DNA from: Bradyrhizobium sp. CB82
GTDB taxonomy: Bacteria > Pseudomonadota > Alphaproteobacteria > Rhizobiales > Xanthobacteraceae
Direction: 5' to 3'
Assembly (NCBI RefSeq): GCF_029714405.1
Contig: NZ_CP121650.1
Span: forward strand, 6,267,001-6,331,000
DNA length: 64,000 nt
Positions 1 through 64,000 of this stretch are shown piece by piece. Positions within the stretch are counted from its first letter, which is position 1. Each line of letters starts with the position of its first letter. The position numbers and the translations under genes were made by a program. The notes under the pieces were generated by a model. It ran no database searches. It was not told where the DNA came from and was given only the letters and a program-made list of their open reading frames with translations.

Positions 1-1
1 C

Positions 2-439
2 AAGTCGATTCCCATCATCTGGGGACAGCAAGCCGGCTACATCTACATCCAGCTGCGCGACTTCAAACGCGGGGACCGCAAGAGCGAGATCAAGCAGCCG
101 ATCGTGTCGTCTCTCGATAAGCAGGACATGCTGGCGATCGCGCAGTATTTCGCGCAAAAGCCGTGGCCTGATCTGGGCCAGCCCCGCGCGCCGAAGCAGG
201 TGGCCCAGCAGGCGCTCAGCGCCGAGCACTCGGTAGGCTGCACCGGCTGTCATCTCGATCGGTTTCAAGGCAGTGGCACCACACCGCGCCTGGCCGGACA
301 GAGCAGGGAATACCTCGCCAAGACAATCGCGGATTTCCGCACCCGTGCGCGCGGCAACAATCCTGGCATGACCGATCTGATGCTCGCCACGCCTGTCGAC
401 GATCTTACGGCGCTCGCGCAATATCTCGCCGGTCTCTAA
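2..439 (+). CDS. Cytochrome c family protein, C-terminal part
   Basis: The reading frame is open from the left edge, so the true start lies outside the window; a GTG at 104 is internal because the frame continues upstream with normal protein sequence. The visible 145 residues hold one haem c site (CTGCH, codons near 240) followed by a helix-rich tail with a YLAGL end, the pattern of the second domain of small dihaem c4-type cytochromes or class I cytochrome c. The first half ends in a conserved-looking QLRDFK segment, the usual tail of a first cytochrome domain, so a second haem site probably lies upstream. Likely periplasmic electron carrier. The stop codon falls inside a repeat copy that begins at 436. 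Confidence 0.85.
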   Translation, partial: KSIPIIWGQQAGYIYIQLRDFKRGDRKSEIKQPIVSSLDKQDMLAIAQYFAQKPWPDLGQPRAPKQVAQQALSAEHSVGCTGCHLDRFQGSGTTPRLAGQSREYLAKTIADFRTRARGNNPGMTDLMLATPVDDLTALAQYLAGL

Positions 440-840
440 AGCGCGACGGTCTTAAAAGTTGAATCGTCATCGCGCTTTAACCTTACTGTGTCACTAAACC
501 TCATGGTGAGGAGCGCGAAGCGCGTCTCGAACCATGAGGCCCGGCCTGTGGCCCACATCCTTCGAGACGCTTGCTTCGCAAGCTCCTCAGGATGAGGAGT
601 GAGAGCGTTTATGACGCAGTAAGGTTGCTGCGGCCCCTCACCCGGATTGCTTCGCATTCCGACCTCTCCCCGCTGGGGAGAGGTGTCCCCATGCGACTGA
701 TCGTACTTTGCGACTGATCGTACTTAATGTCATCGCTCCTTTAGCTCTTTGTTTGCGCGCGATCTCCGCGCAAACGCGTTCCGCGTTTGTCGTGAGGGAA
801 AACCGCCGTACACTTTTCCGGATCATGCGCCAGACCACAA
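436..840. repeat. Composite intergenic repeat patch (three repeat families nested)
   Basis: No gene is seen between 440 and 850. Three elements lie in it. First, 436-480 is a palindrome whose ends read taaagcgcga and tcgcgcttta. Second, 500-600 is a palindrome carrying ctcatggtgaggagcgcgaag and its near-inverse (tccttcgaga...cctcaggatgag). Third, 638-685 is a 'cctcacccgg...ctctccccgctggggagagg' element. The segment 755-831 matches the second half of a repeat copy at 52816-52946 (gggaaaaccg...cttttccggatcatg). In that copy the 436-480-type palindrome and the 755-831-type segment are adjacent, so here the unit is split by about 270 bp of other repeats. Confidence 0.75.
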
Positions 841-850
841 CGTGCCCGAG

Positions 851-1792
851 CTACGGCCCAGCCAGTCGATCACGCAGCAACGATAGTGAGGTGAGATCCG
901 CGGCGCGTTTGCCCGCGTTGTCCATGAGCGAGGGATCAGCGCCTCGCGCGAGCAGGAGGCCGGCGATCTCAGCACGCCCACCTTCGGCGGCGATCATGAG
1001 AGCCGTCCGGCCGCGGGCATCGCGATCGTCGACGTGCGCGCCTGACTCCAGCAGATATCTCACAACCTCGACAGCCTCCGTCTCCGGAACTTTTTCATCC
1101 GGACCCGCAGCCCACATCAACAGCGTCAGACCATTCGGATAGCGGGCATTGATATCGATGTTTCGCGAAAGCAAACGCTTCACAATGTCGAGCCGGGCGC
1201 GGGCCGCCGCGTAGACGATTGGCGGTTTCCCGGTGTCGTCGGGCACGCCTTCGTCGGCCCCATTCGCGAGTAGCGTTTCGACGATTGCGTCACTGCCCGC
1301 ATAGGCGGCGGCCGCGACCGGTGAAACGCCGCTGCGTCCGGTGAGCTTGACGTCGGCGCCCCGTTCAACAAGTCGCCGGGCGACCGCGACATGGCCGCGC
1401 TCGGCCGCGAAGTAGAGCGCCGTTGCGCCGGCGAGATTGCGCGCATCAATTGGAGCGCCACGCGCAAGCAAAAGATCGACCATCTCCAGATGCCCAGATC
1501 GCGCGGCGTGGCTGAGCGGGCGGGCTCCAAACCGGTCGCGCGCATCCACTGACGCGCCATGGTCCAGCAGCGCGGTCGCCAGCTCGGCACAATTCTCGTC
1601 CGCTGCTGAGAATAGAAGCAACGATACCTCCATTGCAGTGATCTGAGATTGCGCGGTTTGAAACCGACGGCCGATTTCTTGACACTTTTCCGAGTCGCCG
1701 GCCAGGGCGGCTGACGTAGCGCCAACCACGAGCATTGCAGCCGAGCCTAGAGCTCCAACGTGCCAGGACAAGAGACAACCCTCCCTCGCCAT
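851..1792 (-). CDS. Secreted ankyrin-repeat protein
   Basis: 313 residues from the ATG at 1792. The N-terminus is a signal peptide (hydrophobic GALGSAAMLVVGATSAALA, cleavage about residue 32), so export to the periplasm is likely. From about residue 60 to the end there are seven or so ankyrin repeats, recognisable by recurring G-x-T/R-x-L-x-x-A-A and LL-x-x-GA-x-x-x-x-x-D patterns. Ankyrin repeats bind other proteins; the partner cannot be told. An earlier in-frame ATG at 1846 is rejected as the start because it would place a 13-bp tandem repeat and a non-signal leader in front of the signal peptide. It stands alone, and its neighbours give no functional hint. Confidence 0.85.
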   Translation of the reverse strand: MAREGCLLSWHVGALGSAAMLVVGATSAALAGDSEKCQEIGRRFQTAQSQITAMEVSLLLFSAADENCAELATALLDHGASVDARDRFGARPLSHAARSGHLEMVDLLLARGAPIDARNLAGATALYFAAERGHVAVARRLVERGADVKLTGRSGVSPVAAAAYAGSDAIVETLLANGADEGVPDDTGKPPIVYAAARARLDIVKRLLSRNIDINARYPNGLTLLMWAAGPDEKVPETEAVEVVRYLLESGAHVDDRDARGRTALMIAAEGGRAEIAGLLLARGADPSLMDNAGKRAADLTSLSLLRDRLAGP

Positions 1793-1824
1793 TTCATGCA
1801 AAATGACACAGCGCGCGGTTGATG

Positions 1825-1876
1825 CCAAGTCGCCCGGCCAAGTCACCCGGTCAAGTCACCCGGCCAAGTCGCCCGG
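1825..1876. repeat. Four tandem copies of a 13-bp unit
   Basis: Four head-to-tail copies of ccaagtcgcccgg, with single-base differences in copies 2 and 3 (ccaagtcacccgg, tcaagtcacccgg). It lies just upstream of the ankyrin gene start at 1792. There are no spacers, so it is a minisatellite-like array and not a CRISPR. Confidence 0.9.
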
Positions 1877-2027
1877 CATCACCAAGGTCGACGCCAATGT
1901 ACCAACCTGCCGAAGCGCGAACATCTGCTTCTGGCAGGTTTGAGACCTCCCCCGGGGTGAGCTGCAAATTCCGAGGCGATCGGCCTTGACGTCGAGCTTG
2001 AGCGGCAGCCATGCACGATCAGATTGA

Positions 2028-3107
2028 TCAAAGCGCCGCAAGCACCGCTTTGGCGATGTCGGCGGTGCCGTTGCTGCCGCCAAACTCCATCGGCTTGATG
2101 CCGCTGGCATAGACCTGATCCACCGCGCGCTCGATTTGCTCACCCGCTTCGGCGGCGTTCTCCACCCCGTGCTTGTCGGCGAGCCAATCGAGCATCATCG
2201 CCGCCGACAGGATCATGCCGGTCGGATTGGCCTTGCCCTGCCCCATGATGTCGGGCGCGGTGCCGTGGCAGGGCTGGAACACAGCGTACTTATCGCCGAT
2301 GTCGGCCGACGGCGCCATGCCGAGGCCGCCGATCAGGCTGGCGGTGATATCGGAGACGATGTCGCCGAACATGTTCTCCATCACCATCACGTCGAAATCC
2401 CAGGGCCGCTTGACCAGCATCGCCGAGCAGGCGTCGACATAGAGGCGCTCGGCCTTGACGTCCGGATGACGCTTGGCGGCTTCGTCGAAAATCCCGCGGA
2501 AGAAGGCAAAGGCCTTGAACACGTTCGCCTTGTCGACGCAGGTCAGCGCGCCCGGCCTGCCCCTCGCCCTGCGCCGCTCGGCAAGACGAAACGAGAACTC
2601 GAACAGGCGCTCGGACGTCTTGCGCGTGATCACCATCGTCTCGCGCGCATCCTCATGCGTGACGACGCCCTTGCCCATCGAGGCGAACAGGCCTTCGGTG
2701 GATTCGCGGATCACGACGAGATCGATGCCGCGCTGGTCAGCGCCGACGATCGGGCTCGGCACGCCCGGGATGAGTCGCGCCGGGCGCACGCCGGCATAGA
2801 GATCGAAGATGAAGCGAAGCTCGATCTGCGGCGCGATCTCCGTGTTGTCGGGATAGCGCACCGAAGGCAGGCCGCAGGCCCCGAGCAGGATCGCATCGGC
2901 CTCCTCGCACAGCCGAACCGTCGAGTCCGGCATCGACTTGCCGGTGGCGAGATAATTATCGGCGCCAGCCGGCGCCTCGGTGAAATGGAAGCTGAGCCCC
3001 GACTTCTCGCCGACCTTGCCCAGCACCTCCAGCGCCGGTTCCATGACTTCGGGACCGATGCCATCACCGGCGAGCACGGCAATGTGGAGGGCGTTATTTG
3101 CGGACAT
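2028..3107 (-). CDS. Isocitrate/isopropylmalate dehydrogenase family protein
   Basis: 359 residues, the normal size for the beta-decarboxylating dehydrogenase family (LeuB, IDH, tartrate and homoisocitrate dehydrogenases). The N-terminal GDGIGPEV segment, the catalytic-region VIREST/EG, the K-A-N-V-F-K lysine region near residue 200, the D-x-x-x-M-V and NMFGDIVSD motifs near 230-255 and the HGTAPDI loop near 285 are all present. The enzyme should oxidise a 2-hydroxy acid with NAD(P) and a divalent metal, then decarboxylate it. The substrate cannot be assigned from sequence. It is probably not the leucine-pathway LeuB, because no leuCD genes are near. A second paralogue of this family lies at 38961-40025. 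Confidence 0.85.
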   Translation of the reverse strand: MSANNALHIAVLAGDGIGPEVMEPALEVLGKVGEKSGLSFHFTEAPAGADNYLATGKSMPDSTVRLCEEADAILLGACGLPSVRYPDNTEIAPQIELRFIFDLYAGVRPARLIPGVPSPIVGADQRGIDLVVIRESTEGLFASMGKGVVTHEDARETMVITRKTSERLFEFSFRLAERRRARGRPGALTCVDKANVFKAFAFFRGIFDEAAKRHPDVKAERLYVDACSAMLVKRPWDFDVMVMENMFGDIVSDITASLIGGLGMAPSADIGDKYAVFQPCHGTAPDIMGQGKANPTGMILSAAMMLDWLADKHGVENAAEAGEQIERAVDQVYASGIKPMEFGGSNGTADIAKAVLAAL

Positions 3108-3138
3108 GGGGATTCCTGTGCGAAGAACGGGGCCACAC

Positions 3139-3222
3139 TGTCATTGCAAGCGACGCGAAGCAACCCAGGCTGGAACCGCGGATGCGTTTCTGGATTGCTT
3201 TGCTTCCTCGCAATAACGGTGG
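3139..3222. repeat. Palindromic intergenic repeat
   Basis: The segment tcattgcaagcgacgcgaag...tttgcttcctcgcaataacgg forms an imperfect inverted repeat between two minus-strand genes. It is of the short-palindrome type scattered through Bradyrhizobium intergenic DNA. It could also act as a transcript-end hairpin for the alcohol dehydrogenase-to-dehydrogenase interval. Confidence 0.55.
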
Positions 3223-3233
3223 AAATGGCGGGG

Positions 3234-4301
3234 CTACGGCGTCAGCACCGTGCGTCCAACCACTGCACCCTGCTGCAATTGCACGAGCGCGTCGTTGGCC
3301 TTGTGGAGCGGCAATGTCGTCACCGGAATCGGCGGCACTTTCTTGGACCGAACAAGGTCGAGCAACTCCTGCGTCTCGCGCAAATTGCCGACATAGCTGC
3401 CCTGGATCGTCACCGCCTTGATCGGGATCAGCGGCAGCGCCCAGGTGGCGCCGCCACCGAACAGGCCGACGATGACGAGCTTGCCGCCCTTGGTCAGGCA
3501 GTCAAAGCCGAGCTGGGTGGTCGCGGCGTTGCCGACGAGATCGATCACCGCGCGGATCGGGCCGCCTGCCTTCCTGGCGAGTTGCTCCAGCGCATCCGCC
3601 GCCTTGGGATCGACGGTCGCTAGCGCGCCGGCCTTCTCGGCCGCCTCGCGCTTCTTCGCATCGATATCGACCATGATCGCGCCTTTGCCGCCCATCGCCT
3701 TGAGCAGCGACAGCGCCATCAGGCCGAGGCCGCCGGCGCCGAACATCACGATCGGCGTGTCGAAATGCTGCTCGACTTTTTTCAGCGCGCTGTAGGTGGT
3801 CACGCCGGAGCAGGCGTAGGGCGCCGAGGTGGCGGGATCGAGTCCTCTGAGATTGAGCAAATAGCGCGGATGCGGCACCAGCATGTGATCGGAATAGCCG
3901 CCGTCGCAATAGACGCCGAGCGAGCGCGGCGTCAGGCACATGTTCTCGTCACCGGAAAGACACGTCGCGCATTTGCCGCAGCCGATCCAGGGATATACGA
4001 GGGTGATGTCGCCCTTCTTGAGGTCGCCCTGATCGGATGGTTTCACGTCCGGGCCGAACGCAAGAACCTCACCGACCGTCTCATGGCCCATCGTCAGGGG
4101 TAGCGCGATGCCGCGATCCCTCAGCGAGAGCGGCTTGCGGCCGTGACCGAGATCATAGCCGCCTTCCCAGATGTGCAGGTCGCTATGACAGACGCCGGCC
4201 GCCTTCACCCTGATCAGCACCTGCGTGCCCGAGGGCTGCGGCGTCGGCTCGTCGAATTCCTTCAGCGGCGCTTTGAAATCGGCGACCTTGAAGCTCTTCA
4301 T
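3234..4301 (-). CDS. Zinc-dependent alcohol dehydrogenase (MDR family)
   Basis: 355 residues from the ATG at 4301, which has a strong ribosome site (GGGAGAGA) 5-6 bases upstream; a longer frame to 4418 lacks one. Typical medium-chain dehydrogenase: catalytic zinc ligands in GVCHSDLH (Cys near 40) and GHE, structural zinc cysteines in the C-x2-C-x2-C-x7-C pattern (CGKCATCLSGDENMC, about 100-114), and a Rossmann glycine motif GAGGLG near 190. The insertion around residues 55-70 (GRKPLSLRD) is unusual compared with short ADHs. It oxidises or reduces an alcohol/aldehyde pair with NAD(P); the substrate is unknown. The gene lies downstream of a patch of broken genes and may be single. Confidence 0.9.
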   Translation of the reverse strand: MKSFKVADFKAPLKEFDEPTPQPSGTQVLIRVKAAGVCHSDLHIWEGGYDLGHGRKPLSLRDRGIALPLTMGHETVGEVLAFGPDVKPSDQGDLKKGDITLVYPWIGCGKCATCLSGDENMCLTPRSLGVYCDGGYSDHMLVPHPRYLLNLRGLDPATSAPYACSGVTTYSALKKVEQHFDTPIVMFGAGGLGLMALSLLKAMGGKGAIMVDIDAKKREAAEKAGALATVDPKAADALEQLARKAGGPIRAVIDLVGNAATTQLGFDCLTKGGKLVIVGLFGGGATWALPLIPIKAVTIQGSYVGNLRETQELLDLVRSKKVPPIPVTTLPLHKANDALVQLQQGAVVGRTVLTP

Positions 4302-4397
4302 GGCGTCTCTCCCGCTCAATTCTCGTTTTTCCGCGCTTGTTCTCAAGCGCAACCTTGCCACGTCCTGCGGTGCAAAACAAACGACGCTGTCGTAAGC

Positions 4398-4647
4398 TAC
4401 GTCAGCGGATGATGGCAAGCCGCGAGCTGGCCGGGCGCGACCTCGCGCAGCTCAGACATCTCCGCCGCGCATCGCTGATCCGCGCGCGGACAGCAGGTGC
4501 GAAAGCGGCAACCGGACGGCGGCGCGATCGGCGATGGCGGCTCGCCCGTGGCGACTGGCCGCCGGAGAATTCATGCGGCAGGCGGCCGACCACGAGGTTG
4601 TCGACCTTCAACAGCGGCTCGTCAGACTTCGCGGCGACCTGCATCAT
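4398..4647 (-). pseudogene. Remnant of a dipeptide ABC transporter ATPase (DppF type)
   Basis: Three pieces of one ATPase are run together in 250 bp. The first is the start (ATGATG, then EPLLKVDNLVV, the first beta strand). It jumps directly to PHEFSGGQ, the ABC signature normally about 130 residues further on. Read in a different frame, the rest gives GEPPSPIAPPSGCRF, CCPRADQRC and APGQLAACHHPL, the C-terminal oligopeptide/dipeptide domain. The Walker A and Walker B motifs are deleted. The start overlaps the stop of the preceding piece by ATGA, as in intact dppD-dppF pairs. It is clearly non-functional. Confidence 0.8.
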
Positions 4648-4745
4648 GCGTCGAGCCCCTCGGCCATCTGGATCGGATGGAAGCAGGCGTAGAGATGTCC
4701 GGGCACTTCGGCGTCCGCCAGTTCCGGCTTCGCCTGATGGCAGAG
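4644..4745 (-). pseudogene. C-terminal scrap of a DppD-type ABC ATPase
   Basis: The last 33 or so codons read CHQAKPEL, VPGHLYACFHP and then a stop that overlaps the next start. This is the C-terminal 'C-x-pro-rich-GH-x-x-AC' domain of oligopeptide/dipeptide transporter ATPases. It is fused in frame, by deletion, to a CoA-transferase fragment upstream. The boundary is approximate. Confidence 0.65.
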
Positions 4746-5024
4746 GCCAGCGGCGTATAAGCCGCTCTCGTCCTCCACGTCAGGCAGCGCCTGACGATGC
4801 GCAAGCTGCGGGTCGCGCAACGCCTCGGCGACGGCGCGATAGGCCGAGGCCGGCATGCCCTCGGCACCGAGCGCGGCGAGACATTGCTCCGTCGCGATCT
4901 GCCGCGACCAGGCTTCGACACCATCCATCATGTCAGCCCAGTTGTCGCGTCGCACGCCATAGGCGCGGAAGCGCGCATCCGAAACCCTGTCCGGCCGGCC
5001 GATCAGCCGCATCAAGCCCTTCAT
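4746..5024 (-). pseudogene. C-terminal fragment of a CaiB/BaiF (family III) CoA-transferase
   Basis: About 93 residues match the C-terminal small-domain region of family III CoA-transferases: a LIGRPDRVSDARF stretch, a central helix ending TEQCLAALGAEGMPAS, and VAEALRDPQLAHR. An intact member is about 390 residues with a catalytic Asp in the missing N-terminal part. The fragment starts at a chance ATG and runs in frame into the ABC-ATPase scrap, which shows two deletion joints close together. Confidence 0.7.
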
Positions 5025-5220
5025 CCTTGACCTTAATCCTTATCCTTGCCCTTCCCTGGAACCATGCGCGTTCTTGCTTGTTGATGCGCCGACCCTAGAT
5101 GGCGGCCGCCTGGAAAGTCTTTACCCGAAGGGCAGCTTTCCAGGGCGGGCTTGGAATTCCGAGAGCAACTGGACCCGATCTTGCATAGCAGCAATCGGGC
5201 TCGGAAGAGGGCAGCTGTTC

Positions 5221-6636
5221 TTGAGGGTCTTGTTCGTCACGACAGAGATGGACGATTTTGTCCGCGTCGGCGGACTTGGTGCCGTTTCTGCGGCCCTCCC
5301 GAGAGCGCTCCGCCCCTTCGCCGATATCCGGATCATGCTGCCCGGCTATCGCGATATCATCGAACAACTCACGCATATTCAGATCGTTGGCCGCTGTCCG
5401 GCGTTCGCGGAGATGCCTGCATGCACGCTCGGCCGGGCCGCGACGCGCGACGGTCTGCCGGTCTATGTGCTGCTCTGCTCGCAGCTCTACGACCGCCCCG
5501 GCAACCCCTATGGCGACGAAACCGGGCGCGACTGGCCAGACAACGACGTCCGCTTTGCGCGTTTTGCGTCGGCAGCCGCTGAGCTTGCAACGGGCAAACT
5601 GGACAAGAATTGGGCAGCAGACCTGATCCATGCCAATGACTGGCAGGCCGCGCTCGTGCCGGCCTACCTCGCCTGGCGCGGCTCAAAGCTGCCATCGATA
5701 CTGACCATCCATAACCTCGCCTATCAGGGCCTCTTCACGAAGGACGCGATGCGGCGGATCGGCGCGCCCGAGAGCGCCTTCCATATCGACGGCATTGAGT
5801 TCTACGACAAGCTGTCCTTCCTGAAGGCGGGCCTCGTTTACGCCTCGCACCTGACGACCGTGAGCGGGACGTACGCACGCGAAATCACCACGACCGAATT
5901 CGGCTGCGGCCTCGAGGGCCTGTTGCGCATCCGCTCCGAGGCAGCCGAACTCACCGGCATTTTGAACGGCATCGACGAGAGTTGGGACCCCCGCTCTTGC
6001 GCGCAGCTTGCACAGCAATTCGGCGCCGGCGACTGGGCCGGCAAGCGGGCGAATGCGGACTACGTCCGCAAGCAGTTCGGGCTCGCGGTGTCACGCGGGC
6101 CGATGTTCGGCATCGTCGCGCGTCTCGTGCACCAAAAGGGCATCGATCTCGTGCTGTCGGCCGCAGACGAGATCATCGATGCCGGCGGGCAGATCGTCGT
6201 CACCGGCTCCGGCGAGCCGGCGCTCGAGCGGGCGCTGATCGACGCCCATCGCAGGCGGCCCGACGCGATCGGCGTCGCCATAGGCTTCAACGATGCACAG
6301 GCGCGGCGCATCTTTGCCGGCAGCGATTTCACGCTGATGCCCTCACGCTTCGAGCCCTGCGGGCTCAGTCAGATGTATGCCCAGCGTTTCGGCTCGCTGC
6401 CGATCGGCCACCAGACCGGAGGCCTTGCGGAGACCATCACCGACGGCGAGACCGGCTTCCTGTTCTCACAGCCGTCCCACAAATCCTTCCTCGGCGGGGT
6501 TCGTCGGGCCTTTGCGACATTCATGGCCCAGGAGCGTCTCGACTCCATGCGCCGCACCGCCATGTCGCGGTCGTTCAGCTGGAATATCTCCGCGGCCTGT
6601 TACAGCGCGCTTTATCGGAAGATCGCGTCGGCATAG
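5221..6636 (+). CDS. glgA: Glycogen synthase (GT5)
   Basis: Transfers glucose from ADP-glucose to the non-reducing end of a growing alpha-1,4-glucan. With the TTG start at 5221 (preceded by GGAAGAGGG) the protein has 471 residues, close to the usual 480, and begins RVLFVTTEM as GlgA proteins do; the longer frame from 5074 adds 49 unrelated residues. The N-terminal glycine loop reads RVGGLGAV, with Arg where most GlgA proteins have Lys in KTGGL. The HANDW segment (about 138), the THNLAYQG segment, TVSGTYA and the catalytic-loop motif PSRFEPCGLSQMYA (about 375-390) are intact. No glgB, glgC or glgP lies beside it. A debranching-type gene is at 27670-29874. Confidence 0.9.
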   Translation: MRVLFVTTEMDDFVRVGGLGAVSAALPRALRPFADIRIMLPGYRDIIEQLTHIQIVGRCPAFAEMPACTLGRAATRDGLPVYVLLCSQLYDRPGNPYGDETGRDWPDNDVRFARFASAAAELATGKLDKNWAADLIHANDWQAALVPAYLAWRGSKLPSILTIHNLAYQGLFTKDAMRRIGAPESAFHIDGIEFYDKLSFLKAGLVYASHLTTVSGTYAREITTTEFGCGLEGLLRIRSEAAELTGILNGIDESWDPRSCAQLAQQFGAGDWAGKRANADYVRKQFGLAVSRGPMFGIVARLVHQKGIDLVLSAADEIIDAGGQIVVTGSGEPALERALIDAHRRRPDAIGVAIGFNDAQARRIFAGSDFTLMPSRFEPCGLSQMYAQRFGSLPIGHQTGGLAETITDGETGFLFSQPSHKSFLGGVRRAFATFMAQERLDSMRRTAMSRSFSWNISAACYSALYRKIASA

Positions 6637-6640
6637 GGAT

Positions 6641-7660
6641 TCATCTCGAGCGCTCGTCCATGTGCGGCCGGCCGATCCAGGCCCGATTGAGACATCGCGT
6701 CATCCAGTCGGGTTGCGGCTGGCCGCGCAATCGCGCCTGGGCCTCCTGATACGGACCGACATAGCGCAGGCGATGGGGCAAGCGGGGATAGACGCGTCGT
6801 ATCCATCTCAGCGCGTTGTCCGCAGCCGTTTGGTCCTGTTTCTCAAGAGCGAGATCAAAGCCTACGCGCAATCGCTCCGGCAACAGCCTCGCCGTCAGCG
6901 CCCGATACCATCGCGGCGGCCGCAACCACGGACGTCCCCCGCTCATGATCTGCGTGGCGACCTCGCGCGCCGCCGGGCTGACGGAGAGCGTGTCCGACTG
7001 AGCCATCGCCTCGGTGTAGGCAGCAAAGGAGGCCCAGTCCGCCGGAAGGTCGGCCGGCGTCAGCCCGAACAAGGCGCCAAACAGCCGGCTCTCGGCCCAG
7101 TACTGCTCGCGTTCTTCGACCGAGAACGGCGGCAGAACCAGATCATGCACGATGAGAGCGGTATCGACCAGCGTCGCATGGACCCAGCGCAGCGCCGCAA
7201 CGTCGTTGGCGCAATAGAGCGAGCCTGCCGCGAAGGGACCGACGGGTTCGGGCATGCGGCCGACAATCATCGTATGACGCCGGTGGAGTTGTCGGGCCGA
7301 AGCGAGCGCCCTGTCGAGCGAGCCGAACACCATGGCAAATACGATGTCGAAAGTGCGATGGAATCGACCGATCGGATCAGCAAAGGTTCGAGAGTGTTCG
7401 GCGATGGCGGCGGCGACCCAGGGGTGGGCGAGCTGGAGCAGTAAGGCGCGGCCGGCGCCCAGAAAGATGACGGCTTCCCGATCGATCCTCCAGGTCAGAG
7501 ACTCCGGACCGAATATGCCTTCGACACGTCCATCGGCTTCAGCCCTGACGAGATCAAGTGTCGTTTCCAGATCCTTCGCGGAGACCAATTGCAAACCTTT
7601 CGACAGCGCGGCTACCGCAAGATAGACCAACCCTGCGGTACCGCGAAGTCGCCACGTCAC
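6641..7660 (-). CDS. Oxygenase MpaB family protein (DUF2236)
   Basis: 339 residues matching the MpaB/Lcp-related DUF2236 family. Diagnostic features are the WRIDREAVIFLGAGRALLLQ stretch (about 57-76) with the following HPWVAAAI, and a histidine-rich RRHTMIVGR region (about 127-135) in which conserved histidines are expected to hold a b-type haem. Characterised members include the mycophenolic acid pathway enzyme MpaB and latex clearing protein, but the bacterial substrate here is unknown. A short hydrophobic N-terminal stretch (GLVYLAVAALSKGLQ) might be a membrane anchor. Convergent with glgA, with only 4 bp between the ends, and downstream of the broken patatin gene. Confidence 0.8.
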   Translation of the reverse strand: MTWRLRGTAGLVYLAVAALSKGLQLVSAKDLETTLDLVRAEADGRVEGIFGPESLTWRIDREAVIFLGAGRALLLQLAHPWVAAAIAEHSRTFADPIGRFHRTFDIVFAMVFGSLDRALASARQLHRRHTMIVGRMPEPVGPFAAGSLYCANDVAALRWVHATLVDTALIVHDLVLPPFSVEEREQYWAESRLFGALFGLTPADLPADWASFAAYTEAMAQSDTLSVSPAAREVATQIMSGGRPWLRPPRWYRALTARLLPERLRVGFDLALEKQDQTAADNALRWIRRVYPRLPHRLRYVGPYQEAQARLRGQPQPDWMTRCLNRAWIGRPHMDERSR

Positions 7661-7681
7661 AACGTCGGTTGCAATGATGGG

Positions 7682-8789
7682 TTACTCCGCCGCAATCGGC
7701 ATCTCCTCCATGTGCTCGTGCAGCACCACGCCCGAGAGCGGGTCGAACTCGCCGATCCATGGCGCGCGCGCCAGCACCGATCGCGTATGGAGATAGCCTG
7801 CCTTCCAGCGCCGCATGATGCCGGATGGGCTGAAGTCGATGGTGTGGGTCTCGCGGTCGAGCTGCGGCGCAAGCAGCCGCACCACATGCATCCGCGTGGG
7901 ACAGCCATAGCTCGTCAGCTCTCGCACCGCAGGATCGTTGCGCGCGCTTTCGGGCAGCCGCGCGGCGAGCTGGTTGATGACGTGGCGCAGGCGGTGCGCC
8001 TGTTGCTGCCGCGCAATGTGGCTTGCGATCCGGCTGGAATATTGCACGTCCTTGTGACGGTTCAGCACCTCCGCCATCGTGGTCGGCTCCGCGCCGACCG
8101 GATTCCACAGATGCACTGCGAAGATCAGCGAATTCTTGCGCGGATTGTCATCGAACACGGCCTCGGTCGGCGTGTTCGACAGGATGCCGCCGTCCCAGTA
8201 GAGCTCGCCGTCGATACGCACGGCCGGAAAGGCCGGCGGCAATGCGCCCGAGGCGATGACGTGTTTCACCGTCAGATCGCCGTCGCGGCTATCGAAATAG
8301 TGCATCTGGCTGGTGCGGACGTGCGCGGCACCGACCGTAAGGCGCGGCGTGCAGCGGTTGACCAGGTTGAAGTCGACGAGCTCGGTGAGCGTCCTTTCCA
8401 GCGGCGCGGTCGAGTAGAAGCCGGCATGATCCGCGCCGAGCGGGAAGGAATCGCCGGCATGCGCCAGAGGATTGGGCCGGAAGAAACCGGGAATGCCGTT
8501 GGTGACCGTCGACCAATAAGCCAGCTTCTCGTTGAAGCCGGGAAAAGCCGTGCGCAGGTTCCAGACCGGATTCTGCTCCATCCGCCTCCAGAATTCCTCC
8601 AGCCGCGACAGCCGGTCCTGCGGCGCGTTGCCGGCAATCAGGCTGGCGTTGATCGCCCCGATCGAGGTGCCGATGATCCAGTCCGGCTCGATTCCAGCCT
8701 CGTGCAGCGCCGCCGCCGCCTTGCAATACCAGCACGATCTGGCCGGGTAAGGCCTTCTTGCTCTGCGTGTTGTCTCGCATGCCGTTCAT
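7682..8789 (-). pseudogene. Patatin-like phospholipase, broken by deletion and frameshift
   Basis: The original start is the ATG at 8789 (MNGMRDN, good GGGAGAGAG site). The first frame reads to QIVLVLQGGGG at about 8720, then shifts. The second frame resumes with ALHEAGIEPDW and GTSIGAINAS (nucleophile Ser in G-x-S-x-G) and continues without a break to 7682, including the DGG catalytic Asp motif. About a dozen residues of the oxyanion loop (GGGALGAYQ-type) between the two parts are missing. The downstream frame has no start codon before the nucleophile; its first is at 8581, after it. Neither piece can make an active serine hydrolase. The deletion lies in a GGC/GCG run. Confidence 0.8.
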
Positions 8790-9018
8790 GTCTCTCTCCC
8801 TTGAGACCTTGCGCCGGTCTAGTCTTCGCACCTCGCGGTACATCGTTACGCCCCGGCCATCGATGCGCGGTCGAGCCGCGGTCAAACCCTGAGGGATCGC
8901 CGGCAAGAACGGAAATGCCCGCTGGCTTCCGAAACCATGCCCGGGCGCTATCGCGCCCGGGATGTCATTCCCGGCCCCGATCGGCTAGACTTGGCCTCGA
9001 TCTTGCCGGGAGCGATCC

Positions 9019-9906
9019 ATGGAGATGCACCAAGTCCGCTATTTCCTCGCGGTGGCCCAAACGTTGAACTTCACGCGCGCGGCCGAGGAGTGCAACGTGA
9101 CGCAGCCCTCGCTGACCCGCGCCATCAAGCAGCTCGAAGCCGAGCTCGGCGGCGATCTGTTCCGGCGCGAACGACCGGCGGCGCAATTGACCGAGCTCGG
9201 CCAGCGCATGCATCCGCTGCTCAAGCAGTGCTACGAGGCCGCGGCCGGCGCGCGCTCGCTCGCCTCATCCTTCAAGAGCGGCGAGATCGGCGCGTTGCGC
9301 ATCGCGCTGACGCATTCGGTCGATCTCGCGCTGCTCATCCCGCATCTCAACCAGATCAAGCGGCAGTTCAACCGGCTCGAATTCCGCTTCCTGCGCGGCT
9401 CGAGCCGCGAGGTCGGCGAATTCCTGAAAAAAGGAGAGGCCGAGCTCGGCATCGCCGCCGAGATTGACGAAGCCTGGGAGCGGCTCGACGTCTGGCCGCT
9501 GTTCACTGAGAATTTCGAGCTCGTGATCGGCAAAGGTCACCCGCTCGCCGAGCGCAGCACGATCGAATTCGACGATTTGCGCTCCGAGCAGCTGCTCAGC
9601 CGGAGCTATTGCGAGCACTCAACGCGCATCGCGGCGAGCCTGCGCGAACACGGCGTCGACGTCGATCACAGCCACGAGATTTCGAGCGAGCGCGACCTGA
9701 TCGAGCTGGTCGAGGCCGATATCGGCGTCGCCATGATGCCCCACACCTCGCCGGTGCCTGATGGCCTGAAGCGGGCGACTGTCGCCGGGCTCGATGCCCG
9801 CCGCACCGTCAATCTCTACGGTGTCGCCGGCCGTCAGCGCACGGCAGTCGCCTCCGCGGTGATGCGCATGCTGCGCGGCGCCGACTGGCGGGAGATCGCG
9901 GGGTAG
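9019..9906 (+). CDS. LysR-family transcriptional regulator
   Basis: 295 residues. The N-terminal winged helix-turn-helix (VRYFLAVAQTLNFTRAAEECNVTQPSLTRAIKQLE; residues 6-40, split here only for description) is a textbook LysR domain. Residues 90-290 form the effector-binding periplasmic-protein-like fold (ALRIALTHSVDL, LLSRSYCEHS). It is transcribed away from the broken patatin gene, whose start is 230 bp upstream, so its original target may have been that gene or another nearby. The effector is unknown. A palindromic repeat follows the stop. Confidence 0.92.
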   Translation: MEMHQVRYFLAVAQTLNFTRAAEECNVTQPSLTRAIKQLEAELGGDLFRRERPAAQLTELGQRMHPLLKQCYEAAAGARSLASSFKSGEIGALRIALTHSVDLALLIPHLNQIKRQFNRLEFRFLRGSSREVGEFLKKGEAELGIAAEIDEAWERLDVWPLFTENFELVIGKGHPLAERSTIEFDDLRSEQLLSRSYCEHSTRIAASLREHGVDVDHSHEISSERDLIELVEADIGVAMMPHTSPVPDGLKRATVAGLDARRTVNLYGVAGRQRTAVASAVMRMLRGADWREIAG

Positions 9907-9917
9907 CAGCCGTTTCG

Positions 9918-10072
9918 CTCCTCTTCCCCTTGTGGGAGAAGGCGGCGCGAAGCGCCGGATGAGGGGTTGCTTCCGCGAGTTCGCATCGAAAGTGTCATAC
10001 GCGGAGAGTGCCCCCGCACCCATTTCGCCGCTACGCGGCGATCCACCCTCTCCCACAAGGGGAGAGGGTAAG
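9918..10072. repeat. Large palindromic repeat element
   Basis: The ends are inverted copies: cctcttccccttgtgggag at the left and ctctcccacaaggggagagg at the right. A gaaggcggcgcgaagcgccggatgagggg segment lies inside. It sits between the convergent LysR and peroxiredoxin genes. It has no coding content and belongs to the same general class as the elements at 638-685 and 56384-56508. Confidence 0.8.
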
Positions 10073-10105
10073 AACATACGGCGCTCGCAGTGGAAGTCTT
10101 GAAAT

Positions 10106-10822
10106 TCAGCGCTCCCTACTCGCACGCTCCAGCGCCACGAGCAGATCGTCGATCTCCATGCGCCTGCGGAAGTCGGGATCGACGAAGCGCGCCTTGACGA
10201 TGCCATCGCGACCGACGACGAAGACCGCGGGGATCGGCAGGATCCAGCCGCCGTTGCCATGGAATCTGGCCATGTCCTGGTAGGAGAGAAGCCCCTGGAT
10301 CTCGGTGCCGAGCCAGATCGCCAGATTGAGCGACAGCGCATAGCCGTTGTCGAGATCGGTGAGCACCGGGAACAAAGCACCCGACTCGGCCTTGAACGTC
10401 TCCGAAAATTCCTGCGTCTCCGGCATGATCGCGACGACCTGGGCGCCCATCGCCGTGATGCGATCATGCGCCTCGGTCACCGCATGCACGTTCAGCCGGC
10501 AGTACGGGCACCAATGGCCGCGGAAGAACATCACGGCGGCCGGGCCGCGTTCCAGCAGCGAAGGCAGCGTGATCAGCTTGCCGTTCTCGTCAGGCAGCAT
10601 GAAGGGCGGCATCGCCTCACCCGGCCGCGGTGCGTTTTCTCCGCCACCGTTTTCGGCGAGCCGCGCCACCAGGCGATCAACCGCCGCGCCATAGGCCGGA
10701 AAGATCTCGCGGCCTGCGTTGGCATAAGCCCGCAGTTGCTCGTTCAGCGTGCCCTCCATGTCGCGGCAGCGCTGGAAGGCGAGCCCGAGCCGCTCGGCAT
10801 CGGCTGCTGAAAGGGACGTCAT
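10106..10822 (-). CDS. Peroxiredoxin-like / AhpC-TSA thioredoxin-fold protein
   Basis: 238 residues from the ATG at 10822. After about 60 residues of helical N-terminal extension comes an AhpC/TSA-like thioredoxin fold: PPFMLPDENGKLITL (about 70-84), then FFRGHWCPYCRLNV with a C-P-Y-C pair at about 107-110. It resembles the 'peroxiredoxin-like family' in which a CxxC replaces the single peroxidatic Cys. Likely reduces peroxides or disulfides in the cytoplasm, since no signal peptide is present. A much longer open frame upstream is a shadow of the cupin gene. Monocistronic. Confidence 0.85.
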   Translation of the reverse strand: MTSLSAADAERLGLAFQRCRDMEGTLNEQLRAYANAGREIFPAYGAAVDRLVARLAENGGGENAPRPGEAMPPFMLPDENGKLITLPSLLERGPAAVMFFRGHWCPYCRLNVHAVTEAHDRITAMGAQVVAIMPETQEFSETFKAESGALFPVLTDLDNGYALSLNLAIWLGTEIQGLLSYQDMARFHGNGGWILPIPAVFVVGRDGIVKARFVDPDFRRRMEIDDLLVALERASRER

Positions 10823-11080
10823 GTTCCGCTCCGGCGTTTGAAGTCGGATACTAGGTTCGTCGCGGGGCCACCTGCAAGAGGCGCTGGACCGGCTCACATC
10901 GAACGCCGGACCGCGCTCGAGCGGAAATGCCGATCCCCAATCGCTTCGATAGCCGCCGCCTATCGATAGCGTGGAGCTATCGCGTCCAGAGCGAGACGGC
11001 ATTTCATCAGACATGTGGCTTCGAGGAAGGTGATGCCAGCCGGCCAACAACCAGGCCACGGCCAACAGAGGAGACTCTCC

Positions 11081-11563
11081 ATGTTCACGCATCTCACCTC
11101 GTCGCGCACCGTCTGGCTGGGCCTTGCGCTCGCGGGCGCACTCGTGATCTCGGCCCAGCCGGTGTTCGCCGGCGAATGTCCGGCCGACAAGATCAAGCCG
11201 CGTGCGCGCCAGATGGTCGACACCAAGCCGGTCGGTGTCACTGACGTCACGCTCGGCTCGATCGACCTCGAAAAGCAGCCCGCCCATATCGAAGGCCGCG
11301 AGTTGCGCTTCCGCAAGCTGACCATCGAGCCCGGCGGCATCGTACCCTGGCACAGCCATGACGACCGCCCGGCCCTGATTTTCGTCCAGCAGGGCGAGAT
11401 CGTCGAATACGCCTCCAACTGCGTCGACCCGATCGTGCATAAGGCCGGCGATCTCCGCCCCGAGGTCTACGGCACCTCGCACTGGTGGAAGAACCTCGGC
11501 AAGGAGACCGTCATCCTCTATGTCGGCGATGTCCGCAGGGACCCGAAAGACCACAACATGTGA
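11081..11563 (+). CDS. Secreted cupin-domain protein
   Basis: 160 residues starting at the ATG with GAGGAGA upstream. Residues 1-31 are a signal peptide (LALAGALVISAQPVFA-G). The mature part is a single cupin barrel with the metal motif G-x-x-x-P-W-H-S-H-x4-P (about 87-96) and a G-D-x-R-P-E second half. Cupins of this kind bind a metal ion and a small ligand in the periplasm; no enzymatic role can be assigned. It lies 81 bp before an MFS gene on the same strand, with a hairpin between, so they may be separate units. Confidence 0.85.
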   Translation: MFTHLTSSRTVWLGLALAGALVISAQPVFAGECPADKIKPRARQMVDTKPVGVTDVTLGSIDLEKQPAHIEGRELRFRKLTIEPGGIVPWHSHDDRPALIFVQQGEIVEYASNCVDPIVHKAGDLRPEVYGTSHWWKNLGKETVILYVGDVRRDPKDHNM

Positions 11564-11574
11564 CGAGCACCCCG

Positions 11575-11614
11575 TCGTTCCGGGGGCGGCTCGTAGGGCC
11601 GACCCCGGAATGAC
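11575..11614. terminator. Hairpin repeat after the cupin gene
   Basis: The sequence tcgttccggggg...ccccggaatgacga forms a strong hairpin directly after the cupin stop. It is not followed by a T run. The 'gtcattccggg' style is also one of the common Bradyrhizobium repeat families, so it may be both repeat and transcript end. Confidence 0.5.
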
Positions 11615-11644
11615 GACCCGCCCCAGTTCAGGAGACATCGTGTC

Positions 11645-12688
11645 ATGACCGATCTGTCCGCACGCATGAAGCCGCTTGCAATGGAGATGAGCCGGCATTC
11701 GCCCGGCGCTGTGCTGCGCTCCATCATCATCGGTTTGACCGCCTTCCTCACAGTGGTCGACCTGTTCGCCACCCAGGCGATCCTCCCCTCACTGACGCGA
11801 CACTACGGCGTGACGCCGGCGGCCATGGGCTTTGCGGTGAATGCCAGCACTTTCGGCATGGCAACCGCCAGCCTCGTTGTCGGCTTCCTCAGCCCGCGCA
11901 TCGATCGACGGCGTGGCATCCTGTTGAGCCTGACCTTGCTCGCCATCCCCACCAGCTTGCTCGCGTGGGCGCCCAACCTCGCGATCTTCACAGGCCTGCG
12001 CATCATCCAGGGCCTTTGCATGGCCTCCGCTTTCACGCTCACGCTCGCCTATCTCGGCGAACAGTGTAGCGCGATGGACGCTGGAGGCGCGTTCGCCGCC
12101 TACATTACCGGTAATGTCGCAAGCAACCTGATTGGCCGGCTGGTTTCTGCGGCGGTCGCCGATGGCTTTGGCCTGGCCTGGAATTTTTATTTCTTCGCTG
12201 CGCTGAACCTTACAGGCGCGGCGCTGGTCTATTTCACCATCCAGCGCGTCCCGCCGATGCCAGCCATGACGCTGACAGATTCCCCGCTTGCGGCCATGAT
12301 CTCGCATTGGCGCAACCGGCGGCTGCGCGCGGCCTATGGAATCGGATTCTGCATCCTGTTCGCCTTCATCGGCACATTCACTTTCGTCAACTTCGTGCTG
12401 GTGCGGCCGCCGCTGTCGCTCGGCATGATGGACCTCGGCTTCGTCTACCTGGTCTTCCTGCCCTCGGTCATCACCACCCTGATCGCCGACCGCGCCGTCG
12501 CGCGCATCGGAACACGGCCGACCATCTGGACGGCGCTCGGCATTGCCGCGCTCGGCCTGCCTCTGATGTTGACCACGCACCTGGCCAACGTATTGGCCGG
12601 GATGGTGCTGACGGGAGTCGGCACCTTCTTCGCCCAGGCGGCCGTGACCGGCTTCGTCGGACAGCTCGCGCTCAAAAACGATGTCTAG
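11645..12688 (+). CDS. MFS transporter, probably C-terminally truncated
   Basis: 347 residues from an ATG with an AGGAGA site. Hydrophobic helices start at about residue 25 and alternate as in the major facilitator superfamily; the order RRRGILLS (loop 2-3) and GLRIIQGLCMA (helix 4) match the YnfM/arabinose-efflux-like branch. Family members are about 390-410 residues with 12 helices. This one stops after AAVTGFVGQLALKNDV, where helices 11-12 would follow. The stop codon (12686-12688) shares bases with the stop of fixS on the other strand, which suggests that a rearrangement cut off the last part. Export may be lost. Confidence 0.75.
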   Translation: MTDLSARMKPLAMEMSRHSPGAVLRSIIIGLTAFLTVVDLFATQAILPSLTRHYGVTPAAMGFAVNASTFGMATASLVVGFLSPRIDRRRGILLSLTLLAIPTSLLAWAPNLAIFTGLRIIQGLCMASAFTLTLAYLGEQCSAMDAGGAFAAYITGNVASNLIGRLVSAAVADGFGLAWNFYFFAALNLTGAALVYFTIQRVPPMPAMTLTDSPLAAMISHWRNRRLRAAYGIGFCILFAFIGTFTFVNFVLVRPPLSLGMMDLGFVYLVFLPSVITTLIADRAVARIGTRPTIWTALGIAALGLPLMLTTHLANVLAGMVLTGVGTFFAQAAVTGFVGQLALKNDV

Positions 12689-12867
12689 CGCTTCACCTGC
12701 GCCAGGTCAGGCTGCGTCTCCTGCGGCGGATCGTCATCGGCGATCGCGCGCCAGGCCGCGCCGTCGAGGTCGTCATACTGGCCGCTCTTGAGCGACCAGA
12801 GGAAAGCGGCGAGCCCTATAAGCCCGAGCCCCAGCGCCAGAGGGACGAGGATGATCAGGACTTCCAT
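12685..12867 (-). CDS. fixS: cbb3 oxidase assembly protein FixS/CcoS
   Basis: 60 residues: one transmembrane helix (ILVPLALGLGLIGLAAFLW) followed by a short acidic tail containing QYDDLDGAAWR, the signature of CcoS/FixS. It is needed to insert cofactors into the cbb3 oxidase, and acts in the inner membrane with FixI. It is the last gene of fixGHIS; its start (12867) lies inside the end of fixI, so the two are translationally coupled. Confidence 0.93.
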   Translation of the reverse strand: MEVLIILVPLALGLGLIGLAAFLWSLKSGQYDDLDGAAWRAIADDDPPQETQPDLAQVKR

Positions 12868-15059
12868 GATGTGATCCCCCGCGAGGCGCTGCGCGCGCGC
12901 AGCGCGTTCAGCATGACCAGGATCGACGATCCGCTCATCGCGGCCGCCGCGATCAACGGCGTGACGACGCCGCTGATGGCGATCGGCACTGCCAGGATGT
13001 TGTAGCCGATCGCGAGCCAGAGATTCTGCCGCATCAGGTGCAACGCCTTGCGTGCATGATCGACGGCGGTGACGACCGGCGCCAGCGGCTTGCCGAGGAA
13101 GACGAGGTCGGCGGTCGCCTGGCTGAGATGCGCTGCCGAAATCGGCGACATCGAGGCGTGGGCCGCCGCAAGCGCGGGCGCATCGTTCATGCCGTCGCCG
13201 ACCATCAGGACGCGCGTGCCGCGCCGCTTCAGCTCTTCGATCCGTGCGATCTTGTCGGCCGGCGTCACACCGGCGCGCCACTCGGGAATGCCGAGCGCAT
13301 CAGCCGCCGACCTGACCGCGGGCTCGCGGTCGCCGGAGAGGATCTCGAGGCCGACATTGCGCGCCTGCAGCGCCGCGATCACCGTGACCGCATCGGGACG
13401 CAGAGCCTGCCGCACCGCGAAGACGTACTTGTCCGCTCCCCTGCTGAAGGCCACGATGGAGGCTTCCGGATCGAGAGCGATGCCGCTCTGCACGAGCCCC
13501 TCGGCGCCGCAGAAGGACGGCCGGCCAAGGCGAATCTCGACGCCGTCGCTGTTTGCGCGCACGCCCTGCCCGGCCTCCTCGACCGCGCCGACGATCGGCG
13601 ATTTGGCACGGGCGGACCGCGCCACCGCGGCGGCCACCGGATGATGGCTCGACAGCGCGAGCTGCCCGGCGAGCGCCAGGACGTCGGCAGGGATCGCTGC
13701 CGCATTGACCACATCGAGATCGGGCAGCGTCAGCGTGCCGGTCTTGTCGAAGATGATGTGATCGGCTTCCGCCAGCCGCTCGATCGCATCGCCGGCATTG
13801 AGCAGCACGCCGGATCTGAACATTGCGCCCGAGGCTACCGTCTGCACCGTCGGAATCGCAAGCCCGAGCGCGCAGGGACAGGTGATGATCAGCACGGCGA
13901 CGCCAGTGACGATCGCATCGTGCCAGCTTGCGCCGGCCAGCACCCAGCCGAGGATGGTGAGGAGCGCGGTGGCATGCACCACCGGCGCATAAAGGCGCGA
14001 GGCGCGGTCGGCGAGCCGCCGATAGCGCGAGCGCGCCTCGAGCGCGTTGTCGAGCAGGCGCGTGATCTCCGCGAGCAGCGTCGCTTCCGACGCGGCCGAG
14101 ACCCGCACCCGCAACGTGCCGGAGATGTTCATCGCGCCGGCGTAGACCGGCGTGCCCCTGTCGGCCGTGACATAAAGCGTCTCACCCGTGATCAGGCTCT
14201 GGTCGATCTCCGAACGGCCCTCGATCACGGTGCCGTCAACCGCGCAGCGTTCCCCGGGCCGCAGCAGCACGATGTCGCCCGGGTTGATCGCAGCGACCGG
14301 CACCTGCGAGATCTCATCGGGCCCTATGAACTTCGCCGCCGTCTCGGCCTTCAGCGCCGCCAGATTGCCGACGACCGCACGCGTTCGACGGCGCATGTTC
14401 TGGTCGAGGAAGCGGCCGACCAGGAGAAAGGTCAGCAACATGATTGCGGCGTCGAAATAGGCGTGCTCGGCGTGGTGGATGGTCTCGACCACGGACATTC
14501 CGAGCGCGAGGATCACCCCGATCGAGATCGGGACGTCCATGTTGGTGGTCTTCGCCGCGAGCGCGCGCCAGGCCGAGCGGAAGAACGGCTGGCCGGCATA
14601 GGCCGCGGCCGGCAGCGCGATCAGCGCCGACAGCCAGTGGAAGAAATCGCGCTGCTCGGGCAGCATGTCGCTGACATTGCCGGACCAGACCGGGATCGAC
14701 AGCATCATCACGTTCATGGTGGCGAAGGCCGCAACGCCGAGACATCGGAGCAGGAAGCGCGATTCCGCGACCTCGGTCGCCTCCGCGCTCGCGGTCTCGT
14801 AAGGATAGGCCTTGTAGCCGAGCTCTTCGAGCCGATCGATGAAGCGCGCGGGATCGAGCGTACCCTCCTTCCACTCCAGCGCGACGCGGCGGTCCGTGAG
14901 ATTCACCCGCGCCAGCGTCACGTCGGGAATGGCGGAGAGACCGCGCTCGATCTTTGCCATGCAGCCGGCGCAGTGCACGCCCTCGACGGCGAGATCGATG
15001 TGCTGGAAGCCCTCACCCGCAGCACGAACATAATGGGAGAAATCGCGCGAGACGTGCAT
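12855..15059 (-). CDS. fixI: Copper-exporting P1B-type ATPase for cbb3 assembly
   Basis: 734 residues from the ATG at 15059. Order: N-terminal heavy-metal domain with GVHCAGCM (about 38-45); membrane helices; actuator loop (LITGET); copper-path motif TCPCAL near residue 400; phosphorylation motif DKTGTLT near 445; hinge GDGMNDAP near 630. FixI/CcoI supplies copper for the CuB site of the cbb3 oxidase rather than for general copper efflux. It is co-transcribed with fixG, fixH and fixS. Longer frames upstream overlap fixH and are not used. Confidence 0.95.
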   Translation of the reverse strand: MHVSRDFSHYVRAAGEGFQHIDLAVEGVHCAGCMAKIERGLSAIPDVTLARVNLTDRRVALEWKEGTLDPARFIDRLEELGYKAYPYETASAEATEVAESRFLLRCLGVAAFATMNVMMLSIPVWSGNVSDMLPEQRDFFHWLSALIALPAAAYAGQPFFRSAWRALAAKTTNMDVPISIGVILALGMSVVETIHHAEHAYFDAAIMLLTFLLVGRFLDQNMRRRTRAVVGNLAALKAETAAKFIGPDEISQVPVAAINPGDIVLLRPGERCAVDGTVIEGRSEIDQSLITGETLYVTADRGTPVYAGAMNISGTLRVRVSAASEATLLAEITRLLDNALEARSRYRRLADRASRLYAPVVHATALLTILGWVLAGASWHDAIVTGVAVLIITCPCALGLAIPTVQTVASGAMFRSGVLLNAGDAIERLAEADHIIFDKTGTLTLPDLDVVNAAAIPADVLALAGQLALSSHHPVAAAVARSARAKSPIVGAVEEAGQGVRANSDGVEIRLGRPSFCGAEGLVQSGIALDPEASIVAFSRGADKYVFAVRQALRPDAVTVIAALQARNVGLEILSGDREPAVRSAADALGIPEWRAGVTPADKIARIEELKRRGTRVLMVGDGMNDAPALAAAHASMSPISAAHLSQATADLVFLGKPLAPVVTAVDHARKALHLMRQNLWLAIGYNILAVPIAISGVVTPLIAAAAMSGSSILVMLNALRARSASRGITSWKS

Positions 15060-15070
15060 GACGAATTCCT

Positions 15071-15565
15071 TCAGTTCAGGATCACGCGATTGCGCGACGT
15101 GAACATGCGCTCGCCGCGCGCATCGCCCTCGAGCACGAGATCCCACTGGCCCGGTACGACCGCCGCCGCGCTGCCGCCATAGACGCCGATGCCGATCTCG
15201 GCGAGTTCGACGGAAAGATCGGCACGCTTGTCGGTCGGCCGCTCCAGCCGCCCTGAGAATGTGAGGCCAGTCACCGGCCGGCCGGCGGCATCGCGAGCCT
15301 CGACCCGTACCGTCGCGCCGCCATCGGCGCTGCGCTTGATCTTCGCGTCGACCTGCCATTTCCGTGCCGCCTGACCCCGCGCCGCAGCGATCTCCTTCTC
15401 GTAGGTGAGACCGGCGGCATAGGGACTGTCGACGTCGGTGCCCGGAAGCGTCGCGATCGCAAGCTTCATCATGGTGACGTTGACGCCGATCACGACGCCG
15501 AAAAACGCGACCAGGATGACGAAGACCGTGGTGCCGGTCAGTGGCTTCGATACGGCGGATGCCAT
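15071..15565 (-). CDS. fixH: cbb3 oxidase assembly protein FixH
   Basis: 164 residues if started at the ATG at 15565, which has GGAG seven bases upstream; an ATG four codons earlier (15577) is possible. One N-terminal transmembrane helix (VFVILVAFFGVVIGVNVTMM, about 14-33) is followed by a periplasmic beta-rich domain, as in FixH/CcoH. It is required for stable assembly of the cbb3 oxidase. It lies between fixG (22 bp) and fixI (11 bp) in the fixGHIS operon. Confidence 0.93.
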   Translation of the reverse strand: MASAVSKPLTGTTVFVILVAFFGVVIGVNVTMMKLAIATLPGTDVDSPYAAGLTYEKEIAAARGQAARKWQVDAKIKRSADGGATVRVEARDAAGRPVTGLTFSGRLERPTDKRADLSVELAEIGIGVYGGSAAAVVPGQWDLVLEGDARGERMFTSRNRVILN

Positions 15566-15587
15566 GGCAAACTCCAAACGATGCTCT

Positions 15588-17054
15588 TTAGGGCGCGACG
15601 AAATTGTCGGTGGCGGTTGCGACCTCGCCGAGCCCGATATCGGTGACGTGGAAATGGACCGGGATCGATTTCTCCGGATTTTGCTCGGCCGGCGCCGTCA
15701 CGAGCAGCCGCAATTCCGCGGTCTGGTCGCGACCGATCACGATCATCGGCCGGTCCGGCGTCACGGAATCGACGCCGACGACATGGACCGTCGCATTCAC
15801 GGGCCCGTCGACATCGATCGCGATGACGCGGTCAAAGCCGCGCTTGTTGAGCAGCCGCACGGTGTAGGCGTTGCGGATCGAACCGTCGCTGAGCTTGACG
15901 GCGATCGGGTTGCGATCATGCAGCACGTTCACGTCGAGCAGGCTGCGGGTCAGGAGCGCGTAGAGCATGATGCCGCCGACGGCCACGATCATGGCGCTGT
16001 AGATCACGGTGCGGGGCCGCACGATGCGATAGATCGGCGGCTTGCCCTCCTGGCGGCGCTGGATGTTGATGTCGTTGTCATAGGCGATCAGACGGGTTGG
16101 CCGGCCAATCTTCTTCATCACGGTGTCGCAGGCGTCGATGCACAGGCCGCACTGGATGCATTCGAGCTGCGGTCCGTTGCGGATGTCGATGCCGGTCGGG
16201 CAGACTGCGACGCACTGGTAGCAGTCGACGCAGTCGCCGACCTGCTCGCCGAGCGCACGCAGCTCGGCGGCCTTCTTGACCGACGTGCGCTTCTCGCCGC
16301 GGTCATAGCGGTAGGTGACGTTGAGCGCCCACTCGTCGGTGAGCGCGGCCTGGATGCGCGGCCACGGGCACATATAGGTGCAGACCTGCTCGCGCATGTA
16401 GCCGGCGAGCAGATAGGTCGTCGCGGTGAGGATGCCGATCCAGATATAGGCGATCATCGGCCCCTGGAAGGTGACGAGTTCCTTCACCAGCGTCGGCGCA
16501 TCGTTGAAGTAGAGCACCCAGGCGCCTCCGGTCCACCAGGCGATCAGGAGCCAGATCGAATGCTTGAGCACGATCTCCGAGATGCGCTCGAGCTTCATCG
16601 GATCGGCCGAGGCATCCTTCTTCATGCGCTCGCGCCGATCGCCCTCGATCAGGCGCTCGACGGCGTAGAACAGGTCGGTCCAGACGGTCTGCGGACAGAG
16701 ATAGCCGCACCAGATGCGGCCGCCGATGGAATTCATCAGGAACAGCGCAACCGCGGCGACGATGAGAAGGCCGGTGAAATAGTAGACCTCCTGCGGCCAC
16801 AGCTCGATGAAGAAGAAATAGAAGCGGCTGTTGGGGAGATCGATCAGCACCGCCTGGTTAGGAGCGCCAAGGCCGCGATTCCAGCGCACGAAGGGCAGCA
16901 GGTAATAGACGCCGAGGCAGAATGCCATCAGCCCCCATTTGATCCGGCGGAAGCTGCCTGAGACGCTCTGGGGGTATACCTTCTTGCGGGACGCATAGAG
17001 CGGTCCGTAATCGCCTTCCGGTTGGAGCTCGTTCGGGTTCACAGCCTTGTTCAT
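15588..17054 (-). CDS. fixG: FixG/CcoG iron-sulfur membrane protein
   Basis: 488 residues. Five or so membrane helices (first at about 38-56) are followed by two 4Fe-4S ferredoxin motifs (CVDCYQCVAVCP and CIQCGLCIDAC, about 275-310) and a C-terminal periplasmic Ig-like domain. CcoG is known as a cupric reductase that prepares copper for cbb3 oxidase assembly. First gene of fixGHIS; a perfect TTGA-N6-TCAA box is centred about 60 bp upstream of the start codon. Confidence 0.96.
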   Translation of the reverse strand: MNKAVNPNELQPEGDYGPLYASRKKVYPQSVSGSFRRIKWGLMAFCLGVYYLLPFVRWNRGLGAPNQAVLIDLPNSRFYFFFIELWPQEVYYFTGLLIVAAVALFLMNSIGGRIWCGYLCPQTVWTDLFYAVERLIEGDRRERMKKDASADPMKLERISEIVLKHSIWLLIAWWTGGAWVLYFNDAPTLVKELVTFQGPMIAYIWIGILTATTYLLAGYMREQVCTYMCPWPRIQAALTDEWALNVTYRYDRGEKRTSVKKAAELRALGEQVGDCVDCYQCVAVCPTGIDIRNGPQLECIQCGLCIDACDTVMKKIGRPTRLIAYDNDINIQRRQEGKPPIYRIVRPRTVIYSAMIVAVGGIMLYALLTRSLLDVNVLHDRNPIAVKLSDGSIRNAYTVRLLNKRGFDRVIAIDVDGPVNATVHVVGVDSVTPDRPMIVIGRDQTAELRLLVTAPAEQNPEKSIPVHFHVTDIGLGEVATATDNFVAP

Positions 17055-17107
17055 CGCGGGTCCGTTTGCGGGTACGATCGAACCTAGATCGAACTCCGAC
17101 CGTGCAG

Positions 17108-17121
17108 TTGATCCAGCTCAA
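17108..17121 (-). promoter_or_regulatory. FixK box upstream of fixG
   Basis: TTGATCCAGCTCAA on the plus strand (TTGAGCTGGATCAA on the coding strand) is a perfect TTGA-N6-TCAA site for FNR/FixK-type regulators. It ends 54 bp upstream of the fixG ATG, the same layout as the fixN box, fitting class II activation by FixK. Confidence 0.85.
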
Positions 17122-17168
17122 AGGGGGCGGTTTCCCCGTCCCCTTCGATTGCAAGAGCGGCCTTCCGC

Positions 17169-18041
17169 TTACTTGCCGCCGCCAAGCGAGTGGACGTAGA
17201 CCGCCATCGCCTTGAGGGTGGCGGGATCGAGCCGTCCGTCCCACGCCGGCATGACACCCGAGCGGCCCTGGCTGATGGTCTCGATCAACGTCGCCTCGTC
17301 CGAGCCATAGAGCCAGATCTTGTCGGTCAGGTTCGGCGCGCCGAGCTCGGCATTGCCCTTGCCGCCGTCGCCATGGCAGGCGACGCAATTCTCAGTGAAG
17401 ATCTTTTCACCCTTGGCCGCGTCATAGCCCTGCCGGGTCGGCAGGCCCGAGAGCGAGCGGACGTAGTTGGCGACCGTGACGATCTCGTCGGGCTTGAGCA
17501 CGCCATCCTTGCCGAAGGCGAGCATCTGGCCCTCATGGGTCTTGGCGTGACCGGACCGCGCGCCATACTGGATAGTCTGCATGATCTGGTCGAGCGTGCC
17601 GCCCCACAGCCAGTCGTCGTCATTGAGGTTCGGGAAGCCCTTTGCGCCGGCGGCGCCGCTGCCGTGGCACGGCGCGCAATTGTCGCCAAACACGGTCCTG
17701 CCCTTGGCCCGCGCCAGGGCGAGCAGCGCCGGATCCTTTTCGATCTCGGCGAGCGAGGCCTTGGCCAGCGCCGCCATCTTCTCACCCCGGACGGCCTCGA
17801 GATTGGCAAGCTCCACCGCGAGGCTTGCGCGCGTCGAATAGCCGAACAGGCCGGTGGTATTGGTCGAGATCAGCGGCCACGCCGGATAGACGATCCAGTA
17901 GCCGATCGCCCAGATGATGGTGAGATAGAAGGTTATCAACCACCAGCGCGGCAGCGGCGTGTTGAGCTCCTTGATGCCGTCCCACTCATGTCCGGTCGTG
18001 GACTTCCCGGAGACGTGGTCGATTTCACCGTGGTCGGTCAT
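17169..18041 (-). CDS. fixP: cbb3 oxidase dihaem cytochrome c subunit
   Basis: 290 residues. N-terminal anchor helix at about 33-53 (WWLITFYLTIIWAIGYWIVYP region). Two haem c sites, CAPCH near residue 122 and CVACH near 214, each with a distal Met region. FixP/CcoP passes electrons from the cytochrome bc1 pool to the catalytic subunit FixN. Last gene of fixNOQP; begins 6 bp after the fixQ stop. Confidence 0.97.
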   Translation of the reverse strand: MTDHGEIDHVSGKSTTGHEWDGIKELNTPLPRWWLITFYLTIIWAIGYWIVYPAWPLISTNTTGLFGYSTRASLAVELANLEAVRGEKMAALAKASLAEIEKDPALLALARAKGRTVFGDNCAPCHGSGAAGAKGFPNLNDDDWLWGGTLDQIMQTIQYGARSGHAKTHEGQMLAFGKDGVLKPDEIVTVANYVRSLSGLPTRQGYDAAKGEKIFTENCVACHGDGGKGNAELGAPNLTDKIWLYGSDEATLIETISQGRSGVMPAWDGRLDPATLKAMAVYVHSLGGGK

Positions 18042-18047
18042 GATCCC

Positions 18048-18212
18048 TTACTCCTCGCGCAACGGCAGTCGCGCCGCTTCGTCGAAAGCGGCCTTGTTGC
18101 GCGGCCAGAATGCGTAGGCGACGATCGCGAGGAAGATCGCGACGAAGGCCGGCGTCCAGATCGTCGTCACGAGATCGGACGCAAGGTTATGGACTGTCAG
18201 AATTGCTTTCAT
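18048..18212 (-). CDS. fixQ: cbb3 oxidase small subunit FixQ/CcoQ
   Basis: 54 residues, too short for many gene finders. It starts MKAILTVHNLAS, has one transmembrane helix (TPAFVAIFLAIVAYAFWP) and ends with a charged FDEAARLPLREE tail. CcoQ stabilises the cbb3 complex. It sits between fixO (13 bp) and fixP in the expected order, with an acceptable spacing for coupled translation. Confidence 0.95.
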   Translation of the reverse strand: MKAILTVHNLASDLVTTIWTPAFVAIFLAIVAYAFWPRNKAAFDEAARLPLREE

Positions 18213-18225
18213 CGTTCATGCCTTC

Positions 18226-18960
18226 TCAGCGGAGATTGGCTTTCTCGTTGTAGAGCTTGAAGTCGACGAGCGTGCCGAGCATCTGCAAATAGGCGACCAG
18301 CGCGTCCATCTCGGTCGGGGTGCCCGGCTTGCCGTCGAAGTTGCGCACAACCGCCTTGGCGTAGCGCTTGGTGAAGGCATCGCTGCCTGCATTGTCCGGA
18401 TCGGCTTGCGCCTTCAGGTCATCGGCCGCGTTGGCGATCTGGTCGTCGCTGTAGGGCACGCCGACGGCCTTGAGCGTGCGCATGTGATCGGCAATCGTGG
18501 CGGGATCGACCTCATTCTCGGCCAGGAACGGATAGCCCGGCATCACCGATTGCGGCACGATGGCCCGCGGGTCGGTCAAATGGGTCACGTGCCAGTCGTC
18601 GGAATATTTGGCGCCGACGCGGGCAAGATCGGGACCGGTGCGCTTGGAGCCCCACTGGAACGGGTGGTCGTACATGCTCTCGGCGGCGAGCGAGAAGTGA
18701 CCGTAGCGCTCGACCTCGTCGCGCAAGGGTCGGATCATCTGCGAGTGGCAGAGATAGCAGCCCTCGCGGACGTAGATGTTGCGGCCGGCGAGCTCGAGCG
18801 GCGTATAGGGCCGCACGCCGTCGACGACCTCGATCGTGCTCTTGAGGTAGAAGAGCGGCGCGATCTCGACGAGACCGCCGATCGAGATCACCAGCAGGAT
18901 GCCGACGACCAGGATGATCGAGTTCTTCTCGAAGATTTGGTGGCGAGTCCAGAAAGACAT
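18226..18960 (-). CDS. fixO: cbb3 oxidase monohaem cytochrome c subunit
   Basis: 244 residues from the ATG at 18960. One N-terminal transmembrane helix (about 14-32) and one haem c site, CYLCH near residue 68, within the typical [16 protein letters not shown] context. FixO/CcoO transfers electrons to FixN. The longer upstream frame overlaps fixN and is discarded. Second gene of fixNOQP, 11 bp after fixN. Confidence 0.97.
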
Positions 18961-18971
18961 TGTCGAACTCC

Positions 18972-20621
18972 TCATTCCGCCGGCTGAAGAGCCATGGGCG
19001 ACGTGACTTCTGCCTCGCCGACGCGCACCGTCATCCAGAGATTGTAGGCCATGATCAGCGCACCGATCAGGAACAGAGCGCCGCCGGCGGCACGGATGAT
19101 GTAGAAGGGATGCATCGCTTCCACGGTTTCGATGAACGAATATTCGAGGAAGCCGAGCGAGGTGTAGGCGCGCCACATCAGGCCCTGAAGGATGCCGGAC
19201 ACCCACATCGCCGAGATGTAGAGGACGATGCCGAGGGTGGCGATCCAGAAGTGCCAGTTGACGAGCTTGAGGCTGTAGAGGCCCTTACGATTCCAGACCC
19301 ACGGCACGAGGCAATACAGCGCGCCGAAGGAGACGAAGCCGACCCAGCCGAGCGCACCGGAATGCACGTGGCCGATGGTCCAGTCGGTGTAGTGGCTGAG
19401 CGAATTGACGACCTTGATCGACATCATCGGACCCTCGAAGGTCGACATGCCGTAGAAGGCGACGGAGACCACCAGCATGCGCAGCACGGGGTCGGTGCGC
19501 AGCTTGTCCCAGGCGCCAGACAACGTCATCAGGCCGTTGATCATGCCGCCCCACGAGGGCATCCACAGCATCACCGAGAAGGTCATGCCGAGCGTCTGTG
19601 TCCAGTCAGGCAGCGCGGTGTAATGAAGATGGTGCGGGCCGGCCCAGATGTAGAGGAAGATCAGCGACCAGAAATGGATGATCGAGAGCCGGTAGGAATA
19701 GATCGGTCGGTCCGCGCGCTTGGGGATGAAGTAGTACATGATGGCGAGGAAGCCGGCGGTCAGGAAGAAGCCGACCGCGTTGTGGCCGTACCACCACTGG
19801 AACATCGCGTCCTGGACGCCGGCCCAGGCGACGTAGGATTTGGAGCCGAACACCGACACCGGCAGCGCGGGATTGTTGCCGAGATGCAGAACGGCGATCG
19901 TGACGATGAAGGCGAGATAGAACCAGTTCGCGACGAAGATGTGCGGTTCCTTGCGCTTGATCACCGTCACGAGGAAGACCAGCAGATAGACCACCCACAC
20001 GATCGTCAGCCAGAGGTCCGCATACCATTCCGGCTCGGCATATTCCTTGGACTGGGTAACGCCGAGCAGATAGCCGGTGCCCGCGACCAGAATGAAGAAA
20101 TTGTAGCCGACCACGACGAACCAGGGCGCGAGTTCGCCGGCAAGCCGAACGCGACACGACTTCTGAACGACGTAGAACGAAGAGGCGATCAGCACGTTGC
20201 CGCCGAAGGCGAAGATCACCGCCGAGGTGTGCAACGGACGCAGGCGGCCAAAGCTCGTCCAGGGCAGATCGAAGTTGAGCGCGGGCCAGGCGAGCTGCGA
20301 GGCGATGATCAGGCCGACCAGGAAGCCGGCGATGCCCCAGAACATCGCCATGAAGGCGGAGAACTTGATCGGGCCCATGTTGTAGTTGGGCCGGCCGTTG
20401 ATTTCCGCGGGCGGTAGCGCCGCAGGGCGCTCGAAGTAGCGGTTGAGGATGACGAAGACCGCAGCGATGCTGGCCGCGGCGCTGAGTGCCGCATGGAATG
20501 CGAAGGGCGCATCGAGCGCCTTGGCCGCCGCGATCACGCAGAGAAAGGCGGTGACTGCGAAGACTACCGCCAGGCCGCTTTCACCGACGGTCATGGATTT
20601 GGAAATGGAGGGCTGGCTCAT
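18972..20621 (-). CDS. fixN: cbb3 oxidase catalytic subunit I
   Basis: 549 residues, the usual length. It has at least 12 transmembrane helices and reduces O2 to water at a haem b3-CuB centre with very high affinity, pumping protons. The metal-ligand histidines can be placed: [11 protein letters not shown] (haem b), [11 protein letters not shown] (CuB), [14 protein letters not shown] (two CuB histidines) and [10 protein letters not shown] (haem b3 and haem b). First gene of the fixNOQP operon; its promoter carries a perfect FixK box. Confidence 0.98.
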
Positions 20622-20677
20622 GCGGATTCTCTCTGAAAGAACACGGAGCCAGAAACCACATTCACGCTCGCGCGGAA

Positions 20678-20691
20678 TTGATTGAAATCAA
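20678..20691 (-). promoter_or_regulatory. FixK box upstream of fixN
   Basis: TTGATTGAAATCAA, a perfect TTGAT-N4-ATCAA palindrome, ends 57 bp upstream of the fixN ATG. The position fits an activator site at about -40 relative to a start point close to the gene. Confidence 0.9.
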
Positions 20692-20823
20692 GATAACCGG
20701 ATTTCCGGCGGTCGCGATCGACGGGACTTCGGGAAACGATATCAGCTACTTACGCGCGCATGACCGGCAGTACCTCCGGCAAATCACGGAGCCCGAATGT
20801 CGCAAAAATGCGCCAGCCGGTGG

Positions 20824-21249
20824 TCAGTCGCGCGCGTTGGCCTTGAGCGCGGTGATGACGTCCTCCCGCGCGATGATGCCGACGAGCTTCTGCGTGCCAT
20901 CGAGCACGATGATGCTCCGGATCCGGTGCTCGACCATGAGCTGGAGCACACGGGTCAATCGCGTGTCGGGGTGGACGTAGATGAATTCCGGCGTCATGAC
21001 ATCGCCGACCCTGCGATTCATCAGGTCGAGATAGCGAGGCACCATCTGGCTCGGCGTGAAGGCGAAGCACTTCAAAATGTCGAACTTGGTGACGATGCCG
21101 ACGACCTGCCCGTCCTCCTCGACTGGATAGCCGTTGAAGTCGTCGCGCTCGAACATCTCGCTGAGCTCGAGCATGTTGAGGTCGCGCACCACGGTCTTGA
21201 CGTTGCGCGTCATGTAGCCGTCGGTGGTCTGTTCAAGGAATCTGTACAC
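20824..21249 (-). CDS. Two-CBS-domain protein
   Basis: 141 residues made almost only of a CBS pair: first domain about 13-65 (TDGYMTRNVKTV...GIVTKFDIL), second about 80-136 (VGDVMTPEFIYV...GIIAREDVITAL). CBS pairs bind adenine nucleotides and often sense energy charge. It lies 34 bp after the universal stress gene and is probably co-transcribed. Bradyrhizobium is known to keep small stress/CBS-type genes next to fixLJ, and a candidate FixK box upstream of the pair suggests low-oxygen control. Confidence 0.85.
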   Translation of the reverse strand: MYRFLEQTTDGYMTRNVKTVVRDLNMLELSEMFERDDFNGYPVEEDGQVVGIVTKFDILKCFAFTPSQMVPRYLDLMNRRVGDVMTPEFIYVHPDTRLTRVLQLMVEHRIRSIIVLDGTQKLVGIIAREDVITALKANARD

Positions 21250-21283
21250 GGCGCGTCCCTCATTGTCCTTCAGTCAGCCGATG

Positions 21284-22117
21284 TCAGTGCGACAGCAGCA
21301 CGCAGCGGGCTGACTGAGTGAGCAGAAACTGCGTGACGCCGCCGAGGACCAATTCGCGGAACCGCGAATGGCCGTAGGCGCCGGCCACGATCAAGCCGGC
21401 TCCGACATCGCCAGCCACCTTATCCAAATGGTCAGCCGCGCTTTCGTTCCGGCCCGCTTCCGACACCTGGGCGGTTGCCGTGACGCCATGGCGGGCGAGC
21501 CAGGCGACGACGTCGGTGACGGAGGCCAGCACCGCCGGGCGATCGTCGTCCGGCTCGGGGATCGCGACGAGCGTGATCTCCCTCGCCTTGCGCAGCATCG
21601 GCAACGAATCGGCGGCCGCGCGCCGCGCCTCCGGCGCATCCTTCCAGGCCACCAGCACACTGCGCAGATCGAGCCAGTCGATGCCGTCGGGCACAACCAG
21701 CAGCGGACGGCCGGTCTGCATCACCAGATCCTTGGGGGTGACGAGCGAGAAGGCGTCCGAGAAGGCCGGGCTTTGCCCGCCACTGACGATGATGTCGGCG
21801 CAGCGCGCCTGTTGCAGCGCGTAACGCGCCGGGAAATCGACCGCGCCGCGCCACTCGACGTGCCCGCCGCGATTTCTGGTCGCGGCGCGGAATTGTCCCT
21901 CGAGCTCCGCAAGGCACTGCCGAACCGAGGCCTCGCCCTGGTCGATCAGACGCTGGGCCTCGGCACCGTCGGTGAAATAGAGCGGCGGCGCGAACTGCGC
22001 CGCAGCAACTCCGACGATCGCCGCCTCGAAGCGCTCCGCGAGCTCGCCCGCGACCTGGAGCCTTGCCTCATTGGGCTGACCAAGCGCCAGGCTGACCATG
22101 ACGGTCGCGTATGTCAT
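21284..22117 (-). CDS. Universal stress protein (tandem UspA domains)
   Basis: 277 residues with two UspA-like halves, 1-145 and 155-277. The first half opens ATVMVSLALGQPNEARLQVA. The second half ends with the G-x2-G-x9-G-x-S/T-like nucleotide loop seen as GAYGHSRFRELVLGGVTQFLL. Cytoplasmic, likely binds ATP; role in survival of hypoxia or stress. Diverges from fixL and is followed closely by the CBS gene. Confidence 0.88.
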   Translation of the reverse strand: MTYATVMVSLALGQPNEARLQVAGELAERFEAAIVGVAAAQFAPPLYFTDGAEAQRLIDQGEASVRQCLAELEGQFRAATRNRGGHVEWRGAVDFPARYALQQARCADIIVSGGQSPAFSDAFSLVTPKDLVMQTGRPLLVVPDGIDWLDLRSVLVAWKDAPEARRAAADSLPMLRKAREITLVAIPEPDDDRPAVLASVTDVVAWLARHGVTATAQVSEAGRNESAADHLDKVAGDVGAGLIVAGAYGHSRFRELVLGGVTQFLLTQSARCVLLSH

Positions 22118-22176
22118 TCCATGTCTCCCGAACTTGCGGATCGCGAAGATGCTAGGCGCACCGCCGCCGGAGCGGG

Positions 22177-22190
22177 ATGAGATAGATCAA
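22177..22190 (-). promoter_or_regulatory. Candidate FixK-type box upstream of the Usp-CBS pair
   Basis: The coding strand reads TTGATCTATCTCAT, a TTGA-N6-TCAT site with one mismatch from TTGA-N6-TCAA. It ends 60 bp upstream of the Usp ATG, nearly the same distance as the two perfect boxes. Suggestive only. Confidence 0.5.
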
Positions 22191-22326
22191 GCCGCCAGGC
22201 AGTTCGGGCCGGCTCGGCCAGCCGCCCCGAGCGGATTATCCGATTGCCGAACTTGCCTCCCGGGCGGCCATGCGCGAAATTATCGTCCGCGGAACCGCAC
22301 CCCCACGACGCAAGGATGGAAGCAAA

Positions 22327-23844
22327 TTGAGCCCGACCCGCGTAACTCATCCGGCAGATGACGGTCGGGGCGAACATTTCCGGGTCCGGATCGAAGGATT
22401 TGGCGTCGGCACCTGGGACCTTGATCTCAAGACGCAGGAATTGGAATGGTCGGATGCGGCCAGGGCGCTGTTCGGCGTCGCCCGCGACCTGGAGATCACC
22501 TACGAGTTCTTCCTGTCGCACCTGGAGCCGAAGGACCGCGAGCGGGTCGAAGCCGCGATCAAGCGCGTTTCAGAACGCGGCGGCGGGTTCGACGTGTCTT
22601 TCCGGATTTCCGGCGTCTCCAGCAAAGGGCAATGGATCCGAGCCCGCGCCGGCCTGATCCGGGACGACGCCGGGGCCGCGCGCCATCTCAGCGGGATCTT
22701 CCTCGACATCGACGAGGAGAAGCAGGTCGAGGAGGCATTGCGCACGCGCGAGAGCCACCTCCGCTCGATTCTGCAGACGATTCCCGATGCCATGATCGTC
22801 ATCGACGGCCACGGCATCATCCAGCTGTTCAGCGCGGCCGCCGAGCGCCTGTTCGGCTATTTGGAGCATGAGGCGATCGGCCAGAACGTCGACATCCTGA
22901 TGCCCGAGCCCGACCGCTCCCGCCACGACAGCTATATCGCCCGCTATCGCACCACGCGCGACCCGCACATCATCGGCATCGGCCGCATCGTTACCGGCAA
23001 GCGGCGCGACGGCACGACCTTTCCGATGCACCTGTCGATCGGCGAGATGCAGTCTGGCGGCGAACCCTATTTCACCGGCTTCGTGCGCGACCTGACCGAG
23101 CACCAGCAAACCCAGGCCCGGCTGCAGGAGTTGCAGTCCGAGCTCGTCCATGTCTCGCGCCTGAGCGCGATGGGCGAGATGGCATCGGCGCTCGCGCACG
23201 AGCTCAACCAGCCGCTGGCGGCCATCAGCAACTATATGAAGGGTTCGCGCCGGCTGCTGGCGGGCAGCAGCGATCCGAACATCACCAAGATCGAGAGCGC
23301 GATGGACCGCGCGGCCGAGCAGGCGCTGCGCGCCGGCCAGATCATCCGCCGCCTGCGCGACTTCGTCTCGCGCGGCGAATCCGAGAAGCGGGTCGAGAGC
23401 CTCTCCAAGCTGATCGAGGAGGCAGGCGCGCTCGGCCTTGCCGGCGCACGCGAGCAGAACGTCCAGCTCCGCTTCAAGCTCAATCCGGACGCCGACCTCG
23501 TGCTGGCCGATCGTGTCCAGATCCAGCAGGTACTGGTCAACCTGTTCCGAAACGCGCTGGAAGCCATGGCGCAATCGCCGCAGCGCGAGCTCGTCGTCAC
23601 CAACGCCGAGGTGGCCGACGGCATGATCGAAGTCGAGGTCTGCGATACCGGATCCGGCTTCCACGACGACGTGATACCAAACCTGTTCCAGACCTTCTTC
23701 ACGACGAAGGAGACCGGTATGGGCGTGGGACTTTCCATCAGCCGCTCGATCATCGAGGCGCACGGCGGCCGCATGTGGGCCGAGAGCAACGCATCGGGCG
23801 GCGCAACGTTTCGCTTTACCTTGCCGGCAGCCGACGAGAACTGA
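22327..23844 (+). CDS. fixL: Oxygen-sensing haem histidine kinase FixL
   Basis: Haem PAS-domain kinase that phosphorylates FixJ when O2 leaves the haem. With the TTG start at 22327 (GGATGGAAG upstream) it has 505 residues: PAS-A about 14-130, haem PAS-B about 140-258, kinase about 280-505. With this numbering the proximal haem ligand is His200 (in RSRHDSY), then Arg206, His214-Ile215 and Arg220 (GIGR), and the phosphorylated His is 291 (ALAHELNQPLA), all as known for Bradyrhizobium FixL. The ATPase N, G1 and G2 boxes (NLFRNALEA, DTGSGF, GMGVGLSIS) are intact. No membrane helices, so it is soluble like Bradyrhizobium FixL and unlike Sinorhizobium FixL. A longer start at 22270 is possible. Confidence 0.96.
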   Translation: MSPTRVTHPADDGRGEHFRVRIEGFGVGTWDLDLKTQELEWSDAARALFGVARDLEITYEFFLSHLEPKDRERVEAAIKRVSERGGGFDVSFRISGVSSKGQWIRARAGLIRDDAGAARHLSGIFLDIDEEKQVEEALRTRESHLRSILQTIPDAMIVIDGHGIIQLFSAAAERLFGYLEHEAIGQNVDILMPEPDRSRHDSYIARYRTTRDPHIIGIGRIVTGKRRDGTTFPMHLSIGEMQSGGEPYFTGFVRDLTEHQQTQARLQELQSELVHVSRLSAMGEMASALAHELNQPLAAISNYMKGSRRLLAGSSDPNITKIESAMDRAAEQALRAGQIIRRLRDFVSRGESEKRVESLSKLIEEAGALGLAGAREQNVQLRFKLNPDADLVLADRVQIQQVLVNLFRNALEAMAQSPQRELVVTNAEVADGMIEVEVCDTGSGFHDDVIPNLFQTFFTTKETGMGVGLSISRSIIEAHGGRMWAESNASGGATFRFTLPAADEN

Positions 23845-23847
23845 TCA

Positions 23848-24465
23848 ATGACCACAAAGGCACATGTCTATGTCATCGACGACGACCAGGCGATGCGGGA
23901 TTCGCTGAACTTCCTTCTGGATTCGTCCGGCTTCAGCGTCCGATTGTTCGAGACGGCGCAAAGCTTTCTCGACGCGCTGCAGGGCCTCTCGTTCGGCTGC
24001 GTGGTCTCCGACGTGCGCATGCCGGGGCTTGACGGGATCGAGCTCTTGAAGCGCATGAAGGATGCTCAAAGTCCATTCCCGATCCTCATCATGACCGGTC
24101 ATGGCGACGTTCCGCTGGCGGTCGAAGCCATGAAGCTCGGCGCGGTCGATTTCCTCGAAAAGCCATTCGAGGACGATCGCCTGACCGCCATGATCGAAGC
24201 GGCGATCCGCCAGGCCGAGCCTGCCGCCAAGAGCGAGGCGATCGCGCAGGACGTCGCCGCGCGTGTGGCCTCGCTCAGCCCGCGTGAGCGTCAGGTCATG
24301 GAGGGGCTGATCGCGGGCCTCTCCAACAAGCTGATTGCCCGCGAGTACGACATCAGCCCGCGCACCATCGAAGTGTATCGGGCCAACGTCATGACCAAGA
24401 TGCAGGCGGGCAGCCTGTCGGAGCTGGTGCGGCTGGCGATGCGCGCCGGCATGCTCAAGGATTGA
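23848..24465 (+). CDS. fixJ: Response regulator FixJ
   Basis: 205 residues. Receiver domain 1-125 with acidic pocket VIDDDQ, phospho-acceptor Asp55 (VVSDVRMPG), Thr in MTGHGD and Lys in EKPFED. C-terminal LuxR-type helix-turn-helix 140-200 (SLSPRERQVMEGL, SPRTIEVYRANVM). Phosphorylated by FixL, it activates fixK transcription. Starts 3 bp after the fixL stop, so fixLJ are one operon. Confidence 0.97.
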   Translation: MTTKAHVYVIDDDQAMRDSLNFLLDSSGFSVRLFETAQSFLDALQGLSFGCVVSDVRMPGLDGIELLKRMKDAQSPFPILIMTGHGDVPLAVEAMKLGAVDFLEKPFEDDRLTAMIEAAIRQAEPAAKSEAIAQDVAARVASLSPRERQVMEGLIAGLSNKLIAREYDISPRTIEVYRANVMTKMQAGSLSELVRLAMRAGMLKD

Positions 24466-24525
24466 GGCAAGTCCGACTTGAGGCAGGTCAAGGCCCTCCC
24501 CTCGTCACGTGCTAGCAAAGCTGCC

Positions 24526-24948
24526 ATGACCGAGATCAGCTTGCATTGTGGGCCGGATCCGATGTCGTCCTCACTCAAGCCCATCGTCTACGTGGTCGAC
24601 GACGACGACGCCGTCCTGGGATCACTGCGATTCCTGCTGGAAACCGACGGCTTTGCCGTGCGGACCTTCAGGAATGCCACGGCATTGCTCAATGCTCCCC
24701 GCTCTGCGGGCGCGGACTGCTACGTGATCGACTACAAGATGCCCGACATCAACGGCGTCGAGCTTGCGAGGCGCCTGCGCACGTCGAAGGGCGACACGCC
24801 CGTGATCCTGATCACGGGTTATCCGGACGAGAATATTTCGACCCGGGCCGCCGCGGTCGGGATCAAGGACGTGATCCTGAAGCCGCTTCTCGACGAAAAT
24901 CTCATCAAGTGCATCCGCGGCGCCATCGAGGGCAAGCCCAGGGGTTGA
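24526..24948 (+). CDS. Stand-alone response regulator receiver protein
   Basis: 140 residues from the ATG at 24526; an ATG at 24562 would give 128 residues and a tighter receiver domain. It holds VVDDDDAV (acidic pair), VIDYKMPD (phospho-Asp), ITGYPDE and LKPLLDE (conserved Lys), and nothing after the receiver. Such a gene is known between fixLJ and fixK2 in Bradyrhizobium, where its role is not clear. With no output domain it may act as a phosphate sink or adaptor on FixL. It is 60 bp beyond fixJ and probably in the same transcript. Confidence 0.85.
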   Translation: MTEISLHCGPDPMSSSLKPIVYVVDDDDAVLGSLRFLLETDGFAVRTFRNATALLNAPRSAGADCYVIDYKMPDINGVELARRLRTSKGDTPVILITGYPDENISTRAAAVGIKDVILKPLLDENLIKCIRGAIEGKPRG

Positions 24949-24960
24949 CCTCAAGGCTCG

Positions 24961-24994
24961 ACCTACGGGATTCTACGTAGGTAGACATCCTTAA
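24961..24994 (+). promoter_or_regulatory. Candidate FixJ-binding region before fixK
   Basis: Inverted repeat acctac (24961-24966) / gtaggt (24977-24982) around ctacgtag, followed by gtagacatccttaag. It lies 62-95 bp upstream of the fixK ATG. FixJ activates fixK in rhizobia, and a GTA...CCTTA arrangement is reminiscent of reported FixJ targets, but I cannot confirm the match from memory. Confidence 0.4.
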
Positions 24995-25055
24995 GATATC
25001 GCTCGAAATTTTCACGCCGCTCGACGCGCGGTAACCATCCGCCATCACAACGGAG

Positions 25056-25754
25056 ATGGCACAGATGCTCACCCAGTCGCTCAACACCCAGGTTCGCGGC
25101 AACAAGATCGCCCCCGCCGCCTATCCCGTCTCCGACCAGTTCGGCGCCATCACCGGCCATGTCGGTCTTGTCGCTACCGAATTCTCCTATCGCAAGGACG
25201 AGGAGATCTACGGCGAGGAGGAGCCCGCTGAATATGTCTACCAGGTCGTCTCCGGCGCGGTGCGCAGCTACAAGCTCCTCTCCGACGGCCGCCGTCAGAT
25301 CGGCACCTTCCATCTCCCCGGCGACGTGTTCGGCCTCGAATCCGTCGCCAGCCATCGCCTCGCCGCCGAAGCCATCATCGACACCACCGTGCGCCTCGTG
25401 AAGCGCTCCAGCCTCGAGAAGGCTGCCGGCATCGATGTGCAGGTCGCGCGCAAGCTCTGGGCGATGACCGCGGGCGAGCTGCGCCACGCCGAGGACCACA
25501 TGCTGCTGCTCGGCCGCAAGACCGCGATGGAGCGGGTTGCGACCTTCCTGCTCGAAATGGACCGCCGCCTCGCTGTCGCCGGCATGATGGCGCTGCCGAT
25601 GTGCCGCCGCGACATCGGCGACTATCTCGGCCTGACGCTCGAGACGGTGTCGCGCGCGCTGTCGCAGCTTCATTCCCAGGGCATCCTGGGCTTCTCCGGT
25701 GCCCGTCAGATCGTGCTGCGCAACCGCCAGCGTCTGCACAATCTCGACGCCTGA
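25056..25754 (+). CDS. fixK: CRP/FNR-family regulator FixK2
   Basis: 232 residues, the exact length of Bradyrhizobium FixK2. Cyclic-nucleotide-binding-like fold 30-140 and an FNR-type helix-turn-helix at about 180-210 (CRRDIGDYLGLTLETVSRAL). The E-x3-SR core specifies TTGA half sites, in agreement with the boxes before fixN and fixG. It lacks the N-terminal cysteine cluster of Fnr, so it does not sense O2 itself. The single Cys at position 183, at the DNA-reading helix, is the known redox-sensitive residue of FixK2. Expected to be turned on by FixJ. Confidence 0.96.
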   Translation: MAQMLTQSLNTQVRGNKIAPAAYPVSDQFGAITGHVGLVATEFSYRKDEEIYGEEEPAEYVYQVVSGAVRSYKLLSDGRRQIGTFHLPGDVFGLESVASHRLAAEAIIDTTVRLVKRSSLEKAAGIDVQVARKLWAMTAGELRHAEDHMLLLGRKTAMERVATFLLEMDRRLAVAGMMALPMCRRDIGDYLGLTLETVSRALSQLHSQGILGFSGARQIVLRNRQRLHNLDA

Positions 25755-25781
25755 TTTCTTCCTCCCTGCCATCTTCCCGAC

Positions 25782-25817
25782 TGGCCGGCCGAACCCGTTT
25801 CGGCCGACCATTTTCTT
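25782..25817. terminator. Bidirectional rho-independent terminator
   Basis: Stem tggccggccgaa / ttcggccgacca (one mismatch) with a 5-base loop, followed by ttttctt. It lies between the convergent fixK and MFS genes and can serve both. Confidence 0.8.
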
Positions 25818-25821
25818 ACTC

Positions 25822-27111
25822 TCAACGCGCGCTGCGCCGCGTCTCCGGCATCACCAGGAGAATCAGGAGGAGCCCGGCTGCTGCGACGCAGGCGAGGCCG
25901 ACGAAGGCGGTGCTGCTGCCGAACCTGTCGCTGATGAAGCCGCCGAGCACGGTGCTCAGCGACGCACCGATGCCGGTGGCGGTTCCCACGACTCCCTGCG
26001 CAAGATTGAAATGGCCGCTGCCGAAGGCGACGTCGGCGACGATCAGCGGGATCATCACCGCGAACACAGCGGCCGTGATACCGTCGAACACCTGCACCAG
26101 CACCAGCACATAGGGATCACGGACGGTCGCGAACAACAGCCCGCGAATCGCAAGCGCGCCGAATCCGATCAGCAGCAGCGGCCGTCGGCCCCAGGCCTGC
26201 GCCTTGCGCCCGACCGACGGCGACATCAGTGCCACGATCGCCTGCGGCACGATGATGCAGCCCGCGATCAGGACGGTCGCCCACTGGCTCGACCGCGTCG
26301 TCACCACGCTGGCCATCAAGGGCAGCATCGCCGCGTTCGCGAGCTGCAACAGCATCACGCTGCAGGCGAAGATCAACAGCGGCCGCTGCCTCAGGAGATG
26401 CCACACATTCGTGTCCGCGCCTTCGGCGGCTTCGCGCGGCATTTCGCCGTGCGCGCGCGCCACGTCGACCTCCTCCTCACGGATCCGCGACAAGGCGATC
26501 AGGGTCGGGATCGCAAGCAGGAAGGTGACGAGGAACACCGAGCGGCTCGACAGGAGATAGCCGGCGGTGCCCATCACCGCGGCCGCGACCCCGTTACCAA
26601 GCGAGGCGAAGCGCGCGTTGCGGCCGAGCCGTTCGCCGATCGCGAACGGCCCGACGAGGCCGAGGCTGATCGCGGCGATCGCAGGCCCCAGCACGCAGCT
26701 CGCCGCCGCATGCAGGGTCGCTGCCGTCACCACGACCGGAAAGATCGGCATCGCCGCATAAGCCAGCGCGCAGCAGCCGATGGTCGCGATCGCAAGCGCC
26801 GCGACCAGCCGCTCGGATTTCGCGGCGTCGATGATCGCGCCACCCGGCATCTGACCGATCAGGCCGACGATGCCGCCGATCGACAGCACGAGGCCGATCT
26901 CGACCTGCGTCCATTTCTGCGTCGTCAGATACACCGCGATGAACGGGCCGAAGCCGGTCTGCACGTCGGCCAGGAAGAAGATGAACCAATCCAGCGCCCG
27001 CAGACTCTGCTTTGACGGCGCCGGTTGCGGAAGCGCAGAAACAGCGTTGCGGCTCTCGGGTCGGCCACGTTCAACGTCGCTCGGATGGCTCGGCTTCCTG
27101 GACAAGCGCAC
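25822..27111 (-). CDS. MFS transporter
   Basis: 429 residues if it starts at the GTG at 27111, which has GGAGGG nine bases upstream; a longer frame to 27174 runs into the preceding gene. Twelve hydrophobic helices begin at about 40 (LDWFIFFLADVQTGFGPFIAVYL). The loop between helices 2 and 3 and the sequence GGAIIDAAKSERL are MFS-like. The cargo is unknown; drug or metabolite efflux is most likely. It is 22 bp downstream of the PRC-barrel gene on the same strand, so the two may be co-transcribed. Confidence 0.85.
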   Translation of the reverse strand: MRLSRKPSHPSDVERGRPESRNAVSALPQPAPSKQSLRALDWFIFFLADVQTGFGPFIAVYLTTQKWTQVEIGLVLSIGGIVGLIGQMPGGAIIDAAKSERLVAALAIATIGCCALAYAAMPIFPVVVTAATLHAAASCVLGPAIAAISLGLVGPFAIGERLGRNARFASLGNGVAAAVMGTAGYLLSSRSVFLVTFLLAIPTLIALSRIREEEVDVARAHGEMPREAAEGADTNVWHLLRQRPLLIFACSVMLLQLANAAMLPLMASVVTTRSSQWATVLIAGCIIVPQAIVALMSPSVGRKAQAWGRRPLLLIGFGALAIRGLLFATVRDPYVLVLVQVFDGITAAVFAVMIPLIVADVAFGSGHFNLAQGVVGTATGIGASLSTVLGGFISDRFGSSTAFVGLACVAAAGLLLILLVMPETRRSAR

Positions 27112-27133
27112 CGGCAGTCTGCCCTCCCCTTCC

Positions 27134-27646
27134 TTACGGAATGAACTGCAGCGGTTGCAGGGTGCCGGAGGCACCCAGCACGACGATCGGTGTGTCCTCC
27201 TTGTATTCCGGCGCAGCCGCGACCTGCGCCTTGGTCAGCTCCAGGCTGATGCTGTCCTTCTTGTTGGCGATCTTGCCGAAATGCAGCGCGTTCCAGTCGA
27301 CCACGATCTTGCGGCTACCGACGCCGAGGAAACCGCCGAAATCGATCACCGCCGCCCGCACTTTGCCGGCGCGATCGACGATGACATCGACGATGCGTCC
27401 CATGTCCTCATCGGCGGCGCTGCGCACGTCCCGCCCGAGCACGCCGTGCGCGTCGCTGGCACCGATGATGGTGACCGAGGGCGGCGGCGCCGCGTCCTTC
27501 GGCACCACGGGCACGGTCGGGGCCGGCGACGGCGACGCGTTCGGCTCGGCTTGCGCCGCAGGAGGCTCCTCCGCCGCGTACGAGCCCGCAGGCGCGATGC
27601 TCCCCACGATCACTGCGACGAGCATCAACCGCGTCATGGCGCGCAT
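27134..27646 (-). CDS. Secreted PRC-barrel domain protein
   Basis: 170 residues. Signal peptide about 1-24 (MLVAVIVGSIAPAGSYA), an Ala/Pro-rich linker 25-60, and a PRC-barrel domain about 65-145 (GVLGRDVRSAADEDMGRIVDVIVD, GGFLGVGSRKIVV). PRC barrels bind partners or RNA in some proteins, but this exported type is common in Bradyrhizobium with no known function. First gene of a likely pair with the MFS gene. Confidence 0.85.
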   Translation of the reverse strand: MRAMTRLMLVAVIVGSIAPAGSYAAEEPPAAQAEPNASPSPAPTVPVVPKDAAPPPSVTIIGASDAHGVLGRDVRSAADEDMGRIVDVIVDRAGKVRAAVIDFGGFLGVGSRKIVVDWNALHFGKIANKKDSISLELTKAQVAAAPEYKEDTPIVVLGASGTLQPLQFIP

Positions 27647-27669
27647 GCTACCTCCTCCGACTGATTGCG

Positions 27670-29874
27670 CTAGTGCGCCAGCACGATCGATACCTGGATC
27701 TGGCCGCGCGTGCGCAGCACCTCGAGCGCGACATCATGGCCATGGCGCCGGATCCGCAAATCGACACTGGAGGCGCCCAGTTGCAACTCGCGCAGCACAA
27801 CCTCGTTCAGGAACGCCGGCAGATGCGGATTGCGCAGGCGGATCTCGCAACGCGCGACGTCAAACTCGATGCCGAGCGCGGCTTCCAGCAGCGTGAACGG
27901 TGTCGCGCTCGCCCAGGCCTGCGGTGCACAGGCGACCGGGTAGAGAGTCGGGCCGCGTCGCTTCTCGCGGCGGAAGCCGCAGAACAATTCCGGCAGACGC
28001 CGGAGGTCCATGTAGGTCGCGGCCTCGAACAGGCCCTTGAAGACATGCGCCACCGAATGCTTCAGGCCGTAGCGCGCGAGCCCGAGCGTAATCAGCGCAT
28101 TGTCGTGCGGCCAGACCGAACCGTCATGATAGGACATCGGATTGTAGCGCTTTTCGCCGAGCGCCACGGTGCGGATGCCCCAGCCGGAGAAGAAATGCGG
28201 CCGCATCAGGTCGGCGGCGACCTTGCGGGCGCGGTCCTCTCTGATCATGCCGCTGAACAGGAGCTGGCCGGCATTCGACGTCCGCACCTTGCAGGGTCGC
28301 TTGGCGCCGTCGAGCGCGATCGCGTAGGTGCCGAGTTCCTCGCACCAGAACGCCTCCTCGAAACGGGCGGCGAGCGCCTTTGCCTCAGCCTCGAGCTTCC
28401 TCACCTTGTCCGGCTTGCCCAGCCGCAGGGCGCAGCGCGCGGCGAGCTGCTTGGCGGCAAAGACGTAGCCCTGCACTTCGGCAAGCGCGATATAGCCTTC
28501 CGCGAGCGTGCCGTCGGCATGGAAGATCGCATCATAGGAATCCTTCCAGCCCTGGTTGGCGAGGCCCTGCTCGGACGCGCGTTGATATTCGACAAAGCCA
28601 TCACGGTCGGGATCGCCAGGTCCGTCGATCCAGGCCAGCGCGGCCTCGATCGCGGGCCACAATTCCAGCAGCGTCTCAACATCACCCGTACGCTCGAAAT
28701 AGCGGCCGGCGAGCAGCACGAACAGCGCGGTGGAATCGACGCTGCCGTAGTATTGAGCGAACGGGACCTCGCGCAGCGCCGCCATCTCGCCACCGCGCAT
28801 CTCATGCAGGATCTTGCCGGGCTCGGCGTCGGCGAGCGGATCGGTGGATTTGGCCTGGAAGTGCGCGAGCCGCCGCAGCACGCCTCTGGCGACCCGCGGA
28901 TCGATCCACAGCATCTGCAAGGCAGTGATCAGGCCGTCGCGGCCGAACGTCGTCGAGTACCAGGGAATGCCTGCATAGGGATAGCGGCCCTGCGGCGTAT
29001 CCGTCATCAGCATGTTGAGGTCGGCCATCGCCTGGCACAGCACCTCGTTGAAGATGTTGTTGGAGGTCTCGATGCTGGTCGTCCCCGCCGTACAGGCGCG
29101 CATCTCGCGGCGGTGCGCCAGCATGGCCGGAAAAAAGCGCACGGGCTTGAGCGTCTGCGGCCGGTTGCAGGACACCGCCACAAACAACGACTTCGTGTGA
29201 TGCGGCTCGAGCTCGAGCTGCCAGGTGGCGGCATTGACCGAAAGCCGGGTTGGCCTTGGATCGAAGTGCAGTCCGGTCGTGCGCTGCGCATCATCTAGCC
29301 CGCGATATTCGAACAGGACATCGGTCGGGCTGAGCAATTTGCTCGCGCCGGTCCCTCGCCGCGGCCGCTTCTCGCCACGCACCTCGAACAAATCGGCGAA
29401 ATCGCTGTCGAACAGCAGCGTCAGCTCGAAGCTCGCCGGCCGGTCGCCATGGTTTTGGAGGCCAATACGCTGATAGGCCGTGCCGCGCCACAGGAACACC
29501 GTGCGCACGATGTGCAGCAGATCCTTCTGGAGGACGATGCGGCCATTGCGGTAGATATCGGGATTGGTGAGGTCGATGGTCAGGGCCGAGTTGTCGTCGC
29601 GCAAGTTCGAGCCGAGCAGCAACGGCTGAAGATCGTCGAGCACGAGCTCGAGCCGCGCGAGATAGCGCGTGTCGCAGTTGAACAGACCGTCCGGACCACC
29701 GGCGGAGGCGCCGATATCGCCATGGCTGTCGAGAACGATGAAGGTATCGTCGTGCTTGAGCGAGCGCCGCGGCCTCGCCGCAGGTCCCGTCATGGGAATG
29801 TAGAACGGCTGCTCCTCCACCACTTCCACGGTTCGCGATGCCGCGACGAACTGGGTGACGACTTCGGCTGACAT
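27670..29874 (-). CDS. Amylo-alpha-1,6-glucosidase / glycogen-debranching-type GH (MGH1-like)
   Basis: 734 residues. N-terminal beta domain 25-215 (typical of bacterial glycogen-debranching N-terminal family) with GLFNCDTRYLARLEL, then an (alpha/alpha)6-barrel with PYAGIPWYSTTFGRDGLIT near 300-318, DGDVE-like sugar contacts, GYIALAEVQGYV near 455, and NPMSYHDGSVWPHDNALI near 590-607, where the catalytic acids of GH63/GH133-like enzymes lie. It probably removes glucose branches or hydrolyses an oligoglucan in the cytoplasm, since no signal peptide is seen. It is followed after about 57 bp by an ABC exporter on the same strand (upstream side), and may act with it and with the glycosyltransferase beyond. 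Confidence 0.88.
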   Translation of the reverse strand: MSAEVVTQFVAASRTVEVVEEQPFYIPMTGPAARPRRSLKHDDTFIVLDSHGDIGASAGGPDGLFNCDTRYLARLELVLDDLQPLLLGSNLRDDNSALTIDLTNPDIYRNGRIVLQKDLLHIVRTVFLWRGTAYQRIGLQNHGDRPASFELTLLFDSDFADLFEVRGEKRPRRGTGASKLLSPTDVLFEYRGLDDAQRTTGLHFDPRPTRLSVNAATWQLELEPHHTKSLFVAVSCNRPQTLKPVRFFPAMLAHRREMRACTAGTTSIETSNNIFNEVLCQAMADLNMLMTDTPQGRYPYAGIPWYSTTFGRDGLITALQMLWIDPRVARGVLRRLAHFQAKSTDPLADAEPGKILHEMRGGEMAALREVPFAQYYGSVDSTALFVLLAGRYFERTGDVETLLELWPAIEAALAWIDGPGDPDRDGFVEYQRASEQGLANQGWKDSYDAIFHADGTLAEGYIALAEVQGYVFAAKQLAARCALRLGKPDKVRKLEAEAKALAARFEEAFWCEELGTYAIALDGAKRPCKVRTSNAGQLLFSGMIREDRARKVAADLMRPHFFSGWGIRTVALGEKRYNPMSYHDGSVWPHDNALITLGLARYGLKHSVAHVFKGLFEAATYMDLRRLPELFCGFRREKRRGPTLYPVACAPQAWASATPFTLLEAALGIEFDVARCEIRLRNPHLPAFLNEVVLRELQLGASSVDLRIRRHGHDVALEVLRTRGQIQVSIVLAH

Positions 29875-29931
29875 GCGCTATTCCCCTGCGCCGTTATCCA
29901 AAACGCAATCGACCTGAACGCGACTGACGAC

Positions 29932-31695
<1,764 letters not shown>

Positions 31696-32002
31696 ATGGT
31701 TGCCACCCCGTCATAAGAACTGTCAGTCGTGCCCCGCACGGCCCTGGTTGAGTGAACATCAACCGGCTCGATCCGGTTCCCTTGCAGTGCGATCACGACA
31801 CGACGATGCAGGCGATCTGAGAAGCCGCCGTGACATCATCAAGACCAGATTGCGGACATCTCACGCCGTATTGCCGACGTGTCGAATAAGTAACCTTTCC
31901 GCGAGGGAACTTCGCAGATGCGGAAACGTTCCCTTCGCTGGCATGCCGGTGCCGAAGTGAGCTGGGGTTCAACTTTCATGATCGCGACAAGGAGATGGTG
32001 AG
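31696..32002. other. Divergent promoter region, no gene
   Basis: About 300 bp between the ABC exporter and the glycosyltransferase. I see a good ribosome site just before 32003 (aaggaga), no repeat of the families found elsewhere and no clear operator. Confidence 0.6.
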
Positions 32003-33073
32003 ATGCGCATCGCGCAGGTAGCTCCGTTGACGGAGGCTGTTCCACCCAAGCTTTATGGCGGCACTGAACGGGTGGTGCATTGGTTGACGGAGGAACTGGT
32101 GGCGCTTGGCCACGACGTGACACTGTTCGCCAGCGGCGACTCGCATACCTCGGGCAAGCTCGACGCAATGTGGCCGAAGGCGTTGCGCCTCGACGGCGCG
32201 GTGCGCGACCCCAACGCACTGCACATGGTGATGCTGGAGCGGGTGCGGCAGAAATGCGACGACGAGGAATTCGACTTCCTCCACTTCCACCTCGATTACT
32301 ATCCGTGGTCGCTGTTCTATCGCCAGCCGACGCCATTCCTGACGACGCTGCACGGCCGGCTCGACCTGCCCGAACACCAACCGGTGTTCAATACGTTCTC
32401 CAGCATCCCCGTCATCTCGATCTCGAATGCGCAGCGTCGGCCCGTACCGCAGGCGAACTGGGTGCGCACCATTCATCACGGCCTGCCGGAGAATCTGCTG
32501 ACCCCGGTGCCCGCAAAGCAGGATTATCTTGCGGTGCTCGGCCGCATCGCGCCGGAGAAAGGTGTCGATCGCGCCATCAACGTCGCGACCCGCTGCGGCA
32601 TTCCACTGAAGATCGCGGCCAAGGTCGATCGCGCCGACCAGGATTATTATGACGAGCTGATCCGGCCGCTGATCGAGAACAATCCGCTGGTCGAGTATAT
32701 CGGCGAGATCAGCGACAACGAGAAATCGGAGTTCTTGAGCGGCGCGCTCGGCCTTCTGCTCCCGATCGATTGGCCCGAGCCGTTCGGCCTGGTGATGATC
32801 GAAGCCATGGCCTGCGGCACACCGGTGGTCGCCTGCAATCGCGGCTCGGTGCCCGAGATCATCGATGAGGGCCTGACCGGCTTCGTCGTCGAGGACGAGA
32901 CCAGCGCGGTCGCGGCCGTCGGACGCCTGCCGCAGCTGAGCCGCGCGGCAATCCGCAAGCAGTTCGAGACTCGCTTCACCGCAAGGCGCATGGCGCTCGA
33001 CTATCTCGCCGCCTACCGCGGCCTGATGGAAGCGACCGCGCCGAAGATCAAGCTGGTGAGCAGCGCGGAGTAG
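32003..33073 (+). CDS. Glycosyltransferase family 4
   Basis: 356 residues. GT-B fold with N-terminal KLYGGTERVVHWLTEEL (about 16-32), a glycine-rich nucleotide contact segment, and the GT4 C-terminal signature around PEPFGLVMIEAMACGTPVVA (about 258-277) followed by VPEIIDEG. It transfers a sugar from a nucleotide sugar and keeps the configuration. The acceptor is unknown. Diverges from the exporter-glucosidase pair and may be functionally linked to it. Confidence 0.9.
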   Translation: MRIAQVAPLTEAVPPKLYGGTERVVHWLTEELVALGHDVTLFASGDSHTSGKLDAMWPKALRLDGAVRDPNALHMVMLERVRQKCDDEEFDFLHFHLDYYPWSLFYRQPTPFLTTLHGRLDLPEHQPVFNTFSSIPVISISNAQRRPVPQANWVRTIHHGLPENLLTPVPAKQDYLAVLGRIAPEKGVDRAINVATRCGIPLKIAAKVDRADQDYYDELIRPLIENNPLVEYIGEISDNEKSEFLSGALGLLLPIDWPEPFGLVMIEAMACGTPVVACNRGSVPEIIDEGLTGFVVEDETSAVAAVGRLPQLSRAAIRKQFETRFTARRMALDYLAAYRGLMEATAPKIKLVSSAE

Positions 33074-33102
33074 CGGTACGCCTCCACATTCTCCGCTGTC
33101 AT

Positions 33103-33122
33103 TCCCCGCGAAAGCGGGGAAT
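33103..33122. terminator. Hairpin repeat after the glycosyltransferase gene
   Basis: ttccccgcgaaagcggggaa is a perfect 8-bp stem with a short loop, within a 'gtcattccccgcgaaagcgggga' repeat that is frequent in Bradyrhizobium. It probably ends transcription from the left. Confidence 0.6.
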
Positions 33123-33217
33123 CCAGTACGCCGCGATCTCTCGTTTCCTCGCGTCGTCTCCGGAATACTGAATCGCCCGATCAACTCGGGCGATGACACC
33201 GACAATGTGGCACGCGG

Positions 33218-33490
33218 CTATGTCACCACCGCGCGCTTTGGCTCGACGATCTCGAACATGCGCGGGAATTCGTCCATCAGGGTCATCAGCTCGGCGAGGC
33301 GCAGTGCGTTGCCCGATAGCTTGATCTTGCCGGCGGCAACCGCCTCCGGGAAGGTCGTGAGCTTCGCGATCACCTCGTCGAGCGTAGCGCGGGCGAGCGT
33401 GAAACTGGCGTCGGCCTCCTCCGCCTGCACGCCCTCGGTATAGGTGAGCGCGGAATTCTCAAGATTGAGAATGAGTCGGGATGATCCTGA
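33218..33490 (-). pseudogene. C-terminal remnant of an alkyl sulfatase
   Basis: About 90 residues (RLILNLENSALTYTEGVQAEE onwards to IVEPKRAVVT) match the SCP2-like C-terminal domain of metallo-beta-lactamase-type alkyl sulfatases (SdsA/BDS1 type), normally about 650 residues. The catalytic zinc domain is absent; an in-frame stop (TGA) lies upstream near 33505. There is no start codon at the break. Confidence 0.7.
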
Positions 33491-33668
33491 ATGTCACCGT
33501 GCTCTCGAGAAAGGGTGGGACGCTCTCGCGCAGGGCGTATCGGAGTTCTCGACCGGGGGTAATGGTGGTTGGCTCGGGATCGGCGAGTTCCCGTCCCGGC
33601 AGCCACGCCTTTCGAAACTCGGGATTGCTGGTTGCCCGCCATGAAGATTTGCCAACGCCGGCAATTGG

Positions 33669-35717
33669 CTAATGCATGCCGAGAACTCTCGGCAGCCAGA
33701 GCGTCAGGCCAGGCCAGTAGGTCACGACGACGAGGAAGGCGAGCATCGTGAGCAGCCACGGCATGACGGCCCCAGCGAGCTCGGTGATACGCATTCGCGC
33801 GATCATCGAGGCGACGTAGAGGTTTAACCCGACAGGCGGGTGGCAGAGGCCGACCTCCATGTTGACGTCGATGACGATGCCGAAATGCACGAGATCGATG
33901 CCGAGTTTCTTGGCGGCCGGAGCAAGGATCGGAGCCATGATCAGGATGATCGAGTTTGGCTCCATGAAATTGCCGGCGAGCAGCAACAGCACGTTGACGA
34001 CTAGGAGGAATCCGACCCAGCCGAGATTCTGCGCCGCGATCCAGTCGGCGAGCGTCGCCGGCAGGTTCTCGTTGGAGAGCACGAAGGAGAACAGCACCGC
34101 GTTGGTGACGATGTAGAGCAGCATCGCGCTGGTATTTGCGGCGCGCAGCAGCACGCGCGGCACGTCCTTCATCCCGATCGCCTTGTAGACGAAGACCGAG
34201 ATGAAGAAGGAATAGACCGCTGCCATCGCGGCCGCCTCTGTCGCGGTGAACAGGCCGCTATAGATACCGCCGATGATGATGACGACCAGCATCAATCCCC
34301 AGATGCTCTCCCGGAACGTGCGCACCGTCTCGCCCCAGCTCGCCTTTGGCAGGCGCGGATAGTCGCGCTTCTTCGCGAGCCACCAGGTCACGATGCACAG
34401 CATCGTGGTCAACAGCATGCCGGGCAAAAGGCCCGCGACGAACAGCGCGCCGATCGAGGTATTGGTCGAGACCGCATAGACGATCTTCGGGATCGAAGGC
34501 AGCATCAGGATGCCGAGCGAGCCGGCGACCGTGATGATGCCGGCACCGAAGCGCATGGGATAGCCGTGGCGGACCATTTCGGGCAGCACGATCGCACCGA
34601 TCGCGGCCACCGTGGCGACGCTCGAGCCGCACACCAGCGCGAACATCGCGCAGGCGACGATGCCGGCAAGCCCGAGGCCACCGTGCCAGTGACCGATCAG
34701 CGAGGTCGCGAAATTGATCATGCGCCGCGCCACGCCGCCATGGGTGAGGAAATTGCCCGCCAGGATGAAGAACGGGATCGCCATGATCTCGAAGCTCTCG
34801 ATGCCCGTGAAGAGCTTCATCGAGACCGCTTCGATCGGTACCGCCGTCAGCGTGAACAGGAACGTCATCACGGTGAGGCCGAGCGCGATCGAGACCGGAA
34901 TGCCCGTCAGCATCAGCGCGATCAGCAGCGCAAACACCGTGGCAGCGCGCATCCACTGCGGCAGCACGATGACGCCGGACTTTTCGGCAAGGCACAGCGC
35001 GAAGATCAGGATCGGTGCCAAAATCAGGATCACGCCGAGCGGCGAAACCTTTCGCGAAGCCGCTTTTGTCACAGCACCCGCCGGCTGCGGATGCAGCGCA
35101 GGCGAAGCGCCGGCCTGAATGCCCTCGACATGGGTCTCGTCGTGATGCGGCAGCTCGCCGGTCCAGAAATAGAACCAGGCGACCTGGAGGAAGCGGAAGC
35201 ACATCAGGCCGGAGCCGAGCGGGATAGCCAGATACACGATCCACATCGGTGCTTCCAAATCGTTCGACTGCTGTCCGGTGTGGAACATCTCGCCGACGAA
35301 GGAGGCGCCGAAGGCCGCGATCATGCCGGTGAAGATCGCGCCGCAGAGCAGCGCGAACAGGATCACATGCTTGCGCGAATGTTCGGGCAGGCGGTTGACG
35401 AGCAGGTCGACGCCGACATGGATGCCGGTGCGCACGCCATAGGCTGCGCCGAACTTCGCCATCCAGATGAACATGTAGATACAGAGCTCCTGCGCCCAGG
35501 ACAGGTCGAGCTCGGACAAGAAGGTGAACAGGCCCTGCGCTATCGCGGCGAGCCAGGTTAGCCCGTGCGCGGCGGCCCATCTGGAGAGCGCGATCGACTC
35601 CCCGGTGCCGTAGCGATGCAGCACCGCGATGAAGATCAGGCCCGTTGCCGCCGCAATGAGCGTCGCGATCAGCCATTCCTCGAGGTGATCGAGCGCACGA
35701 TTTAGCACGCGAAGCAA
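33669..35717 (-). CDS. TRAP transporter fused small-large membrane subunit (DctQM)
   Basis: 682 residues. Residues 1-190 are the four-helix DctQ part (WLIATLIAAATGLIFIAVLHRY, FIWMAKFGAAYGVRTGIHVGVDLL). After a Pro/Ala linker about 205-225, residues 230-682 are the DctM part with about 12 helices (PFFILAGNFLTHGGVARRMI, SVATVAAIGAIVLPEM). Sodium-driven uptake of a carboxylate or similar ligand delivered by the DctP gene at 35801-36814. Transcribed after dctP with a hairpin between. Confidence 0.92.
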   Translation of the reverse strand: MLRVLNRALDHLEEWLIATLIAAATGLIFIAVLHRYGTGESIALSRWAAAHGLTWLAAIAQGLFTFLSELDLSWAQELCIYMFIWMAKFGAAYGVRTGIHVGVDLLVNRLPEHSRKHVILFALLCGAIFTGMIAAFGASFVGEMFHTGQQSNDLEAPMWIVYLAIPLGSGLMCFRFLQVAWFYFWTGELPHHDETHVEGIQAGASPALHPQPAGAVTKAASRKVSPLGVILILAPILIFALCLAEKSGVIVLPQWMRAATVFALLIALMLTGIPVSIALGLTVMTFLFTLTAVPIEAVSMKLFTGIESFEIMAIPFFILAGNFLTHGGVARRMINFATSLIGHWHGGLGLAGIVACAMFALVCGSSVATVAAIGAIVLPEMVRHGYPMRFGAGIITVAGSLGILMLPSIPKIVYAVSTNTSIGALFVAGLLPGMLLTTMLCIVTWWLAKKRDYPRLPKASWGETVRTFRESIWGLMLVVIIIGGIYSGLFTATEAAAMAAVYSFFISVFVYKAIGMKDVPRVLLRAANTSAMLLYIVTNAVLFSFVLSNENLPATLADWIAAQNLGWVGFLLVVNVLLLLAGNFMEPNSIILIMAPILAPAAKKLGIDLVHFGIVIDVNMEVGLCHPPVGLNLYVASMIARMRITELAGAVMPWLLTMLAFLVVVTYWPGLTLWLPRVLGMH

Positions 35718-35741
35718 ATCAAGTCCCCCTTATCAGACTGA

Positions 35742-35774
35742 AACGGCCGGGAGTGCGTTCACTCCCGACCGTTC
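35742..35774 (-). terminator. Intra-operon hairpin between dctP and dctQM
   Basis: aaacggccgggagtg / cactcccgaccgtt make a strong stem 26 bp downstream of the dctP stop and 25 bp upstream of the dctQM start, in the transcript of both. No long T run follows on the minus strand (aagaacg upstream, ttcag after), so it looks like a processing or partial attenuation signal that lowers the dose of the membrane part. Confidence 0.65.
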
Positions 35775-35800
35775 TTGTTGTTGCTCTACGCCAGGCCGTG

Positions 35801-36814
35801 TCAGTTCATCTTGACGTCGAGTTCCTTGGCGACGAGATCGAGCACCTCCTGCCCGACCCGGCCCTTGGCCCATCTATACGTCGGCTGCATCGCCTCCTGC
35901 CACGCCTTGCGGTCGGCATCGGAGAGGTAGTGCAGCGTGGTCTTGCCCGATTTCTTGATCTCGGCGAGCGCGTCCTCGTTCTCCTGGCGCGCGATCGAGT
36001 TGGTGTAGTCGGTCGCCTCCGACATCGCCTTCTCGAGCTGGCCACGGATGTCCGGCGGCAGCCCCGCCCAGAATTTCGAGTTGACGATCACGGCGTATTG
36101 CAGATGCGCGTGATAAGACACGGTGATGTCCTTCTGCACCTCGTAGAACTTCTGCGTCAGGTAGTTCGAGGCCGTGTTCTCGCAGCCGTCGACGACGCCG
36201 GTCTGCAGGGCCTGATAGACTTCGGAGAACGCCATGATCTGCGGGATCGAGCCGACGAGGCGGAAATACTGGTCGGCGACCTTCGAGCCCGAGATGCGGA
36301 ACTTCAGTCCCTGGAAGTCGGCGGGCTTGATCAGCGGACGGTTGGACGAGACCATGTGGAAGCCGTTGTCCCAATAGGCCAGACCCGTGATGCCTTTTGC
36401 CTCCAGTTTCTGGAACAGCCACTTGCCGACCGTTCCCTTCATCGCATTGGCGTAGGTCTCGTCGTCCTTGAACAGCCAGGGCAGATCAAGCGCCTCGAAT
36501 TCCTTCACCCCGAGCGGCGCGAATTTCGCGGTCGAGGGCGCGAGCATCTGCACCGACCCGAGCTGGAGCGCCTCGATCTCCTCCTTGTCCTTGTAGAGAG
36601 AGGAGTTCGGATAGACCTCGATCTTGACCTTGCCGTCGGTGTATTTCTCGGCGAGCTCCTTGAACTTGAGCGCGCCCTTGCCCTTGGGTGTATCGTTGGC
36701 GACGACGTGGCTGAACTTGATGACGATCGGGCTCTGGGCCTGCACGGCGGCAGGCGCCAACACGAACGTCGAGACGAGCACGGCCGCAGCGGCCGCAAGC
36801 AGCAGTTTGCGCAT
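35801..36814 (-). CDS. TRAP transporter solute-binding protein (DctP family)
   Basis: 337 residues. Signal peptide 1-26 (LLLAAAAAVLVSTFVLAPAAVQA). The periplasmic binding-protein fold carries FSHVVANDTPKGKGALKFKEL (about 34-54) and the ligand-contact region FRISGSKVADQYFRLVG with the family Arg that holds a carboxylate. The ligand is a carboxylic acid, not identified. First gene of the TRAP operon. Possible operator at 36941-36954. Confidence 0.93.
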   Translation of the reverse strand: MRKLLLAAAAAVLVSTFVLAPAAVQAQSPIVIKFSHVVANDTPKGKGALKFKELAEKYTDGKVKIEVYPNSSLYKDKEEIEALQLGSVQMLAPSTAKFAPLGVKEFEALDLPWLFKDDETYANAMKGTVGKWLFQKLEAKGITGLAYWDNGFHMVSSNRPLIKPADFQGLKFRISGSKVADQYFRLVGSIPQIMAFSEVYQALQTGVVDGCENTASNYLTQKFYEVQKDITVSYHAHLQYAVIVNSKFWAGLPPDIRGQLEKAMSEATDYTNSIARQENEDALAEIKKSGKTTLHYLSDADRKAWQEAMQPTYRWAKGRVGQEVLDLVAKELDVKMN

Positions 36815-36940
36815 TAAGTACCTCCCAACAACCTCTAAAGCCGGTTCTTTTTTTGTTTTCCGGTCAGTAGTGGCAGCAAACCACCAGGCGAACAACTAGA
36901 CCTAAGCCCAATTTGCCGCAGCCAAATCGCCTTGACGGCT

Positions 36941-36954
36941 CTTGTATACGCAAG
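36941..36954. promoter_or_regulatory. Operator-like palindrome upstream of the TRAP operon
   Basis: CTTGTATACGCAAG: inverted half sites CTTG/CAAG around TATACG, similar to GntR-family (FCD type) operators TTGTATACAA with one extra base. It lies 127 bp upstream of the dctP start. No GntR gene is in the window. Confidence 0.4.
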
Positions 36955-37010
36955 TTTGCGCCCGCTCCAGCCCCGGCGGCCGGGCGCTTATGTCGCATCG
37001 GCGAACGAAG

Positions 37011-37781
37011 TTAACCCTTGCGCTGGGCGACCATGAACAGCCGCCGGAACGGAAACAGCGTCTTCCCCGCCGCATTCTTCGGATAGGCCTTTGCGACGCG
37101 CTCGCCATAGGCGGCCTCGAAGGCGGCCTTCTCCTCGCCCTGCAGGATGTCGAGATAGCGCGTCAGCCAGGTGCCCTTGGTCCACTCCTTGACGGGATTC
37201 TCGCCTTCCAGGACCTGGAGGTATTCGGTCTCCCAGATGTCGATGTTCTGCGACAGGGGCGCAAGCAGATCGTGATAGAATGCCGGCCCCTCGACCGGCG
37301 GTGGGGTGACGAGATGCTCGACCTTGGCCCGCCAAGGACCGTTGAACGCGGTCTCGCCGATCAGGACATGCGAGGGCGCGGTAAAATTACGCGGCATCTG
37401 CACTGCAAGCATGCCGCCGGGGGTGACCTTCTCCATCAGCGAGGGGAAGAGTGCCGCATGATTGGGCAGCCAGTGCAGTGCGGCATTGGAATAGATCAGG
37501 TCATATCGCTTCGTCGGGTGCCAATGGCCGAGATCCTCATGTGACCATTCCACCTCCGGCGCGGCCTTGCGGCCCGCGGCAACCATCTCAGCCGAACCCT
37601 CGACAGCGGTGACGGCAGCACCCGGCCAGCGCTCCCTGATCAGCTTTGTGACGTTGCCGGCTCCGGCACCGAGATCGGCAATGCTCGCGACCGCAAATTC
37701 CGGAATCCGCAACAAGAGATCGACCGCGGGCCTCAGGCGGTGACCGGAGAACTTCAAATATTGCTGCGGATCCCACACCAT
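37011..37781 (-). CDS. tam: Trans-aconitate 2-methyltransferase
   Basis: 256 residues from the ATG at 37781, close to the 252 of E. coli Tam; a longer frame to 37904 adds 41 residues with no family match. S-adenosylmethionine-binding site IADLGAGAGNVT (about 34-45), then NAALHWLPNH (about 95-104) and LAVQMPRNFTAPSHVL (about 124-139), all as in Tam. It methylates trans-aconitate, an inhibitory by-product of the TCA cycle intermediate cis-aconitate. Divergent from the SDR gene at 37913. Confidence 0.92.
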   Translation of the reverse strand: MVWDPQQYLKFSGHRLRPAVDLLLRIPEFAVASIADLGAGAGNVTKLIRERWPGAAVTAVEGSAEMVAAGRKAAPEVEWSHEDLGHWHPTKRYDLIYSNAALHWLPNHAALFPSLMEKVTPGGMLAVQMPRNFTAPSHVLIGETAFNGPWRAKVEHLVTPPPVEGPAFYHDLLAPLSQNIDIWETEYLQVLEGENPVKEWTKGTWLTRYLDILQGEEKAAFEAAYGERVAKAYPKNAAGKTLFPFRRLFMVAQRKG

Positions 37782-37912
37782 CTTCGCGAACCTGTTTTTC
37801 GTGTTTCCTTCGCCTTGGCTCTTCGTTACCACTGCTCGTCCCGGTCGGGCAAATCGCTCCCGGGACGCGTTGGAAACGAACCGCAACACAACAAGAGCAA
37901 ACAAGAGAGCGT

Positions 37913-38662
37913 GTGACCATGGACCTCGGGCTCAAGTCGAAAACCGCAGTCGTCACGGGAGCAAGCATCGGCATCGGCCGCGCCATCGCCAAGGGCCTTG
38001 CCGCCGAAGGCGCACGCGTGGTGGCGGTAGCGCGGCGCAAGGACCTGCTCGACCAGCTCGTGCAGGAGTCAGGCGCGGGGCTGATCACGGCATTCGAGCA
38101 GGACGTCATGGCGGAGGACGCCGCCGAGCGGCTGGCCGCCTTTGCACTCAAGGAGCTCGGCCATGTCGACATCCTCGTCAACAATGCCGGCGGCAGCCGT
38201 CCGCTGCCGGTCGATGCGCCCGAAAGCAAATGGGACGAGGCGATCGCGCTGAACTTCACCAGTTACCGACGCATCGCGCATGCGCTGTTGCCGCAGATGA
38301 TGGAGCGCAACTGGGGCCGCATCATCAACATCACCGGCAAGTCCGAGCCGGAAGGCCTCAACGCCGCCTTCGCCGCCAAGGCCGCCGTGCACGCCTGGGC
38401 CAAGGGCCTGTCGCGCGAGATCGGCAAGCATGGCATCACCATCAACTGCATCCCGCCCGGCCGCATCATGAGCGAGCAGATCCGCCGCAACTATGCGCCC
38501 GATTACCGCGAGCGCTTTGCGGAAGAGGAGATCCCGGTCGGCTATTGGGGCGAGCCGGAGGACCTTGCGGCCCTGGCCGTGTTCCTGGCCTCGCCGGTGG
38601 CGCGCTACATCACGGGCACGGTGATCCCGGTCGATGGCGGGTTGCGGCGGTATCAGTTCTGA
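37913..38662 (+). CDS. Short-chain dehydrogenase/reductase lacking the catalytic Tyr
   Basis: 249 residues. Cofactor motif TGASIGIGRA (about 15-24), NNAGG (about 88) and NCIPPGRI/PVDGG near the end are SDR features. The active-site segment is unusual: the expected S...Y-x-x-x-K reads GKSEPEGLNAAFAAKAAV, with Ser present but Ala at the Tyr position four before the Lys. A Phe lies three before the Lys. It may be a pseudo-enzyme or use another acid. Long conserved-looking sequence on both sides argues against simple decay. Confidence 0.85.
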   Translation: MTMDLGLKSKTAVVTGASIGIGRAIAKGLAAEGARVVAVARRKDLLDQLVQESGAGLITAFEQDVMAEDAAERLAAFALKELGHVDILVNNAGGSRPLPVDAPESKWDEAIALNFTSYRRIAHALLPQMMERNWGRIINITGKSEPEGLNAAFAAKAAVHAWAKGLSREIGKHGITINCIPPGRIMSEQIRRNYAPDYRERFAEEEIPVGYWGEPEDLAALAVFLASPVARYITGTVIPVDGGLRRYQF

Positions 38663-38960
38663 TCGACGAGAGCGCACCTGCCGGCGCGGCGACGTTTGCG
38701 TATTTGGTCGGTGTCCGAGCAGGGCGCATTACTGAATATCCCGCCAACGAGCCTGGAAACGTTTGATCCAACTCAATAGCGGCCTTGTCGCTTCGGTGCC
38801 CGCTCACTGCGGAAATGTTTGTCCTGCGGCGTGGGGCCGCGGAAGCCAATGTCCGGTCCGTTCGAATTCAAACGGGACGCATGTGGCCCGACCGAATTTC
38901 TTCGATCGCCAGGCCCCGAAACCAGAACGCGACGAACGCAATCTCGACCCGCGATCAATC
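38663..38960. other. Intergenic, no gene recognised
   Basis: About 300 bp between convergent ends of the SDR gene and the dehydrogenase. Only short shadow frames occur, and no repeat from the other families is obvious. Confidence 0.55.
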
Positions 38961-40025
38961 CTATATCTTGCTGTGCAACAGCTGCGCCACCGCGGCGCCC
39001 ATCGCCGCTGTGCCCAGAGTGCCGCCGATGTCGCGCGTCGCGCGTCCCTGGGCGATCGCGGTCGCCACCGCCTCCTCGATCGCGCGCGCAGCCTCCTCAT
39101 AACGCGCCGCGCCGATCTTCTCCTCGTGCCAGGCCAGCAGCAGCGCGGCCGACAGGATCAGCGACACCGGATTGGCGACGTCCTGCCCGGCGATGTCAGG
39201 CGCCGAGCCGTGCGCGGCCTGCGCCATGGCGTGGCGGTCGCCGACATTGAGCGAGCCGCCGAGGCCAAGACTACCGGACAATTCCGCGGTGAGATCCGAC
39301 AGGATATCGCCGAACATGTTGGTGGCGACGATAACGTCGAAGCGCTCGGGGTTGCGCACGACATGCGCCATCATGGCGTCGATGAGGACGTCGTCGACCT
39401 CAAGGCCCGGATAGCCCTTCGCCGCCTCGCGGCAGATGTCCAGGAACATGCCGTCGCCGATCTTGAGAACGTTGGCCTTGTGCACCACGGTGAGATGCCT
39501 GCGGCGCCTCATTGCCAGCCGGCAGGCCGCGTGCGCGATGCGCTCGCAGCACAACCGCGTGATCCGACGAAGCGAGATAACGACATCCGGCGTGACCAGC
39601 AGTTCACCATTGCCCTGTTCCATGTTGCGGTCGGCATAGAAGCCTTCGGTATTCTCGCGCACCACGACGAGATCGAAATCGCCGAGACGGCCGGGCCTGC
39701 CGGCATAAGTGCTCGCGGGGCGAATGTTGGCGAACAGATCGAGGTTCTTGCGGAAGTAACGCGACGGATTGATTTCGCCGCGCGCCTCGTCCTTGAAGTC
39801 GAAGGTCGCGGTCGGGCCGAGGATCAGCCCATCCGCCGCTCGCATCTTGTCGAGGAGCTCGGGCCGCACCGTCGTACCGAATTGCTTCAGGCTGGCGTGG
39901 CCGACGGCATGCTCCTCCAGCCGCAGGTTGAGCTGGAAGCGTTCGGACGCCACGCGCAGCACGGCCGAAGTCGCGGCCGAGATCTCCGGCCCGATGCCGT
40001 CACCCGACAGAACCACAATTTGCAT
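38961..40025 (-). CDS. Isocitrate/isopropylmalate dehydrogenase family protein (second copy type)
   Basis: 354 residues. GDGIGPEI (about 8-15), VVRENTEGFYADR (about 122-134), KANVLKIGDG (about 190), NMFGDILSDLTAELSG (about 240) and HGSAPDI (about 275) are present. Only moderately similar to the paralogue at 2028-3107. It probably acts on another 2-hydroxy-dicarboxylate (tartrate, homoisocitrate and related acids are possible). Divergent from the MFS exporter at 40193, with a palindrome between. Confidence 0.85.
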   Translation of the reverse strand: MQIVVLSGDGIGPEISAATSAVLRVASERFQLNLRLEEHAVGHASLKQFGTTVRPELLDKMRAADGLILGPTATFDFKDEARGEINPSRYFRKNLDLFANIRPASTYAGRPGRLGDFDLVVVRENTEGFYADRNMEQGNGELLVTPDVVISLRRITRLCCERIAHAACRLAMRRRRHLTVVHKANVLKIGDGMFLDICREAAKGYPGLEVDDVLIDAMMAHVVRNPERFDVIVATNMFGDILSDLTAELSGSLGLGGSLNVGDRHAMAQAAHGSAPDIAGQDVANPVSLILSAALLLAWHEEKIGAARYEEAARAIEEAVATAIAQGRATRDIGGTLGTAAMGAAVAQLLHSKI

Positions 40026-40094
40026 CGGTCAATCCCCTCAAGGCAGCTTATCTCGATCATACGCCATGCCGCGCAATCGCCTCCCCATCCTCGC

Positions 40095-40108
40095 GCATAC
40101 CCGTATGC
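40095..40108. promoter_or_regulatory. Perfect palindrome between divergent genes
   Basis: GCATACCCGTATGC is a perfect 6-bp inverted repeat with a 2-bp spacer in the 167 bp between the dehydrogenase and the DHA2 exporter. It is typical of an operator for a dimeric regulator such as a TetR or MarR protein. No regulator gene is adjacent. Confidence 0.45.
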
Positions 40109-40192
40109 AGGCATAGGCCTGTGGCACGCGGCGCGGCCGTAGTACATCCCGGGAGCAACATCGACACCTCACGCCGGAGCAAAGCGCAGGCA

Positions 40193-41581
40193 ATGACAAT
40201 CACGTTACCTGCGCTCGCGAAGGAGCCCGATCGCCCCATCGCCGACGGCCTGCCGACGATGCGCCGGCGCTGGGCGATCGCCGCGATCTTCACCGCGCTT
40301 GCGATGGCCTCGCTCGATACCGCGATCGCCAATGTCGCGCTGCCCGCCATCGCGGCCGATCTGCATGTCAGCCCCGAACAGGTGGTCTGGGTGGTCAACG
40401 TCTACCAGATCGCGCTGGTCGCCACGCTGTTGCCGCTCGGAGCCCTCGGCGAGATCGTCGGGCATCAGCGCATCTATCTTGGCGGGTTGCTCCTGTTCAC
40501 GATCGCCTCGCTGCTCTGCGCAGTGGCGTGGTCGCTGCCGAGCCTGCTCGTGGCGCGCACGCTGCAGGGCCTGGGTGCGAGCGGCATCATGAGCGTGAAC
40601 ACGGCGCTCGTGCGCTTCGTCTATCCCGGGCGGATGCAGGGTCGCGGCTTCGGCCACAATGCGCTCGTGGTCGCGACCGCCTTTACCTTCGGGCCGTCGA
40701 TTGCGTCCGCGATCCTCGCGCTCGGGCCGTGGCCCTGGCTGTTCGCTGTGAACATTCCCTTTGGCCTCGTTGCCATGGGCATTGGATTTGCGATGCTGCC
40801 GAAGACACCGCGCGCCGATCACGGCTTTGATTTCGCAGGCGCCGTGCTGGCGGCGATCTGCCTCGGCCTGTTCATCACGGGCATCGGCAGCGCGGCGCAT
40901 AACCTCTCCCCTCGCCTCGTCGCGGTCGAACTGATCGCAGCGCTCGCGATCGGCCTCATCCTGACGCGCAGGCACGCCGACCATCCCGCGCCGATGTTGC
41001 CGATCGACCTGTTCAGTCGTCCCATGTTCGCGCTGTCGGCGGCGACCGCGGTCTGCTCCTTCGCCGTGCAGGGCCTCGCCTTCGTCTCGCTGCCGTTCTA
41101 TTTCGAGGACGTGCTCGGTCGCTCCCAGGTCGAGACCGGCTTCTTCATGACGCCGTGGCCGCTGGTCGTCGCCATCATGGCGCCGATCGCCGGCCGCCTG
41201 TCCGACCGCCATGCAGTCGGACTTTTGGGCGGCATCGGGCTCGTGCTGCTCGGTATCGGCATGGCGCTCCTGGCAACGCTTCCGGCCAATCCGTCCATCC
41301 TCAACGTCATCTGGCGCATGGTGATCTGCGGCATGGGATTCGGCTTCTTCCAGGCGCCGAACATGAAGGCGGTGATGTCAAGCGCGCCGCCGCACAGAAG
41401 CGGCAGCGCGAGCGGCATCGTCGCCACCGCGCGCCTGACCGGCCAGACGACCGGCGCAGCGCTCGCCGCGCTCTGCTTTGCGCTTGCGGGACATGACGGC
41501 GCCACCGCCGCACTGGCCCTCGGCGCCGGTTTCGCCGCGCTCGGCAGCGTGATGAGCTTTCTCAGGCTGGCGGTGAGATAG
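40193..41581 (+). CDS. MFS exporter of the DHA2 (14-helix) family
   Basis: 462 residues from the ATG at 40193 (GGAG upstream). Helix 1 carries AMASLDTAIANVALPAI, the DHA2 motif D1, with the conserved LDTTIVNVALP-like pattern; motif LLVARTLQGLGAS in helix 4 follows. Likely proton-driven efflux of lipophilic drugs or metabolites such as the SmvA/QacA types. An earlier in-frame start at 40121 adds 24 residues without a family match. Confidence 0.9.
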   Translation: MTITLPALAKEPDRPIADGLPTMRRRWAIAAIFTALAMASLDTAIANVALPAIAADLHVSPEQVVWVVNVYQIALVATLLPLGALGEIVGHQRIYLGGLLLFTIASLLCAVAWSLPSLLVARTLQGLGASGIMSVNTALVRFVYPGRMQGRGFGHNALVVATAFTFGPSIASAILALGPWPWLFAVNIPFGLVAMGIGFAMLPKTPRADHGFDFAGAVLAAICLGLFITGIGSAAHNLSPRLVAVELIAALAIGLILTRRHADHPAPMLPIDLFSRPMFALSAATAVCSFAVQGLAFVSLPFYFEDVLGRSQVETGFFMTPWPLVVAIMAPIAGRLSDRHAVGLLGGIGLVLLGIGMALLATLPANPSILNVIWRMVICGMGFGFFQAPNMKAVMSSAPPHRSGSASGIVATARLTGQTTGAALAALCFALAGHDGATAALALGAGFAALGSVMSFLRLAVR

Positions 41582-43187
41582 GCTGTGACGCAGGTGCCGC
41601 CACCATCGGCGGCATCTGCTCGTTCAAAGCAGCGAGGCGCGCATCGATGGCTTCGATGACCCGGCGCGAGAACGGTCCGAGATGCGCATAGGCCGCAATC
41701 ATCGCGACCGCAATGCGCGCCGAGGACGTGTCGCGCTTGGCGCAACTCAAGAAGGTCTTCCAGAGCGGGCCGTGCGCCTCAGGAATGGCTGACGTCACGC
41801 GATGCACGGTTTCCAGCGCACGCACCCTGTTACGGATGTCGCCCTCGGGGAGCTCCTGACGTTGCCGGGAACGGTCGAGCATCGTCATCAACCGGTCGAC
41901 ACGGCTCGCATAAGCGGCGGGATCATAGATCCGCTCCAGAACTTGCCTGTAATCCATCAGGATGTCCTGTAACGGGCGAACCGGATCGAAATTGATCCCG
42001 GCGGTGCACTGATCGCCGCCGCTCATGGTCGACGCAGCCGAATCGTGGTTCGGGCGCAACCGGCCTTCGCGGGCGAGACGCCGCGTCAGCTGCGTGTTCG
42101 GCAGGGCAAAAAGCAGGCCGACCATGCAGACGGGAATGGCGGCCTCCTCGATGAATTCGATCATGGCATCGGCCATCGAGACTTTCTCGCTGTCGAAGCC
42201 GACGATGAAGCCGGCGGTGACGAGCATTCCGGCACCGTAGATCTTGTGAATGCTCTCGGCAATGTTGCGCCGCGTGTTCTGCTTCTTCCGCATCGCGACC
42301 AGCGTCGCCGGGTCGGGACTCTCGATGCCGACGAAGATGCCGAAGAAGTTCGCAGCCGCCATCATGTTCAGGAGCTCCTGATCATCGGCGAGATTGACCG
42401 AGGCTTCGGTCGAGAATTCGAAGGGATAGTCGTGCGCGCGCTGCCATTCGGCGAGTTCGGGAAGAAACTGCTTCAGCGACTTCTTGTTGCCGATGAAATT
42501 GTCGTCGACGAAATCGAGATGGCCGCGGTAGCCCATCTGGTACAGCGCCTCGAGTTCGGTGAACATCTGCGACGCCGTCTTGGTGCGCGGGACGCGGCCG
42601 TAGAGCTCGATGATGTCGCAGAACTCGCAGGTGAAGGGGCAGCCGCGGGAATACTGCACGCCGATATAGAGATAGTCCTCGAATTTCAGCAGGTCGAAAC
42701 GCGGCACCGGCGTCCTGGTCACGTCGGCCTGGAATTTCGGCGCAGTGAATACGCCCGATCGCACGCCACTCTCCCAGGCGGCGACGAACTCGTCGATGAC
42801 ACCTTCGGCTTCGCCCAGCACCTGAAAGTCGGCTCGCGCGTAGAGATGGGGGCTCGATGTCGGATCGGGACCGCCGACGACGACGGGCTTGCCCTTCGCA
42901 CGGCAAAGCTCGATCAGCCGCAGCGTATCGGTCTGTTGCGGCAACATCCCGCCGGTGAAGACCACATCCGCCCAATCGAGATCGTCATCACCAAGCGGCG
43001 TGGTGTTGCAGTCGATCAGACGTATAGCCCAGCTTTGGGGCAACATCGCCGCGACGGTGATCAGCCCCAGGGGCGCTGCGGGGCGCCGCACGCCCATCAA
43101 TTTGCAGGATTCGCCGAAGCTCCAGAACGACTCCGCCGTGAACAGCGGATAGAGCATGAGCACATTGCAACGGCGCGGCACGTTCAT
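41562..43187 (-). CDS. B12-binding radical SAM protein, function unknown
   Basis: 541 residues from the ATG at 43187 with a strong GAGGGGGG site. N-terminal cobalamin-binding-like domain 8-160 (LMLYPLFTAESFWSFGE, PLGLITVAAMLP). Radical SAM core 185-390 with SRGCPFTCEFCDI (the C-x3-C-x2-C 4Fe-4S ligands), then FVDDNFIGNK and VGIESPD. The C-terminal half resembles the DUF4070 extension of methyltransferases related to hopanoid HpnP/HpnR. It probably methylates an unactivated carbon of a lipid or secondary metabolite; the target is not known. It overlaps the 3' end of the exporter by 20 bp, tail to tail. Confidence 0.88.
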   Translation of the reverse strand: MNVPRRCNVLMLYPLFTAESFWSFGESCKLMGVRRPAAPLGLITVAAMLPQSWAIRLIDCNTTPLGDDDLDWADVVFTGGMLPQQTDTLRLIELCRAKGKPVVVGGPDPTSSPHLYARADFQVLGEAEGVIDEFVAAWESGVRSGVFTAPKFQADVTRTPVPRFDLLKFEDYLYIGVQYSRGCPFTCEFCDIIELYGRVPRTKTASQMFTELEALYQMGYRGHLDFVDDNFIGNKKSLKQFLPELAEWQRAHDYPFEFSTEASVNLADDQELLNMMAAANFFGIFVGIESPDPATLVAMRKKQNTRRNIAESIHKIYGAGMLVTAGFIVGFDSEKVSMADAMIEFIEEAAIPVCMVGLLFALPNTQLTRRLAREGRLRPNHDSAASTMSGGDQCTAGINFDPVRPLQDILMDYRQVLERIYDPAAYASRVDRLMTMLDRSRQRQELPEGDIRNRVRALETVHRVTSAIPEAHGPLWKTFLSCAKRDTSSARIAVAMIAAYAHLGPFSRRVIEAIDARLAALNEQMPPMVAAPASQPISPPA

Positions 43188-43441
43188 GGAACCCCCCTCA
43201 GGCTTCGTGCCGAGTGTACCAAAGCACGTCCGTCTTGTACCCCCTCCAAGCGGACAAACTGTCGCCTGCTGCGTCGCTTCATTCGCTGGACGACGCTTCA
43301 AGCCACGCCGCCGGCGCTCAGGGACGCCACCTGCGAACAGGCCCCACGACCAAAGTCTACCCGGATTACGCCTGTTCCAAGGGAACCCGACGGTCGCCGA
43401 AACCTTGCTTCGGTATGCCCTCGCGCGGAGGAGATTTCGTC

Positions 43442-43834
43442 ATGAGCAAATTGCAAGAGCGCGAAACCGTACCCGATCTCTACAATCTTTTTCTCGCCGC
43501 CGTGTTGTTCGTTTCACCCTGGCTGTTCAGGCTGACGAACGAGCCGGGGAAGGTCGATCTCTGGATCACCGGCGCCGTCATCGGTATTGCCTCCCTCGCC
43601 GCGATCATCGCCTACCGCGACTGGGAGGAATGGGTGAACGTCCTCATGGGGGTCTGGCTCATTGCCTCGCCCTGGCTACTGGGCTTCCCGCATACCCGCG
43701 CCATGCACATCAGCATCGGAATAGGCATCGTCATCGCACTCCTCGCTCTGCTCGATCTCTTCCTCCACTACGAGAAGAGACATCCGGAGGACGATGTCAC
43801 GGTGGAATCCGGCCAGGAAAAGGCGCACCGGTAA
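43442..43834 (+). CDS. SPW-repeat membrane protein
   Basis: 130 residues from an ATG with GGAGGAGAT upstream. Four transmembrane helices in two repeats, each with a SPW motif (FVSPWLFRL near 22 and IASPWLLGF near 76). SPW proteins are small membrane proteins of unknown role found in many Proteobacteria. Stands alone before the decayed sulfur cluster. Confidence 0.88.
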   Translation: MSKLQERETVPDLYNLFLAAVLFVSPWLFRLTNEPGKVDLWITGAVIGIASLAAIIAYRDWEEWVNVLMGVWLIASPWLLGFPHTRAMHISIGIGIVIALLALLDLFLHYEKRHPEDDVTVESGQEKAHR

Positions 43835-43941
43835 GGCGCGACGCAACACCGCGCGCGGGACATTCTTCCCGATGGCGCAGGATTGTTTCGCAGGCCCAAC
43901 CTCGGACTGTTGATTTGAAACGGTTCCGTTAGCCGGACAGA

Positions 43942-44631
43942 TTGCATGCCTTGGGGCCTCATCGGTGCATCGCGGCCGCATCGCTGGCCCTGCCCGCGCT
44001 GGTGCGCGCGCAGGGCGCTACGCGCGTCGTCGTGGTCGGCGGCGGCTTTGGCGGGACCGCCTGCGCACGAGCGCTGAACCGCAGCGCAGCGAATCCTGAG
44101 GTCACGCTGGTCGAGCCCAACAGGACCTTCACCGCCTGCCCGTTCAGCAACGAGGTGATCGCGGGCCTGCGCGAGATCGAGGCGCAGCAGTTCGGCTATG
44201 AGAAGATCGCCTCCGATGGCGTGAGGGTCATCGCGCAGGCCGCAACCGCGATCGATCTGCAAGCGCGGCGCGTCACGCTGGTCGATGGCTCATCCTTTCC
44301 CTATGACCGTCTCGTGCTCTCGCCGGGCGTCGATTTCCATTTCGACGGCCTGCCCGGCTATGACCAAGCCGCAAGCCAAAAGATGCCGCATGCCTGGAAG
44401 GCCGGTGAGCAGACGCTGCTCCTGCGCAGACAGTTGGAGGCCATGGATGATGGCGGCGTGGTCGCAATCGCGGTACCCGCCAATCCGTCGCGCTGCCCGC
44501 CGGCGCCTTACGAGCGCGCCAGCCTGATCGCGCATTATCTGAAAGCGAAGAAGCCGCGCTCGAAGGTTCTGATCCTGGACGCCAAGGACTTCCCGGAAAA
44601 CCGCTTCACACTTTTCCGGATCATGCTTTAG
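43942..44631 (+). pseudogene. fccB: Truncated flavocytochrome c sulfide dehydrogenase flavoprotein (FccB)
   Basis: The N-terminal 220 residues are clear: FAD-binding [17 protein letters not shown], then [13 protein letters not shown] and [19 protein letters not shown]. An intact protein has about 420 residues. The frame leaves the family after LILDAKD and continues as 12 residues coded by a genomic repeat (cggaaaaccgcttcacacttttccggatcatgc, 44594-44627) to a stop. The Tat signal at the start is also damaged. Oxidises sulfide to sulfur when intact, with a cytochrome c partner (fccA, not seen). Confidence 0.85.
44594..44630. repeat. Partial repeat copy truncating fccB
   Basis: About 37 bp match the right end of the repeat seen at 755-831 and 52816-52946 (ggaaaaccg-ttcacacttttccggatcatgct). 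It sits exactly where the FccB sequence is lost. Confidence 0.8.
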
Positions 44632-44640
44632 GACAGGGAA

Positions 44641-45097
44641 TGCCAAGCACACGCCGACAATTTTTGGGCTTCACGGTCGCCGCCGGGACGATCCCCATCG
44701 CCGCGATCCGCCCGCTCGAGGCGACGCCCGCGATGCTCGGCATGGCGATCCGCAATGTCGTCGGCGAAGCACAACTGCGCACCGGCAAGGTCAGGCTCGA
44801 CATTCCGCCGCTGGTCGAGAACGGCAACACCGTGCCGATGATCGTCAGCGTCGCGGCCCGATGACGGTAACTGATTACGTCAAGAGCATCCACGTCTTCA
44901 ATGAAAAGAATCCGCAGCCGAATATCGGCAATTTTCATCTCGGCCCATGGGCCGGGCGTGCGCAGGTCTCGACCCGCATCCGGCTCGCGGACAGCCAGAA
45001 GGTTGTCGCGATCGCGCGGCTATCAAACGATTCCTTCTGGCAAGTCGCAGCCGATGTCGTCGTGACGCTCGCCGCCTGCACCGAGGAGGTGAACTGA
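44641..45097 (+). pseudogene. soxY: soxY with a one-base frameshift
   Basis: The first frame (74 residues, to 44864) starts with a Tat-like RRQFLGF signal and runs through GEAQLRTGKVRLDIPPLVENGN to VSVAAR-stop. The second frame starts at 44861 with MTVTDYVKSIHVFNEKNPQPN and runs to CTEE near the end. Adding one base at about 44859 (gcggcc-cgatg) restores VSVAAPMTVTDYV, the normal SoxY sequence. SoxY carries sulfur intermediates of thiosulfate oxidation. The usual C-terminal swinging-arm GGCG is not seen in this short ending. Confidence 0.85.
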
Positions 45098-45210
45098 TGG
45101 CTTCCGCCCTGATCAACGTTCCAGCACGAGCGAAGCGCGGCGATGTCATCGAGATCCGGACGCTGACCTCGCACATCATGGAGACCGGATTTCGCCGCGC
45201 GGCGGCCGGC
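45097..45210 (+). pseudogene. soxZ: 5' fragment of soxZ
   Basis: Starts in the TGATG overlap with soxY and reads ALINVPARAKRGDVIEIRTL and SHIMETGFRR, the first 35 residues of SoxZ (normally about 105). It is then joined out of frame to soxA. SoxZ partners SoxY. Non-functional. Confidence 0.8.
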
Positions 45211-45751
45211 GACCCGCGAGACCATGAAGGGCGTCGCCGCGCGCTATCCCGCCTTCGACAAGACGCAGGCCCGCCCGGTCACGCTCGACCAGCGCATCAA
45301 TCTGTGCCGCGCCAACCATCAGCAGGCAACAGCGCTGCCTTACGAAAGCCGCGACCTGCTCGCGCTCGAAGCCTTCGTCGCGCGCCAGTCGCGCGGGGCC
45401 GCGATCACGGCCGCCGACGATCCGCAGCTCAAACCGTTCGTCGAGCAGGGCCGCGCGCTCTTCATGCGGCGGCAGGGGCAGTTCAACCTCGCATGCACTA
45501 ATTGCCATGACGACAACTACGACAAGCATCTGGCGGGCGCCCCGGTGACGCAGGGACAACCGACCGGCTATCCGCTCTATCGCCTGGAATGGCAGACGCT
45601 GGGATCGCTGGAGCGCCGGCTGCGGAGCTGCATGAGCGGGGTGCGAGCCCAGGCCTATGACTACGGCGCGCCCGAGCTGGTCGCGCTCGAGCTCTATCTG
45701 ATGGCGCGGGCGCGCCGCATGCCCATGGAAAGCCCCGCCGTGCGGCCTTGA
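45211..45751 (+). pseudogene. soxA: 3' fragment of soxA
   Basis: From ETMKGVAARYPAF to the stop it is the C-terminal two-thirds of the SoxA cytochrome: haem site CTNCHDDNYDK and the active-site Cys in LRSCMSGVRAQ are intact, ending MPMESPAVRP. The N-terminal part, signal peptide and any upstream ribosome site are missing, because the deletion that removed them also removed the rest of soxZ. No soxX or soxB follows. Confidence 0.82.
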
Positions 45752-45834
45752 TCCGCAGAGGAATATTAGGACTAGGCAGGCGCGGCGCGGACGCTAGTAT
45801 CCCCTCCCAAGAAACGAGTCACAGGGAGGTTAAA

Positions 45835-47160
45835 GTGGCTGACCATCGTATCTCGCGCCGCACGCTTTTGCAGGGGACCGCCGCGGCTGGCGCGCTCAGC
45901 CTGACCGGATTTCCGGCGCACGCCGAGGTCAATTGGAAGAAATATGCCGGGACCAAGCTGGAGGTGATCCTCGCCAAGGGTCCGCGCGGCGACAACCTGC
46001 AAAAGAACATCAAGGAGTTCACCGACCTCACCGGCATCCAGGTCGAATCCGAGCAGATTCCCGAGCAGCAGCAGCGCCAGAAGTGCGTCATCGAACTCAC
46101 CTCGGGGCGGCCGAGCTTCGACGTCGTGCATCTCAGCTATCACGTGCAGAAGCGGCAGTTCGAGAAAGCCGGTTGGCTCGCCGATATCACGCCCTTCATG
46201 AAGGATCCGACGCTGACCGCGCCCGATCTCATCGAGAGCGATTTTTCGGCCGCCGGCCTGCAATACGGCAAGAACGACAAGGGCCAGATGCTGTCGCTGC
46301 CCTGGTCGGTCGACTATTTCATCCTCTACTACAACAAGGAGCTGTTCCAGAAGAAGGGCGTCGCGGTGCCCAAGACGCTGGACGAGATGGTCGTCGCCGC
46401 CGAGAAACTCACCGATGCCAAGGAAGGCACTTATGGCTTTGTCGGGCGCGGCCTGCGCAACGCCAACATGACGTTGTGGACCAACTTCTTCCTCGACTAT
46501 GGCGGTGAATTCCTCGATGCCAAGGGCAACATCCTGACTGACGGTCCCGAGGCCATCGCAGCGACGAAGCTCTACCAGACGCTGCTGACCAAGGTTGCCC
46601 CGCCCGGCGTCGCCGGCTTCAACTGGATGGAGTCGATGGCCTCGTTCACGCAAGGACGTTCGGCGATGTGGATCGACGGCGTCGGCTGGGCGCCGCCGCT
46701 GGAGGATCCGGCCGCCTCGCGCGTGGTCGGCAAGGTCGGCTACACCGTCGTGCCTGCCGGGCCGAAGGGACAATATTCGGCCACCTATGGCGACGGCCTC
46801 GGCATTGCCGCCGCGAGCAAGAACAAGGAAGCGGCCTATCTGCTCTGCCAGTGGGCAGTGTCCAAGACGCAAGGCGCGCGGCTGTTGCAGGCCGGCGGCG
46901 GCGTGCCGTTCCGCAACTCGATCCTGAACGATCCCGAGGTCCAGAAGGGCGTCAAGATGCCGCCGGAGTGGCTGCAATCGGTGATCGATTCCGCCAAGAT
47001 CAGCAAGCTCGGCCTGCCCGTCGTGATCCCGGTCGCCGAATTCCGCGATCTCGTCGGCGCCGCGCTCACCGCAACCCTTTCCGGCGCCGATCCCGCGACC
47101 GAGCTGAAGAAAGCCCACGAACAGTACCGGCCGATCCTGGAGCGTAGCGAAAAAGCGTGA
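45835..47160 (+). CDS. ABC transporter sugar-type solute-binding protein
   Basis: 441 residues from a GTG start with GGGAGG six bases upstream. Tat signal peptide (SRRTLLQGTAAAGALSLTG, cleavage about 35), so it is exported folded. The mature protein is a family 1 extracellular binding protein (glycerol/maltose type) with GPRGDNLQKNIKEFTDLTGI near 50 and FVGRGLRNANMTLW near 200. Ligand unknown. First gene of a three-gene unit with the two permeases. Confidence 0.9.
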   Translation: MADHRISRRTLLQGTAAAGALSLTGFPAHAEVNWKKYAGTKLEVILAKGPRGDNLQKNIKEFTDLTGIQVESEQIPEQQQRQKCVIELTSGRPSFDVVHLSYHVQKRQFEKAGWLADITPFMKDPTLTAPDLIESDFSAAGLQYGKNDKGQMLSLPWSVDYFILYYNKELFQKKGVAVPKTLDEMVVAAEKLTDAKEGTYGFVGRGLRNANMTLWTNFFLDYGGEFLDAKGNILTDGPEAIAATKLYQTLLTKVAPPGVAGFNWMESMASFTQGRSAMWIDGVGWAPPLEDPAASRVVGKVGYTVVPAGPKGQYSATYGDGLGIAAASKNKEAAYLLCQWAVSKTQGARLLQAGGGVPFRNSILNDPEVQKGVKMPPEWLQSVIDSAKISKLGLPVVIPVAEFRDLVGAALTATLSGADPATELKKAHEQYRPILERSEKA

Positions 47161-48095
47161 GTGCGTTGACACAAGCAACTCCGGCCGCGGCAGAATCTGA
47201 TGCCGCGCCGGAGAAGGAATTGCGGCCACCGTCCTACTGGCCGTTCGTTGTGCCGGCGCTGGTCGTCGTGCTCGCGATCATCATCTTCCCGTGGCTGTTC
47301 ACGATCTGGATGAGCCTGAACGAATGGAAAGTCGGCTCGCCGACCACGTTCGTCGGGCCTTCCAATTATCTGCGGCTGACGAGCGATCCGCGCTTCCTCG
47401 AGTCGGTGGGCCACACCATAGTCTACACCGTGCTGTCGGTGGTGCTGCCGCTGATCCTCGGCACGCTCGCAGCCGTGGTGTTTCACCAGAAATTCCCCGG
47501 TCGCGGCTTCCTGCGCGGCGTCTTCATCATGCCGATGATGGCAACACCCGTGGCGATCGCGCTGGTCTGGACCATGATGTTCCATCCGCAGCTCGGCGTG
47601 CTGAATTATCTGTTGTCGCTGGTCGGCCTGCCGGCGCAGCTCTGGGTGTTTCATCCCGCAACCGTCATTCCCTCGCTGGTGCTGGTCGAGACCTGGCAGT
47701 GGACGCCCCTCGTCATGCTGATCGTGCTCGGCGGCCTCGCAGCGATCCCGACCGAACCTTACGAAAGCGCGCAGATCGACGGCGCCAATCTCTGGCAGGT
47801 GTTCCGCTTCATCACGCTACCGCTGATCATGCCGTTCCTGTTCATCGCCGGCATGATCCGGATGATCGACGCGGTGAAAAGTTTCGACATCATCTTCGCG
47901 ATCACGCAGGGCGGACCGGGCTCGGCGTCGGAGACGATCAACATCTATCTCTACAGCGTCGCCTTCACCTACTACGACCTCGGCTACGGTTCCGCGATCG
48001 CTGTGGTGTTCTTCCTTCTCATCGTCGCGCTCGCTGCCCTGATGCTTTACATGCGCCAGCGCATGCTGTGGACCGAAATCGCGAGGGGCGCATGA
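47157..48095 (+). CDS. Sugar-type ABC transporter permease (MalF/UgpA type)
   Basis: 312 residues. Six transmembrane helices (first at about 28-50) and the EAA loop PTEPYESAQIDGANLWQVFR (about 200-219). GTGA overlap of its GTG start with the stop of the binding-protein gene shows coupled translation. Confidence 0.92.
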   Translation: MSALTQATPAAAESDAAPEKELRPPSYWPFVVPALVVVLAIIIFPWLFTIWMSLNEWKVGSPTTFVGPSNYLRLTSDPRFLESVGHTIVYTVLSVVLPLILGTLAAVVFHQKFPGRGFLRGVFIMPMMATPVAIALVWTMMFHPQLGVLNYLLSLVGLPAQLWVFHPATVIPSLVLVETWQWTPLVMLIVLGGLAAIPTEPYESAQIDGANLWQVFRFITLPLIMPFLFIAGMIRMIDAVKSFDIIFAITQGGPGSASETINIYLYSVAFTYYDLGYGSAIAVVFFLLIVALAALMLYMRQRMLWTEIARGA

Positions 48096-48916
48096 CCCCG
48101 CGTCAGATCCTCGGCCAAATCGGCCTCTGGCTTTCGGTGTTCGTCATCGTGTCGCCGGCGATCCTGTTCTTCCTCTGGATGGCCTCGCTGTCGCTCAAAT
48201 TCGAGGTCGACAACGCCGCCTACCCGCCAGTGTTCATCCCCGAGCATATCGCCTGGAAGAACTATGCCGACGTGCTCGCCTCCAACCGCTTCCTGACCTA
48301 TTTCTTCAACAGCCTGATCGTGACCGGCAGCGCAACCGCGCTGGCGCTGATCGTCGGCGTTCCCGCCGGCTACGGGATCGCACGGATGGCCGCGCACAAA
48401 TCCGCGATCGTGATCCTGATCGCCCGCATCACGCCCGGCCTGTCCTACCTGATCCCGTTGTTCCTGCTGTTCCAGTGGCTTGGACTGCTCGGCACGCTGG
48501 TGCCGCAGGTCATCATCCACCTCGTGGTGACGGTCCCGATCGTGATCTGGATCATGATTGGCTATTTCGAGACTACGCCGATGGAATTGGAAGAGGCCGC
48601 GCTGATCGACGGCGCGACGCGCTGGCAGGTGTTCAGCCACGTCGCTCTTCCAATCGCCCGGCCCGGCATCGCGGTCGCCTTCATCCTGGCGGTGATCTTC
48701 TCCTGGAACAATTTCGTCTTCGGCATCGTGCTGGCCGGACGCGAGACGCGCACCCTGCCCGTCGCCGTCTACAACATGATCTCGTTCGATCAGTTGAGCT
48801 GGGGTCCGCTCGCGGCCGCCGCGCTGATCGTCACCTTCCCCGTGCTGCTGCTGACGGTGCTCGCCCAGCGGCAGATCGTCGCCGGGCTCACTGCGGGGGC
48901 CGTCAAGGGCGGGTAG
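48092..48916 (+). CDS. Sugar-type ABC transporter permease (MalG/UgpE type)
   Basis: 274 residues. Six helices and the EAA loop TTPMELEEAALIDGATRWQVF (about 160-180, abbreviated). ATGA overlap with the previous stop. No ATPase gene follows; a shared ATPase elsewhere must energise the system. Confidence 0.92.
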   Translation: MTPRQILGQIGLWLSVFVIVSPAILFFLWMASLSLKFEVDNAAYPPVFIPEHIAWKNYADVLASNRFLTYFFNSLIVTGSATALALIVGVPAGYGIARMAAHKSAIVILIARITPGLSYLIPLFLLFQWLGLLGTLVPQVIIHLVVTVPIVIWIMIGYFETTPMELEEAALIDGATRWQVFSHVALPIARPGIAVAFILAVIFSWNNFVFGIVLAGRETRTLPVAVYNMISFDQLSWGPLAAAALIVTFPVLLLTVLAQRQIVAGLTAGAVKGG

Positions 48917-49092
48917 CTGCGGCGCCTAGAGGTGCCCGCGCGTCGACATTCGCTTTAGTCGCTGCAAACCGGTGCGCTTGTATCACAGCGGCGGCAACGA
49001 AAGTTGCCGAGAAAATGGCGCAGGAGCATCGCAAGACAGCCGAGATGGCGCCTTAACATAATCACCGAGTCAGCTGGCCCTGGCCAAAAGGA

Positions 49093-49118
49093 AACGGCCG
49101 GGACATCCCCCGGCCGTT
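49093..49118. terminator. Bidirectional terminator-like hairpin
   Basis: aacggccggg / cccggccgtt form a perfect 10-bp stem with a 6-base loop between two convergent units, the ABC transporter and the permease gene on the minus strand. Confidence 0.75.
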
Positions 49119-49140
49119 CCGTCAGGATTAAGGTGGACGC

Positions 49141-50808
49141 CTACTCCGCCGGCGCGGCGTGCATCTCCGGGTGCGCAGCATAGTGCTCGCTGGTGCCGAG
49201 GCGGCCGAGCGCGAACAGGCCGGCGGCCATCACCGCATAGGAGAGCGCCCCTGCCGGCGTGACGCCGAAGCCGCCGCCGACGCCAACAGCTTCGCCATGC
49301 ATGAAGCCGAAATAGGTGAGGAGCGCACCGACCAGCGCGAAGGCCGAGGCTCTCTCAAAGTCGCGCTCGATGATGAAGACACCGATCGCGCCCAGGATCA
49401 GGCCGGCGAGGATCGAGCCGCCGCCCATCACTTCGAGGCCGTGATAGAACACGCCCTGCTGCGGCAGTGCGGCGATCGCGGCAGCCTTGACCGCGTTGGC
49501 CTTGTCGGCGGCCAACCCGCCCACGCTCTGCGCCGCCATCATGGTCGAGCCCAGCATGGTATCGATCTGGAGCTTGGCCCAGGCCGCAAGATGCGGCGTC
49601 AGCGCCAGCACGATCGCCGGCGCATGTTTGACTGGCGTGGTCTGGAACGCCTGCGCGCCGATCAGCATGCCGATATAGAGCAGGATCGGCGAGATCGCGA
49701 CCACAGGCACCAGCGCCAGCAGCACCGAGATGATGCCGAACCAGGACAGCACAACCACCATGACACCGGTCGCAGCCGAATAGCCGATGCGGCCGCCCAT
49801 CGCCTTCCAGCCGGGATGACCGATATAGACGGCGTTGATAAAGGGATTGCCCATCAGGCAGCCGATCAGGCTGACGACGCCGTCGGCGGTGAGCACGCGC
49901 GTAGTCGGATATTCGTCGCCGGCGGCTTCCGCGCTCTCGACATTGTCCATGGCCTCGACGAGGTCATAGATGCCGAAGGGGATCGCAGTGACGAGGATGA
50001 CGCCGAGGAATTCGAAGCCTGAGAACACGTAGCCCACGGCGGGCAGAGGCAATGAGAAGCCGAAATTGGCGAAGGCATCGCCGACGCCCTTCAGGCTCAA
50101 TCCGCCGAGGCCAAGACCGAACAGGTTCGAGCCCCAGGCGATGACCATGCCGACCGCGATCGCGACGAGGCCTGCCGGGATACCCTTCGGATATTTCACG
50201 CCGCCGAACCAGCTCACCAGGATGATCGCGAAGCAGACCAGGCCGATCTGCGGCGTCATGTACATTTCGAGCGCCGGCCGCATCGAGATGAAAGTGATGG
50301 AGACGCCCGCGAGCGTGCCGAGCAGCGCCGCGCGCGGCGTGATCCTGCGGATGAACGGCGCGACGAAGCCGCCGATCATGAGGATGAAACTCTGGAAGAA
50401 CACCCAGACCAGGCCGGCCGACCAGCCCTTCAGAGGATCACCGGTTTTGATCGTGATCGGCAGCATGATCACGAAGGTGACGATGAACATGTGCGGCACG
50501 CTGACGCCCGAAGGCAGCGCGCAGACATCGCTGCGACCGGTCTTCAGCGCCAGCCGGTACGCAAGGAAGGCATAATAGAAGGTCGACAGGCACATCATCA
50601 GCCCGAGCGCGGGCAGGATGCGGCCGAACACGAGACTGTCCGGCATCTTCAGCACGAAGCGCAAGAGGCCCGTGAGCACCAGCATGTTGACGAGGATGTT
50701 GGTGCCGAAGCCGAAAAACGCGTTCCAGTCGCCCGATGTCCACAGTGCCGGCTTGAACTCGGACTTGGCGATCTCAGATTTGCCGGCCGTCCCCGTCATG
50801 ATGCTCAT
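49141..50808 (-). CDS. NCS2/AzgA-like permease
   Basis: 555 residues with 12-14 transmembrane helices. The stretch FGFGTNILVNMLVLTGLLRFVL near the start and LPSGVSVPHMF / FVIMLPITIKT resemble the NCS2 (nucleobase-ascorbate) and AzgA group, but it is longer than typical (430-480). Likely imports a nucleobase-like or ureide compound. It lies 9 bp after the isochorismatase-like gene, so it is probably co-transcribed with it. Confidence 0.75.
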   Translation of the reverse strand: MSIMTGTAGKSEIAKSEFKPALWTSGDWNAFFGFGTNILVNMLVLTGLLRFVLKMPDSLVFGRILPALGLMMCLSTFYYAFLAYRLALKTGRSDVCALPSGVSVPHMFIVTFVIMLPITIKTGDPLKGWSAGLVWVFFQSFILMIGGFVAPFIRRITPRAALLGTLAGVSITFISMRPALEMYMTPQIGLVCFAIILVSWFGGVKYPKGIPAGLVAIAVGMVIAWGSNLFGLGLGGLSLKGVGDAFANFGFSLPLPAVGYVFSGFEFLGVILVTAIPFGIYDLVEAMDNVESAEAAGDEYPTTRVLTADGVVSLIGCLMGNPFINAVYIGHPGWKAMGGRIGYSAATGVMVVVLSWFGIISVLLALVPVVAISPILLYIGMLIGAQAFQTTPVKHAPAIVLALTPHLAAWAKLQIDTMLGSTMMAAQSVGGLAADKANAVKAAAIAALPQQGVFYHGLEVMGGGSILAGLILGAIGVFIIERDFERASAFALVGALLTYFGFMHGEAVGVGGGFGVTPAGALSYAVMAAGLFALGRLGTSEHYAAHPEMHAAPAE

Positions 50809-50817
50809 GGTGATCCC

Positions 50818-51516
50818 CTAAATGGTCGAACTCTTCAACGCCTCCAGCACTGCGGCCGAGCTTGCGACCCAGCCGAAGATTCCGCCCTGGGCCTTGATCA
50901 TCTTCAGGCCCATCTCGTGAAACTCGGGGAAGTAGGACGCGCAGCCGTCCGAGATGACGACGCAGCGATAGCCGCGGTCGTTGGCTTCGCGCACGGTGGT
51001 GTTGACGCAGACTTCCGTCGTGACGCCACACACCAGGAGATTCTCGATGCCGTATTTCTCCAGGACGTCGCTGAGCTCGGTGGCGTAGAACGCGCCCTTG
51101 CCGGGCTTATCGATCACGACCTCACTATCGAGCGGATAGAGCTCGGAGATGATGTCGTGGCCGGCCTCGCCGCGGATCAGGATGCGCCCCATCGGCCCGG
51201 GATCGCCGATGCGCAGGGATGGCGCACCGCGCTCGACCTTCGCAGGCGGCGCGTCGGACAGATCGGGCAGATGGCCTTCGCGCGTATGGATGACCAGCAT
51301 GCCGGTATCGCGCGCCGCGGCCAATACGGCGCCGATCGGCTCGACCGCGCGTGCCAGCTGGGAGACGTCGTTGCCAAGCGTCTCGCCGAAGCCGCCGGGC
51401 TCCATGAAGTCGCGCTGCATGTCGATGATGAGAAGCGCAGTGGTCGACCAGTCGAGCTTGATCGGCTCGGGCTCGGCATCGATGACGCCAAGTGTCGGCT
51501 TCGCTGAGTTCAACAT
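50818..51516 (-). CDS. Isochorismatase-like cysteine hydrolase (biuret-hydrolase-like)
   Basis: 232 residues. Catalytic triad of the cysteine hydrolase family: Asp in LIIDMQRDF (about 35), Lys in KPGKGAFY (about 140) and Cys in [16 protein letters not shown] (about 172). The [13 protein letters not shown] segment near 40 is like biuret hydrolases and related ureide amidohydrolases. Cytoplasmic. With the neighbouring permease it could take up and hydrolyse a ureide for nitrogen. Two palindromes lie upstream. Confidence 0.85.
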
Positions 51517-51530
51517 GCACGCCCCTCGCG

Positions 51531-51553
51531 AGAACTCCTGTCAGGAGAGTTCT
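51531..51553 (-). promoter_or_regulatory. Inverted repeat in the leader of the hydrolase-permease unit
   Basis: AGAACTC / GAGTTCT, 7-bp arms around a 9-bp centre (ctgtcagga), 15-37 bp upstream of the ATG. It would form a hairpin near the ribosome site, or serve as an operator. Confidence 0.45.
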
Positions 51554-51567
51554 GCAAGCGTCGTGCC

Positions 51568-51579
51568 ATTGTGTACAAT
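51568..51579 (-). promoter_or_regulatory. Operator-like palindrome (GntR style)
   Basis: ATTGTGTACAAT, a perfect 12-bp palindrome, 52-63 bp upstream of the hydrolase start. TTGT-N2-ACAA matches the half-site form of GntR-family operators. Confidence 0.5.
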
Positions 51580-51720
51580 AGCGGTGGTCCGAGGCGTGCG
51601 TCGGATTTCGTTGCGCTTTCAGCGCGTTATGCTGGGAACCCTCGTCTGCTCATTCCCTGTGCGACGGCTTCGCGACGGGCATCTGCTCAAAGGATGAGCG
51701 CAGAATGAAGCTCTCTCCGC

Positions 51721-51835
51721 ACGTCATTCCCGGGCGTGACGAAGTCGCGAGCCCGGAATCCATCGGGCCGCAGCGCAACGGCGAAATGGATTCCGGGCTC
51801 GACGCTTCGCGTCGCCCCGGAATGATAAGCGGAGG
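51721..51835. repeat. Palindromic 'gtcattcccgg' repeat
   Basis: The region holds gcccggaatccat (51750-51762) and its inverse atggattccgggc (51787-51799), plus outer cgtcattcccgggcg and cgccccggaatgata. It forms a large hairpin between the hydrolase region and the hotdog-fold gene. No gene is seen in 51517-51838. Confidence 0.8.
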
Positions 51836-51838
51836 CCC

Positions 51839-52792
51839 CTACCGTGCGCTCCCATACAGCTTGCGATACTCCGCCTCATACGGCGCGTACGAGTCCTTGA
51901 TCGTCGCCATGTTGAGCAGCATGGTCGCGACCACCGTGCCCGCCTTGTCGAACACGCGTGTCTTCACCCAGGCGCTTTCGGTGCGGCGGCTGCCGGAGAG
52001 CGCGACCACCTCGCGCTCGACTTCGTACTCCTCGTCGACGAAGAGCGGACCCTTGATCAGGCGTATCTCCTGGTCGGCGAACAAGCCGACGGCCGGTCCC
52101 CGAGTCGGAAGCGGATCGTCCTTGGCACGGTACTGGAAGAGCACGCTGAGCATCTCCATCGGGATGATCGCCCTGCCCCAAGGGTTCTCTGGGCTCGAAT
52201 AGTACGGCGAATTCTCAGTGATGACGGCGAGCTTCTGCCGCAGCGAGAACGGATAGAGGTCGCCCATGTTCTGGTCGAGGCCCATGCGCACGGCCTGACG
52301 CTTGCTGCTCTGCGCCACCTTCACGTCGCGCAGGATGACGGGATCGACGAGCGGCTTGAGCTCGATGAGACGCGTCTCGAGCGCGGTCGCAACCTGCGGA
52401 TCACCCACTGAGGCCGAGCCACGCAACACTTCGGTGCCGTCGCGCTTGACCATCTGGATCTGACAGTGGCTCGTGCCGGCCAGAGGCTTCGACAAGCTCC
52501 CCTGCACCTCCTCGCCCTCGAAGCAGGCGTTGCGATAATGCGCGGAGAGGCATCCCGTTTCGAACCAGGCCCGTCCCCACAGCCGCGCACCCAGCGGCGC
52601 AAACTGGCTGAAATGCGTCGGGCCTTCGATGGTGCCGCCCTTGAAGCCGAGCTTTTGCGCGGTCGCATCGTCGTGGATCGAGGCATGCGCATCATAGACC
52701 TGCGCCTGGAGCATCTGGCGTGGCTGGCGCCATGGCCCGATCAGGGCGCTGTCGGTCTCAGTGATCTCGGTGTCGAACGCTTGTGCCGTCAT
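51839..52792 (-). CDS. Hotdog-fold (MaoC-like) protein
   Basis: 317 residues from the ATG at 52792 (GGGAGG upstream). Residues 30-150 resemble a MaoC/hotdog acyl-CoA domain: GFKGGTIEGPTHFSQFAPLGARLWG and GCLSAHYRNACFEGEE; a second similar half may occupy 180-310. Probably binds or hydrates an acyl-CoA, but the catalytic Asp-His pair is not evident. Function unknown. A long repeat lies upstream. Confidence 0.65.
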   Translation of the reverse strand: MTAQAFDTEITETDSALIGPWRQPRQMLQAQVYDAHASIHDDATAQKLGFKGGTIEGPTHFSQFAPLGARLWGRAWFETGCLSAHYRNACFEGEEVQGSLSKPLAGTSHCQIQMVKRDGTEVLRGSASVGDPQVATALETRLIELKPLVDPVILRDVKVAQSSKRQAVRMGLDQNMGDLYPFSLRQKLAVITENSPYYSSPENPWGRAIIPMEMLSVLFQYRAKDDPLPTRGPAVGLFADQEIRLIKGPLFVDEEYEVEREVVALSGSRRTESAWVKTRVFDKAGTVVATMLLNMATIKDSYAPYEAEYRKLYGSAR

Positions 52793-52815
52793 AGTGGCCT
52801 CCCTTGCAGCCCTGA

Positions 52816-52946
52816 CTAAAGCGCGATGAGATTGAGATGAATCGTCGTCGCGCTTTAGGTTATTGTTCGAGCATGATCTCCACGTAAACGCATTCCGCAT
52901 TTGTCGCGAGGGAAAACCGTTTCACACTTTTCCGGATCATGCTCTA
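52816..52946. repeat. Full copy of the intergenic repeat unit
   Basis: Left part 52816-52857 is a palindrome (ctaaagcgcgatg...cgtcgcgctttag). Right part 52870-52946 reads gagcatgatctccacgtaaacgcattccgcatttgt...cttttccggatcatgctctag. The same unit is split at 436-480 and 755-831, and its right end is at 44594-44630. Confidence 0.85.
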
Positions 52947-53013
52947 GCGGGAGTAATACGGATCCGGCCAGCGATATCGACTTCGCCGGTGCATGTGACG
53001 GCGGAGCAGATGG

Positions 53014-54738
53014 TCAGGCCGACGCCGCGGCGGCGCTCGTGCTGACCGTCGCACCCTCAGCCAGATGCCGCCCGGCAATATACCCGAACGTCAGCGCCGG
53101 CCCCAGCGTGATGCCGGGCCCGGGATGGTTGCCGTTCATGATCGAGCCCATATCGTTGCCGCAGGCATAGAGGCCCGCGATCGGCGCGCCGTCCTCGCGC
53201 AGCACGCGGGCATGGGCGTCGACCTTCATGCCGATGGCGGTGCCGAGATCGGCGGGATAGATGCGCATTGCGAAGAACGGCGCGCGCTCGATCGGCGCCA
53301 CGCAGGGGTTGGGCTTGCGGTTGATATCGCCGAGATGGCGCTGATAGATGGTGCTGCCGCGGCCGAATTCGGGATCACGGCCCTCGGGCGCGTGGGCGTT
53401 GTAGTCGGCGATGGTCGCGGCGAGTGAGGACGGCGCGATGCTCATCCGCTCAGCGAGACGCGCGATGCTTTCGGCTTCGATCAGCTCGCCGCTCCTGACG
53501 TAGCGGCGGTAACTCCAGGTGAAGGGCTTGATGCGGCCGAGGCCGTAGGTCCACAGGAAGTTGCGGTCGCAGATCAGGTAGAAGGGCCGGTCGGGCTCGC
53601 CATTGCCGTCGCGCAACATCGCGAGCACGAACTCGTGGTACGACTGCGCCTCGTTGACGAAACGCCGGCCGGCCGCGTTGACGGCGATCACGCCCGGCTT
53701 GGCGCGGTCCGTCACCATGTGCGGGAACACGCCGCGGCTGCCGTCCGCGCGGCGGAATAGCGAGGCCGGCACCCAATAGGCCGGGCTCGTGGCCTCCAAG
53801 TTCAGCGTGGCACCGCCTGCGGTCGCAAGCCGAAGCCCGTCGCCGGTGGCGGCGGGAGTGGTCGCCGAGATATATCCCGCGGCAGTGGGAAAGAAGCGCT
53901 TGCGCAAGGGCGCATCATGCGAGAAGCCGCCGGTTGCAAGCACCACGCCGCGGCGCGCCGAGATCGTGCGGTCGCGCGAGCCATGGCGGATGGTCACGCC
54001 GTTGACACGGCCACCCGCAACGACGAGGTCTTGGACATCTGCGCTGAAGAGCATCTCGACCTGCCTCGCCCTGAGCGAGGCGTAGAGCCGCGCCGCGAGC
54101 GCGTTGCCAAGATGCAACGTGGTGCCGCGCGGAGAGCGCAGCCGTTCGAGCGCATATTGTGAGATCAGCCGCAGCGACCACAGCGTCGAGCGGAACGACT
54201 TTCCGAGCTTGCGCAGATGCGGGATGTCGAGCCTGTTGACCATCATGCCGCCGAACAGCATGAACTCGGGCAACGGCGGCCGCAGCCGGGCGAAACTGGC
54301 ACCCAATCTTGTGCCATCGAACGCCACCGGCTCCAGCACGCGCCCGCCGGCGGTCGCGCCCAGCCGCTCCGGATAGTGGTCGGGATAGGCTTTCACCGGC
54401 TGGAGGCGAACTTCAGTGTTGGCCTCGAGATAGGCAATCGCCTCCGGCCCGCGAGCGAGGAACGCAGCGCGCAAGCCAGCATTGCCGGGTTCGGGCACTG
54501 TGCTCGCAAGATATTGCACGGCATGCGTGACGCTGTCCGAGAGCCCCGCCTCTCTCATCTGGGCATTGGCTGGAATCCAGACCATGCCGCCGGACCAGGC
54601 CGTGGTGCCGCCGACGAACGCGGTCTTCTCGATCACCAGCACACGCAGACCTTCGGCGGCAGCGACGGCTGCCGCCGTCATGCCGCCGGCGCCGGCGCCA
54701 ATCACGATGACGTCGTAGGTCTCATGCGCCGGCATCAT
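53014..54738 (-). CDS. FAD-dependent dehydrogenase (3-ketosteroid dehydrogenase/fumarate reductase type)
   Basis: 574 residues from the double ATG near 54738. N-terminal FAD site VIVIGAGAGGMTAAAVAAAEG (about 10-30), T-T-A-W-S-G-G near 45, then a mid-protein segment ATGGFSHDAPLRKRFFP and a C-terminal YACGNDMGSIMNGNHPGPGITLGPALTFG. The pattern is that of KstD-type enzymes, which introduce a double bond in the A ring of 3-ketosteroids, but other FAD dehydrogenases share it. Substrate uncertain. Confidence 0.85.
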   Translation of the reverse strand: MMPAHETYDVIVIGAGAGGMTAAAVAAAEGLRVLVIEKTAFVGGTTAWSGGMVWIPANAQMREAGLSDSVTHAVQYLASTVPEPGNAGLRAAFLARGPEAIAYLEANTEVRLQPVKAYPDHYPERLGATAGGRVLEPVAFDGTRLGASFARLRPPLPEFMLFGGMMVNRLDIPHLRKLGKSFRSTLWSLRLISQYALERLRSPRGTTLHLGNALAARLYASLRARQVEMLFSADVQDLVVAGGRVNGVTIRHGSRDRTISARRGVVLATGGFSHDAPLRKRFFPTAAGYISATTPAATGDGLRLATAGGATLNLEATSPAYWVPASLFRRADGSRGVFPHMVTDRAKPGVIAVNAAGRRFVNEAQSYHEFVLAMLRDGNGEPDRPFYLICDRNFLWTYGLGRIKPFTWSYRRYVRSGELIEAESIARLAERMSIAPSSLAATIADYNAHAPEGRDPEFGRGSTIYQRHLGDINRKPNPCVAPIERAPFFAMRIYPADLGTAIGMKVDAHARVLREDGAPIAGLYACGNDMGSIMNGNHPGPGITLGPALTFGYIAGRHLAEGATVSTSAAAASA

Positions 54739-54796
54739 GCGGCGGAATGCCCCGGGCAAAGCATGACGCAGTCATACTCGCCCGGTTGGCCCCAGG

Positions 54797-55816
54797 CTAG
54801 CGGGCCGGCTTGCGCTCGACGGGATCGATGTCGATCGCCCGCAGGCGCCCGAGCCGCAGCACGTCCATGGCGAGCCGCCGGCCGATGCGGTCGCGGTCGA
54901 GCACGCGGATCAGGTCGTCGACGCCGTTGATCTCGACGGCGTCGAGCCTGATCACGACATCGCCGGGGAGCAGCCCGGCCTTCGCCGCCGGCCCGTCCGG
55001 CTCGATCTGGGCGAGCAACGCACCCATCTTGTTCTCGACGCCCGCGAGCACCGCCTGGCGCCGCGGGATCGGCGCGGTCTGGCCAGCGACGCCGATATAG
55101 GCGCGGCGGACATAGCCGTGGCGGATAATCTCCGACAGCACGAATTGCGCGGTGTTGCTCGCAACTGCGAAACAGATGCCCTGCGCACCGCTGATGATGG
55201 CGGTGTTGATGCCGATCACCTCGGAATTCGACGACACCAGCGGCCCGCCGGAATTGCCGGGATTGAGCGCCGCGTCGGTCTGGATCACGTCCTCGATGGT
55301 CCGCCCGCTAACGGAGCGGATCGAGCGTCCGAGCGCCGAGACCACGCCGGCTGTCACGGTGGACTCGAATCCTAAGGGATTGCCGATCGCGATCACGAGT
55401 TGGCCGCGCCGCAGACTTTTCGAATTGCCGAGCGAGGCGTAGCGGAGGTCGCGGACACCGTTGGCGCGGAGCAGCGCCAGATCCGTGTCGGGATCGACGC
55501 CAAGGACACGCGCGTCGCCGACATTCCCCTCGATGTCACGTAGGCGGATCTCCCTGGATGAGCCGACCACGTGGCTGTTGGTCAGCACCAGGCCATCCGG
55601 CGAGATCACGATGCCGGAGCCGAGCCCGCCGCGCTCGCGGCCGTTCGGCACCTTTGGTCCGGTCTCGACGCGGACCACGGCCGGCCCGACGCGGTCCGTC
55701 ACGCCGATCACGGCGTTCGAATAGGCGTCTAACAGCTGCTGATCGTCGACGGGAGTGGATTGAATCGGTTGCGATGATAAGCCGGCATCGCTGAGATCTG
55801 AGGTAAAATCTAACAT
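54797..55816 (-). CDS. Trypsin-like serine protease with PDZ domain (HtrA family)
   Basis: 339 residues. Protease domain 30-230 with the triad His (TNSHVV, about 80), Asp (DPDTDLALL, about 110) and Ser (NPGNSGGPL, about 190). One PDZ domain at 240-330 (KAGLLPGDVVIRLD). HtrA proteins normally have a signal peptide or membrane anchor; none is visible (start MLDFTSDLSD), so it may be cytoplasmic. Stress proteolysis or protein quality control is likely. Confidence 0.9.
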   Translation of the reverse strand: MLDFTSDLSDAGLSSQPIQSTPVDDQQLLDAYSNAVIGVTDRVGPAVVRVETGPKVPNGRERGGLGSGIVISPDGLVLTNSHVVGSSREIRLRDIEGNVGDARVLGVDPDTDLALLRANGVRDLRYASLGNSKSLRRGQLVIAIGNPLGFESTVTAGVVSALGRSIRSVSGRTIEDVIQTDAALNPGNSGGPLVSSNSEVIGINTAIISGAQGICFAVASNTAQFVLSEIIRHGYVRRAYIGVAGQTAPIPRRQAVLAGVENKMGALLAQIEPDGPAAKAGLLPGDVVIRLDAVEINGVDDLIRVLDRDRIGRRLAMDVLRLGRLRAIDIDPVERKPAR

Positions 55817-55888
55817 GGCAAATATCCTTCGCGCGTCAGATGGTTACCTCGGACATATAATGCAAGCCGGCCGCTCTTCACGAACTGC

Positions 55889-56338
55889 TTAACTGACCTG
55901 ACGCATCGTGCGAGCTCGGGCCTTGACCGGGTCGAGCAGCGACCAATCGCCGTCTTCCAGCACGTGCCCTTTGGGGAAAGGCGCGCGCGGCTCGAGCCCG
56001 AGCGAGAGCAGCACGCGGTCGTCGCGGTAGTAGCATTGCAGCACGACGCGGACGAGGGTCGCGGCCGGCGCGCCGCCCTCGCTGCGGAATCTCTGGATGA
56101 CACGGTCGCGCGCAGCCGGATCGAGCTCCGCAAGCGGCATGCCGGCGAGCCGGGCGAGATGATCGAGCGCCGCGGCAACGAGCTTGGCATCGCGGCCGAG
56201 CGTCGTGAGGATGTCGGCCTGGATAATGTCGTCATCGGCACCCGGCACCCGATACTCGGCGCTCGCCGGGATGATCATCGCCGCAACGGTGCGCAGGTCA
56301 TGGCGCTGCCGCGGCGTGAGGGTGATCTGATCAGGCAT
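55889..56338 (-). CDS. Small subunit of a GMC-type dehydrogenase (gluconate 2-dehydrogenase subunit 3-like)
   Basis: 149 residues from the ATG at 56338. An early AAMIIPASAEYRVPGADDDII segment (about 18-38) is like subunit 3 of membrane-bound gluconate/sorbose dehydrogenases. No signal peptide. It follows the GMC gene on the same strand with a repeat in between, and is expected to pair with it. Confidence 0.7.
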   Translation of the reverse strand: MPDQITLTPRQRHDLRTVAAMIIPASAEYRVPGADDDIIQADILTTLGRDAKLVAAALDHLARLAGMPLAELDPAARDRVIQRFRSEGGAPAATLVRVVLQCYYRDDRVLLSLGLEPRAPFPKGHVLEDGDWSLLDPVKARARTMRQVS

Positions 56339-56383
56339 GGCTTCCTCTAATCTAAAGTGTAACCGCAATGGCGGTGCGCTCCC

Positions 56384-56508
56384 TCTCCCGCTTGCGGGAG
56401 AGGGTTGGGGTGAGGGTGCTTCCGCAATCGATAGCCCCCGCGTGGAGGGAGCTCCCACCCGCCGCGCTTTTCGAGCGCGTCGACCTCCCCCGCAAGCGGG
56501 AGAGGTAC
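56384..56508. repeat. Repeat element inside a likely operon
   Basis: ctctcccgcttgcgggagagg at the left and ctcccccgcaagcgggagagg at the right are inverted copies. It sits in the 200-bp gap between the GMC gene and its small partner and would form a large stem in the shared transcript. Confidence 0.8.
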
Positions 56509-56537
56509 AGCGAATTCGTGGCCTGGTCTGATCATCA

Positions 56538-58136
56538 TCAATCGAACAAATTGGCGAGGCGCTGCTTCATCTGGTCGGCGACGTAGAGCGCGATGGCCTG
56601 GATGGTCGAGGTCGGGTTCACGCCGCCCGAGGTGACGAAGACGCTGCCGTCGACGATGAAGAGGTTCTTGACGTCGTGCGAGCGGCCCCATTCGTTGACG
56701 ACGGAACGCTCAGGATCGGCGCCCATCCGCGCGGTACCGAGCAGGTGCCAGCCACCCCAGGGGATCGGGCTGTTGACGCAGATGTCGGTCGCGCCAGCGG
56801 TCTCGAGGATCTCGCGGCCGCGGGCCAGCGCATGCTCCATCATCTTCCGGCTGTTCTCGCTGATCGTGTAGTCGATCCTCGGCGCGGGAATGCCGTGGCT
56901 GTCCTTCAGGACCGGATCGAGCGTGACGCGATTGTGCTCCTCCGGGAGATCCTCGCAGATCGCGGAGACGCCCAGCCGATGACCGTTGAGCTTGCGGAAG
57001 ACGCGGTGGTGATCCGCCCCCCACGGCAAAATGCCCTTCTGCTCGCTCACGACGGCCTCGAACACCGGGCCCGCGCCGCGCACGAACTGGATGCCATAGC
57101 CGCGGACGAAGCCGCGCGACAGGTCGGTGTCGTAGAATTCCTTGCTCCAAAGGCAGGTCGGCGGTGCGCGGTTTGAGTCAGTCGGCTCGGCGACATAGCC
57201 GTAGATCTGCGCATAGGGGTGGAACATCAGGTTCTTGCCGACCAGGCCGGACGAATTGGCAAGGCCGTTCGGGAAGCGCCCCGACGCAGAGTTCAACAGC
57301 AGCCGCGGCGTGCCGACGCCGTTGCAGGCGATGATCACGACATGTGCGGGCTGCAACTGCTCGACGCCGTCCTTGTCGTAATAAACGACGCCCGAGGCCA
57401 TGCCGTTCTCGTCGGTCATGATCTCGCGCACCCGGCAGCGGGTGCGCAGCTCGACGCCGGCGCGGATCGCGAGTGGCCAATAGGTGATGTCGGTGGAAGC
57501 TTTGGCGCCTTGCGCGCAGGCCGGCGTGCAATGGCCGAGATTGATGCAGCGCGCCCTGCCCTCGTAGTCCATCGTCGCAACCGTGGTGTCCGACGGCCAC
57601 CAGTGCCAGCCGAGCGTGTTCATGGCCTTGGCGACGAGGGGACCGGAGAGCCCGAGCGGCTGCGGTGGCATCGGCGGATGGGTCAGCGGCGACAGCGGAT
57701 CGCCCGAAAGACCCGAGGTCCCCATGATCCGGTCGTTCTCCTCGAAGAACGGCGCCAGCGTATCGTAATCGATCGGCCAGTCATCGGCGACGCCGTCGAG
57801 CGTCTTGACGCGGAAATCCGACGGATGAAGCCGCGGCCAATGCGCGGTGTACATCACCGTCGAGCCGCCGACCGCGTTGAAATTGACGACCTTGATCGGC
57901 GAGTTGTCGTCGTTGATCGGATAGTCCTCGGGCCGGCCGCGGATGTTCGGACTGGTCGACCATTCGCCGTAGAACCTGGCTTCCCAGTCCCTCCCGGTGC
58001 TCGGATAGTCCGCCGGCTTCATCCAATCGCCCTGCTCGAGACAGAGGATGTGCATCTTGGTCTCGGCGAGCGACCAGGCGACCGCAGCTCCAGAGGCGCC
58101 GGCGCCGATGATCAGGACGTCCACTGGATCGTTCAT
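56538..58136 (-). CDS. GMC-family oxidoreductase (FAD)
   Basis: 532 residues. FAD-binding VLIIGAGASGAAVAW near the N-terminus, a middle substrate-binding region, and a C-terminal catalytic part: WHLLGTARMG (catalytic His) and GGVNPTSTIQA (Asn, flavin contact). No signal peptide is visible, although related gluconate and sorbose dehydrogenases are often exported with a partner. Oxidises an alcohol or sugar; the acceptor may be a cytochrome c. First of the pair with the small subunit. Confidence 0.9.
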   Translation of the reverse strand: MNDPVDVLIIGAGASGAAVAWSLAETKMHILCLEQGDWMKPADYPSTGRDWEARFYGEWSTSPNIRGRPEDYPINDDNSPIKVVNFNAVGGSTVMYTAHWPRLHPSDFRVKTLDGVADDWPIDYDTLAPFFEENDRIMGTSGLSGDPLSPLTHPPMPPQPLGLSGPLVAKAMNTLGWHWWPSDTTVATMDYEGRARCINLGHCTPACAQGAKASTDITYWPLAIRAGVELRTRCRVREIMTDENGMASGVVYYDKDGVEQLQPAHVVIIACNGVGTPRLLLNSASGRFPNGLANSSGLVGKNLMFHPYAQIYGYVAEPTDSNRAPPTCLWSKEFYDTDLSRGFVRGYGIQFVRGAGPVFEAVVSEQKGILPWGADHHRVFRKLNGHRLGVSAICEDLPEEHNRVTLDPVLKDSHGIPAPRIDYTISENSRKMMEHALARGREILETAGATDICVNSPIPWGGWHLLGTARMGADPERSVVNEWGRSHDVKNLFIVDGSVFVTSGGVNPTSTIQAIALYVADQMKQRLANLFD

Positions 58137-58331
58137 GCCAAGGTCATCCTCCCGCCCTCGCCGCTCCCGGGCGATTCAGCTTGCATGCAGCGTCAAACGA
58201 TAGGGTCAGAGCTGCCGGCGAGTAAAGCCGCGAGAGACGAATGTCAGGCTTCGCTGGGCGCAGACCATTGGTGTTGCAATGTCGAGATGCTAGAGAACCC
58301 TCACGAAAGAGCAAATCGATAGCGAGAACGT

Positions 58332-59120
58332 ATGTCCTTCCAAAATTCCATTGCCACCGCCGGCGCTGCCGCGCTTGCCTTGCTTCTCGCTATCCTCGTC
58401 TGCGTCGCCGATGCCGAGCCTGGCTTCGCCGTGACGGCCAGCGCAACGGCGCGGGATGGCAACTCCATCCAGCTCGGCGACGCGACCTACCGGCTGGACG
58501 GCGTCGACGCGCCGGAGCTGGACCAGGTCTGCATCGACGACCACGCCGATCCCTGGACCTGCGGGCTGGAGGCGCGCGATCAGCTCGCAAAGCTGATCAA
58601 CGGCCGCAACGTGCGCTGCGACGATGTCGGGCCGGAGAAGAGCTTCGGCAAGCGGCACCGCGCCATCTGCACGGCCGATGGCGACAAGGCGAGCCTGAAC
58701 GAGCAGCTCGTCCGCCTCGGCTTTGCCGTCGCGCGCGAGCCGATCAAGGCGAATGTCAGGCCCGCCGCCGCCGAGGCCAAGACGAATTCGGCCGGTATCT
58801 GGAAGGGCTGCTTTGTTGCACCGCAGGAATTCCGCACCGGCAAGAAGGACGGCACGCTGCTCGGCGCCGCCTGCCGCCCCGACCGCGACAAGGAGATCCG
58901 CAGCGTGCTGTTTCCGGACGAGCCGGCCATGCCGCCGAATTGCAGCATCAAGGGCAAGCTCGCCGTGCGCGCGCGCGTCACCGGCAACATCGGCATCTAT
59001 CAATTGCGGGGCTGCCCGAGCTATCCGGCGACGACGAAGCCGGATCGCTGGTTCTGCTCCGAGGACGACGCGTTGGCCGCAGGCTTCCGCAAGGCGTATA
59101 ACTGCCGCCGGCCGAAGTGA
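58332..59120 (+). CDS. Secreted nuclease-like (SNase) protein with C-terminal sunset domain
   Basis: 262 residues. Signal peptide about 1-28 (ALALLLAILVCVADA). SNase-like fold 35-150 with YRLDGVDAPELDQ (Arg and Asp of the calcium/active site region), GKRHRAIC (second Arg) and LNEQLVRLGFA. Residues 200-260 form a sunset domain (GNIGIYQLRGCPSYP...WFCSEDDALAAGFR). Probably degrades nucleic acid outside the cell; the catalytic Glu is not certain. Confidence 0.82.
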   Translation: MSFQNSIATAGAAALALLLAILVCVADAEPGFAVTASATARDGNSIQLGDATYRLDGVDAPELDQVCIDDHADPWTCGLEARDQLAKLINGRNVRCDDVGPEKSFGKRHRAICTADGDKASLNEQLVRLGFAVAREPIKANVRPAAAEAKTNSAGIWKGCFVAPQEFRTGKKDGTLLGAACRPDRDKEIRSVLFPDEPAMPPNCSIKGKLAVRARVTGNIGIYQLRGCPSYPATTKPDRWFCSEDDALAAGFRKAYNCRRPK

Positions 59121-59193
59121 TCTGAGAGAGCGACTCCTTCTTCGCCTCTCCCCGCCTCCGGGCAAGGCCGGATCGCATCTAGGCAGCCCTGCC

Positions 59194-59583
59194 TCACTGC
59201 ATCCGCATGATCTGGTCCATCGCCGGCATGTTCTCGTTCAGGTGCGACATGATCCAGACCGAGCCGCCGACCACCAGGAAGACGATCAGGAGCCCGAAGG
59301 CCAGCGCCAGCACGTTGTTGGTGTTGTCGGGGCCGGTGGTGATGTGCAGGAAGAACACGAGATGCACGCCCATCTGGGCTATCGCGAGCACGATGATGGC
59401 GATGGGGATCGAGGGCTGCCAGACCAGGTTGGTGCCGGCGATGAAGAACGACGTCGCCGTGAGCAGGAGGGCAAGGACCAGGCCGACGACATAGCCGATG
59501 ATCCGGGTGCCGACGCTGTGCTGCTCTTCCTCGCCGGGGGCGAGGTCGTGCTCATGGACGCCATGCTGTGACAGATCGCTCAT
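59194..59583 (-). CDS. cyoD: Cytochrome bo3 quinol oxidase subunit IV
   Basis: 129 residues from the ATG at 59583. Three transmembrane helices (about 30-48, 55-72, 88-108). Start overlaps the cyoC stop by ATGA. Helps stability of the bo3 complex. Confidence 0.93.
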   Translation of the reverse strand: MSDLSQHGVHEHDLAPGEEEQHSVGTRIIGYVVGLVLALLLTATSFFIAGTNLVWQPSIPIAIIVLAIAQMGVHLVFFLHITTGPDNTNNVLALAFGLLIVFLVVGGSVWIMSHLNENMPAMDQIMRMQ

Positions 59584-60221
59584 GGCGCGCCTCCAAGCAG
59601 ATAGACGACGGAAAAGACCGCGACCCAGATGATGTCGAGCGCGTGCCAGAACAGCGCAAAGCACATCATGCGGCGCAGGATGTCGGCACGAAAGCCCTTG
59701 GCGAAGACCTGGGCTATCATGGTGAGAAGCCACAGCACGCCTGCGGTGACGTGCAGGCCGTGGCAGCCGACGAGCGAGAAGAACGCCGTCAGGAACGCGC
59801 TGCGCGAGGGTCCATAGCCACGGGAAACCAGGTCGGCAAATTCGCGGAATTCGATGGTCAGGAATGCCAGCCCGAGTACGCAGGTCACCGCCATGCCGAG
59901 GTAGAACCAGAACCGGTTGCGCACGTCGGCCGCAATGCTTGCCATGCCGCACGTGAAGCTCGACAGCAGCAGGCAGACCGTCTCGATCGCCACGTTTCGC
60001 TGCTCGAAGATCTCCGAACCCTTCGGACCGTCGGCGGTCTGGCCGACCAGCACGGCATAGGCCGCGAAGAAGCAGGAGAACATCACGATGTCGGAGAGCA
60101 GGAAGACCCAGAACCCGTAGGCGGTCACGATCCGTTTCGGCGCCGGTCCAAGATGCTCGACGGCGCGGCCGAGATGGTGGGGATCGGCCTGCGCGTGGCC
60201 ATAGGTCGCGGTCAAGGCCAT
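59580..60221 (-). CDS. cyoC: Cytochrome bo3 quinol oxidase subunit III
   Basis: 213 residues, five transmembrane helices, with HHLGRAVEHLGPAPKRIVTAYGFW at the start and the family segment GCHGLHVTAGVLW near 155. No metal ligands, as normal. Its start (60221) coincides with the last base of the cyoB frame. Confidence 0.95.
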   Translation of the reverse strand: MALTATYGHAQADPHHLGRAVEHLGPAPKRIVTAYGFWVFLLSDIVMFSCFFAAYAVLVGQTADGPKGSEIFEQRNVAIETVCLLLSSFTCGMASIAADVRNRFWFYLGMAVTCVLGLAFLTIEFREFADLVSRGYGPSRSAFLTAFFSLVGCHGLHVTAGVLWLLTMIAQVFAKGFRADILRRMMCFALFWHALDIIWVAVFSVVYLLGGAP

Positions 60222-62221
60222 CAGACAGCCCCCGCCATGCTGACGAGATTGCGCCGCTCTTCAAGATTTGAGCGATCGATCGCTGCAACCTCGACCGCCG
60301 GAATGATGTATTCGTCATGGTCGCGCCAGGCGAACACGACGAAGGTCGCAAACGCCCCGAGGCCGCCCAAAATCACCATCCACCAGATGTGCCAGATCAG
60401 CGCAAAGCCCATGAAGGACGCGAAGAAGGCGCAGACGAATCCGGTCGGCGAATTCCGGGGCATCTCGATATCCTGGTATTCAACTTCCTCGTGCTCGAAT
60501 TGCTGCTGCTTGGCATGGAGCTTCTGCGCCCAATAGGCGTCCTCGCCGCGCACGTCGGGATAGAAGGCGAAGTTGAACACCGGCGGTGGCGAGGAGGTCG
60601 CCCATTCGAGCGACCGGCCGTCCCAGGGATCGCCGGTACGGTCGCGCAGCTGCTCGCGGTTGCGGATGCTGACGACGAGCTGCATGACCTGACAGATGAC
60701 GCCGATCGTCAGCACGGCCATGCCGATCGCCGCCCAGAACATCCAGGGACGCCAGGCCGCGACGTCGTAATGCTGCAAGCGCCGCGTCATGCCGAGCATG
60801 CCCGCGATATAGAGCGGCATGAAGGTGATGTAGAAGCCGGTGAAGGTGAACCAGAACGCCGCCTTGCCCCAGCGCTCGTCGAGACGGAAGCCGAACGCTT
60901 TCGGGAACCAGTATTCGAAGCCGGCGAACACGCCGAACAGCACGCCGCCGATGATGACGTTGTGGAAATGCGCAACGAGGAACATGCTGTTGTGCAGCAT
61001 GAAGTCGGCCGGCGGCACCGCGACGAGGACGCCGGTCAGGCCGCCGATGATGAAGGTCACCATGAAGCCGACCGACCACAGCATCGGCGTCGCAAAGCGG
61101 ATGCGGCCGCCATACATCGTGAACAGCCAGTTGTAGATCTTCACCCCCGTCGGCACCGCGATGATCATGCTGGCAATGCCGAAGATGGCGTTCACGTCGG
61201 GGCCTGCGCCCATCGTGAAGAAGTGGTGCAGCCACACCATGAAGGAGATGACGCAGATCGCCATGGTGGCGAGCACCATGGAGCGATAGCCGAACAGCGG
61301 TTTTCCGGAGAACGTCGACACCACCTCCGAGAAGATGCCGAAGGCCGGTAGCACGAGGATGTAGACCTCGGGATGGCCCCACGCCCAGATCAGGTTCATG
61401 AACATCATCATATTGCCGCCGGCCTCGTTGGTGAAGAAATGGAAGCCGAGATAGCGGTCGAGCAGCAGCATCGCGAGCGTTGCGGTGAGGATCGGGAACG
61501 CCGCGACGATCAGGAGGTTCGAGGCGAGCGTCGTCCAGCAGAACATCGGCATGTGCAGGTAGCTCATGCCCCTGGTGCGCAGCTTCAACACCGTGGTGAC
61601 GAGATTGATGCCGGCCACCAGCGTCCCCACGCCCGAGATCTGGAGCGACCAGGCGTAATAGTCGACACCGACGCCGGGCGAGTAGGTGAGCTCCGACAGC
61701 GGCGGAAAGGCGAGCCAGCCGGTGCGCGCGAACTCGCCGATGACGAGCGAGAGGTTGACCAGCAGCGCGCCGGTCGCCGTCAGCCAGAAGCCCACCGAGT
61801 TCAGCGTCGGAAAGGCGACGTCGCGCACGCCGAGTTGCAATGGCACGACCAGGTTCATCATCCCGATCACGAACGGCATCGCCACGAAGAAGATCATGAT
61901 GGTGCCATGGGCCGAGAAGATCTGGTTGTAGTGCTCCGGTGGAAGATAGCCTTGCGACTGGTAGGAGACCGCCTGCTGGATCCGCATCATGATGGCGTCG
62001 CTGCCGCCGCGCAGCAGCATGACCGAGGCGAGCAGCATGTACATGACGCCGATCCGCTTGTGATCGACGCTGGTGATCCATTCGTGCCAGAGATAGGGCA
62101 GATGCCCCTTCACTACCACCCAGGCCAGCACCGCAAATATCCCGACCAGCACCACGCCGCCGGCGACGAGCGGGATCGGCTGGTCGAACGGGATCGCGGA
62201 CCAATCAAGCTTACCGAGCAT
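60221..62221 (-). CDS. cyoB: Cytochrome bo3 quinol oxidase subunit I
   Basis: 666 residues from the ATG at 62221 (GGAGAG upstream); a GTG at 62233 is possible. Haem-copper oxidase with HGTIMIFFVAMP (haem b His), WAWGHPEVYILVLP (CuB His and the cross-linked Tyr, with the channel Glu), HHFFTMG (two CuB His) and HFHNVIIGGVLF (haem His pair). Reduces O2 with electrons from ubiquinol and pumps protons; low O2 affinity. Confidence 0.97.
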   Translation of the reverse strand: MLGKLDWSAIPFDQPIPLVAGGVVLVGIFAVLAWVVVKGHLPYLWHEWITSVDHKRIGVMYMLLASVMLLRGGSDAIMMRIQQAVSYQSQGYLPPEHYNQIFSAHGTIMIFFVAMPFVIGMMNLVVPLQLGVRDVAFPTLNSVGFWLTATGALLVNLSLVIGEFARTGWLAFPPLSELTYSPGVGVDYYAWSLQISGVGTLVAGINLVTTVLKLRTRGMSYLHMPMFCWTTLASNLLIVAAFPILTATLAMLLLDRYLGFHFFTNEAGGNMMMFMNLIWAWGHPEVYILVLPAFGIFSEVVSTFSGKPLFGYRSMVLATMAICVISFMVWLHHFFTMGAGPDVNAIFGIASMIIAVPTGVKIYNWLFTMYGGRIRFATPMLWSVGFMVTFIIGGLTGVLVAVPPADFMLHNSMFLVAHFHNVIIGGVLFGVFAGFEYWFPKAFGFRLDERWGKAAFWFTFTGFYITFMPLYIAGMLGMTRRLQHYDVAAWRPWMFWAAIGMAVLTIGVICQVMQLVVSIRNREQLRDRTGDPWDGRSLEWATSSPPPVFNFAFYPDVRGEDAYWAQKLHAKQQQFEHEEVEYQDIEMPRNSPTGFVCAFFASFMGFALIWHIWWMVILGGLGAFATFVVFAWRDHDEYIIPAVEVAAIDRSNLEERRNLVSMAGAV

Positions 62222-63044
62222 CGTGCTCTCCACTGTGCTCCCGCCCGGCGTCCGAGGTCAGCTGCGGGCCCGGCCCCGGCGGAATGTGCTGGGTCGCGAT
62301 CATGTCGAACAGGCGGGGATCCTCGAGCCGATAGGTCGGCCTGCCCCGCTCGACGGATTGCTGCATCAGCTTCTTGTAGCTGTCCTCGTTCAGCACCTGG
62401 TCGGTCTTCGCCGTGCTCGCTACCCAGTCCGGGAAGGCGAGCGACGAGATCACGTTGACGTCGAACATCATCTCGGGAAAGCCGTCGCCGGAGAAATGCG
62501 CTGAAAGGCCCTGGAGCTTGCCTTCATTGTCAGCGCGCAGATTGAGCCGCGTTACCATGCCGTTCATGGTGTAGATCATGCTGCCGAGCTGCGGGATGAA
62601 GAACACGTTCATCACGCTCGACGACGTCAGCTGGAAATTCAGTTCGGCGCCCGCCGGCACCGTCAACGAATTGACGGTCGCAATGCGCTGGTCGGGATAG
62701 ATGAAGAGCCATTTCCAGTCGAGCGACACTGCCTGGATGCGCACCGGGCTGCCGGTGCCCGGCACCGGCGTCCTCGGATCGAGCTGGTGCGAGCCGATCC
62801 AGGCGACGCCGCCGAGCAGGATGACGGTGAGCGCCGGGATCGCCCACACCACCATTTCGACGCGGCCGGAATAGACGAAGTCGGGCTGGTACTGCGCCCG
62901 CGGATTGGAGGCGCGAAACCACCAGGCGAAGCCGAGGATGGCGACGATCGTCGGCACCACGATCGTCAACATGATGAAAACGGAATCGACGAGAATCGTA
63001 CTGTTGGCGACAGCAACAGGCCCTTGCGGATCGAGCAGATTCAT
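62211..63044 (-). CDS. cyoA: Cytochrome bo3 quinol oxidase subunit II
   Basis: 277 residues from the ATG at 63044. Two helices (about 17-37 and 62-80), then the periplasmic cupredoxin fold. The CuA cysteines of cytochrome c oxidases are absent (SAHFSGDGFPEMMFDV replaces them), so this is a quinol oxidase. The usual lipoprotein signal (L-S-G-C) before the first helix is not visible; it begins MNLLDPQGPVAV. Either the true start is upstream in a non-standard form, or the lipobox is lost. First gene of cyoABCD. Confidence 0.92.
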   Translation of the reverse strand: MNLLDPQGPVAVANSTILVDSVFIMLTIVVPTIVAILGFAWWFRASNPRAQYQPDFVYSGRVEMVVWAIPALTVILLGGVAWIGSHQLDPRTPVPGTGSPVRIQAVSLDWKWLFIYPDQRIATVNSLTVPAGAELNFQLTSSSVMNVFFIPQLGSMIYTMNGMVTRLNLRADNEGKLQGLSAHFSGDGFPEMMFDVNVISSLAFPDWVASTAKTDQVLNEDSYKKLMQQSVERGRPTYRLEDPRLFDMIATQHIPPGPGPQLTSDAGREHSGEHDAR

Positions 63045-63298
63045 CGGCAAGCCACTGGCGGTTGGGGAGCCCCGGGAGAGCCTAACGCGGACAAGTTCCG
63101 CCAACAAACGAAAATCGTGCGACGTCGGTTCCCGCAGGACGGCAAAGTCATCGCCGTGCCCGCACAATCTTCTGAGGGCGATCAAGCCATGCAAGTCTTG
63201 TAGAGGAATGCTCCTTCGGCGCCATAGTATGGCCGACGAACACTCTTCTCTCCCGGAGTCACCATTGCTATCGTGATGAAAACGCAAGGAGAAAGCGT
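63045..63298. other. Divergent promoter region
   Basis: About 250 bp between cyoA (minus) and the SDR gene (plus). Ribosome site AAGGAG for the SDR. No FixK box TTGA-N6-TCAA was seen, in keeping with a low-affinity oxidase not being under FixK activation. Confidence 0.5.
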
Positions 63299-64000
63299 AT
63301 GCGCTTGAAAGACAAGGTCGCCATCGTGGTGGGTGCCGGGCAAAGCCCCGGCGAAGGCATGGGCAATGGCCGCGCCACCGCACTGACCTTTGCGCGCGAG
63401 GGTGCCAGGGTCGTCTGCGTCGATCACAATCTCGAATCGGCACAGGAGACCGTCGCGATGATCGCGGCGAAACAAGGCACCGCTAACGCCTTCAAGGCCG
63501 ACGTGACCAGGATTGCCGACATCAAGGCGATGGTGGCGGACGCGCAGACGCGCTGGGGACGCATCGACATCCTGCACAACAATGTCGGCGTCAGTCTCGG
63601 CGGCGGCGATGCCGAGCTCCTGAAGCTGACCGAAGAGGCGTTCGACCGCGTGGTGGCTATCAATCTGAAAAGCTGCATCCTGGCGGCAAAGGAGGTGATC
63701 CCGATCATGCGGGCGCAGAGAAGCGGCGCGATCATCAACATCTCCTCGATGGCCGCAATCACGACCTATCCCTACGTCGCCTACAAGGCGACCAAGTCGG
63801 CGATGATCGCCTTCACCGAGCAGCTCGCCTATGAGAACGCCGAATATGGCATCCGCGCCAACGTCATCCTGCCCGGCCTGATGAACACGCCGATGGCGGT
63901 CGACACCCGCGCCCGCGAATGGCACAAGACCCGCGCCGAGGTCGAAGCCGAGCGCGACAGCAAGGTGCCGCTGCGCCGGAAGATGGGCACCGCATGGGAC
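63299..64000 (+). CDS. Short-chain dehydrogenase/reductase, partial
   Basis: Starts with ATG at 63299 (AAGGAG upstream) and is open at the right edge; 234 residues are visible. VGAGQSPGEGMGNGRA (cofactor loop, longer than usual), NNVGV, IINISSMAA with the catalytic Ser, and YKATKSAM with the Y-x-x-x-K pair present. The extended glycine loop is typical of the 'QSPGEGxGNGRA' group. Substrate unknown. Confidence 0.9.
   Translation, partial: MRLKDKVAIVVGAGQSPGEGMGNGRATALTFAREGARVVCVDHNLESAQETVAMIAAKQGTANAFKADVTRIADIKAMVADAQTRWGRIDILHNNVGVSLGGGDAELLKLTEEAFDRVVAINLKSCILAAKEVIPIMRAQRSGAIINISSMAAITTYPYVAYKATKSAMIAFTEQLAYENAEYGIRANVILPGLMNTPMAVDTRAREWHKTRAEVEAERDSKVPLRRKMGTAWD

Follow-up and report, generated by a model that had tools for sequence, protein, structure and literature searches.

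A sulfur-oxidation cassette recently broken by three deletions and a frameshift, and lost repeatedly in related lineages

Introduction

The thiosulfate-oxidising Sox system is known as the Kelly-Friedrich type. In Bradyrhizobium, sox locus I has the composition soxTRSVWXYZABCD and the second SoxY is soxY2; the available part of that description adds that, of the two soxY homologues of B. diazoefficiens, thiosulfate oxidation requires only soxY1, the one in locus I (PMC5748708). As for the fate of disabled genes, the accessible text on Salmonella reports that young pseudogenes are quickly removed by deletional processes and that 346 of 378 pseudogenes carried a single inactivating mutation (Kuo and Ochman, 2010; PMC2916853).

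Here we analyse a stretch of 64,000 nucleotides (the window; G000:C1:6267001-6331000) from a 10.14-Mb genome in 2 contigs, whose nearest named relatives are Bradyrhizobium. A preliminary description had read in it a decaying cluster for sulfide and thiosulfate oxidation with four damaged genes. We compared the window with intact copies in relatives and with a genus sample of 265 genomes, one per species and G000 included. In the parts of the literature available to us, we found no description of recurrent loss of the iorAB-fccB-soxXYZA cassette reported below, which does not prove that none exists.

Results

The intact cassette in relatives

The intact order, as read by tblastn in locus L038 of genome G017, is iorA-iorB-fccB-soxX-soxY-soxZ-soxA, followed by a sugar ABC transporter. 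The preliminary description had assumed fccB-soxYZAX, but soxX sits between fccB and soxY, and iorAB lies in front. The closest copies, L038, L061 (B. iriomotense NBRC 102520) and L062 (Bradyrhizobium sp. Ec3.3), served as references. The names iorA and iorB are labels given here to the 2Fe-2S and molybdopterin subunits, neither of which passed an NCBIfam equivalog cut-off. In profile searches SoxX, SoxZ and SoxA of the intact cassette exceed the cut-offs of their models, and FccB of G017 does so for both FCSD_central and FCSD-flav_bind. The intact G017 SoxY is the "AACIE arm" paralogue of TIGR04487 (224 bits vs a cut-off of 172) and stays under the cut-off of TIGR04488, the GGCGG carrier (98.7 bits vs 125). 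Its C-terminus reads TLAACT[ED]E, not the GGCGG carrier arm, in 82 of 83 loci, the exception being the frameshifted L065; the 83 probably include at least two duplicates (L039/L078 and L041/L097 are probably the same contigs), and L137 has no readable soxY. The seven genes are contiguous in G017, where a soxB-sized gene would not fit. We infer that soxY2 of B. diazoefficiens is the SoxY of this cassette.

All seven genes are open in 70 of 81 cassette loci (tblastn, with end tolerances of our own setting), a set made up of G078 and 80 named loci reached through the SoxA remnant, a route that favours loci in which soxA is kept. Six of the 11 others are interrupted by contig ends (L086, L103, L106, L107, L119 and L127), three have one apparently frameshifted gene each (L065, L104 and L129), L137 is shattered, and in L146 (G078) iorB and fccB are broken. 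Across the genus sample, fccB is matched at E<=1e-20 in 233 of the 265 genomes; in nine of these (G000, G189, G006, G211, G115, G075, G127, G078 and G141) the match has an E-value above 1e-160, and some of the nine may be remoter homologues. In a 12-taxon FastTree analysis the sox pieces group the window with L061, and the ABC genes group it with L038 and L062.

Three deletions and one frameshift in the window

Compared with L038 by blastn, and by tblastn, the damage to the window cluster consists of three deletions and one frameshift. The existence of intact syntenic copies in relatives means that the region is not a chance assembly of sox-like pieces, and the lesions are absent from the relatives examined.

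At the first deletion junction (43967..43970, unstranded), sequence just upstream of iorA is joined to about codon 17 of fccB, with a 4-base overlap of the matches on the two sides. The left match ends at L038:2913 (L061:4337) and the right match starts at L038:5678 (L061:7101); about 2.76 kb, holding iorA, iorB and about 16 fccB codons, is gone. What remains of fccB, the flavoprotein gene of flavocytochrome c sulfide dehydrogenase, is found by tblastn at 43969..44589 on the plus strand and covers residues 17-223 of 424. The open reading frame at 43942-44628 matches Pfam FCSD_central (2.4e-28), of which the remnant retains positions 1-60 of 116; FCSD-flav_bind is absent. The second deletion, spanning L038 6300 to 7360, removed fccB from residue 224 and the whole of soxX. 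Its place is occupied by 50 bases. Most of them come from a dispersed palindromic repeat, a fragment of which (44590..44632, plus strand) provides the stop of a 229-aa frame. No match to iorAB or soxX is left anywhere in the window (tblastn, E<=0.01).

On the plus strand, soxY begins with a 5' part at 44640..44858 (residues 1-73), which scores 21.5 bits with Pfam SoxY, below the cut-off. One base is missing at 44855..44856 relative to L038, L061 and L062, and this frameshift divides the gene into frames of 74 and 78 aa. The 3' part (44858..45094, plus strand; residues 74-152) ends in TLAACTEEVN and matches TIGR04487 at 6.7e-37, its 126.5 bits being under the whole-protein cut-off of 172. A soxZ remnant identified by tblastn (45097..45212, plus strand) keeps about residues 1-38 of 106 and runs into the third junction (45212..45215, unstranded), where about 440 bp of soxZ and soxA are gone and the two frames are joined out of frame. 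The soxA remnant (45215..45751, plus strand) holds residues 100-277, counted in a SoxA of 277 residues with its upstream extension (the more probable start gives 259), and matches TIGR04484 at 5e-56 with 189 bits vs a cut-off of 110. The first 99 residues, with the signal peptide and the first haem motif, are missing; CTNCH (45494-45508) and the active-site Cys of RSCMSG (45629-45631) are retained.

Overlaps of the matches at the window's own junctions are 0-4 bases. When a 231-base query across junction 3 was searched in the 265 genomes, 238 of which gave any match, the junction was unbroken in G000 only, among the matches listed; the best match outside G000 (E=3.6e-49) covers one side only, and any contiguous copy should appear high in the ranking. 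These comparisons bear out the preliminary description on fccB, said to be cut at LILDAKD by a repeat, on the one-base soxY frameshift, on the truncation of soxZ with loss of the soxA N-terminus in the same deletion, on the preserved SoxA motifs and on the decay of a sulfur-oxidation cluster as such. Its four damaged genes are real but an incomplete count, the iorAB deletion and the loss of soxX having been overlooked.

The cluster is flanked downstream by an intact gene for an ABC sugar transporter binding protein (45835..47157, plus strand; 97% to G017), which lies outside the decayed part. Just upstream, an SPW-repeat membrane protein gene (43442-43831) is also present in L061, at 77% DNA identity; a small part of it matches in L038 and nothing in L062, L063 or L080, so this intergenic stretch varies between species.

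The dispersed repeat

The genome has a single further exact copy of the 39-mer at 44593-44631. At up to 3 mismatches it occurs in 28 places, both exact copies included, and the reversed pattern gives 0. A first search for the repeat, with 40 of 385 candidates scored, had returned at least 41 other places, all inside the repeat part of the query. None of 13 scanned loci has the core of the repeat (15 bases, one mismatch allowed) between fccB and soxY, and an older repeat copy sited between fccB and soxX was rejected for that reason. In two of these loci, a core with one mismatch lies immediately ahead of fccB (L061:7044 and L081:6952).

Other sox loci in the genome

A separate open locus at C1:8.89 Mb encodes SoxX, SoxY (GGCGG), SoxA and SoxB above their cut-offs, together with a SoxZ-like frame and a SoxAX-binding-like protein below cut-off. 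The sole SoxB over cut-off in the genome, at C1:8894193, lies within it. The second sox cluster that the preliminary description proposed to look for is thus present, as a soxXYZA-soxB locus. No second intact AACIE-type cassette was seen among the three SoxY and two SoxA places of the genome. The third SoxY place (G000:C1:2848887-2849219) codes for a longer SoxY-SoxZ-like protein and adjoins a frame that, from reading the sequence, we label metallo-beta-lactamase-like. Redundancy special to this genome was considered and rejected, as SoxB exceeds its cut-off in 255 of the 265 genus genomes. Of the "sulfide/thiosulfate oxidation" first proposed for the decayed cluster, sulfur oxidation stands and thiosulfate is doubtful, given the AACIE-type SoxY, the lack of room for soxB and the separate soxXYZA-soxB locus.

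Recency of the loss

The window's sox pieces carry 16 nonsynonymous (N) and 30 synonymous (S) private codon changes (pN/pS 0.18). The same stretches in three intact relatives have 7/22, 11/25 and 13/46 N/S (pN/pS 0.11, 0.15 and 0.10), and the window's ABC genes 8/41 (0.06). By Fisher's test the window sox pieces do not differ significantly from the three intact relatives (p=0.25); against the window ABC genes, p=0.058. The neutral fraction of the window branch is estimated at 0.076 (0-0.24), and a fully neutral branch is worse by 16 log units. By part, the fraction is 0.19 (0-0.64) for fccB alone and 0.015 (0-0.19) for soxYZA, where pN/pS is 0.12. The surviving pieces therefore show little relaxation, and the loss of the cassette in this lineage is recent, an estimate that rests on few changes. 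The preliminary description had likewise called the loss recent, and both these counts and the intact syntenic copies support it. Its further proposal that the layout would allow the lesions to be ordered fails, because the lesions do not overlap. Ordering them by per-gene private changes was also rejected: the sole clue, 9N/11S in fccB vs 7N/19S in soxYZA, is not significant (p=0.23).

Losses in other lineages

We chose 16 outlier genomes, took the stretches of 8 and compared 7 of these with the window. Cassette remnants with differing breakpoints are present in G141 (Bradyrhizobium sp. Gha, L137), G055, G036, G034 and G042; G141 and G034 have their nearest intact relative in common (L094) and still differ in breakpoints. 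At the site, any match in G009 is no longer than 34 bases and G007 has no match, which we infer to be loss rather than a cassette that was never present. Bradyrhizobium sp. Gha keeps about seven fragments, which are as similar to intact relatives as those relatives are to each other, except for the soxZ piece (79-81% vs 88-91%). Four other losses resemble single deletions. Neighbouring matches overlap by <=4 bases at most junctions, by 14 in G141 and by 8 in G034; with overlaps mostly <=4, we make no general claim of strong microhomology.

Some further observations concern breakpoints and gene content. The soxA right breakpoints of G000, G055 and G141, spotted post hoc, fall within about 25 bases (L038 8371, 8378 and 8394), an interval that corresponds to about 45208-45231 of the window, and those of G034 and G042 (8534 and 8548 in L038), likewise post hoc, within 15 bases. 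G042 has an iorAB-long match on C171:3891-6550 as well as a scar on C14:13727-14534 in which a piece of iorA abuts the soxA end. In G144, G154 and G081, iorAB and the ABC transporter lie on different contigs, with no fccB-soxA match among the matches listed. The iorAB genes may be able to exist apart from the sox genes.

Discussion

The window very probably holds what is left of an accessory iorAB-fccB-soxXYZA cassette that appears to have been dispensable, was recently lost through three deletions and a frameshift, and has been lost recurrently. Three illegitimate deletions, one of them accompanied by a dispersed-repeat fragment, and a one-base frameshift would have disabled it. Its dispensability may be explained by the separate locus, which keeps GGCGG SoxY, SoxX, SoxZ, SoxA and SoxB, and the repeated losses across the genus point the same way. 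Lacking signal, haem and flavin parts, the surviving pieces are unlikely to yield a working exported protein.

A sequencing or assembly error that mimics a broken cluster is very improbable. The soxY lesion involves just one base, and lone frameshifts are also apparent in L065, L104 and L129, but deletions of about 0.4-2.8 kb, three in number and one with a repeat fragment, in a 2-contig genome are hard to ascribe to such error, and other assemblies contain similar scars whose breakpoints differ. We consider it just as improbable that truncated SoxA or FccB remnants are still in use under selection. The low pN/pS (0.18; soxYZA 0.12) and the two SoxA motifs kept would fit such a function, and with the soxA remnant scoring above its family cut-off a residual role is formally conceivable. 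A low ratio is, however, expected for a branch mostly spent intact; moreover SoxA has no signal peptide or first haem left, and FccB has lost the signal and the flavin part at its C-terminal end; the soxY frame is broken in two, and among the matches listed no other genome shares junction 3.

It is unlikely, if less so, that all the deletions come from one complex event, by template switching with repeat-derived filler, instead of accumulating sequentially. Such an event might leave behind what is seen here: few substitutions beside three deletions, one join with a repeat fragment exactly at it, and a second lineage, Gha, whose roughly seven fragments have diverged no further than intact genes except for the soxZ piece. 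Yet overlaps at the window junctions are only 0-4 bases, the frameshift stands apart, single deletions seem to account for four other losses, and the young pseudogenes of Salmonella are deleted rapidly without such events in the available text of that study (PMC2916853). This rapid deletion, as far as that text describes it, is enough to explain the pattern in the window and in Gha. With similarly low confidence, one may suppose that the cassette site is prone to clustered deletions, one or a few replication accidents, by template switching with filler copied from a dispersed repeat, shattering the block before substitutions accumulate, as seen in G000 and Gha. If true, this would give independent cases in two lineages and soxA right breakpoints within about 25 bases in three.

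The main reading, recent loss of a cassette that appears dispensable, can be set beside described systems. This genome resembles the described sox locus I in keeping a locus for GGCGG SoxY, SoxX, SoxZ, SoxA and SoxB, and the decayed cassette differs from the available description of locus I by its AACIE SoxY, the lack of soxB and the carriage of iorAB and fccB (PMC5748708). Its SoxY belongs to the SoxY-related AACIE arm proteins of TIGR04487, from which the window copy differs in being split by a frameshift. Unlike the mostly single inactivating mutations in the accessible part of Kuo and Ochman (2010; PMC2916853), the seven-gene block of the window has three large deletions and a frameshift.

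The window cluster reveals no new kind of system. It is ordinary gene loss of a known kind, and several related lineages have shed this gene set on separate occasions. What stands out is that two lineages combine multiple large deletions with few substitutions. The site shows an accessory sulfur-oxidation cassette mid-loss; in related species it is found whole or entirely deleted. It thereby provides a natural series for the role of the AACIE-type SoxY cassette, for the timing of its dispensability and for the speed at which a disabled gene block is erased.
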